From a virus: DNA of 34,105 bases. How positions within the stretch are numbered: the stretch's first letter is position 1; every line of letters begins with the position of its first letter. The DNA lies in the IMG/VR virus record IMGVR_UViG_3300021973_000001, positions 1 through 34,105 of that record. One strand, written 5' to 3'. The notes under the pieces were generated by a model. The model was not told the origin of the DNA and ran no database searches. It saw nothing but the letters and a program-made list of their open reading frames with translations. The translations under genes were made by a program, and so were the position numbers. This document shows positions 1-34,105 of this stretch, in pieces.

Positions 1-355
1 AGTGGAAGCAAAAAATTTTTCGAAATTTTTATTTATGGTTTTCGGTCCGGATTGATCCCTCTCAGGACACAGTCTGAGATGCCTCAAGGCCTTGATTTTC
101 AGGCAGTAAAAATTATGATCTATGTTGTGGCCTGAGAGGGATCAAGGGGGTTGAGTCTGTTATTGTTAGATTTGTCTACGCCTTGGGGCTGTAAGTCTAG
201 AGGCCAATCTCAAAATGTCCGTGATTTTGAGATTAAATAAGTATTTACTTACATTTCAGGCCCCAATTTCGGGCTTTCCGTTGAAATACAAGGGTTTGGG
301 CTAAAAGTTAGTGGGTGCTAACTTGGATAAATTATGATTTATGTCATATTTACAT
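1..355. repeat. Long repeat copy A, multi-hairpin
   Basis: This stretch has no credible gene. It is a copy of the arms of the palindrome at 21711-22672, in the same orientation as the right arm (copy C). By eye there are about 17 differences over 355 bases. It contains nested inverted repeats: TTGATCCCTCTCAGG (52-66) pairs with CCTGAGAGGGATCAA (131-145), TCAAGGCCTTGA is a palindrome near 84-95, TCTCAAAAT pairs with ATTTTGAGA near 209-233, TAAGTA with TACTTA near 239, and AAGTTAG with CTAACTT near 307-326. The repeat reaches the left edge, so it probably continues outside the window. It ends just before the gene at 388. Role unknown: origin, recombination site, structured leader or promoter are all possible. 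Confidence 0.9.
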
Positions 356-387
356 AGGATTGAAATTGAATTATAATTTTAGATACC

Positions 388-672
388 ATGGCTGTAGTGA
401 AGGTGAAGAACAAGCTAAACCACAAGTTAATGCTGGAAGGAAAAATCCTTGACCCAGGAGAGGTAGTAGAATTAGAAGAAAATGACAAGGTCAAGTACGC
501 AATCGAGCATGGCTATGTTGAAGTTGTTCAGGAAAGCCCCGCAAAAGAAGAGCCCGTTTCTGAGCAGCCTACACAAGAAGAGCAACCGGTTGAAGAAGTT
601 GTTTCTGAAGCCTCGGTACAGGTTGAAGAGCAGCCTACCAAGAAGTCTCGCGGCGGAAGGAAGAAGAAGTAA
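388..672 (+). CDS. Small phage protein, acidic linker and basic tail
   Basis: The 94-residue product has two parts. Residues 1-48 look folded, with alternating hydrophobic and charged residues and a DPGEVVELEE turn. Residues 49-94 are low-complexity, rich in Glu, Gln, Pro and Val, and end in a basic patch, KKSRGGRKKK. Short proteins of this layout occur near portal genes in tailed phages, but I cannot assign a function. There is no Shine-Dalgarno before the ATG. Instead TATAATTTT lies about 7 bases upstream, as at other + strand starts here. It is the first gene after repeat copy A and is followed 4 bases later by the portal start, so the two are probably co-transcribed. The basic tail could bind nucleic acid (inference). 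Confidence 0.75.
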   Translation: MAVVKVKNKLNHKLMLEGKILDPGEVVELEENDKVKYAIEHGYVEVVQESPAKEEPVSEQPTQEEQPVEEVVSEASVQVEEQPTKKSRGGRKKK

Positions 673-676
673 TTAG

Positions 677-2185
677 ATGGCGTACTTTAACACGGCGGAC
701 ATTTTAGGTAGGCTGAGGTCGGGGGTTTATCCGAACCCGTTTTTTGATTTGTTCAATCATTACATCCCTCCCGACCTCAAGCTTTTGTTTGAGTGGTTTG
801 AATACGTTTACCTGTCCAACCCCCTGGTAGCTGCTGTAATCCAGAAATTTGCCTCGTACCCTATTACAGAACCTGTTTTCGACCACGGAGACGAAGAAGT
901 AGTATCCGTAATACAGCAGGAGCTGGAGCGTGTAAAGTGGAAGGAACTCTTATTTAACGCAGGCGTAGAGAATTTCGTTTACGGAAATGCCTTTGTTATC
1001 GCCTATCCGAGGACTGTAAAATACGGTATTTGCGACATATGTGATAACTCCTCTCCTATTGACAATTACAAGAACTTCAAGCTTGAGTCCTGGGAAAAAG
1101 GTACCGGGAGATGTCCGAAGTGCGGTAATTCTACCAGTCTAAAATTGGTAGACAAAAGTGTAGATACTGATACTCCTACTTTTACCTTGTGGAACCCGAA
1201 ATTAATTTCCATAAAAAGACATCCGCTTACAGGGGACTGTAGGTATTATTCTTCCATCCCAGACGAGCTGCGCCAAGGTATTCAGTCTAATGATGTTTTC
1301 ATGATTATCAACACTCCGAATGAGATAATCCGTGCCTTAAAATCAAATAAACTAATTGAATTCAATCCGTCCAGTATATTCCACTTCAAGCGGCATTCCC
1401 TGTCCGGTAGGTTCCAGGATTGGGGCCTCTCTGCGTTGTTCCCCGTCCTCAAACACCTTATGCTTGTGGCAACCTACAGGAAGGCAAACGAAGCCATTGC
1501 CTTGGACCACATCTTGCCGCTCAGGATTATTTTCCCGCAGCCCGTATCTGCTAATACGGACCCTGCTACTACCATAAACCTTGCGAAATGGCGCAAAATG
1601 ATGGAGGCAGTAATTCAGGACTGGCGTCGTGACCCGAATTTGATCTTAGTATCTCCCGTTCCTGTAGGCGAAACACATATAGGCGGCTCGGGTAAAGTCC
1701 TTGACGTTTCAGACTTGATTTCGCAAGTTACACAGGAAATCCTTGCAGGACTTGGTGTTCCACAGGAGTTTGTATTCGGCGGACTTACCTGGTCCGGGTC
1801 ATCTGTTTCTCTCCGTATGCTTGAAAACCAAATGTTGAACTACGTTGGACAACTGAACAGGCTACTGCAGTGGATTGTAGATAAAATATGTGATTACAAG
1901 GAGCTGCCAAGCGTAAAGGTCAGACTAAGACCATTCCGTATGGCAGACGACAACGCAAGGAAACAAATCGTTCTTTCTCTTGCGTCTGCAGGACTTCTAT
2001 CCAAGAGAACCATCCTCTCCGAACTAGGCTTTGACTACGATACCGAAAGGGAGAATATGCTCTCTGAAATGGCTGATACTCAGCCTCCCGGTAGTATACA
2101 ACCTGAGTCGCCTGCTCAACAGGAAACTGCGAATGAAGGAGTTGAGACTGATTTCAACCCTGTAATGCCTGAGCCTGTAGAATGA
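677..2185 (+). CDS. Portal protein with zinc-ribbon insertion
   Basis: At 502 residues this is a typical size for the dodecameric portal that forms the DNA entry and exit channel at one capsid vertex. The assignment rests on the overall pattern. The N-terminal YLSNPLVAAVIQKFASYPI region resembles portal N-termini. The segment around residues 240-290 has PSSIFHFKRHS followed by a GLSALFPVLKHLM helix. Later come a GVPQEFVFGG segment, a long helical stem and a disordered Pro/Gln/Glu-rich C-terminus. An insertion near residues 119-149 carries Cys119, Cys122, Cys146 and Cys149, a probable zinc ribbon. Its stop overlaps the next start (ATGA). It lies far from TerL on the map, but both are + strand genes flanking the same 20-kb block. 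Confidence 0.8.
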   Translation: MAYFNTADILGRLRSGVYPNPFFDLFNHYIPPDLKLLFEWFEYVYLSNPLVAAVIQKFASYPITEPVFDHGDEEVVSVIQQELERVKWKELLFNAGVENFVYGNAFVIAYPRTVKYGICDICDNSSPIDNYKNFKLESWEKGTGRCPKCGNSTSLKLVDKSVDTDTPTFTLWNPKLISIKRHPLTGDCRYYSSIPDELRQGIQSNDVFMIINTPNEIIRALKSNKLIEFNPSSIFHFKRHSLSGRFQDWGLSALFPVLKHLMLVATYRKANEAIALDHILPLRIIFPQPVSANTDPATTINLAKWRKMMEAVIQDWRRDPNLILVSPVPVGETHIGGSGKVLDVSDLISQVTQEILAGLGVPQEFVFGGLTWSGSSVSLRMLENQMLNYVGQLNRLLQWIVDKICDYKELPSVKVRLRPFRMADDNARKQIVLSLASAGLLSKRTILSELGFDYDTERENMLSEMADTQPPGSIQPESPAQQETANEGVETDFNPVMPEPVE

Positions 2186-2679
2186 AAACATCGGCCTTAG
2201 TATCTTACACTGGGCGTCCTAAAAACGACGAGTTTATAACTCCGCCTGAGGCAGTTTATCCCATTCTGCCTTATCTCCCTACCGATAAGATATACTGGGA
2301 GTGTACCGACAACGGAAATTCCGGTATTACAAGGGTACTAAAGGAAAATGGACTCAGAGTTGTGTCTACGGGATTTGACTTCCTAAAGTATACTCCCGAT
2401 TTTCATTTTGACATTATAATTACCAATCCGCCTTTTAGCCTGAAGGACGCCTTCCTAGAGCGTGCCTATGAACTCGGTAAACCTTTCGCTTTTCTCCTTC
2501 CTTTGCACTCCCTCGAGGGAGTCAGACGCGGGAGGTTGTTCAGAAAATACGGTCTTCAATTGCTCGTTCTGGATAGGAGAGTCAGATTTACATCTGAAAA
2601 GAACGGGCCGTGGTTTAACGTGTCCTGGTTTTGCTGGAAGTTGTTACCTAAAGACTTGATTTTTGTGTCATTATTATAA
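2182..2679 (+). CDS. Small DNA N6-adenine methyltransferase-like protein
   Basis: The 165-residue product resembles short phage adenine methyltransferases. NDEFITPPEAV (residues 15-25) matches the usual TPP-containing N-terminus, and NPPF (residues 82-85), preceded by the hydrophobic strand DIII, is the catalytic motif IV. The SAM-binding motif I region (WECTDNGNSGI, residues 39-49) is degenerate compared with the usual acidic/Gly-rich loop. The protein also lacks an obvious target-recognition domain, so activity is uncertain. The start overlaps the portal stop by 4 bases (ATGA), implying coupled translation in the 388-2679 operon. It could methylate phage DNA to avoid host restriction, or be a non-catalytic relative. 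Confidence 0.65.
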   Translation: MKTSALVSYTGRPKNDEFITPPEAVYPILPYLPTDKIYWECTDNGNSGITRVLKENGLRVVSTGFDFLKYTPDFHFDIIITNPPFSLKDAFLERAYELGKPFAFLLPLHSLEGVRRGRLFRKYGLQLLVLDRRVRFTSEKNGPWFNVSWFCWKLLPKDLIFVSLL

Positions 2680-2688
2680 TCGTTTGTT

Positions 2689-2711
2689 GGGGGCTTAAAA
2701 CACCCGCCCCC
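2689..2711 (+). terminator. Possible terminator after the portal operon
   Basis: GGGGGC (2689-2694) and GCCCCC (2706-2711) can form a 6-bp GC stem, followed on the + strand by GCTTTATTTT. It lies between the convergent genes ending at 2679 and 2695 and overlaps the end of the latter. The loop is 11 bases and the T-run is interrupted, so support is moderate. Confidence 0.45.
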
Positions 2712-3447
2712 GCTTTATTTTCACCCATTCGTAGTCTTTTATGTTGAATTCCTTTTTGTCTTGTTCTGTTATCTGTTCCCTTGCGACTGTATACTTAAGC
2801 GGCAACTTGGTTATTCTTCTCCGTAGTTTTGCTCCGAGTTTTACCTCATCCTGTAGGATTCCAGGTACTGTTCCCGTTTTGGCTATGTATATTACGTCCT
2901 GCACCGTAACTTCAAATAGATCCGGATTTTCAAGAATGTCCTCATAGGTAAATACTCTTATCTCTACAGTCCCTAGGCGTGGGCGAAGGTTTGCAGGTTT
3001 GTATTTTCGTTTTAGTTTGGTAGATTTCAAGGCACCTACTACGTGTTTTCCGAACAACGCTCTCCTGTCGTATCCGAATAGCTTTTTCCTACCTAAAACA
3101 AAATTTATCAGAATTTCTTCCAGCCTGGGATTTGGTTCAGATATACCGACGTGAAACTGAAAGGCGGAGAAAACAATGTGTCCGTCTATTATTCTGGCGA
3201 TTGTTCTTGGATTAGGTCTGATTCCGTATTTTCTTTCTATCAATTTAACTGCCTTTTCGTATTCTTTCAGTATTCTGTCTGCAACGTTCCGTGCGGGGAT
3301 AATCGTTCTGTATTCTATTATGAACCTATAATGTTCTACTCCCCAGTCTGAGGTGGGGAAGGGCGGGTTTACCCATTCACACGCTCGTCCCGTATACAGT
3401 TCTAGTTCCAATCCTATCCAGGATTCCGATAGATATGTAATGTGCAT
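2695..3447 (-). CDS. Amidoligase-like protein (COOH-NH2 ligase fold)
   Basis: The 250-residue product has the signature of phage amidoligases with a glutamine-synthetase-like fold, which are predicted to use ATP to join a carboxylate to an amine. Visible elements are GLELEL (residues 12-17, metal-binding acidic strand), FQFHVGIS with His99, a Lys/Arg-rich segment around 133-155, and VEIRVF (161-166), which matches the family's ExR strand. The start is the ATG at 3447, preceded by GAAAGGGG, rather than a TTG at 3462. The first 71 codons overlap the end of the upstream - strand gene. It is the last gene of the - strand cluster and faces the portal operon. The substrate cannot be inferred. Confidence 0.65.
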   Translation of the reverse strand: MHITYLSESWIGLELELYTGRACEWVNPPFPTSDWGVEHYRFIIEYRTIIPARNVADRILKEYEKAVKLIERKYGIRPNPRTIARIIDGHIVFSAFQFHVGISEPNPRLEEILINFVLGRKKLFGYDRRALFGKHVVGALKSTKLKRKYKPANLRPRLGTVEIRVFTYEDILENPDLFEVTVQDVIYIAKTGTVPGILQDEVKLGAKLRRRITKLPLKYTVAREQITEQDKKEFNIKDYEWVKIKRGRVF

Positions 3448-3850
3448 AATTGCCCCTTTCAATCAGAACCAAGCTGTCTCCGTTTACACTGATGTGCTGA
3501 ATTTCCATACCTCTCGGGAGTCTCAGCGGGAGCCGCTCGTAGGATACTTTCATTATCGTTTTGCCTCGCACTACTTTCGGAAATCCGTTCTGGATTATTA
3601 TAAACACATCGTTATCTTCTATCCTATCTTCCCCCAGGAATTTTATCCTGTATGTACGGCAATCTACGTATAGTACTCCTTTCACGCCCACGACTTCACC
3701 GTTTTTATATACGGCCGTTATCTCTTTCGGTTTTATTATCAGCCTATCAGGTTTAGAGCTTACCGAAACGGTGATATCTACGGATATAGGCGTTTGCGGT
3801 CTGGTGTACGCTACTCCGCTTTTGTCTACAATGTATAATGTTATTGCCAT
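3377..3850 (-). CDS. Unknown beta-rich protein, paralogue of the 3841-4356 product
   Basis: The product is 157 residues, not recognised, and mostly predicted beta strand. The ATG at 3850 is chosen because GGAGGAGG lies 7 bases before it. The start overlaps the last codons of the upstream gene, suggesting translational coupling. The middle part (GVLYVD, then KFL, then IIIQNG) aligns with GILYVD...KFL...IVVQNG in the upstream neighbour, so the two are diverged duplicates. The 3-prime end overlaps the amidoligase gene start by 71 bases in another frame. Its position between two amidoligase genes suggests a partner or substrate role, which is inference only. Confidence 0.7.
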   Translation of the reverse strand: MAITLYIVDKSGVAYTRPQTPISVDITVSVSSKPDRLIIKPKEITAVYKNGEVVGVKGVLYVDCRTYRIKFLGEDRIEDNDVFIIIQNGFPKVVRGKTIMKVSYERLPLRLPRGMEIQHISVNGDSLVLIERGNYAHYISIGILDRIGTRTVYGTSV

Positions 3851-4356
3851 CCCGGTACCTCCTCCAGTTTGATGGACCACTTTCCTACTACAAGCGTGTC
3901 CTTGTACACATACGGCGGTGCCCAGTCTTCTTCATATCCTGGTATACCTACAGGGATTTTCTTTACGCGTTTGTATTCATACGACATATACTCAAGAATT
4001 CTTCCGTTTTGGACTACAATAAGTCTGGTCAACGCTTCCGATATTTCGTCAGTTTTGAGGAATTTAAGCAGTTTGTCTGTTATGTCAACGTACAGAATGC
4101 CGTCTATTTTCACCCTGTATCTCTCGAAATTGAGGATTATCTTGTCCTTTTTAATCCTAACCGACAACAGGTCGTCGTATGGGAAGAACGGAATATATAC
4201 GTATATCGCTGCGTTTTTAGGTCTTGCAGGGTAGTTTACATATGCTATTTTTCTGTTTTTGTCTGTTATTGAAATTAGCATACAATCCAAGTCAGAAGTA
4301 TCAAATATTTCAGGGGAATCTAAAACTAAAATATCGGAAGATTTTACTTCATACAT
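3841..4356 (-). CDS. Unknown beta-rich protein
   Basis: The product is 171 residues and unrecognised. It shares a central block (GILYVD...KFL...VVQNG) with the downstream 3377-3850 product. No signal peptide or membrane segment is visible. The ATG at 4356 has GGAGGCGG upstream, and that Shine-Dalgarno lies inside a perfect 6-bp hairpin (4361-4376). The junction motif ATTGTTCC lies just before the hairpin. It sits between two amidoligase-like genes in the same direction, so co-expression with them is likely. Confidence 0.7.
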   Translation of the reverse strand: MYEVKSSDILVLDSPEIFDTSDLDCMLISITDKNRKIAYVNYPARPKNAAIYVYIPFFPYDDLLSVRIKKDKIILNFERYRVKIDGILYVDITDKLLKFLKTDEISEALTRLIVVQNGRILEYMSYEYKRVKKIPVGIPGYEEDWAPPYVYKDTLVVGKWSIKLEEVPGWQ

Positions 4357-4360
4357 TAGA

Positions 4361-4376
4361 CCGCCTCCACAGGCGG
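4361..4376 (-). promoter_or_regulatory. Hairpin that sequesters a Shine-Dalgarno
   Basis: On the - strand CCGCCT-GTGG-AGGCGG is a perfect 6-bp stem with a 4-base loop. The 3-prime arm contains the GGAGG that serves the start at 4356. If formed in mRNA it would reduce initiation at that gene, and in a hot host its melting could matter. This is seen in sequence only. Confidence 0.4.
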
Positions 4377-4387
4377 AACAATATCAA

Positions 4388-5287
4388 TCAAGCCTCTTCG
4401 TATTCAGGTTCGTGTTCCTCCACCAAAGCGGTTATCCACTTTTGTTCGTGAGTCACTGTGTCCTCATATACGGATACAGTCGGATACCTTATGTCGTCTT
4501 CGAATATTTCGAATGTTATGTAATCCACCAGTGGTGTTCCTGCAAGGGCGTCTTCAATATCCGCGCCTCTGGAGATATCCTGTCTGAAGTTTCTCAGTGC
4601 TCTGAATATTTCCTTTTCCTGTCTGGTTAGTCTTATCTTTCCGTTTATCCCGTCTTTCATTGTTTCCGTAATTATTTTTGCAACCGTTTTAGGACTGTTC
4701 ATCAGGTCTAGGAACGAGAACATCCTGATTTCCACAGTGTTTCTCCTGGACATCAGCAGCGGCTTATATCTTTCGTTTCTCTTGAACCTATATCCTGTAT
4801 GTCTCAACGCCCCCCATACGTGGTGGGATACCAGGAACCTGAAATCTATTCCGAGTTCTATTGCTTTCCTCGCGACCATTTTCTGCATTATTTTGTCCAG
4901 GTTTTCAAGGGTTTTTTCGTATTGTTCATATCTGTGTAGATTGATGTGAAGATGGACTCCGTTGAAGACTATGGCTTCCGTTTCGGAGTAATACGTGGCA
5001 CACTCTCCAACGTATACCGTGGTATTAGCCTTTCTGGACAGTATTTTCGCGGTTTCTATCGCCTTAGCTACTGCCTTTTTTATGCAGGAAGCTACCGGTA
5101 TCCATTCCTTCCCATCAGGAATATAGGTTTTGAAATCGTTCTTGAATAGGATTTTATTTAGCTCTACCATATGGCTATAGTATTCTCTTTCCAGGCCGAG
5201 CTCGTCGGGGATGGTTGTGCCTGCAATGTTGAACCCGACATCAAACTCAAATTCAAATCCTACGGTAGGTACAAATAGGTTTACCAT
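4388..5287 (-). CDS. Amidoligase-like protein
   Basis: The 299-residue product has all main marks of the phage amidoligase family (Amidoligase_2-like). These are GFEFEF (residues 10-15), HLHINLH (112-118), a segment HHVWGALRHTGYRFKRNERYK (about 155-175) rich in Arg/Lys/His for nucleotide and phosphate contacts, and TVEIRMF (184-190). The start at 5287 is preceded by GGAGGAG. An upstream in-frame start would overlap the neighbouring gene and leave this Shine-Dalgarno unused. The C-terminus is acidic (EEHEPEYEEA). It follows an amidotransferase gene, the association described for these ligases in phage gene neighbourhoods, where an amidotransferase could supply or remove an amide. The substrate is unknown. 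Confidence 0.72.
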   Translation of the reverse strand: MVNLFVPTVGFEFEFDVGFNIAGTTIPDELGLEREYYSHMVELNKILFKNDFKTYIPDGKEWIPVASCIKKAVAKAIETAKILSRKANTTVYVGECATYYSETEAIVFNGVHLHINLHRYEQYEKTLENLDKIMQKMVARKAIELGIDFRFLVSHHVWGALRHTGYRFKRNERYKPLLMSRRNTVEIRMFSFLDLMNSPKTVAKIITETMKDGINGKIRLTRQEKEIFRALRNFRQDISRGADIEDALAGTPLVDYITFEIFEDDIRYPTVSVYEDTVTHEQKWITALVEEHEPEYEEA

Positions 5288-5313
5288 ACCTCTCCTCCAA
5301 CCTCGAACCAATT

Positions 5314-6111
5314 TTATATGTCCCAAGTTACGGGAACAACGTCATAGTAGCCGTATGTGTTGTAATTGTATTTATACCCAAATAAGTCTTCTTCTTCCCA
5401 GTCCATGGCGCATTTCGTGCAGGTGTTTTCTTTTACCAGTACTCCCTCGTTTCCGCAGTAGATGCATCTTTCTATCCGTATCTTCTCTACTTTCAGGGGT
5501 GTCTCGTTGTCCGTCTCAAAACTGCCGTTCCACTCTGTGAGTCCTACCTCTTTTATCGGGTACCAAGTTCCCGGAAATACCGGTTCTGAGGCAAACCACT
5601 CTTCATTTTCGTGTAATACGAGCGTTCTGGAGTTGTCCTTGTGGAAATAGAATCCTTTCAATGTATCAAATATGAACACTACACCGGCCCCGTCCAGGTC
5701 TTTCTCTTTCAGTTCGTTTCTCATCCATTTGACTGCTATCCCGTGAGTATCTGACCTGTCTTTATCTACCCTGAGTGACTTTTTGGTGCCGTTTTGAATT
5801 ACAAGGATAGTGCGTCCCTCGTCTTTCAAGACTACGGGGTGCGCATTGTCCAGGTTTATCTCTCCTACACTGGCTTTTCTGTTGTGGATTACTATCCAGT
5901 CGTATGTCTCTCCCGTTTTTTCCTTCAGGATTTCTATCAGGTCTACAAGATCCATCGCTTTTGCTGCAAATAACTTTCTCTTCTCCTGCTGGTAGGCTAC
6001 AAGTCCGTAGCTGTCTTCCCCTCTGTGGGACAGGTTGATCTGGTATTCGATTACTTTTTCTATGAATTCTTTGTCTATTTCCGCATTAATTTTTCCTAAA
6101 ATGCCACACAT
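5314..6111 (-). CDS. Class II glutamine amidotransferase with C-terminal zinc ribbon
   Basis: The 265-residue product begins MCGI. After Met removal Cys2 would be the N-terminal nucleophile of an Ntn-type glutaminase. Other family motifs are HRGEDSYG (29-36), HNR (76-78), NAHP (89-92), QNG (106-108, in place of the usual HNG) and SDTHG (120-124). The length covers only the glutaminase domain, with no synthetase domain. The C-terminal region has Cys216, Cys219, Cys231 and Cys234, a likely zinc ribbon, then a Tyr-rich tail. Its ATG directly abuts the upstream gene's TGA. It probably releases ammonia from glutamine, or hydrolyses or transfers gamma-glutamyl amides, in concert with the neighbouring amidoligases (inference from context). 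Confidence 0.78.
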   Translation of the reverse strand: MCGILGKINAEIDKEFIEKVIEYQINLSHRGEDSYGLVAYQQEKRKLFAAKAMDLVDLIEILKEKTGETYDWIVIHNRKASVGEINLDNAHPVVLKDEGRTILVIQNGTKKSLRVDKDRSDTHGIAVKWMRNELKEKDLDGAGVVFIFDTLKGFYFHKDNSRTLVLHENEEWFASEPVFPGTWYPIKEVGLTEWNGSFETDNETPLKVEKIRIERCIYCGNEGVLVKENTCTKCAMDWEEEDLFGYKYNYNTYGYYDVVPVTWDI

Positions 6112-6585
6112 TCAGAAAAGCACCTCCATCTCTTCGTACCAATATTCTTTTTCATCGTTGAAATCTACTAATACGGTGTTTTCAAGTCGTTCTCCTGTTG
6201 TAAACCTCGTGGTGTACACCTCTAAACCAGGTATTTTATACCAAGTCCCGCCTATGTGTATTTTCTTTTCCGTTATCAGAAGTCTGTTTAGCATTCCAAG
6301 GTGTAGCTCTACCATACGTGCTACGTGTTCAGGCATAGGCTCCTTCCCGGTAGTAATAAGAATTCCCCTGTTCGTTTTGTATATATAGCATCCACCGGAT
6401 GTCAGCACCAGCGCAGTTATCCCGAGTCCATCCCATATTTCTTTCCCCGCCTTGAGGAACATCCTTATCTTTTCGGCCGTTGTTTCTATTTTATAGGCGG
6501 TGTCTTTCTGCACTATAACAGCGGTGGTTACGTTTTCAGGCGTGAACTCTTCGAGTGTCTTTTCGTCAGGCAATACTATATACAT
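6112..6585 (-). CDS. Unknown protein between two amidotransferases
   Basis: The product is 157 residues and unrecognised. It is a mixed alpha/beta protein with a GGCYIYKTNRGILITTG segment around residues 64-80. A GTWYKIPGLEVY stretch (around 113-124) weakly resembles GTWYPIKEVGL in the downstream amidotransferase. The start at 6585 is set by CGGAGGTAAGGG just upstream, and AAATTGTTCC lies before that. Its stop abuts the next start (TGAATG). Tight packing between two amidotransferases suggests a role in the same process. Confidence 0.7.
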   Translation of the reverse strand: MYIVLPDEKTLEEFTPENVTTAVIVQKDTAYKIETTAEKIRMFLKAGKEIWDGLGITALVLTSGGCYIYKTNRGILITTGKEPMPEHVARMVELHLGMLNRLLITEKKIHIGGTWYKIPGLEVYTTRFTTGERLENTVLVDFNDEKEYWYEEMEVLF

Positions 6586-6608
6586 CCCTTACCTCCGAAT
6601 GGAACAAT

Positions 6609-7184
6609 TTAATACGGAACGAGGCAGCTGTAGTTTGAATAGAACCTGCCTTCGTATTCTATCCATTCGTATCCCAATTTATACACTCTTCGTTTGGTGA
6701 ATATGAGGACTTTTTCTTTCACCTCTTCCGATAGGAGTTCTATTGACAGCGGGACATTTGTAGAGTGCAAGATGATAGGTTCTAGGATGTATTTTACCCA
6801 CAGTGCTGTGTCTGACATCCCCTTTTCTTCCGCCAGGTCGTGGTCTACCGAGAATATTCCGTTGTGCATCACGGCAGCCTTTGCGTGTCCTTTCCTTCTC
6901 CTGTTGAAGGGGATTGGGTACGGATGCGCATTTGCCGCCGTTTTGTCTCCGTGAGTGGCCAGTCTGAAGTGAATTCCCACATCGTAGTCTTTTAGGTTGT
7001 ACTTCCTATTCAGGTAGTCAAGTTTCCTCATAAATTCACCGAAGTCAAGGGTTTTGAAGAAGTATACACTGTCTTTCTTCCTAACCATCAGCCCGCATCC
7101 GTCCGGGTTGCTATGGTATCCGTTTTCAAGTTCAATTTCGGGCGGGAGCTGAGCCCCAGCAGGTTTATAGATAATTACACACAT
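6609..7184 (-). CDS. Class II glutamine amidotransferase-like protein
   Basis: The 191-residue product starts MCVI, so Cys2 is the predicted Ntn nucleophile. Supporting motifs are PDGCGLM (28-34), HFRLATHG (72-79), NAHPYP (85-90), MHNG (106-109) and SDT (124-126). These are the glutaminase Arg/Thr substrate-binding, Asn-Gly oxyanion and Asp motifs. It is a stand-alone glutaminase domain, shorter than and clearly distinct from the 5314-6111 protein. AGGAGG precedes the ATG. The start overlaps the stop of the upstream amidoligase gene by 10 bases, so the two are likely translated together, which supports a joint function. Confidence 0.75.
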   Translation of the reverse strand: MCVIIYKPAGAQLPPEIELENGYHSNPDGCGLMVRKKDSVYFFKTLDFGEFMRKLDYLNRKYNLKDYDVGIHFRLATHGDKTAANAHPYPIPFNRRRKGHAKAAVMHNGIFSVDHDLAEEKGMSDTALWVKYILEPIILHSTNVPLSIELLSEEVKEKVLIFTKRRVYKLGYEWIEYEGRFYSNYSCLVPY

Positions 7185-7972
7185 ACGAGCACTGACCTCC
7201 TTTCTCCGAACAATGTTCTCGCTGTAACTATATCTAATATATCCTCAAAACTTTCCGCTGTCCGGATTTCCGTCAGTATTTTTCTCCAGGTAATTACAAG
7301 GTCTCTCCTCTTCCTTCTGCTGCGTTTTATTTTCTCGGTGAATTCGAGGACTGGTTCTACGTCTGATAGATCAGGCATTCCATCGCGCCCGTTGTCAATC
7401 CAGTCTTTCAGCTTGTACAGTACAGTTCTTGTAGCCTCGGGGTCGAGCAAAATAGCACTTGGGAATATTCTGATTTCAACTCTGTCAGGTTCTTCGTCAT
7501 TTCCGAAGTAATACCTATACGTGTAGTCTAGAGCGTAGCGCGGCCCTCTCGCTTTTTGTACCGCATATTTTTCGTACCATTCTCTGCTCGCATCTTCAAG
7601 AACGGAACTCCTGCAGTAGAAGGGAACGTAATCTTCCAATCCGAAGTGGAAGTGGGCTCCTATCGGGTATACGTTGTAGTAGGAAACCGGGAAAATCGTG
7701 TAGTCCTTTCCCAACACAACCTGGTACTCGGCGAGGCATTTGTATAGATTGAACAGCATATCTTCTATTGCGAATTCGGGTTTCACCCTGATTTCTGCGA
7801 TATAATCGTATCCGTCTCTCCCGATCGTTCCATACGGGGTTTTCTTGAATTCAAAAGTCCCTAATCTGGAGTCGGGGCTTACTTTTAGGATTGTAGTGTA
7901 GGCACGACAATATCTTCCTTCTCTGTCCAAAATCACAAACTCAGGGTCTGCTCCAAAAGATACTACCACCAT
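7175..7972 (-). CDS. Phage COOH-NH2 ligase type 2-like amidoligase
   Basis: The 265-residue product matches the phiEco32-like COOH-NH2 ligase pattern. It has GADPEF (residues 7-12), GRDG (51-54) followed by the AEIRVKP strand (59-65), GAHFHFG (105-111) and RVEIRIFPS (164-172). These acidic, His and Arg positions fit the ATP/metal site of glutamine-synthetase-like ligases. The ATG at 7972 is 8 bases after GGAGGAGG, and a GTG at 7981 would touch the Shine-Dalgarno. AAATTGTTCC and a TGGTATAAC box lie upstream, so transcription may start near 8016. It heads the amidoligase/amidotransferase cluster and overlaps the following amidotransferase gene. Confidence 0.75.
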   Translation of the reverse strand: MVVVSFGADPEFVILDREGRYCRAYTTILKVSPDSRLGTFEFKKTPYGTIGRDGYDYIAEIRVKPEFAIEDMLFNLYKCLAEYQVVLGKDYTIFPVSYYNVYPIGAHFHFGLEDYVPFYCRSSVLEDASREWYEKYAVQKARGPRYALDYTYRYYFGNDEEPDRVEIRIFPSAILLDPEATRTVLYKLKDWIDNGRDGMPDLSDVEPVLEFTEKIKRSRRKRRDLVITWRKILTEIRTAESFEDILDIVTARTLFGERRSVLVCV

Positions 7973-8023
7973 AGACCGCACCTCCTCCAGGTAGTCGGAA
8001 CAATTTGTTAGTTATCGTTATTG

Positions 8024-8034
8024 GTTATACCAAA
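8024..8034 (-). promoter_or_regulatory. Extended -10-like promoter
   Basis: The - strand reads TTTGGTATAAC, a TGn extension followed by TATAAC (5 of 6 matches to TATAAT). A start about 7 bases downstream would give a leader of roughly 45 bases containing AAATTGTTCC and the GGAGGAGG of the amidoligase gene starting at 7972. The TATAA overlaps the stop codon of the zinc-protein gene. The same box recurs at three other - strand gene junctions. Confidence 0.45.
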
Positions 8035-8258
8035 TCTTCTTCGTCAGTTTCTTCCCATTCAGCCCCGAGGCTTATAGCCCTGTCTACAAGGTTGAGACAA
8101 AACTGTTGGAAGCAGTAACGGCACAGGTAGAGGAAGTCCCCCTGCAAGGTGAGGTTCCTTGACTGTCCTTCCGCCCTGTGCCAGACGTCCAATGTGAAGT
8201 GGTCATCGGTACAATCCGCCCCGCAGAAATCGCAGAGAATACGTATCTCTCTACCCAT
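8025..8258 (-). CDS. Small zinc-binding protein translated after RNA polymerase
   Basis: The 77-residue product has Cys9/Cys12 (CDFC), Cys16 and Cys46/Cys49 (CRYC), plus Cys54, in the arrangement of a treble-clef or ribbon zinc finger. The C-terminus is acidic. The ATG at 8258 overlaps the end of the polymerase gene (ATGGGTAG), with no separate good Shine-Dalgarno, so translation is probably coupled to it. The overlap suggests a job with the polymerase, for example as an accessory or promoter-recognition factor. That is inference, and a nuclease or restriction-related finger is also possible. Confidence 0.7.
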   Translation of the reverse strand: MGREIRILCDFCGADCTDDHFTLDVWHRAEGQSRNLTLQGDFLYLCRYCFQQFCLNLVDRAISLGAEWEETDEEDLV

Positions 8259-11200
8259 CACTTTCAATTATGACGGGTGTGCTCCAGTCTATCTTCCTCG
8301 CTTGTAGCGCCTGTTTGAATTCGGCGTAGGTTTTGAACCTTACAGGCTCCTTCCTGTCGGGTGTGGTTCCCAGGGTAAGTCCTACCAGAGCCTCGTGGGA
8401 AGGAGCGTAAATCAAGTCCCTTGGATTCCTGAGATGCGGAGCTATTCTGCTCGGTAGCATTCTTTTGGCATCCTCTATAGCCTGGGGTGTTATCGGAACA
8501 TGGACGTTTACCGTGTCTCCATCTAGGTCCCCCGCAAGACCTTTGGCTATAAGGAGGTTTATGTCAACCGTCTTTTTCTTGTGGATTTTAGGGTACAAGG
8601 CTACCAGGTTGTATTTCCACAGAGACGGCGCACGGTTGATTATTATGGGAATTTCTTTCATTTTTTGCTCCAGTATCTCCCTGGCTATCGGGTCTCTCTC
8701 CTCTATCATTTTCTTGGCCTTGGCTATGTTATATCCGCGTTTCTTTAGTTCCGAAAGGATATGCGGGTTGTAGAGTTTCCAGGCCATATCTTCAGGAATC
8801 CCAGCCTCGTCTATATGGAGGTCTGTACTCGTCGAAAGCGTAGCCCTTCCTGCAGGAGCCTGGAGCTTTTTGAGGACTTTCGCTTGGTAGTAGCTTTCTT
8901 TAGGTGCCTTTCCTTGACCTACCACGTAGGATATGAATCCTTTTATCCCCCTTGCCTTAGCGTAAGGAGACTGAGGTTCGGCAAGACCGAACAGAGCTTT
9001 TACCGTGCGGTACAAGGTCTCTCCTTCTTCCTGCAAGGCATCTTCCGTCAGGCCTGCACCTTTTAGGTCTCTTATCGCCTGGTTTGCAAGGAGAACATCC
9101 GTGTAGAGATAGTTCGAATCGTGAACAAGGACTCTCTTTTCATCCTGCGGGATTATAGGTCTGAATTTAGGCGGAATTACAGGAATGTAGTCCAGAACGT
9201 AGGCCTCGGCGAGGTTCTTGAATCCTGCCTGTTTTAGTGCGCGAAGGACTTTCTTCTTGTCGGGGTCTTTTTCGGTTTCAAGGAGCTTGTCTACTTCCAT
9301 CCTGGCGAGGAGTTCTTTGGTTTTCTTCCCGTACAGAGGTGTTCCTTCAGGCAGGAACATCTTTACCACGTCCTCGAATGTTGGATTTACTATCGGTATT
9401 TCCAGCTTGATATGTGCCCACTTTTCTCCCGATAGTCCTCCCGTTATTGCAGGATCAAAAAGACCGTCCTTTTCGGGATTGAGGTCGAACTTGAGTTTGG
9501 AAGGTTTTTTGATTTCTCCATTGGAAATGGCAAGAATATCCTTGTTGGTCATGGGCAGAAGCTGAAGTTCGTCGCCCTTCTTTTCTACGTTTATCCCTGC
9601 GGCCTTAAGTTTGCTAAAGAACCTTTGTGTTGCAAACGTCGGTCTGGGAGCCGGAAGAGGTTTGCCGAGGTAAACCGCATTCCAAAAGTCCTCAGCCTTT
9701 GTAGCCTTGAACGTGGCCATTTCCTGCAGCAGGTTCTTTACGTTGTGGGATACCAGAGAGTAGAATTCCATCACTCCGATAGCTTTGGCTCCCTCTTCTC
9801 CGCCCTTGGCAGGTCTTAGGTCTACGTCGTATTCTCCTTCTTCACTTCTGGCCGAGAAGTTAAAGTCCGTCATTTTGTTCAATTTCAGAACGTAAAGCGG
9901 TCCTGTCGTTACAACCTTCTTCTTTCCGTCTACCGGGTCGTAGAGTTCTTCTTCTGCGGTTATTCCGTGTTTTTTCATCAGTTTTTCCAGCTCTTCGTAT
10001 GTATTTTTGTCGTACCAGCCGAATGCTGGAACCTTGAACTGTTTGCCCGTTTTCTTGGCTATTTTCGCTGCCACGAGTTCGTGAAGCTGCCCGGGATTTA
10101 TCCTTGATGGGACTGACAGTGGGGTGATTATCATATCCACGGGAGTTCCATCCTTCTTCCTCGGCATTTGGTCATCGGGCAGGATTTTGGTTATTGTTCC
10201 TTTACCGCCGTGGACGATTGTTAGTTTGTCTCCTTCTTTTGCAGGCTCTAAGGTTTTTACGGTCACTCTCAGCGTCTTTCCGTCAAAGGAGACGTCCGTT
10301 ACTTCTCCTTCTACGTCTTTTTCCCACACTTCAACTTCAGGCTTATAGCTCCTAACGAGAGATTTAGACAACCTACCGAGGATAACGTCTTCAGGAGTGG
10401 GGACTGCTTTGGACAGGGCTACGAAAATTGGGTCCCCTTTTTTCAGGATAACTCCTTTCTTTACTATTCCGTTTTCATCCAGCTTGTCGAGTTGTTCTTT
10501 CGTGAAATGCGTCGGGAAATACGACCTGAACTTCTCTTTCCCCAGGACGTGCTTGTCCTTGGAAAACTCAAAATCAATCTTGTACATGTGCGTTGAAGCG
10601 AGTTTCTTGGCGGCGGACTCAGAAATTACAATTCCGTCTTCAGTGTTCAGTCCGTGGTAGGGCATATAGGCGACTTCAAGGTTGACACCGAGGGCTACCT
10701 GTCCTGTTTTCTCATCCGTGTAGTTGGAAATTGCAAGTTTTTCTCCCGCCTTTACTTTCTGTCCTTTTTTTACTACCGGAGTGTGGTGCAGGAAGGTCTT
10801 TCTCGCCAGCGGATAGTTGTGGTACAGGTTAAACTCATATTTCTTCCCGCTTTTTCCTTTCATTGTTATCTTTTTGTCCGAAACGTGCAGGATTTCTCCG
10901 TCTTCGGGGGCGTGTATGTCGGTGAATTTAGATAAGATTTCAGTGAGAGGTGTGTCTCCTAATGTAGGAACTACAAGCGGGGCTTCTCTTTTGGCGAGCG
11001 GGACTGCCTGAGTAAACATCTTTGCAGCCATCTGCGCCCTGTTTCCATGGTCTGTATTGAGGAAAGGAACGAGGTTGGTTGTTATTGAAAACATCCTGGC
11101 CGGGTCTGGAAGGTAGTAATCAGGCTTCCCTTTTGTTATTTTCCCCCTGTAGATTACAACGTCAGAGTCCTTGGAAAATCCGACCTTCTTGTCCCACAGA

Positions 11201-12447
11201 TCAAGGGGAGAGAGGTATTCTTCTTCCCCCGTTTTGGCATTTATGAATTTCTGCCTGGGATAACCGTCGTCTCCGAAAATCGTACCTATTGCCATCCTTA
11301 GGTCCACGCCTGCTTTTTCAGATTCTGAGGTACGGATCAGGTCTATAAATCCGGTGTACGTCGGATGAACATCCCGTATTTCCATCGGAATGGCGTGCGT
11401 TGAGCCAATACCGCCTTCGCCCATGTAGGTTATTTTCGATAGGAGTTCAAGGATTTCAATCGGATTGTTGTGCTCGGGATTGGAAGTGAGAGAGGAAGTT
11501 GTAATGAATTCCCTCAATGGTTTGTTCAGATCAAAAGTAGAAGGCAATTTTCCTTTATTTTGGGCTACTTTGGTCGCAAGTTTGGCCCGTTCAAGGCGAG
11601 ACCTTTTTATTAGGGCTTCACGGATCAGCTTTTCTGCGGGAATGAATTCTTTGAATACCAGGGCATTTCTGTCGTCTTCCTCTGCCTCGCCTCTGGATAG
11701 TTTTATCAGTTTTCTTACAGCCTGACGGATGGTCTCGGGAGTTACCTTCTCGTAGCTCCTTCCGAGGGTGATTCTGGTAGTGTTCGGGTCGAGTTTCGTG
11801 TCCTTCAGTCCGGCTACGAATTCTTTTATTTTCGTTCCCTTCGTTTTTTTCATTTTCTCGGCTTTTTCGAAGTTTACGGTGGCAAGGTCTTTTCCGAGGA
11901 GTTCTGATATCTCACTATCCTTAAATCCCAACTCCCGCAGCACAGGGACTATCGGGAGTTTGCCGCCTTTCTTCAGGACTACGTAAATCTCTCCTGTATT
12001 TGGATTAGCCTCTATGGAGAAGTTCTCTCCTTTTGCCAGGTTGAATTGGACTTCAGGTTCTCCAGATTGTTTAAATCTGGCGTATACCCCGGGTCTCATT
12101 CTGACCTGGTTAAATACTACATATTCCGTTCCGTCCACAACCAGAGACAAGTGCGGAGTGAAGATAGGGACTTTAAGGAGGGTCTTTCTTTTTTGGTCTA
12201 TTACTTCGCCGGTCTCTTTGTCTATCACTTTAATAGTAGCTTTTACTGGAACGTCTATAGATTTTTTCTTCAGTACTGCTTCTTTTACTTCTTCAGGGGA
12301 GACGCTGTCCGGGAGTTTGTAGCTTACATCTTCCAGTCTAATTTCGTATTTCCCTGCGTCAATCGGGAACATTTCTTTTAGGGCTGCTTCTATTTCCTGC
12401 ATTAAATGCTCGTTTAACTTGTCGGGGGTTGCGAGTGTCGGCCTCAT
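8251..12447 (-). CDS. RNA polymerase beta subunit fused to N-terminal half of beta-prime
   Basis: The 1398-residue product catalyses template-directed RNA synthesis with the product of 22683-24398. The beta part shows GTEYVVFNQVRMRPGVYA, GLNTEDGIVISES, a HGGKGTITKILP segment and DGTPVDMIITP...VPSRINPGQLHE. The order of these matches bacterial beta. Beta-prime-like sequence begins near residue 1080 with YIPVIPPKFRPIIPQDE. Then come a switch-2-like region, IIINRAPSLWKYN and the catalytic DLDGD (residues 1307-1311, NADFDGD in bacteria), followed by VNVHVPITPQAIEDA. It ends about 87 residues after the active site, roughly where the polypeptide resumes in the second gene. The N-terminal beta-prime zinc ribbon is absent. 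ATG 12447 is preferred because the divergent palindrome 12454-12473 ends 6 bases from it; ATG 12468 is possible. Confidence 0.9.
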   Translation of the reverse strand: MRPTLATPDKLNEHLMQEIEAALKEMFPIDAGKYEIRLEDVSYKLPDSVSPEEVKEAVLKKKSIDVPVKATIKVIDKETGEVIDQKRKTLLKVPIFTPHLSLVVDGTEYVVFNQVRMRPGVYARFKQSGEPEVQFNLAKGENFSIEANPNTGEIYVVLKKGGKLPIVPVLRELGFKDSEISELLGKDLATVNFEKAEKMKKTKGTKIKEFVAGLKDTKLDPNTTRITLGRSYEKVTPETIRQAVRKLIKLSRGEAEEDDRNALVFKEFIPAEKLIREALIKRSRLERAKLATKVAQNKGKLPSTFDLNKPLREFITTSSLTSNPEHNNPIEILELLSKITYMGEGGIGSTHAIPMEIRDVHPTYTGFIDLIRTSESEKAGVDLRMAIGTIFGDDGYPRQKFINAKTGEEEYLSPLDLWDKKVGFSKDSDVVIYRGKITKGKPDYYLPDPARMFSITTNLVPFLNTDHGNRAQMAAKMFTQAVPLAKREAPLVVPTLGDTPLTEILSKFTDIHAPEDGEILHVSDKKITMKGKSGKKYEFNLYHNYPLARKTFLHHTPVVKKGQKVKAGEKLAISNYTDEKTGQVALGVNLEVAYMPYHGLNTEDGIVISESAAKKLASTHMYKIDFEFSKDKHVLGKEKFRSYFPTHFTKEQLDKLDENGIVKKGVILKKGDPIFVALSKAVPTPEDVILGRLSKSLVRSYKPEVEVWEKDVEGEVTDVSFDGKTLRVTVKTLEPAKEGDKLTIVHGGKGTITKILPDDQMPRKKDGTPVDMIITPLSVPSRINPGQLHELVAAKIAKKTGKQFKVPAFGWYDKNTYEELEKLMKKHGITAEEELYDPVDGKKKVVTTGPLYVLKLNKMTDFNFSARSEEGEYDVDLRPAKGGEEGAKAIGVMEFYSLVSHNVKNLLQEMATFKATKAEDFWNAVYLGKPLPAPRPTFATQRFFSKLKAAGINVEKKGDELQLLPMTNKDILAISNGEIKKPSKLKFDLNPEKDGLFDPAITGGLSGEKWAHIKLEIPIVNPTFEDVVKMFLPEGTPLYGKKTKELLARMEVDKLLETEKDPDKKKVLRALKQAGFKNLAEAYVLDYIPVIPPKFRPIIPQDEKRVLVHDSNYLYTDVLLANQAIRDLKGAGLTEDALQEEGETLYRTVKALFGLAEPQSPYAKARGIKGFISYVVGQGKAPKESYYQAKVLKKLQAPAGRATLSTSTDLHIDEAGIPEDMAWKLYNPHILSELKKRGYNIAKAKKMIEERDPIAREILEQKMKEIPIIINRAPSLWKYNLVALYPKIHKKKTVDINLLIAKGLAGDLDGDTVNVHVPITPQAIEDAKRMLPSRIAPHLRNPRDLIYAPSHEALVGLTLGTTPDRKEPVRFKTYAEFKQALQARKIDWSTPVIIESDG

Positions 12448-12453
12448 CACACA

Positions 12454-12473
12454 GAATTGTGAAATCACAATTC
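12454..12473. promoter_or_regulatory. Perfect palindrome centred between divergent starts
   Basis: GAATTGTGAAATCACAATTC has 8-bp perfect arms around AAAT. It lies exactly 6 bases from the polymerase start (12447, - strand) and 6 bases from the start at 12480 (+ strand). Both genes therefore have CACAATTC immediately before them. It could be an operator or back-to-back short promoters. No other room for regulatory sequence exists between these genes. Confidence 0.65.
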
Positions 12474-12479
12474 TTCTTG

Positions 12480-12869
12480 ATGATTGATAGTATCAGGGTA
12501 AAGTTCAAGGACGAACAGGCTAAAGAGAAATACATACAGTTCTTAGACCGCCACTACAGAGAATACGAGGCTAAAAAGAAAAAACTTCAAATGATCCCTA
12601 ACATAGCCCGTGCCATTCCAGTACTGGGGTTGATAGGTCTCGGAATTCACGGAATAAAGAAAGGCTGGATAGGAAGACACGCACAAGCATTCGTAGGGGC
12701 GGCAATTGCAACCGGCCCTATGACAGAAGTCTTCGGGTCTTTCGGACGTTCTCTTGTAACCAATAAACTTCAAGCGCTGGAAGACGAATACAAAAAGAAA
12801 GCCCTGAAAAAAGCCAGAGAACTGGGGGGCGAAGTAGAAATTCCTACCGGAGTAATCAAAGTAAAGTAA
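12480..12869 (+). CDS. Small basic protein with hydrophobic middle
   Basis: The 129-residue product is unrecognised. Residues 1-37 are charged and helical (KYIQFLDRHYREYEAKKKK). Two short hydrophobic stretches (about 43-58 and 70-80, rich in Gly/Ala/Ile) could form a membrane hairpin or a buried helical pair. Residues 95-129 are charged again. The ATG at 12480 is preferred over an upstream in-frame ATG at 12429, which would run into the polymerase gene on the other strand. The chosen start sits symmetrically next to the palindrome 12454-12473. There is no Shine-Dalgarno, so a very short or leaderless mRNA is possible. It converges on the gene ending at 12880. Confidence 0.65.
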   Translation: MIDSIRVKFKDEQAKEKYIQFLDRHYREYEAKKKKLQMIPNIARAIPVLGLIGLGIHGIKKGWIGRHAQAFVGAAIATGPMTEVFGSFGRSLVTNKLQALEDEYKKKALKKARELGGEVEIPTGVIKVK

Positions 12870-12879
12870 CCAATCAATT

Positions 12880-13545
12880 TCAACACGCCTCCCCTACAGG
12901 CCAAGGTTTTATCAATTTCCTTTTCACTTCTTCTATTCTGGCCATTAATTTCATCTTTCTTCCGTCGTTTAGCAAGAACGTAGCGTGGTTTCCGTCATTC
13001 ATTAGTCTCACTATTTTCTTCCATTTCCAGTCAGTCATATCAAATAAATACAATGGGGGTATTATGTCCAAATTTTTGCCCTCAATCCAGGTCCCGCAAT
13101 ATTGTACCGCTATTATTCTACCGCCCATCAATCTTATCGTGGTATCTTCTACCATAGGTATTACCCTGACTAGTCCGCCTGTATTCCTGTCAATCACGAG
13201 AAGGTCGGGACGTATGGATATGTTGTGAACCAGACGTGCCCTCAGTCCACTTCTTGTCTCGCGTATGTGAACAACGTCGTTACTGTTGCCTATTTTACTG
13301 ACGTCTATAAAAATTTCTCCTTGTAGGACTAAAACGTTTCCATATCTCTCGGTTTCTATTTCAGGTAGGAACACTTGCACTTTAGCGATGAAAGGGATTT
13401 CAACGTACGTGTCGGGAGGAAAGTAAATAGAAAGACCAGTCGGATCAAGCGGTATTATTCTGTCTACACTGAGGTCGTTATACCTAATTCCATACTGATC
13501 TATAAAAATATTCCCGCGTTGAGTCTGAATTGTAACTCTAAACAT
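12880..13545 (-). CDS. WPV-tail family protein, last of the array
   Basis: The 221-residue product is beta-rich and ends IKPWPVGEAC. It shares with its upstream neighbours the C-terminal pattern of a Trp/Lys-rich strand (WKWKKIVRL), a short-loop strand and then PWPV. The N-terminus (MFRVTIQTQRGNIFIDQYGIRY) fits the family start of a beta hairpin with a Gly turn. The ATG at 13545 has GGGAGG before it, and TTGTTACC lies further upstream inside the end of the preceding gene. The coding end contains GGGGAGGCGTGT, which looks like the Shine-Dalgarno junction seen elsewhere in the array but with no gene after it. Function unknown. Confidence 0.7.
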   Translation of the reverse strand: MFRVTIQTQRGNIFIDQYGIRYNDLSVDRIIPLDPTGLSIYFPPDTYVEIPFIAKVQVFLPEIETERYGNVLVLQGEIFIDVSKIGNSNDVVHIRETRSGLRARLVHNISIRPDLLVIDRNTGGLVRVIPMVEDTTIRLMGGRIIAVQYCGTWIEGKNLDIIPPLYLFDMTDWKWKKIVRLMNDGNHATFLLNDGRKMKLMARIEEVKRKLIKPWPVGEAC

Positions 13546-13547
13546 AA

Positions 13548-13886
13548 TCACAGCCTCCCGCTGGTAACAAGGTACTTATAGCTGTACCAGGTGTTGCGTC
13601 TTATCCTCGCCACGCGATAGATCTTACCCGTAGGGCTTTCGATTTCAATCTCAAGGTAAAACGGCTTTCGTTTTGCTCTAATTGTGTATCCGTCTATCTC
13701 TACCTCAGTTGTTCCTCTCTTTTTGGCCGTCGTTCCATATAGAGTAAGTAGTTTTACTACTCCCCTCAAACCCCGTATATCAAGACCTGTTTTCTCCAAA
13801 ACGAGTTTTCTTACGTGTTTAGGGATAGGATTTGTAAATCTGGCCTGTCTTCCGTCGAACACAAGGAAGGGATTTCTCTTTAGCAT
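13548..13886 (-). CDS. Unknown basic protein inside the WPV array
   Basis: The product is 112 residues, strongly basic and beta-rich (TTEVEIDGYTIRAKRKPFYLEIEIES), and ends without the WPV tail. It is not recognised. The start at 13886 follows GGGAGAGAAAG, and AAATTGTTCC lies before that, inside the end of the upstream gene. Its stop codon lies just upstream of the next start, within the same short junction. It may be a truncated or unrelated member of the array. Confidence 0.6.
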   Translation of the reverse strand: MLKRNPFLVFDGRQARFTNPIPKHVRKLVLEKTGLDIRGLRGVVKLLTLYGTTAKKRGTTEVEIDGYTIRAKRKPFYLEIEIESPTGKIYRVARIRRNTWYSYKYLVTSGRL

Positions 13887-13902
13887 CTTTCTCTCCCTGC
13901 GG

Positions 13903-14592
13903 TCAGGAACAATTTACGGGCCATATGTTTACACGGTTTCTTTTCTTCTTTGTCTTGCGTTTAGGGCCGAGGTAAATGTTCTCTCCGTCTTCCGTCACAA
14001 GAACGAGCCTGCGACCTACATAAGCGCGGACAATCTTCTTCAGCTCGCCGTTGTGTGGGAAAAACCATTTTTTGTCTATAGGGTAGCGCGTTTTTAGTTC
14101 GTACTCAATAATGTCTCCCAAATGCGGGACTTTAAACCTTACCGCCCGCTCCCGTAGGTTGAAATTTACGTATTCCAGAATCGATATTACGGACATAGGT
14201 GTGACAAGAGTTGATTGAAGGAGGTCAAGATACATGTTAGGAGCGGAAAGTTCTGAGGTAATACACCAATCCAATTTTTCCCCTTCCATCGTGTTCAGGT
14301 TTATACCGATATTTTTTGTTACCAGTATGAGTTCTCCGTCTTGCTTGAAGAAACCAAAGTCCTGTGTCTGGAAGTTGAAGTCCTGCCCGTTGGTAACTTT
14401 GATGAATGTACCTGTAAATTCCTCTCCGTTTTGCAGTCTTATTCCCATATGGCCTTCTACAGGCTCGAAGTCGTTTGGATCAAAGGAGCCCGTTACTTCC
14501 TCCCATTCGTTGAGAGATACTACCCTCCCTTTCGTGAATACGAGACATTTTAGAGTGTCTTCCTGCACGTAGTAATACTCAATCTTCCACAT
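13903..14592 (-). CDS. WPV-tail family protein
   Basis: The 229-residue product is unrecognised and mostly beta strand, ending VNIWPVNCS. A basic stretch, GPKRKTKKKRNRVN, precedes the tail. The C-terminal domain (HNGELKKIVRAYVGRRLVLVTEDGENIY) aligns with the family strand pattern. The ATG at 14592 has no Shine-Dalgarno. A TGGTATAAC box ends 10 bases before it, so the transcript could start at or next to the ATG, making this a candidate leaderless gene. The last codons GTA AAT TGT TCC also form the junction motif. Confidence 0.7.
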   Translation of the reverse strand: MWKIEYYYVQEDTLKCLVFTKGRVVSLNEWEEVTGSFDPNDFEPVEGHMGIRLQNGEEFTGTFIKVTNGQDFNFQTQDFGFFKQDGELILVTKNIGINLNTMEGEKLDWCITSELSAPNMYLDLLQSTLVTPMSVISILEYVNFNLRERAVRFKVPHLGDIIEYELKTRYPIDKKWFFPHNGELKKIVRAYVGRRLVLVTEDGENIYLGPKRKTKKKRNRVNIWPVNCS

Positions 14593-14601
14593 AGCGGTTC
14601 A

Positions 14602-14613
14602 GTTATACCAAAA
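14602..14613 (-). promoter_or_regulatory. Extended -10-like promoter, probable leaderless start
   Basis: TTTTGGTATAAC on the - strand places the expected transcription start at about 14594, two bases from the ATG at 14592, and that gene has no Shine-Dalgarno. The same bases encode the last residues and stop of the upstream gene. Confidence 0.45.
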
Positions 14614-15307
14614 TAGGCCAAGGTTTCACACGCGGTAGGTGCTCGGTCTTGCTTTTAACTACAGCAGTAGCGTAAGTTACGAGGAATTTGCCTCCATCTA
14701 AAATAAAGGTAAGCCTGCGTTGCCTTACTGTAATTCCTACTATCCTGCGCCAGTGTCCGTCGTGAAATGCAAGGTAGACAACGTCTTTTCTAATCAGCGG
14801 TCCGCTTAAAACTCCGATTGGAGTGGTCAAGTTATCTGTTTCTAACATATAGATATCTCCTTCTATCCTACGCAACAGATAACCACCATAGTCTATTTCC
14901 AAAATGCCGTGGTCATCAAGTACAAATTTCGTGGGAACTATTTCGTCTAGCATAGGATCTATGGTAAACTCCTTCTCACCCGCCGACCAAAAGAACTGTG
15001 TTCCGACATACTTCCCTTCCACTTGCTTCAGTTCAAATCTATTATTCAGAAACAATGTCTTACCTTCTACTGTAATTAATAGACCATCGTTTTCTGGTTT
15101 TGCGTAGCCTTCCATAGCGTAGCGTCCTTCGTTCGGTATATCAACAATTACTTCAGGTTCAAGGGAGAACCTGATGGAAGAATCAAGGAGAAGTTCGTTC
15201 GGTCTGTCTCCTCCCCTGAAATCCGTGAACACGATTAGGTCTTCACTTTCCAGGGAATAGAGCTCGCCGAAATCCTGATGAAAAGAAAGTCTGTGAGTGA
15301 GACTCAT
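14603..15307 (-). CDS. WPV-tail family protein (variant WPILV)
   Basis: The 234-residue product ends VKPWPILV, a variant of the WPV tail. The start at 15307 is chosen because MSLTHRLSFHQDFGELYSLE aligns with family N-termini such as MDFVLEVKFKDG. A longer frame would overlap the upstream gene by 139 bases. The C-terminal domain has SGPLIRK, then YLAFHDGHWRRIVGITV, then a strand pair before the tail, as in its relatives. No clear Shine-Dalgarno is seen, so translation may be coupled to the upstream gene, which ends 11 bases before. Function unknown. Confidence 0.68.
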   Translation of the reverse strand: MSLTHRLSFHQDFGELYSLESEDLIVFTDFRGGDRPNELLLDSSIRFSLEPEVIVDIPNEGRYAMEGYAKPENDGLLITVEGKTLFLNNRFELKQVEGKYVGTQFFWSAGEKEFTIDPMLDEIVPTKFVLDDHGILEIDYGGYLLRRIEGDIYMLETDNLTTPIGVLSGPLIRKDVVYLAFHDGHWRRIVGITVRQRRLTFILDGGKFLVTYATAVVKSKTEHLPRVKPWPILV

Positions 15308-15318
15308 AAGGGTGATTT

Positions 15319-15978
15319 CTAGGATACAGTCTTCACTGGCCACGCTCTTACCCCCTTCTTCTTGTATACAGTAACAACAGTCGGTATCGATAGGAAATCG
15401 GAGGAAATAAGGTATAGCCTGCCGCTTCTTACTTCCGCGTGTTTTATCTGTCTCCACGCACCGCGGTAGAACACGTAAGCCTCTTTCGCCGTTTCCGTTG
15501 CCGGGCCGAATAGGGTTGTGTAGGACCCTACTTTCACTATTTTTCCGTCTTTTACTTCTACCGAATGATAGCTATCGTCCCTGGAGAACAAGTCCATAAC
15601 CTTAGCGTAGAGTTGAGATTCTATTTCAGCATAAATCTCTCCGCCGAGTCTGATTTCAAGGCCTTTGTCTTCTATACGAAATTCGTTCCTTCCGTCGCAG
15701 TGGATAACCATTCCATCTACGATTAGCCTGTTTTCTTTGACCATGACGTACGCTGTGTATTCCATAAATTCTTCCAGAAACGGGGCGTCTACTTCTATCA
15801 GTGTCTTCTTCGTAGGGAGTTGCAGCACAGTGTGAGAATTTCCTTTCCCTCTCAAACTCAGCGTTGTTCCGGTCCAGTCAAAGGCATCGAACGCCTCGAA
15901 TCTTTCCCTACCAACGAAAATCATATCGTCAGATATTTCCAACCATCTTTCGTCAGGCAGTTTGATTGCAATATACAC
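15319..15978 (-). CDS. WPV-tail family protein
   Basis: The 219-residue product ends VRAWPVKTVS. Its C-terminal domain is typical of the family: FGPATETAKEAYVFYRGAW, then RQIKHAEVRSGRLYLIS, then SIPTVVTV and the tail. WPV here uses TGG CCA GTG instead of the TGG CCC GTA of several relatives, so conservation is at protein level. The start is a GTG at 15978 with AGGAGG 6 bases upstream. That Shine-Dalgarno is coded inside the last codons of the preceding gene. The role is unknown; a structural or surface protein is possible from the beta-rich composition. Confidence 0.7.
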   Translation of the reverse strand: MYIAIKLPDERWLEISDDMIFVGRERFEAFDAFDWTGTTLSLRGKGNSHTVLQLPTKKTLIEVDAPFLEEFMEYTAYVMVKENRLIVDGMVIHCDGRNEFRIEDKGLEIRLGGEIYAEIESQLYAKVMDLFSRDDSYHSVEVKDGKIVKVGSYTTLFGPATETAKEAYVFYRGAWRQIKHAEVRSGRLYLISSDFLSIPTVVTVYKKKGVRAWPVKTVS

Positions 15979-15981
15979 AGC

Positions 15982-16704
15982 CTACCTCCTTACGGGCCAA
16001 TTTAATAGGCGCCTTGACACGGCGGTAGGAATCAGGGCGCCGTTAGTAGTTTTCAAATAAATTCTGTGGTTCTTCTTCACAGCGCAGTCTATTTTACACC
16101 ACCCTCCATTGTAGAAAACATACGCCTCTCTCGTCCATCCGGTAGCGGGACCTATCAAAACCACTCTGTCTTTCTTTCTACCATTGATGTACAAAACGTT
16201 ATCCCTGATTTCTATATTTCTGATACGATTTTTCACCCCGACTATAAGGCCATCCTCAATCTCCAGCCCCAAGACGGAGCGTCTGTCAAGTAGATTTCCA
16301 ACCTCTATATGAAACGGACGAGTCTCACCTTCGGCGTATAGAATAGGCTGTAGGGTTACATCCATAACCTGCACTACTTCAAACTTACGCGGAGCAGTGC
16401 AACGAATTGAAAACCCGTTCAGTAATATCCTATTTTCTCTGACCAAAATAGGCGTCTGAAACGGACTGTACAGGCTAGGGGAAAACACGGTGACATTCCC
16501 ACCTGGAGGAAGAAGTAGCCTGAGGCTGTCATTGTCATTACTCAGTAGTAGATTCCCGTTTTCATCCGCCTCAAAACGGTCGTAAATTTCTACTAGATTG
16601 GGAGAAATAAATCGTACTTCGTATTCTACTACCTCGATGTGACCTAAACCCGGAATGGAAACAACCATAGGGAAGAAAACATCAGCCACAAATTCGGGCA
16701 GCAT
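15982..16704 (-). CDS. WPV-tail family protein
   Basis: The 240-residue product ends LLNWPVRR. The C-terminal domain has IGPATGWTREAYVFYNGGW, then CKIDCAVKKNHRIYLKT, then ALIPTAV and the tail. This is close to the 15319-15978 product and indicates tandem duplication. The ATG at 16704 follows GGGAGGCGTGT, and a longer frame would leave the Shine-Dalgarno inside the coding region. Its final codons (CCC GTA AGG AGG TAG) supply the Shine-Dalgarno of the next gene. Function unknown. Confidence 0.7.
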   Translation of the reverse strand: MLPEFVADVFFPMVVSIPGLGHIEVVEYEVRFISPNLVEIYDRFEADENGNLLLSNDNDSLRLLLPPGGNVTVFSPSLYSPFQTPILVRENRILLNGFSIRCTAPRKFEVVQVMDVTLQPILYAEGETRPFHIEVGNLLDRRSVLGLEIEDGLIVGVKNRIRNIEIRDNVLYINGRKKDRVVLIGPATGWTREAYVFYNGGWCKIDCAVKKNHRIYLKTTNGALIPTAVSRRLLNWPVRR

Positions 16705-16715
16705 ACACGCCTCCC

Positions 16716-17408
16716 TCAAGGTACGGTAACATTGTACCTACTCTCTACAAAATACAGTTTTCCGTTTTTCCAGACGGCTCTTTCTACCTCACGCCACAGC
16801 CCGTTATAGAACACAAACGTTCTCGCAGGAGTGGAGTGCACGGCGCACGGTCCGAGCAACTTGCAGCCCAAAAGGTAAAGCCTTCCATCCAGATAAAACT
16901 CTCCGCCATCGCTGGTAAGAATGTATTCGGCGTTGTCACATTTGAATCCCTCTATCTTTCCGTCCTCTGTCAGGCTGAAAGAAATGTCGTTGCAGTTAGG
17001 ATTGAACACGTCCAGTTCGAATACCGTGTCCCATCCATCCGGACTCAAGACGAACAACTTATTTCCTATCAGAATATCCTCAGACTTTGAAACGGAACTG
17101 AAAGAGTTGTCTACGTAGTATGTCAGATTGTTGATGTTGAAAAATAGTTTGCCTTCCATTGCAGCCAAAATCGGGTCTACCTCGGTTTTTCTGCCCATAG
17201 TAGTAAGATACACCATATCCACCCTATTTGGATCTACATCTACAAGGAGGTTGTATTTCGGAAGCAGCAGGATAGTCTTGGAGATAGTATCAGGAGTCTC
17301 AAACGTGTCGCTGTACACGGTATATTTACCAAATTTAAACCACAGACCGTCGTTTTTCACTACAAGGTTGGAGCCGTCTTTAAACTTAACTTCCAGCACG
17401 AAATCCAT
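16716..17408 (-). CDS. WPV-family paralogue lacking the tail
   Basis: The 230-residue product carries the family C-terminal domain (LGPCAVHSTPARTFVFYNGLW, then REVERAVWKNGKLYFVES). It stops at YNVTVP, before the last strand and the WPV tail. The coding end holds AATGTTACCGTACCTTGA, so the junction motif has replaced the tail. The ATG at 17408 gives the family N-terminus MDFVLEVKFKDGSNL and has TTGAGG upstream; the longer frame overlaps the preceding gene. It is either a natural tail-less member or a 3-prime truncation. It is a useful control for the idea that the tail marks a protein for something. Confidence 0.66.
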   Translation of the reverse strand: MDFVLEVKFKDGSNLVVKNDGLWFKFGKYTVYSDTFETPDTISKTILLLPKYNLLVDVDPNRVDMVYLTTMGRKTEVDPILAAMEGKLFFNINNLTYYVDNSFSSVSKSEDILIGNKLFVLSPDGWDTVFELDVFNPNCNDISFSLTEDGKIEGFKCDNAEYILTSDGGEFYLDGRLYLLGCKLLGPCAVHSTPARTFVFYNGLWREVERAVWKNGKLYFVESRYNVTVP

Positions 17409-17413
17409 ATCAG

Positions 17414-18202
17414 CTACCTCAAGGAACAATTTACAGGCCAAGGTTTTGTTTTGACCGTCCTTCTCATAGCCTCCAGTTCGGTCTCTACCAGGCCGAGTTC
17501 GGTATCGAGGAATAGTACCCCATTTTTGTCTATAGCTCTGTTTACGCCTGTCCATTCACCGTCGTAATATATGATTGCCCTCCTTGTTCCCTCAGCTGCA
17601 GGACCGACTATTTCCGCAGGTCCTTGGATTTTCCGGTTAACAAACAGATGGTTGTCTTTGACATAGACTACCCGACCCCGAGCGTTTATTAGTGTAAGTT
17701 CAAATATCTTCCCTTCCGAATTTATTCCTACTTTTACTTGCTTGACATCTATAGGGTGAAACACGTCTACATTTGCCAGCATATAATAAGCGGAATCTAT
17801 TGGGTCTCTGATTCTCAGGGTATTTCCGATAGTTAGATCATTCAGCTCAATGTCCCCTTCGACTTCAAACGACAAAGTAGCGTGGTTGAAATATACTCTT
17901 ACCGCATAGTTTGGACTAATAAGGATGTATATAGCGTCATCTACTGCAACTACGCAGTTAGGAGAGAACTCCCAGAAAAGCGCGTCTTCGTTAGGAGTAC
18001 TGTATATACCTTCAATTTCTTCAGGGCGGGGTAAAGTCAGTACGGTACCGTCCTCGAACTCTACCGCACGGTAACTTCTACTCCACTGTCTGAACGGAAG
18101 TGCCGGGTAAAAGTGTTTAGGGTCTCCGAACCTATCCGCGTAGACTATCATATTTCTACCGATGAAGATAGAATCTCCGTTTTTCAGTTCAATTTCAATC
18201 AT
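17414..18202 (-). CDS. WPV-tail family protein
   Basis: At 262 residues this is the longest full member of the array. It ends TKPWPVNCSLR, so the WPV lies slightly inside the C-terminus. The C-terminal domain shows VGPAAEGTRRAIIYYDGEW, then TGVNRAIDKNGVLFLDT. The N-terminus MIEIELKNGDSIFIGRNMIVY fits the family. The ATG at 18202 follows GAGGAGG. It overlaps the tail of a 24-codon reading frame (18195-18269), so its translation may be coupled to that minicistron. The TGT TCC codons after WPV again contain the junction motif. Confidence 0.7.
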   Translation of the reverse strand: MIEIELKNGDSIFIGRNMIVYADRFGDPKHFYPALPFRQWSRSYRAVEFEDGTVLTLPRPEEIEGIYSTPNEDALFWEFSPNCVVAVDDAIYILISPNYAVRVYFNHATLSFEVEGDIELNDLTIGNTLRIRDPIDSAYYMLANVDVFHPIDVKQVKVGINSEGKIFELTLINARGRVVYVKDNHLFVNRKIQGPAEIVGPAAEGTRRAIIYYDGEWTGVNRAIDKNGVLFLDTELGLVETELEAMRRTVKTKPWPVNCSLR

Positions 18203-18269
18203 ATTCAACCTCCTCGCGTATACGAATAGAAGTCAAATCCCGTGAGAGTATCAAAACTTCTTTTATCAT
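18195..18269 (-). CDS. 24-residue minicistron before a WPV-family gene
   Basis: An ATG at 18269 preceded by TTTTGGAGGCCGGCA opens a 24-codon frame (MIKEVLILSRDLTSIRIREE...). It ends in TGA overlapping the ATG of the next gene (TATGATTGA). The well-placed Shine-Dalgarno and the exact stop/start overlap suggest that it is translated, either as a coupling leader or as a remnant of a lost array member. No function is visible in the peptide. Confidence 0.45.
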   Translation of the reverse strand: MIKEVLILSRDLTSIRIREEVEYD

Positions 18270-18294
18270 TGCCGGCCTCCAAAATTTGTCGGTA

Positions 18295-19005
18295 TCAATT
18301 TGCTACGGGCCAAGGTACAACAGCGTAATTTTTCCTTGCCAGTTCAACCCGAAGTTCTGTAGGAATAAGACCACTCAGATCTGTTACAAGGTGAATTAGA
18401 TTGTCTTTTACTGTTAGTCCTCGTATCTTCAGAAACCCTAAATCCCTACGGTATACAAAGGATTCCGTCGTGGAACCAGGGCCGCGCAGTGAGAATTTCT
18501 CGCTGGGAGCTACTATTCTTCTCCCATCTAAAATTACTTCCATTTCCAGGATTCGTCCACGCCTTGTATTCAGCCTTACAATCTCCAAATCCTCACGCCT
18601 GTAGAAGAGCGGCAGTCTAAAATAATCATCGCTCGAACGGCTTTCAATCAGTATTTCATTTCCCACATATATGTGCCGACATTCCTCCAATTTTAGGGTT
18701 CCAGATATACCATCGCGATATGCACGGTAGATATTGGTATTCACTTTAATTAGAATGTATCTTTCATGGACGAATATCATACAAATTCTTCCACTTCGTT
18801 CAGTTCCGTCTTCCAGGTTCAAGGTTATTCTATAGATAGACGTCGGATCGGGCAGCTCGAATATAGCCTGTGTATCCGCAAAAAATACAATACTATAACC
18901 GATGGGCGCAAACACTGAACCGAGGTAGACGCTTCCATTATATATTCCGTCCGGACGTATGGAAAGACTGGTACTTCCGTGGTACACAGTCACTTCAAAA
19001 CCCAT
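18295..19005 (-). CDS. WPV-tail family protein
   Basis: The 236-residue product ends VVPWPVAN. Family marks are a GPGSTTESFVYRRDLGF segment, then LKIRGLTVKDNLIHLVT, then GLIPTELRVELA and the tail. It is most like the next upstream gene (RGPG, VYVGNEIL versus IYVGNEIL), so this pair is a recent duplication within the array. The ATG at 19005 follows AGGAGGAATGAG. The last codons GCA AAT TGA and the following bases give AAATTGATACC, a variant of the junction motif. Function unknown. Confidence 0.7.
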   Translation of the reverse strand: MGFEVTVYHGSTSLSIRPDGIYNGSVYLGSVFAPIGYSIVFFADTQAIFELPDPTSIYRITLNLEDGTERSGRICMIFVHERYILIKVNTNIYRAYRDGISGTLKLEECRHIYVGNEILIESRSSDDYFRLPLFYRREDLEIVRLNTRRGRILEMEVILDGRRIVAPSEKFSLRGPGSTTESFVYRRDLGFLKIRGLTVKDNLIHLVTDLSGLIPTELRVELARKNYAVVPWPVAN

Positions 19006-19015
19006 CTCATTCCTC

Positions 19016-19678
19016 CTAACCACAAACGGGCCAATATTTTACAGTTACATCTCTATACGCTATCCACGTTGGAATCAACTCTCCACCCATAGTTTCAAGG
19101 AACAGTCTGTTTTCTAATACACGCAGGTTTCTTATCGGTCTGTAAATACCGTTTGTGTATACAAACGCCCTCCAATCAATTCCCGGACCGCGCTTGAAGT
19201 AGAGTGTAGTTTTTCTTCCCTTGTACCTCGCTGTGATGGATTTGATCGCTCCGTTAGGTCTGTGGATTTTCAGCACAGTCATACCGGGAACCGGAGTGAA
19301 TAGCGGAATAGGCATTCTATTTGTTAATATTTCATTCCCAACGTACACCTCGAAGCTGCGCTCGAGGAGGATTTTCCTGTTTCCATAATAGGAGTAGTAT
19401 ATATGGTATGTTTCATCTCCTACTCTTGCCAGTATTCCTCTATACGCCACTAGCATAGCAGAGGAGAAAGTTTCACCGTTTAGCTTTACAGAGAGTATTT
19501 CCTCGGGATGAGGCAGACTAACGCGTTCGTAGGTATCAAGGAAGAACAAGTCTACGAAATTACGGCCCTCGCCTATCTGCCTTCCGACAAATTTTCCATC
19601 CAGGTACACTCCATCACTGTCAACACGTAGTGTATGAAACTTATCCTCCCTAATATACTCCACGGAAAAGTCAAACAT
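19016..19678 (-). CDS. WPV-tail family protein
   Basis: The 220-residue product ends VKYWPVCG. The C-terminal domain shows RGPGIDWRAFVYTNGIYRP, then IRNLRVLENRLFLETM, then ELIPTWIA and the tail. It shares YVGNEIL and the RGPG block with the downstream neighbour. The N-terminus (MFDFSVEYIREDKFHTLRVD) fits the family hairpin pattern. The ATG at 19678 follows TGAGG, with ATTGTTTCC further upstream. The stop is followed at once by the Shine-Dalgarno of the next gene. Confidence 0.7.
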   Translation of the reverse strand: MFDFSVEYIREDKFHTLRVDSDGVYLDGKFVGRQIGEGRNFVDLFFLDTYERVSLPHPEEILSVKLNGETFSSAMLVAYRGILARVGDETYHIYYSYYGNRKILLERSFEVYVGNEILTNRMPIPLFTPVPGMTVLKIHRPNGAIKSITARYKGRKTTLYFKRGPGIDWRAFVYTNGIYRPIRNLRVLENRLFLETMGGELIPTWIAYRDVTVKYWPVCG

Positions 19679-19712
19679 GTGATTACCTCACAGAAAGGGA
19701 AACAATGTCTAC

Positions 19713-20120
19713 TCAAACAGCGGTAAACTCTATCCTCGGAGCATATACGAATTTCGAGAACTCGAAGTCGTCGTAGAGTTTCAGGACGTAGTATCCGTTT
19801 ACCTTGTAGATGTACACATCGTAGTAAGTGAGCTGGGCGTATTTTCCTTCCAGCATACTAGGAATACTAACAGTCCTCCTTAGCTCGTTGACATATACCG
19901 TATCTGTGGCAATGAATGACTTGAAGGGACAGTGGCTGGGAATTTCCTCAGGAATGGTAATCCTTCTGAGCGTATCCTTGTGGGTTACTATATTTGCATA
20001 CACACTGTAATCGGAGAATTTGACCCCGTCTTTGAGGATTATTCTGTCCGCCAATATTTCGCCGTTTCCGTTCAAGACCCTGACGTAAGGAAATTCTATA
20101 ACCTCAAACTTCAAGTCCAT
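19713..20120 (-). CDS. Unknown beta-rich protein, first gene of the array
   Basis: The product is 135 residues. The N-terminus (MDLKFEVIEFPYVRVLNGNG) resembles array members, but the protein stops early and lacks the GP/Trp domain and WPV tail. It is either a half-size relative or unrelated. The ATG at 20120 has GAGGAGG upstream; the longer frame extends to 20189, against the TerL start. ATTGTTACC and a TGGTATAAC box lie in the 70-base gap to TerL, predicting a leader of about 44 bases. This is probably the head of the transcript that reads the array. Confidence 0.65.
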   Translation of the reverse strand: MDLKFEVIEFPYVRVLNGNGEILADRIILKDGVKFSDYSVYANIVTHKDTLRRITIPEEIPSHCPFKSFIATDTVYVNELRRTVSIPSMLEGKYAQLTYYDVYIYKVNGYYVLKLYDDFEFSKFVYAPRIEFTAV

Positions 20121-20171
20121 CTTTAGGCCTCCTCTCGGCGGTAACAATGTGACAATGGCTATATCCAATAA

Positions 20172-20183
20172 GTTATACCAAAA
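20172..20183 (-). promoter_or_regulatory. Extended -10-like promoter for the array
   Basis: TTTTGGTATAAC on the - strand lies in the intergenic gap between TerL (+) and the array (-). The predicted start near 20164 gives a leader holding ATTGTTACC and GAGGAGG before the ATG at 20120. It is the only one of the - strand boxes not overlapping coding sequence. Confidence 0.5.
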
Positions 20184-20191
20184 TTCCAATC

Positions 20192-21715
20192 GTGAAACCG
20201 CACGAGTATGCCTACAACACAGTTCTACTGAAAGGAAAACGCCTTGACTTCAAGACATTCTGTATGCATAAAGAAACCTACGATGCCCTGAAAGAAAGAA
20301 CGATTCTCCTAAAATGTTCCAGGCAGGTAGGAAAATCCGTCCTGGAAGCCGTGGCTTTGAAAATCCTAGCGGAGCTAATTCCGTATTTTAATTCCTTGCA
20401 CGTTTCACCACGCCAACAACAAAGGTCAAGATTCGTGAAGGACAAGTTGAACCCAGTTTTGCTGGACTCGCCCATATCAAGAAACCTTCTTGTAGCCAAT
20501 AACGAGGAGTACAAGGAATTTAGAAATGGGTCCAAAATCTTTCTCTCCTACGCTCAGGATGACCCTGACAGAATAAGAGGTATTTCTGCAGACGCCGTGA
20601 TGTACGACGAGGTTCAAGACATAATATACGACGTCATTCCTGTAATAAATGAATGTTTGGCTGAATCTCCATATGCTAAGAAAATATACGCAGGAACTCC
20701 CAAATCTACAGACAATACGATAGAATACCTGTGGCAGCAGTCAAAACAACTCGAATGGTCGGTAAAATGTGAAGCCTGCGGCAAGACCAATGTCCCGTTG
20801 GAAGGGGAGTTTATGGAGAAAATGATAGGGAAAAACGGTCCGATATGCGGATACTGCGGAAAACCCATAGACCCCTGGCAAGGGTTTTGGCTGGAAACTA
20901 ATCCAAACGGAAGATACAAGGGGTTCCACATTCCGAGATTAATGATCAAATCTGTAGATGAAAACAAGAGAAAACTGCAGTGGGAAGAATTGCTCTACAA
21001 GTACGAGACCTATCCTAAGGACAAGTTTTACAACGAAGTCTTAGGTGTCTCCGTCCCAGTGGGAGCAATGCCTATCAGCCGTGCCGAATTGGACGCCGTG
21101 ATGGAAGACTACGACCCGGTACCAACCGCCAGGCCTCAATACGGAATTGAAAGGCTGTTTATGGGGATCGACTGGGGTATAACCGCCACCAACTCCTTTA
21201 CGGTTGTTACCATAGCCGGTATGGATAGAAACGGGAAGTTTAGAGTTGTATTTGCTAAAAAATATACCAGCACAAATATCCTTTCCTACATAGATGAGAT
21301 AATAGAGCTATTCCACAAATTCGGTGTTGCCCTGGTAGGTGCGGACTTCGGCGCCGGGGCTACTAACAATCAGATCCTGAAACAACGGCTGGGAGAGGAG
21401 AGAGTAATAGAGTTCTTCTACACGGCCCAAAAAGAGCAGGTCCGAGTTAGCAAGGGGAAGTTCTTACTCGACCGCACGATGGCTATAGATGAAATTCTCG
21501 TTCTGATCAAGAAAAAACTCATTGCCTTTCCGTCCAGAATACGGGAGGTGGTGTATGATTTCCTTTCCTTACGCGAAGAGATGACCAAATCGGGCAGAAA
21601 AATATACAACCACAACCCGACAGAACCTGACGATTTCGTCCACTCTCTTGTATTTGCATACCAGGCCTATAAGTTAGATTCCACGTTCTCCAGACCTATG
21701 CTATTGGATATATGA
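20192..21715 (+). CDS. terL: Terminase large subunit (ATPase and nuclease)
   Basis: The 507-residue product packages phage DNA and cuts concatemers. The ATPase domain has a Walker A-like CSRQVGKS (residues 42-49), Walker B VMYDE (136-140), and a probable coupling motif AGTPKS (167-172). An inserted zinc knuckle (Cys193, Cys196, Cys219, Cys222) precedes the C-terminal RNase H-like nuclease, with Asp327 (GIDWG), Asp385 (GADFG) and Asp480/Asp481. Length and order fit TerL. The start is GTG with no Shine-Dalgarno; AAAATTCC lies 7 bases before it. No small terminase is adjacent. Its last codons run into the terminal ATATATCA palindrome of repeat copy B. Confidence 0.92.
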   Translation: MKPHEYAYNTVLLKGKRLDFKTFCMHKETYDALKERTILLKCSRQVGKSVLEAVALKILAELIPYFNSLHVSPRQQQRSRFVKDKLNPVLLDSPISRNLLVANNEEYKEFRNGSKIFLSYAQDDPDRIRGISADAVMYDEVQDIIYDVIPVINECLAESPYAKKIYAGTPKSTDNTIEYLWQQSKQLEWSVKCEACGKTNVPLEGEFMEKMIGKNGPICGYCGKPIDPWQGFWLETNPNGRYKGFHIPRLMIKSVDENKRKLQWEELLYKYETYPKDKFYNEVLGVSVPVGAMPISRAELDAVMEDYDPVPTARPQYGIERLFMGIDWGITATNSFTVVTIAGMDRNGKFRVVFAKKYTSTNILSYIDEIIELFHKFGVALVGADFGAGATNNQILKQRLGEERVIEFFYTAQKEQVRVSKGKFLLDRTMAIDEILVLIKKKLIAFPSRIREVVYDFLSLREEMTKSGRKIYNHNPTEPDDFVHSLVFAYQAYKLDSTFSRPMLLDI

Positions 21716-22099
21716 TATATATCATAATTTATCCAAGTTAGCACCTACTAACTTTCAGCCCAAACCCTTGTATTTCAACGGAAAGCCCTAAATTGGGGCC
21801 TGAAATGTAAGTGAGTACTTATTTAATCTCAAAATCACGGACATTTTGAGATTGGCCTCTAGACTTACAGCCCCAAAGCGTAGAAAAATCTAACAATAAC
21901 AGACTCAACCCCCTTGATCCCTCTCAGGCCACAACATAGATCATAATTTTTACTGCCTGAAAATCAAGGCCTTGAGGCATCTCGGACTGTGTCCTGAGAG
22001 GGATCAATCCGGACCGAAAACCATAAATAAAAATTTCGAAAATTTTTTTGCTTCCACTTCAGGACCCTGTATTAAGGTCTCATTTTCAGGAAGCGAAAA

Positions 22100-22120
22100 T
22101 TGATCCCTCTGAGGGATCAA
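22100..22120. repeat. GATCCCTC palindrome, left
   Basis: TTGATCCCTC, one base, then GAGGGATCAA: perfect 10-bp arms. The element is mirrored at 22258-22278. GATCCCTC on either strand occurs 11 times by my count in the three repeat copies and the centre. I did not notice it elsewhere in the window. Confidence 0.85.
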
Positions 22121-22175
22121 ACCAGGTCTCCGCCTTGTGCCCCAACGAGTTGGTCCTGATCCCTCCCGGGCCACC

Positions 22176-22193
22176 CGGTATTGGAAAATACCG
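22176..22193. repeat. Central hairpin of the giant palindrome
   Basis: CGGTATT, GGAA, AATACCG: a perfect 7-bp stem with a GNRA-type loop at the symmetry centre. A second small hairpin, CCAAC-GA-GTTGG, lies at 22142-22153 and has no clear mirror partner. Confidence 0.85.
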
Positions 22194-22257
22194 AGGCTGA
22201 CACTGTGCCCTGAGAGGGGTCAGCCCGAAAGCCTTGAACCGCACGGGTTGGCGCAGA

Positions 22258-22278
22258 TTGATCCCTCAGAGGGATCAA
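22258..22278. repeat. GATCCCTC palindrome, right
   Basis: TTGATCCCTC, one base, then GAGGGATCAA: the mirror copy of the element at 22100-22120. Confidence 0.85.
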
Positions 22279-22682
22279 TTTTCGTTCCCTGAAAATAGGA
22301 CCTTAATACCGGGGCCTGAAGTGTGAGCAAAAAAATTTTCGAAATTTTTATTTATGGTTTTCGGTCCGGATTGATCCCTCTCAGGACACAGTCCGAGATG
22401 CCTCAAGGCCTTGATTTTCAGGCAGTATAAATTATGATTTATGTTGTGGCCTGAGAGGGATCAAGGGGGTTGAGTCTGTTATTGTTAGATTTTTCTACGC
22501 CTTGGGGCTGTAAGTCTAGAGGCCAATCTCAAAATGTCCGTGATTTTGAGATTAAATAAGTACTCACTTACATTTCAGGCCCCAATTTCGGACTATCCAT
22601 TGAAATACAAGGGTTTGGGCTAAAAGTTAGTGGGTACTAACTTGGATAAATTATGATATATATCATATATACACAATTCAAT

Positions 22683-24398
22683 ATGATGAAAACCGCCCTG
22701 CAGGTATATTTGGAGCACGAATACGGATTTAACCTGGACGACCCTCGTAATTTAAAACAGGAGCTGCTCAAGCTGTGGCAGAAGGACCCGCAAAAGTTTG
22801 CCGACCTCATAACGGAGCTAAAGCGATTAGGAGACAGGATAGCCACGGAAAAAGGATTTACTATACGGTATAGAGATATAAAACCCATCTCCGACCTAAA
22901 ACCTAAACGCGAGCTTTCCGTAGAAGAAGCTATAAAACTACAAAACGAACTTCCCAAAAAATTAGTAGATAGGCTGCTGAAAGAAGGGAATTCAATTGGA
23001 TTTATGATAGCCTCAAAAGCCCGTGGTAAACCAAATCAGGCTATGCAAATGCTGGTATCTCCTATTCTGTTTTCAGACGCGAGGAATAAACCGTTCCCAT
23101 TTACTATAAAACGGGCCTTCTCCGAGGGCTTACGCCCCGAAGAGTATTTCGCTTCATCGGTAGGTGCCCGTAAGGGAATAGTTTCTACCCAGCTTGCAAC
23201 GTCAGAACCCGGAGCCCTATCAAAAGAGCTCCTTGCTAATGTTGCCCATCTTACGGTAACCGAAGTAGACTGTGGTACAACAAAAGGCCTTAAATTCCCC
23301 GTAGATTCGGATTTCGTCCTGGATAGGTATCTTGCTCACGACCACGGAAAGTACAAGAGAAATACCCTGGTAACCCCGGAAATCAGGGACTCTATGAAAA
23401 AGGACGGAATAAAAGAAGTTGAAGTCAGAACACCTCTGACTTGTCAGGCTAAAGACGGAGTGTGTTCCTACTGTCTCGGCCCTGTAGGTGATAGAAAGCT
23501 GCCCGAGGTAGGTTTCAACGCGGGAGTTGTTTTAGGACAGACTATAACAGAACCCCTTACTCAGTTTGTCCTGTCCTTCAAGCATACAGGTGGTCTTGCA
23601 AACGTATCCCGTGGTGGAGCATTCGAGCAGGTGAGAAGACTATTTCATATGCCGAAAAACTTCGCGGGAAAGGCAGTCCTCGCGGAAGTGAGCGGAAAAG
23701 TAGAGAAAATAGAAAAGTCCCCTCTCGGTGGTTGGTATGTGTATATCAAAGGAAAACGTCATTACATTCCCTCTTCCTCTAAACCTACCGTACAGGTTGG
23801 AGATACTGTGGAAAAGGGAGACATAATCAGCGAGGGAATCGCAAGCCCGCAAGAAATAGCTAAAAAGAAAGGACTGTTTGAGGCAAGACAATACATAGCA
23901 CAGGCATTACATAACATCTACAAGGCCCAAGGTATAGATATCCATCCCAAGGCCTTCGAGACCGTTGCCCGTGCCCTTACGAAATACGTCCGAGTTGTCG
24001 ACCCAGGTTCTACCGACCTGGTAAAAGGAGAAGTTTTTGACGTGGACGGACTGAGGAAAATACTGGGAGATAAGATAAAATCCGTTCCCAGGCGCCAGGC
24101 GAAGGGAAAAGTCCTTGCTCGGGACTATGGTAAATACCCTGTAGGAACTGTTGTAACCAAAGATATGCTGAAAGATCTACCTCAGACTGTAGAAGTAATA
24201 GACGCTGACGTAAAGCTGGAGCCTGAAATACCGCCATTGCAAAAAGCCCACCTTTACACTTCCGATTGGTTGGTAGGAATGTCAAGGTCAGAATTAAAAC
24301 GTGTCCTCCTTGAAGGCGCCTGGTATGGAAAGACTTCCAAGTTCAAATGGTACCACCCCATTCCGAGGTGGATTATGGGCACCTTCCAAGAAGGCTGA
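22683..24398 (+). CDS. RNA polymerase beta-prime subunit, C-terminal half
   Basis: The 571-residue product completes the polymerase active centre with the 8251-12447 product. Landmarks in bacterial order are a helical N-terminal part (IRYRDIKPIS), the bridge-helix region EGLRPEEYFASSVGARKG (148-165), a zinc site with Cys197 (DCGT), Cys254, Cys261 and Cys264 in bacterial spacing, and the trigger-loop motif QTITEPLTQFVLSFKHTGG (286-304) with His301. It ends near the expected C-terminus (GMSRSELKRVLLEGAWYGKTSKFKWY). The start is ATG 22683, just after CACAATTCAAT; 22686 is possible. No Shine-Dalgarno is seen, and repeat copy C lies immediately upstream. The stop overlaps the convergent gene by 26 bases. 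Confidence 0.9.
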   Translation: MMKTALQVYLEHEYGFNLDDPRNLKQELLKLWQKDPQKFADLITELKRLGDRIATEKGFTIRYRDIKPISDLKPKRELSVEEAIKLQNELPKKLVDRLLKEGNSIGFMIASKARGKPNQAMQMLVSPILFSDARNKPFPFTIKRAFSEGLRPEEYFASSVGARKGIVSTQLATSEPGALSKELLANVAHLTVTEVDCGTTKGLKFPVDSDFVLDRYLAHDHGKYKRNTLVTPEIRDSMKKDGIKEVEVRTPLTCQAKDGVCSYCLGPVGDRKLPEVGFNAGVVLGQTITEPLTQFVLSFKHTGGLANVSRGGAFEQVRRLFHMPKNFAGKAVLAEVSGKVEKIEKSPLGGWYVYIKGKRHYIPSSSKPTVQVGDTVEKGDIISEGIASPQEIAKKKGLFEARQYIAQALHNIYKAQGIDIHPKAFETVARALTKYVRVVDPGSTDLVKGEVFDVDGLRKILGDKIKSVPRRQAKGKVLARDYGKYPVGTVVTKDMLKDLPQTVEVIDADVKLEPEIPPLQKAHLYTSDWLVGMSRSELKRVLLEGAWYGKTSKFKWYHPIPRWIMGTFQEG

Positions 24399-24840
24399 GC
24401 ATTTTGGCTTTTTGTGCTTCCAGTTCAAGGAATCTTCTTTTCGTTTCTTCCGATAGTGGCACGGTCTTGACTATACCTATGAGCTTCGGCTTTCCTGCGA
24501 GGAATAGAAGGAATTTTTCTTTTAGCTTGCTCCAATCTAGACCGTCTATTATGAACTCATCTCCCTGTAGCTTGAGATAGGAATTGTCATACACGTCCGT
24601 TATTAGGATGTCTCCGTCCGTTGCGAACTGTGTAAACGGAGACAAGACTTGAGCTTCTCCCGTTGGGGCTATAAGTACGGCTACTTCAAGGTCAGGGATA
24701 AGAACAATGTCGCCGATTTCGGGCTCTGCTTCCAGGGGCGGTATTCTTTTTAGCTGACATACCGTGTACAGAGACCTTTTTGTCTTGTCTTTCAGCCAGC
24801 TACACTTTTCGTAGTCTTCAAGCATTATTTCTTCCAGCAT
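24373..24840 (-). CDS. Unknown protein convergent with beta-prime
   Basis: The product is 155 residues and unrecognised. It has a beta-rich centre (EIGDIVLIPDLEVAVLIAPTGEAQVL) and a helical, Lys-rich C-terminus with an ETKRRFLELEAQKAKMLSLL heptad-like run. The start at 24840 is supported by CAGGAGGGTAGA. Its 3-prime end overlaps the beta-prime gene by 26 bases on the other strand, with no terminator visible between them. Confidence 0.65.
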   Translation of the reverse strand: MLEEIMLEDYEKCSWLKDKTKRSLYTVCQLKRIPPLEAEPEIGDIVLIPDLEVAVLIAPTGEAQVLSPFTQFATDGDILITDVYDNSYLKLQGDEFIIDGLDWSKLKEKFLLFLAGKPKLIGIVKTVPLSEETKRRFLELEAQKAKMLSLLGRCP

Positions 24841-24872
24841 TCTACCCTCCTGTAATCAAAATTAGTAACAAG

Positions 24873-25178
24873 ATGGAAGACGGCTACAACCTTTTTGTTG
24901 CATCTACGGACATATCTAATTCAGACCTGCTGTATATGCTGGTATCCTCTTTTATGCAGGACTTCGGGTTATCGTGGGCGATTGAAAGACACGTGGCGTA
25001 TGGAAACGGGATAATTCTCGTGTACAGGATATCCGAAGACAAGGCGTCTGTTTGGATTTTGTGGGAAGACGAAGAAGACAGAGATGAACTGTTGATATCT
25101 ATGAAAAACGCCTTTTCTCTTGTTCCGAATTTCTGCATACGTGTCACTTCCGACGGATTATACCACAATTTAGATTGA
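24873..25178 (+). CDS. Small unknown protein
   Basis: The product is 101 residues and unrecognised. It is an alpha/beta protein with a WILWEDEEDRDELLISMKNAF segment and no signal peptide. The ATG at 24873 is preferred because an upstream frame to 24780 would run through the divergent gene. AAAATT lies 11 bases before it, with no Shine-Dalgarno, as at other + strand starts here. The next gene starts 2 bases after its stop codon. Confidence 0.6.
   Translation: MEDGYNLFVASTDISNSDLLYMLVSSFMQDFGLSWAIERHVAYGNGIILVYRISEDKASVWILWEDEEDRDELLISMKNAFSLVPNFCIRVTSDGLYHNLD
25158..25166 (-). promoter_or_regulatory. TGGTATAAT box, unclear use
   Basis: The - strand reads TGGTATAAT, a perfect extended -10. 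It would read antisense through 24873-25178 toward the gene starting at 24840. On the + strand the same bases plus CACAATTT immediately precede the ATG at 25180. Which strand uses it, if either, is undecided. Confidence 0.25.
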
Positions 25179-25179
25179 G

Positions 25180-25470
25180 ATGAAGAGGCTGGTACTGTTT
25201 CTTCTTACCAAGATTGACGTGAAGGAAGTTTTGGCTTACGTTCTTGAATGGTTGATAGGAATTTCAAGGGATAAGATTTACGAGCTGTTGGATAGGGCTT
25301 TTGACTACGCCCTTGAGGCTGATAGGAAGTACGGACATGGTAGAGGAAGGGAAAAACTGGAGTATGTCAAAAGCAAGCTAAAAGAGATTTACCCTGATGT
25401 TGCCGAGTACATTCTCAATCTTATAATCGAAATAGCTGTAACCTATCTAAAGAAAAGCGTCAGGAAGTAG
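25180..25470 (+). CDS. Small protein, possibly holin-like (LLH type)
   Basis: The 96-residue product has a hydrophobic N-terminus (MKRLVLFLLTKIDVKEVLAYVLEWLIGI). Its C-terminal half (GREKLEYVKSKLKEIYPDV, then AEYILNLIIEIAVTYLKK) resembles phage holins of the LLH superfamily, where a Lys-rich helix is followed by an (I/L)IEAAV-type helix. The N-terminal segment is interrupted by charged residues and is not a clean transmembrane helix, so the call is weak. A lysis role would fit the nearby transglycosylase-like gene at 28402. CACAATTT lies 11 bases before the ATG. The stop overlaps the convergent amidoligase gene. Confidence 0.45.
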   Translation: MKRLVLFLLTKIDVKEVLAYVLEWLIGISRDKIYELLDRAFDYALEADRKYGHGRGREKLEYVKSKLKEIYPDVAEYILNLIIEIAVTYLKKSVRK

Positions 25471-26512
25471 AAACAAGGAATTCTTCTATCAGGGCTTCTT
25501 CAATATCTTTGGCCTTGGTTTTCATGCGCTCTATTTTCTTTTGGTCTATTTCAACGAATCCATTAGTTCTAATGTAGGCTACAATTCTGGCTACCTCTTC
25601 TACGAACTCTTCTGCCAGCTCTTGGTCTTCTAACAGTACGGCTGGCGGTTCTCTCCATTCAAATCCTCCGTGCCTGCCGTGTTTTAGCCTGTATTCCCGC
25701 GGTAATCCGTATCCCTGCGTCGTCCTGATTTTCTGGGACTCTAAATTTTCGTACACGGGGCTGAGGCATTTGTGCAATGCAGACACGTATGCATACGCTT
25801 TCCTTTCAGGTATTTGTTCGTCTTCACTTATGTGTATGTGAAAACCTACCGGTAGATAATCTTCTTCATCCCACCCGTCCCGTAGTATTGTGCCGTGAAA
25901 GGATAGATGAGTGATTATTATGTGCGGCTCCGGAGGGATTTTCGCGACCAGCTTGTATATTCTAGGTATAAGGTTTTTGGCGTTCATAAGGCTAACTGGT
26001 TTGGGTCTTACTTCTAACAGAACCGGCCATCCGTCCGTTCCTATTTTTCCTTCTTCTGTATGGATGGTATCGCCTATAATCAACTCTCCACTTACGACTA
26101 CATTTTCAATTACATCTACAGCAACGCATTCTGGGTCTGCTCCTATTTTGCCGTTCCAATCGGGGGGATTTTCCGGTAAAAGGTCAAGATGGACCATCAG
26201 AGCGTGCATATAAGCTATTGGTATGTTAGCAGGCCACAGGACGAATTTAGGATCTTCTATTCTGATTCCGCCTATCGGTTGTCCGTATAAGGTGAAGACT
26301 ACGTTCATCCTTTTAATCCTGTTTTTGTTCAGCTGTATGTCAACTGGATTGGGCGGATTGATTAGAAGGTCGTCCAAGGATACTGTGTAGGAATTTATCG
26401 CAGGTTTAGTTTTGAGGGGAACTCGCCTACAAATTCTGTACCCTCTCTCTGATATTTTTTCCAGTATGGTTTCTTTAGACACAAAGGCGTATTTCGTATC
26501 TACATACAACAT
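25460..26512 (-). CDS. COOH-NH2 ligase type 2-like amidoligase with extra N-terminal domain
   Basis: The 350-residue product has GADPEC (124-129), GTDGW (158-162), LEVRPKP (166-172), GFHIHIS (223-229) and GGFEWREPP (282-290). This is the acidic, ExR, HxH and ER set of type 2 phage amidoligases. Residues 1-118 are an extra domain shared with the neighbour at 26524-27597, containing QPIGGIRIEDPKFVLWPA. It probably forms an amide bond using ATP. The extra domain may bind the substrate (inference). The start at 26512 follows AGGAGG, and TTGTTCC lies further upstream. It is a tandem duplicate of the next gene and is the fourth of five amidoligase-like genes in the window. Confidence 0.75.
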   Translation of the reverse strand: MLYVDTKYAFVSKETILEKISERGYRICRRVPLKTKPAINSYTVSLDDLLINPPNPVDIQLNKNRIKRMNVVFTLYGQPIGGIRIEDPKFVLWPANIPIAYMHALMVHLDLLPENPPDWNGKIGADPECVAVDVIENVVVSGELIIGDTIHTEEGKIGTDGWPVLLEVRPKPVSLMNAKNLIPRIYKLVAKIPPEPHIIITHLSFHGTILRDGWDEEDYLPVGFHIHISEDEQIPERKAYAYVSALHKCLSPVYENLESQKIRTTQGYGLPREYRLKHGRHGGFEWREPPAVLLEDQELAEEFVEEVARIVAYIRTNGFVEIDQKKIERMKTKAKDIEEALIEEFLVSTS

Positions 26513-26523
26513 AAGCAGACCTC

Positions 26524-27597
26524 CTAGGCGGGAACAAGCTCAAGTTCCATTTTGGCGAAATTTTCTATCTCTTCGGCTTTTCTACGCAGTCTTTTTATTT
26601 CGTTTTCGTTCATTATCGTGAAGCCGTTCGCTCTGGTATACGCGACTACGAACGCTGCGAGTCTCAGGTATTCTTTTGCGAGTTTTGCGGACTCCAGGAT
26701 TACCGCGGGGGTTTCTCTCCATTCAAATCCACCGTGTATTTCCCACTGCATTCTGTAGTCTACAGGAATTCCATAGTCACGGGACTCTCTCACTAGCTGT
26801 GATTTCAGGTTGTTGAATATGGGGCGCAGGGTAGAGCATAGTGCTTCTGCCAGTGCTGAGGCTTCTTGTTCTGGCATATCTCTGTCGTCTTCGTATGGCT
26901 GGAAGTGGATGTGGAATCCTACAGGGACGTCATCAATTCTCGGCTCTTCACTGTCATCTTCTATTTCCATTTCTTCCAGTGAGAGGAAGGTTAGCGTTTC
27001 TGTTGGAACAGCGTCCGCCAGTCTATACAGCCTTTCCACGAGTTCATCTGTCTCGGTAATGTGCACAGGACGGGGTCTTAATTCTATCAGTACGTTCCAC
27101 CCGTCCAGACCTACTTCTCCGTCGGGAGTTTCGATATGGTCGTCGATCACGAGCGTTCCGTGTATTGCCCTTCTCTTTATCGGGCTATAAGCCAGGCATT
27201 CTACATCTGCTCCTATTGTCCCTTCCCATTTTGGTGGTCTTTCGGGTAGGACTCCGAGATGAACCATTATTGCCCGCAGTGTTGCTATCGGGGCGTCGGT
27301 GGGCCAGAGGACGAATTTCGGTTCTTCTGTTCTTATTCCGCCTATTGGTCTCCCGCCGAGCGTGAGGACGATGTTAAATCTTCTTACCCTGTTGGGAGTG
27401 AGAGAGAATTTAGTCCTCGGGAGGTATTCTTCGTCGGCGATGATGTCGTTCAGTTCTACGTACCGGATTTCGTTGGCAGGGGGAGCTTTTTTAGGGATTT
27501 TCCTGAAAATCTCGTACCCGGCGTCCTTGATGTCTGATATAATTTCGTCCTTGCTAAGTAGGCTATATTGGGTGTCTACAAAGTAAATCCTCTGCAT
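26524..27597 (-). CDS. COOH-NH2 ligase type 2-like amidoligase, paralogue
   Basis: The 357-residue product shares full-length architecture with the 25460-26512 product. Its N-terminal domain has RPIGGIRTEEPKFVLWPT (83-100). The ligase part has GADVEC (129-134), GLDGW (163-167), LRPRP (173-177), GFHIHF (227-232) and GGFEWRETP (289-297). All family motifs are retained in both copies, so both are probably active and may differ in substrate. The start at 27597 follows TTGGGAGGG. A TGGTATAAAA box and AAATTGTTACC lie upstream, predicting a leader of about 35 bases. The 5-prime end overlaps the tail of the upstream small gene by 35 bases. Confidence 0.75.
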   Translation of the reverse strand: MQRIYFVDTQYSLLSKDEIISDIKDAGYEIFRKIPKKAPPANEIRYVELNDIIADEEYLPRTKFSLTPNRVRRFNIVLTLGGRPIGGIRTEEPKFVLWPTDAPIATLRAIMVHLGVLPERPPKWEGTIGADVECLAYSPIKRRAIHGTLVIDDHIETPDGEVGLDGWNVLIELRPRPVHITETDELVERLYRLADAVPTETLTFLSLEEMEIEDDSEEPRIDDVPVGFHIHFQPYEDDRDMPEQEASALAEALCSTLRPIFNNLKSQLVRESRDYGIPVDYRMQWEIHGGFEWRETPAVILESAKLAKEYLRLAAFVVAYTRANGFTIMNENEIKRLRRKAEEIENFAKMELELVPA

Positions 27598-27937
27598 CTA
27601 CAACCCTCCCAATTTGGGGTAACAATTTACTACTCAATTTTATACCAAAAATTGCAACCGCAATTTTTCTCAGTTCTTTGATTGCGGGTCTGACTTTCTT
27701 GGGAACAGTTCGCAGATCAACGTCTTTCCTGCGCAGCAGGGCTACCGCTTTAGTTTTACCACCGCGAGGGCCTTTTTTGTCCGTGATGCAGATTAAAAGT
27801 TTCCTACCAGGTTTGCCCTTTACGGGAATTACCCTATACGTTTTGCAGTCCGACTCGTCATCCGTCAGGGCTTCCCTTACATACTCACCGTGAGGATAGT
27901 AGTAAATTTCACCTTTCTTGTGCTTGTGTTTTGGCAT
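27563..27937 (-). CDS. Small basic unknown protein
   Basis: The product is 124 residues and strongly basic (MPKHKHKKGE start, KGPRGGKTKAVALLRRKDVD in the middle) and unrecognised. The charge suggests nucleic-acid binding. The start at 27937 lies 2 bases from the stop of the resolvase gene and has GGGGTGTAAGG before it. Its last part reads through the promoter-like box, junction motif and start of the next gene. The true end is as annotated only if there is no frameshift, and the C-terminus (from about residue 93) looks less constrained. Confidence 0.6.
   Translation of the reverse strand: MPKHKHKKGEIYYYPHGEYVREALTDDESDCKTYRVIPVKGKPGRKLLICITDKKGPRGGKTKAVALLRRKDVDLRTVPKKVRPAIKELRKIAVAIFGIKLSSKLLPQIGRVVDAEDLLCRHPI
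27640..27650 (-). promoter_or_regulatory. Extended -10-like promoter for amidoligase pair
   Basis: TTTTGGTATAA on the - strand lies within the end of the upstream gene. The predicted start near 27632 gives a leader of about 35 bases with AAATTGTTACC and GGGAGGG before the ATG at 27597. Confidence 0.4.
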
Positions 27938-27939
27938 CC

Positions 27940-28386
27940 TTACACCCCACTATTTTTATACGTAATGTATGCTATCAAGAAGGCATCCGCTTCGTGTTCA
28001 GTTTTAAGATCGAGGTTGAACTCACTCCGAACGAAATCTCTCGCCTTGAATTTCCTTTTTATTTTACCCTGTCGGCTGTATTTTATCGGGAAGCTACCGT
28101 ATTCCGAAAGCAACTGTTTTTGCCAGTCAATGGCTCTGTACATTTTGACCTTGCTCCGAAAGGCGTATTCCAACCAACCGATAAAGCGGTTTATCATTTC
28201 GAGGTCAACCGGAGCCCCGTAGTTCACGTACCTCTCTATTCCTACCAAGTCAGGATTTAGGTCTACAAGGGAATCTACCAGCTCGAAGCACGCAGGTCTT
28301 ACAAAACTTTCCTTGTACTTGCCGTCTTCCAGTATGGCAACTCCGGTGTTTTTCAGACCCGGGTCTATCCCGATTACCAGCACCAA
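27940..28386 (-). CDS. RuvC-like Holliday junction resolvase
   Basis: The 148-residue product has the RNase H-fold signature of RuvC-type resolvases. GIDPGLKNTG (6-15) carries the first catalytic Asp8, GIERY (49-53) carries Glu51, and HEADA (131-135) carries the terminal acidic cluster. The length is slightly below bacterial RuvC (about 170) and typical for phage versions. It would cut branched DNA to resolve recombination intermediates or debranch DNA before packaging. It is notable next to a giant palindrome that can extrude a cruciform. The start is TTG 28386 or GTG 28383, directly after CTATAATTTTAG, which is shared with the divergent gene at 28402. Confidence 0.82.
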   Translation of the reverse strand: MVLVIGIDPGLKNTGVAILEDGKYKESFVRPACFELVDSLVDLNPDLVGIERYVNYGAPVDLEMINRFIGWLEYAFRSKVKMYRAIDWQKQLLSEYGSFPIKYSRQGKIKRKFKARDFVRSEFNLDLKTEHEADAFLIAYITYKNSGV

Positions 28387-28398
28387 CTAAAATTATAG
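28387..28398. promoter_or_regulatory. AT-rich near-palindrome between divergent starts
   Basis: CTAAAATTATAG (10 of 12 positions symmetric) fills the gap between the resolvase start (- strand) and the start at 28402 (+ strand). No room exists for separate conventional promoters in the gap. Confidence 0.45.
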
Positions 28399-28401
28399 AC
28401 G

Positions 28402-29532
28402 ATGAAACTAATCAGAATTCCCTACAAAGACGCTTCCGTAAAAAACGAGCCTGTAAAGACCTCCAGTACTCCCGACAGCCCTGAGAAATTCAGAGTAGGA
28501 GCGCAAGTAGACTCCATTCGGGACTGGTTCCTTAAATTCACTAATGAGAATATCCCAAAAACTGAGTCCTTGACAGGAATTACCTTGCAGGAAACAGGCG
28601 GGCGGTATATCGGAATGACCAAGGTGAGGTCAGTCGCCGGGGTAAAGTCTACGGCAGCGGGTCTGATGCAGTGTACAAGGACGTTCATCAAGGACTTGCT
28701 CTCCAATTCTTACTCGCGCAATATAATCCGTGATTTGCTGGCGTATGTTTTGGACAAGAAGAAGTCTGAGGTTGAAACCCTCCTTACGGTTGATTGGCTG
28801 CACACCGCACAGCAAAATCCGCAGCTCTCCGCCGTTGGTTTAATTTTAGGATACGCAGGATTCGAGCTCAATATGCAAAGATTCGGAATGTATCCGATTA
28901 TAGGAATAATGGCGCACATCAGCCCCAAGGCTGCCTCCAGATTGAGCGGAATGATAGACGAAATCAGTCGTTGTGAGGATTTTAAGGAAGTCGGCCGTGT
29001 AATGAACAGATACGACCTGCACTACCCTGACAGAATCTTCAAGTACCATATCACTCCTGTAGACTACACATTGCAGGTTATGAGGAAAATTACCGGATTG
29101 GGATACACCGAAAGGCAGGTAATTGAACTTGTCACTACGAGTGTTCCGGGGTATTCTCCGCCGGACTTTACCTCGGATGATAGACTTACAGCTCCCGAAC
29201 ACAACGTCTACGATTACAGACCTTCTCTTGATCCTGATAAATACGACCTCCTTAAATCCCTGGAGAAAAAACTCGAGGACCGCAGGATAAAAGGAGGATT
29301 CTCCCACGGTATTCTTACTCTCCCTGACAAACTGGATGATACTGCGGACAGGAAAGACGATTACTCCGAGTCGGTAGCCAGAACAACTAAAGAGCTGAAC
29401 GACGCTTTCAGCAGGACGTCCCTCCTTCTCTACCTGAAAAAACGCAGCGTGTTCCGTGCGGGTAAAACCAAAGCCGAGAGCGACAGGGAAAACCTGGATA
29501 GGTACAAGGAGTTCTTTATGGAGGTTCCGTAG
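28402..29532 (+). CDS. Lytic transglycosylase-like protein
   Basis: The 376-residue product has the catalytic marks of an SLT-type lytic transglycosylase near its N-terminus. GITLQETGG supplies the candidate catalytic Glu64, and 23 residues later comes AAGLMQ (85-90). These enzymes cleave the glycan backbone of peptidoglycan. The rest of the protein is long and mostly helical, without signal peptide or cell-wall-binding repeats. It may be a virion component that locally opens the wall during infection rather than a lysis endolysin. The start lacks a Shine-Dalgarno, with AAAATTATAGACG just before ATG. Its stop overlaps the convergent tail gene by 17 bases. Confidence 0.6.
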   Translation: MKLIRIPYKDASVKNEPVKTSSTPDSPEKFRVGAQVDSIRDWFLKFTNENIPKTESLTGITLQETGGRYIGMTKVRSVAGVKSTAAGLMQCTRTFIKDLLSNSYSRNIIRDLLAYVLDKKKSEVETLLTVDWLHTAQQNPQLSAVGLILGYAGFELNMQRFGMYPIIGIMAHISPKAASRLSGMIDEISRCEDFKEVGRVMNRYDLHYPDRIFKYHITPVDYTLQVMRKITGLGYTERQVIELVTTSVPGYSPPDFTSDDRLTAPEHNVYDYRPSLDPDKYDLLKSLEKKLEDRRIKGGFSHGILTLPDKLDDTADRKDDYSESVARTTKELNDAFSRTSLLLYLKKRSVFRAGKTKAESDRENLDRYKEFFMEVP

Positions 29533-30265
29533 GAAGATGTACGTGGTTTAGTATCATACTGAAATTTTCCAATATCAGCGGCTGCCCGGTAGAAGCCGAA
29601 AGACTGAAGCTTTCAGGTATTCCGCTGAATACCCTTACCGTCTTGATATCAGGGCTTATTCCGCCCGGACCATCCGAGAAGAGCAGGCCTAAAACCGGAA
29701 CCATATTGACTATATTTTGTTTTATCCTGTCTATTGCTCTGTCAATCATAGCACCGAGCGGATTGTCCAGTGACTGTTGTATCTCTTCCATTGCGTCTTT
29801 TGCAGCCTCTGCTTCCGAGTAGTCTTCGTTCATAAGGATAGTTATTTCCGAATAGTAAATCTTGTCTGTTCCCAGCGTGTCTGCGAACAGGTATTCAAGG
29901 GAGTAATCCGTTTCGTCGAATCCTACGGGAACCGTCACTATCCTTGACGCAAATAAAGTGCCTACGTAAGATCCGGTGTAGTAGAGCATTCTTTGGGGAA
30001 TTTCAATGCCTTTTACCGGGAGGATATTCTTGTTTACCGATACCTGTAGGTTTTGGAGAAAGGCGAGTCCGAATATTGACTTGTCCCTTTCGGACCTGGG
30101 ATGAACGGCGATGAATCCCACATTCTTGGTAATCGAGCCTAAAAAATCTATGAAGTCAATCGGGTTGAGTTTGTTTGACTGGTCTTCAAGAAAAGAACGA
30201 ACAATATCAAGCGCCGCCGAGGCGGCAAAGTTGGCTACAAGAGCGATTGTTCCAAGACTAACCAC
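29516..30265 (-). CDS. Tail protein, distant relative of the tube-like gene
   Basis: The 249-residue product has an N-terminal helical, hydrophobic segment (VANFAASAALDIVRSFL) and a beta-rich remainder. Its C-terminal block (STGQPLILENFSMILNHV) matches GQPVMYEDIQIMAHRI in the upstream 30258-30905 product, so they share at least a C-terminal domain. The start is GTG 30265, overlapping the upstream stop by 8 bases. Its place after sheath and tube-like genes suggests a tail-core or baseplate-proximal protein. Exact role unknown. Confidence 0.6.
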   Translation of the reverse strand: MVSLGTIALVANFAASAALDIVRSFLEDQSNKLNPIDFIDFLGSITKNVGFIAVHPRSERDKSIFGLAFLQNLQVSVNKNILPVKGIEIPQRMLYYTGSYVGTLFASRIVTVPVGFDETDYSLEYLFADTLGTDKIYYSEITILMNEDYSEAEAAKDAMEEIQQSLDNPLGAMIDRAIDRIKQNIVNMVPVLGLLFSDGPGGISPDIKTVRVFSGIPESFSLSASTGQPLILENFSMILNHVHLPTEPP

Positions 30266-30905
30266 TGAACGCTACTATCCTATGCGCCATTATTTGTATG
30301 TCTTCGTACATCACGGGCTGACCTTGGCCGGTTCCAGTGGACATAGATACTATTTTGCAGTTTTCTATATAAAGCCTGCCTATAGGCGAAGCGTTCAGTT
30401 CGGCGTACATTATAACTCCCATTCCGAACGGCCACTTGGAGGCCTTTCCGTGCAGACCGAAATCTATATCCTGGTCGGGAGCGTCGTTGAGGATTTCTGG
30501 AGCAGTTTCTGTTTTGACTTTCTTCAGGAACGAGCTTACCCCTGCTATTAGTCTTGAAATTCCTACGTTTACCATAGTGGTGGTATCGGATGCAAATCCC
30601 AACATATCACTACCGATTTCCTGTATGGGGTATCTTCCTCTTTGCACGCCGAAGTAAATCTGTCTCGCCATTCCTACAGGCTTTAGTTCACCTGCCAGGT
30701 TTTGAAGAAGATTCATTACTTCTGCCAAAGTTCCGCTTACGGCGGTATTGATAGCGAATAAGGCTTTTCCTACGGGAGAAAGGAGTCTTGCTCTTACAGG
30801 GCCTATTGTTATTAAGGTGTATTCCGCCCTTGCGGCTATCTGGTCTACGTAGTCTAAATCAACTTCTACCCAGTAGTCTCCTGCATATTGAAGTGGATTT
30901 GCCAT
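30258..30905 (-). CDS. Probable tail tube protein
   Basis: At 215 residues, directly downstream of the sheath gene, this is the expected place and size for the inner tube of a contractile tail. The protein is beta-rich, with a FGMGVIMYAELNASPIGRLYIENCKIVSMS stretch and a C-terminal QPVMYEDIQIMAHRI strand, as in tube-fold proteins. I cannot see a diagnostic family motif, so the call leans on synteny. The ATG at 30905 follows AGGGGGTAATTAA. The preceding sheath stop lies 9 bases upstream. Confidence 0.55.
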   Translation of the reverse strand: MANPLQYAGDYWVEVDLDYVDQIAARAEYTLITIGPVRARLLSPVGKALFAINTAVSGTLAEVMNLLQNLAGELKPVGMARQIYFGVQRGRYPIQEIGSDMLGFASDTTTMVNVGISRLIAGVSSFLKKVKTETAPEILNDAPDQDIDFGLHGKASKWPFGMGVIMYAELNASPIGRLYIENCKIVSMSTGTGQGQPVMYEDIQIMAHRIVAFSG

Positions 30906-30916
30906 TTAATTACCCC

Positions 30917-32677
30917 CTAAACAACAAGTCTCAAGGTTATCCAGTTGAGCGGCATAGGTATCTTTACTTTCATTACTATCTCCAGGTGTGTTTCCGTAAG
31001 TTTCTTCACTTCCTCTATCTGGTAGTCTACAAGCGGTGCTCCGAGCATAGGAAGTTTCATACCTTTCAATACCTCGGACGTGGCTTTCAGTGATCCCTTG
31101 ATAGCCTCGATAGTTTCGTCAATCAAGTTGGTCTTACCGATGAAAGGTCTCAGTGTTTCTTCGTATACTTTAGACAGATAATCTACCGTCCTTACTGCTG
31201 ATATCTCCCTGGTAAAGTCCGACAGCTCGTCCGTGGTTATCTGGTGTCTGATATAAATAGGTCCTGTGATTGTGTCCTGTGTCAGGATTAAGTACCCTGC
31301 TCCCGCCAACTCGTCGAGGTCAGACTCGTCAAACAATGTTCCGTTGGTCATGGGAGCAGCACCGAATCCGCCTATTTGCATAAACGTAATTGGCTGTTGT
31401 ACGGGAATACTTGAAAGCAGTCCTGCAAGTGCAGCGGCTGCAAAGTAGCCAGGTATGTAAGACCCGTCTTCGTCCTCCATATAAGGAGGCAGTATTTCAA
31501 CGTAGCGCTTGGAGCTGATGTTTTTGATGGAATCTATCAAGTATTTCTTTATGTCGTATTTAGTCTCAAGTTTTATTACAATCTTGTAGTTTACTCCCGT
31601 AGCATCTGGAGGATTTCCTGCAAGAGAAGCCTGCAGTTCCAGCTTTTGGTTTGAAATTACGGAGTGCACCTTGTAGTATTCTCCGTTTATAACAGCGTAG
31701 GTTGAAAGTTGCGGATCTACTTCCCCTAAAAACCTTGCGTCAGGGTCGTATAGTATACCGTTTTGAACGTCTCCTGTTCCTTCAAATATAACGTACTCGT
31801 CCATGTACTTGGCTGCACATATAGCTATACGCCATTTCTTTATTTCGGGGACGGAAAGAGATTCCACGTGGGATTCCATAAGACCCTTGATTGCTGGGTC
31901 GTCGGAAAGAGGAACTATAAAGTACACATCCTCGGCGGCAAGTCTTTGAAGGGCATCTCCGTATCCGTTAGAGTCATTGCTGGATATAGGGCAGGCGTAA
32001 ATCTTCACGCTCGAGTTTGCTAAAGCTTTTGCTACAGCATAGGCTAAGGGATTGTCTTTTCTTATCAGGCCAAACGCAGCTTCTACCTGGTCGGTGTTAT
32101 CAAATTCGAACACGTGGTTTGCGATGTCTGCTCTGATAGCCTTGTAGGTTACGAAGACCTGTCCCTCTTTTACATTGGTGGTAGTTACGGTCAATTTTCC
32201 CGTTTCATTGTCCACGGAAATCTCGGCGGAAGGCACTTCGTAATTTACTATGTCGTATACTACAAGGTCTCCGGTTGTGGAAGGAACTGTATCCGTGAAG
32301 TATATTCTGGTAGGCTCTACCTTTAGGACAGAAGTCCTTACGCTGCCAATTTCAACTACCATTCCCTCTTTTATTCCTGTAGTTGTGAAGTCCGCTGTAG
32401 TATCCTCGTAATATTCGCCCGATACAGTCACGTTCGTTATGCTAAGAACCGGGCTGAGAGCATTCTTGATTGTTACTTTTATTTCTTCTACTCTCGTTCC
32501 GGGTATCCATTCAGGTAGGTCCAAAGGAGTTCCGCTTACGAAATCTCCAGCGTACTTGTCTTCTACTATGTTGTAAGCAGGACCTACTATGCAAGCCTTC
32601 TGGTCGGGTATGTTAAGAACCGGAGACGGAGTCCTTATTTCCTGCGATATAAGAACCGTTGGTTTTACGTAGCCCAT
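30917..32677 (-). CDS. Contractile tail sheath protein
   Basis: The 586-residue product matches the sheath layout. Variable beta-rich domains occupy the first two thirds. The conserved C-terminal domain (about 472-586) has GPIYIRHQITTD, REISAVRTVDYLSKVYEETLRPFIGK, an AIKGSLKATSEVLKGMK helix and a final strand pair (IVMKVKIPMPLNWITL). This domain forms the inner mesh that transmits contraction. The N-terminus (VLISQEIRTPSPV) resembles the strand that interlocks neighbouring subunits. The ATG at 32677 follows ATAATTTTATCGTGAG. It identifies the phage as a myovirus. Tube-like genes follow directly. Confidence 0.85.
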   Translation of the reverse strand: MGYVKPTVLISQEIRTPSPVLNIPDQKACIVGPAYNIVEDKYAGDFVSGTPLDLPEWIPGTRVEEIKVTIKNALSPVLSITNVTVSGEYYEDTTADFTTTGIKEGMVVEIGSVRTSVLKVEPTRIYFTDTVPSTTGDLVVYDIVNYEVPSAEISVDNETGKLTVTTTNVKEGQVFVTYKAIRADIANHVFEFDNTDQVEAAFGLIRKDNPLAYAVAKALANSSVKIYACPISSNDSNGYGDALQRLAAEDVYFIVPLSDDPAIKGLMESHVESLSVPEIKKWRIAICAAKYMDEYVIFEGTGDVQNGILYDPDARFLGEVDPQLSTYAVINGEYYKVHSVISNQKLELQASLAGNPPDATGVNYKIVIKLETKYDIKKYLIDSIKNISSKRYVEILPPYMEDEDGSYIPGYFAAAALAGLLSSIPVQQPITFMQIGGFGAAPMTNGTLFDESDLDELAGAGYLILTQDTITGPIYIRHQITTDELSDFTREISAVRTVDYLSKVYEETLRPFIGKTNLIDETIEAIKGSLKATSEVLKGMKLPMLGAPLVDYQIEEVKKLTETHLEIVMKVKIPMPLNWITLRLVV

Positions 32678-32695
32678 CTCACGATAAAATTATGG

Positions 32696-33295
32696 CTACA
32701 GGATTTTGTATTTGAGAATGAGCTCGTTGTCCGGCTCTCTGAGGATTTTTACTACTATAGATTCCAGTTTCTTGCCTGCGGAAACGGCGTGTGCCCAGGA
32801 ATGTTCAAGCTGTACTCCGAACTGAACGAAATTCTTCCATATCTTTCCGCCCGTGTTGTCAACTATTTCGGGTGCAGAAACGGTTGGGTTTGTAATTGAA
32901 TGCAGCTTGAACTCCCGAATAATGTAAGGTTTAGTCGCGAGGACCAAGTTGGCAACCGCGTCCGATAGAATTTCGTTGCTCGCGTAGCTACTCGTAATTA
33001 TTTCTATTACTATTGCAGTTGAATACATAACGTGGTGATACTTGGTTTGCGGATTCTGCCTTACCGTAAAATTCTTCAGGTTGTCCATATCTATCTGTTC
33101 CATAATAAGGTCTGTCCTCGTAACATAGAACCCGGGGACTTTTATCTTGTCGTTTATATCCCCCAGTTTGCCAAGGCTAACCTGAAAGTTACCGGGCTGG
33201 AGGTCAGGATTGTCAGGGAAGACTTTTGGGAGAACTTCTTCTATCAGAGCTGCGTATACGGTTTGAAGTCTGGCTACCTTTTTCAGGACTTGCAT
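32696..33295 (-). CDS. Probable tail terminator or neck protein
   Basis: The 199-residue product lies immediately upstream of the sheath gene, where tail terminator or tail-completion genes usually sit. Its composition (mixed alpha/beta, ATAIVIEIITSSYASNEILSDAVANLVL helices and strands) is compatible, but no motif proves it. The ATG at 33295 is preferred because AAAATTTTG lies 6 bases upstream and a longer frame would cover the divergent gene at 33314. The MQVLKKVARLQTVYAALIEEV start is a plausible helix. It probably heads the tail operon that runs to 29516. Confidence 0.55.
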   Translation of the reverse strand: MQVLKKVARLQTVYAALIEEVLPKVFPDNPDLQPGNFQVSLGKLGDINDKIKVPGFYVTRTDLIMEQIDMDNLKNFTVRQNPQTKYHHVMYSTAIVIEIITSSYASNEILSDAVANLVLATKPYIIREFKLHSITNPTVSAPEIVDNTGGKIWKNFVQFGVQLEHSWAHAVSAGKKLESIVVKILREPDNELILKYKIL

Positions 33296-33301
33296 TCTGG
33301 A

Positions 33302-33311
33302 CAAAATTTTG
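33302..33311. promoter_or_regulatory. CAAAATTTTG palindrome between divergent starts
   Basis: A perfect 10-bp palindrome lies in the 18-base gap between the starts at 33295 (-) and 33314 (+). It has the same geometry as 12454-12473 and 28387-28398. It is a candidate bidirectional promoter core or operator. Confidence 0.5.
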
Positions 33312-33313
33312 GA

Positions 33314-33556
33314 ATGAAGATGATTTATGATATTCAGCTTCCAGGAATGCTTGTTTCGCTGTTTTGCTACGACAACGGTGAGTGTGAAGGATACTACGTC
33401 CTTACGGAACCTGAAGACGACGAGATTTTGAATAGAGTAAAACACTTTGTAGCCGACAGATTTATGCACTCTGTGATGGACGTTTACTACGTAGATCCTG
33501 ACGGCATCTACCACGGACGTGAGAGGGTAAGCGAATGGATTGGATTGCAGAAATAA
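33314..33556 (+). CDS. Small unknown protein
   Basis: The product is 80 residues and unrecognised, with an acidic stretch (TEPEDDEILNRV) and a YYVDPDGIYHGRERVSEW end. The longer open frame from 33032 lies mostly opposite the tail gene and is not used. The ATG at 33314 follows CAAAATTTTGGA, with no Shine-Dalgarno. Its end overlaps the next start by 22 bases, and that gene's Shine-Dalgarno lies inside it, so the two are coupled. Confidence 0.6.
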   Translation: MKMIYDIQLPGMLVSLFCYDNGECEGYYVLTEPEDDEILNRVKHFVADRFMHSVMDVYYVDPDGIYHGRERVSEWIGLQK

Positions 33557-33972
33557 GACAAGCTATACGGGATTTTCCTGAACTGAACACGCTTCTGGAA
33601 GGTCAGCACGAGTTCTCCGACCGGGAAATAGAGTCCGCTCTCAGGAGAGCGGTTGATAGAATAAACCTCGTATCTCCGATTACAAGTTGGACTCTAGAGA
33701 CAGTTCCGCGTCAGCTGAAAGAACCTCTACTCCTATATACCATCAGCCATCTGCTGCAGGCCAGAGTAAGGGAGTTATCGAGGAACAACATAGATTACCA
33801 GTCGGGAGGGACGGGGGTCACGGTGAATCAGATAATAGCCGAATACGCCCAGGCGGCCTCGGTCTATGAGGAAAAGGCCGAACTCCTCGCCTCGAGGCTA
33901 AAAATCCAGTTCAACGTTGAATCAGGATTCGGAGAGATTTTCTCCCCTTACGATGCTATGGGCTGGTGGTAG
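33535..33972 (+). CDS. Probable neck or head-tail adaptor protein
   Basis: The 145-residue product is largely helical, with the layout common to phage connector proteins. It has an acidic N-terminus, FSDREIESALRRAVDRINLVSPIT, then a hydrophobic helix (LLLYTISHLLQARVREL), RNNIDYQSGGTGV and a long C-terminal helix rich in Ala/Glu. The (R)NNIDYxxGG turn is typical of such small structural proteins. It has GAGAGGGTAAGCGA before the ATG. Proximity to the terminator/sheath cluster supports the idea, but no single motif is decisive. Confidence 0.5.
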   Translation: MDWIAEIRQAIRDFPELNTLLEGQHEFSDREIESALRRAVDRINLVSPITSWTLETVPRQLKEPLLLYTISHLLQARVRELSRNNIDYQSGGTGVTVNQIIAEYAQAASVYEEKAELLASRLKIQFNVESGFGEIFSPYDAMGWW

Positions 33973-33983
33973 CTTGACCCAAC

Positions 33984-33995
33984 CACAATTTTGTG
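33984..33995 (+). promoter_or_regulatory. CACAATTTTGTG element
   Basis: This inverted repeat (arms CACAA/TTGTG) lies 4 bases before the ATG at 34000. It is related to the ACAATT elements before 12480, 22683 and 25180, and is a candidate promoter core or operator for the gene at the right edge. Confidence 0.4.
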
Positions 33996-33999
33996 TAGT

Positions 34000-34105
34000 A
34001 TGGATATTATGCACAGAATTTACAGCGAACTGTGCAACGACCTGAATTTGGACCTATTGTTCCTCGTTTCCTTGAAATCCAATACGTGGATACATTTCGA
34101 CGACT
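34000..34105 (+). CDS. Start of a gene cut by the window edge
   Basis: From the ATG at 34000 the frame is open for 35 codons to the end of the window (MDIMHRIYSELCNDLNLDLL...). No Shine-Dalgarno is seen; CACAATTTTGTG lies just before it. The fragment is too short to classify. Confidence 0.5.
   Translation, partial: MDIMHRIYSELCNDLNLDLLFLVSLKSNTWIHFDD

Follow-up and report, generated by a model that had tools for sequence, protein, structure and literature searches.

The window (the whole 34,105-nucleotide stretch of viral DNA analysed here) carries, between 677 and 32677, genes for the portal (+ strand), RNA polymerase beta (−), the terminase large subunit TerL (+), the C-terminal part of RNA polymerase beta-prime (+) and the sheath (−). 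The polymerase is split: beta and the N-terminal part of beta-prime are fused (8251-12468, −) and the C-terminal part is a separate gene (22653-24398, +), the two matching phrog_25354 at different regions. Between TerL (20192-21715, +) and this C-terminal gene lies a long palindrome that occupies the whole gap: the TerL stop codon falls inside its left edge, and the likely beta-prime start, at 22683, is 10 bp past its right edge. A first-pass annotation of the same DNA had named both flanking genes correctly. Further along, an adjacent and apparently paralogous gene pair (25460-27597) gives weak, sub-threshold matches to the COOH-NH2 ligase family (PF14395). Rfam and tRNA searches of the whole window found nothing.

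An inverted-repeat search and a comparison of the arms place the left arm at 21705-22120 and the right arm at 22258-22673 (416 nt each, 95% complementary, 19 mismatches), with a 137-bp spacer between them (22121-22257) and a total length of 969 bp; no feature within the palindrome is assigned to a strand. Gapped comparison of the full 969 bp with its own reverse complement gives an 88.8% match. The predicted single-strand DNA fold is −486.8 kcal/mol, compared with −105 ± 6 after dinucleotide shuffling, and the palindrome score is 1156 bits, against 187 bits for the runner-up across 3.0 Mb of relatives. The symmetry is well above chance and the long palindrome is real. The first-pass annotation, which had reported a palindrome of about 960 bp at 21711-22672 with inverted arms of about 350 bases, was within a few bases of these limits; its term "near-perfect" slightly overstates a symmetry that is otherwise borne out. 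The central 7-bp hairpin that it described was also found (CGGTATT at 22176-22182, AATACCG at 22187-22193), in a spacer that holds a degenerate TGATCCCTC inverted pair as well (22156-22223).

What had been overlooked was the internal build of the arms and a third copy of them. Each arm is made up of hairpins, and one 416-nt arm alone folds at z = −7.7. The left arm contains a nested inverted unit, TTGATCCCTCTCAGGCCACA...TGTGTCCTGAGAGGGATCAA (21914-22007; 20-bp arms, 54-nt gap), which recurs in the right arm (22371-22464) and in the third copy (52-145). A hairpin of the form AATCTCAAAAT-loop-ATTTTGAGATT lies at 21825-21853, with mirrors at 22525-22553 and 206-234, and a short self-complementary form, TTGATCCCTCTGAGGGATCAA, occupies the inner end of the left arm (22100-22120) and is mirrored at 22258-22278. 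With up to 3 mismatches allowed, TTGATCCCTCTCAGG occurs 12 times in the window, where 1.15 occurrences are expected; all 12 are inside copies of the element and are set as inverted pairs. The centre of the palindrome is GC-rich, and AT-rich runs sit inside each arm.

The third arm copy (1-354, + strand) is 96% identical to the left arm and 95% to the right, and is truncated by the contig end. Its outer flank is unique sequence followed by the portal gene. The three arms are on average 96% alike, diverge from one another to a roughly equal extent, and share a common outer boundary beyond which their flanks are unrelated. A third arm with a different flank makes this a dispersed repeat that has been cut by the end of the contig. 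The window thus holds two loci (1-354 and 21705-22673) about 22 kb apart, a single interval within 34 kb, and both are intergenic, overlapping ORFs of more than 100 aa by never more than 60 bp. The two flanks of the palindrome are different genes and the flank of the third arm differs again, which speaks against one earlier suggestion, a fused junction of hairpin-ended genomes. A hairpin telomere or inverted-terminal-repeat junction was likewise rejected: one junction per genome would be expected, against the unlike flanks and third copy found here. N15-like protelomerase sites have long inverted symmetry and occur once per genome; they are far shorter and single, whereas here there are several loci with unlike flanks.

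The possibility of an assembly chimera, also raised in the first-pass annotation, has to be divided in two. A fold-back chimera is disfavoured by the 5% difference between the arms, by the unique spacer, and by the comparable dispersed elements of two isolates, Salmonella phage Arash and Vibrio phage D69. The other form, in which a TerL-side copy and a beta-prime-side copy were wrongly joined, keeps a small probability because the gene order and orientation of the window are unlike those of all relatives, most of which have the portal, beta and beta-prime C genes all pointing the same way; the contig also breaks within the third copy. The 19 sites at which the arms differ and the unique spacer speak against a mis-join as well, as do palindromes at single loci in D69 and in a related IMG/VR phage, G012, and on balance this is the least probable of the readings considered here. 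It bears mostly on the junction as assembled; the palindromic elements would remain.

Proteins of the window place it among known phages. TerL, portal and the RNA polymerase proteins share about 30-36% identity with Arash and with Vibrio phages D69, D148 and D181. Single-sequence queries with TerL and beta-prime found no relative in IMG/VR; the RNA polymerase beta protein did, and its alignment then recovered 80 loci there. In the RNA polymerase tree the window groups with G035, D69, G012, Arash, L131 and G013 (support 0.984). Members of this clade range from 78 kb (G035) through 172 kb (G012), 176 kb (G013) and 180.8 kb (Arash) to 187 kb (D69), and, judged by the Arash/D69-type relatives, the window is one piece of a genome that probably measures 140-200 kb. 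G013 (IMGVR_UViG_3300031134_000002), a contig with identical 127-bp ends that is syntenic with Arash, is probably an uncultured close relative of the proposed Arashvirus genus.

By self-comparison, each of the clade's four long genomes has a dispersed repeat family. Arash carries five copies, each about 210 bp long, near 26.7, 66.5, 100.2, 138.6 and 173.4 kb; G013 has five of about 230 bp, D69 three of about 330 bp and G012 three of about 250-330 bp, and most copies are intergenic. These elements have a core of 65-80% AT flanked on both sides by inverted repeats; in Arash and G013 the core contains TATA-like runs and the orientation is fixed. The three elements of D69 and of G012 are the three strongest palindromes in their respective genomes, and those of G013 show weak inverted symmetry (fold z from +0.7 to −4.2). 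Several small annotated ORFs of D69 (VPHD69_0094, 0231, 0232, 0322 and 0323; L053, L054, L055) lie inside its palindromic elements and are probably spurious. Families of at least three long repeats spread over tens of kb were found in none of the 12 contigs longer than 85 kb outside the clade (G001, G002, G007-G011, G014-G016, G024 and G026), which had local or coding repeats in several cases and lone weak distant pairs in G014 and G015; contigs too short for this comparison (G003-G006, G029, G033 and G034) were not counted as absences. G035 had no palindrome in the 24 kb examined.

The window palindrome itself shows no detectable sequence likeness to these families. Exact and gapped patterns of the arm DNA gave no matches in viral and bacterial collections, and blastn against phages gave none. 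Its identity to the other elements of the clade is 39-52%, none of it above the random level of about 49.5%, and between-genome element identity is low across the whole clade. Compared with the window copy, the Arash repeats and D69 palindromes are shorter and less symmetric; they have an asymmetric AT-rich centre that the window element lacks. The likeness lies in their belonging to one clade and in being multi-copy, mostly intergenic and armed with inverted repeats. From its clade, copy number, intergenic site, inverted structure and place upstream of beta-prime C, we infer that the window copy belongs with them.

The elements are evenly spaced in three of the four long genomes. Monte Carlo values of P(CV ≤ observed) are 4.9e-5 for Arash, 5.0e-5 for G013 and 0.007 for D69, and 0.097, not significant, for G012. 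Because Arash and G013 are syntenic, with orthologous positions for all five elements, and D69 and G012 have common neighbours at two elements, these amount to two independent cases of evenness, one strong and one moderate. Sequence conservation follows a different pattern from position: copies within a genome have a mean identity of 91% in Arash and 79% in G013, and between the two genomes identity is 54-57% for orthologous pairs and 56% for non-orthologous pairs (random stretches, 49.5 ± 1.6). Since each copy resembles the others in its own genome far more closely than its counterpart at the same position in the sister genome, these comparisons indicate that the positions are old and the sequences are homogenised genome by genome, that is, concerted evolution. 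Both observations bear on the idea that the palindrome is a non-autonomous mobile repeat, similar to a MITE or REPIN, spreading into intergenic sites of the phage. Such a repeat would account for three arms with a common outer boundary and unrelated flanks, for several intergenic copies, and for the nested TTGATCCCTCTCAGG inverted units. It fits poorly with Arash positions that are all orthologous in G013 even as the sequences evolve in concert, and with even spacing in three genomes (both observations concern the relatives and not the window copy), and a pattern search found the nested unit nowhere in the viral and bacterial collections. We consider a mobile repeat unlikely.

The genes around the elements offer further clues. 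Convergent, divergent and co-directional contexts all occur, which argues against promoters or terminators. ORFs of more than 100 aa, possibly spurious, overlap three of the G013 elements and one in Arash. In D69 and G012, one element adjoins an exonuclease gene whose neighbour is a primase-like gene; in Arash, genes for ligase, exonuclease and primase lie 2-5 kb away from one element. Arash element 4 and G013 element 2 are 0.7-0.9 kb upstream of beta-prime C, and the window copy is directly upstream of it. In phage N4, hairpin-structured DNA is used by phage RNA polymerase promoters, and the elements could similarly be early promoters or enhancers that serve, via hairpin DNA, the phage's own and possibly virion-carried RNA polymerase. 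The clade encodes a split multi-subunit enzyme, the AT-rich core with its TATA-like runs, and an orientation that is fixed in both Arash and G013, would suit such a role, and Gp206 (RNAP) accounts for the most spectra in the Arash particle proteome (PMC10585845). Set against this, some elements occupy gaps between convergent genes (at 138.5 kb in Arash and 43.5 kb in G013), copies so few and separated by tens of kb cannot serve the many gene blocks, and the families are absent from relatives with the same kind of polymerase. A promoter role is improbable.

In three of four genomes, two of these three being syntenic with each other, strand-corrected GC skew at four-fold sites switches weakly where the elements lie (rotation P for the four 0.02, 0.03, 0.04 and 0.76, uncorrected), and the switch has the same sign at 12 of 16 elements. 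This sign is opposite to the usual leading-strand G excess, and AT skew disagrees. A switch of this sign would fit the convergence of replication forks, and together with the even spacing and the closeness of elements to TerL in the window, D69 and G012 it brings up a mechanical reading, in which the elements are placed at intervals because they arrest forks, fold or segregate the phage chromosome, or serve its packaging. Neither a protein nor a precedent for such sites was found in this analysis, and there are five sites whereas packaging needs one; mechanical sites of this type are a rather poor prospect.

A role in replication remains the best supported of the options listed in the first-pass annotation, with the amendment that the palindrome would be one of several spaced copies and not a single origin. 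We put at just under one half (roughly 0.48) the probability that the window palindrome belongs to a set of cis-acting replication-origin elements, mostly intergenic and several per genome, that are spaced around the genomes of the clade. A fuller proposal, which we hold more tentatively, is that these phages start copying their genomes at three to five, or even more, palindromic iteron origins that are evenly spaced, evolve in concert and have a layout convergent with the homologous regions (hrs) of baculoviruses, the window having a near-perfect 1-kb version. A hypothetical phage initiator would recognise the inverted iteron-like repeats flanking an AT-rich stretch, melt that stretch or drive hairpin extrusion, and then load the replisome, so that a genome of 150-190 kb could be copied from three to five starts, perhaps more in the window phage. 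Concerted evolution would follow if copies recombine with one another and co-evolve with the initiator. The inverted repeats of the window phage would have grown into near-complete arms, with the AT-rich runs within each.

The closest working analogues are the baculovirus hrs and the oriS and oriL of herpes simplex virus (HSV). The hrs are dispersed AT-rich imperfect palindromes, several per genome and symmetrically placed, that are bound by the viral protein IE-1 and have been assayed as origins; it was their symmetric placement, AT content and palindromic build that first led to the proposal that they are origins (PMC6669502). The phage elements are also dispersed, palindromic and present several times per genome. 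The hrs belong to baculoviruses and are built of palindromes of about 30 bp, whereas the units here are 200-970 bp long and found in tailed phages. In HSV, inverted initiator boxes flank an AT-rich spacer, hairpins form, and there are three redundant origins (PMC12543377); clade elements likewise have inverted repeats around an AT-rich centre. HSV differs in virus realm and hosts, and the window palindrome is much longer with a centre that is not AT-rich. Common descent is claimed in neither case.

A search of open papers found no earlier description of such elements in these viruses, and none came to light in the Arash paper when it was searched for the words "repeat", "origin" and "replication". 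If the origin reading is true, evenly spaced and concertedly evolving intergenic elements would represent an unusual replicon organisation for tailed phages. It would also show that a phage genome can maintain a kilobase-scale palindrome, a point of interest for how these phages deal with hairpin-cutting host nucleases. Since Arash is a cultured phage, the origin idea is testable at once.

Hairpin clusters also occur elsewhere among the relatives. Those of G010, G007, G016 and G009 were considered as single origins beside replication genes, and their positions gave no support to this. G010 (IMGVR_UViG_3300028914_000059) has four strong palindromes within about 1 kb at a single locus (65633-66676). 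A more distant relative, L038 (G006), carries a lone 370-bp palindrome at 2666-3035 that is 69% self-complementary.
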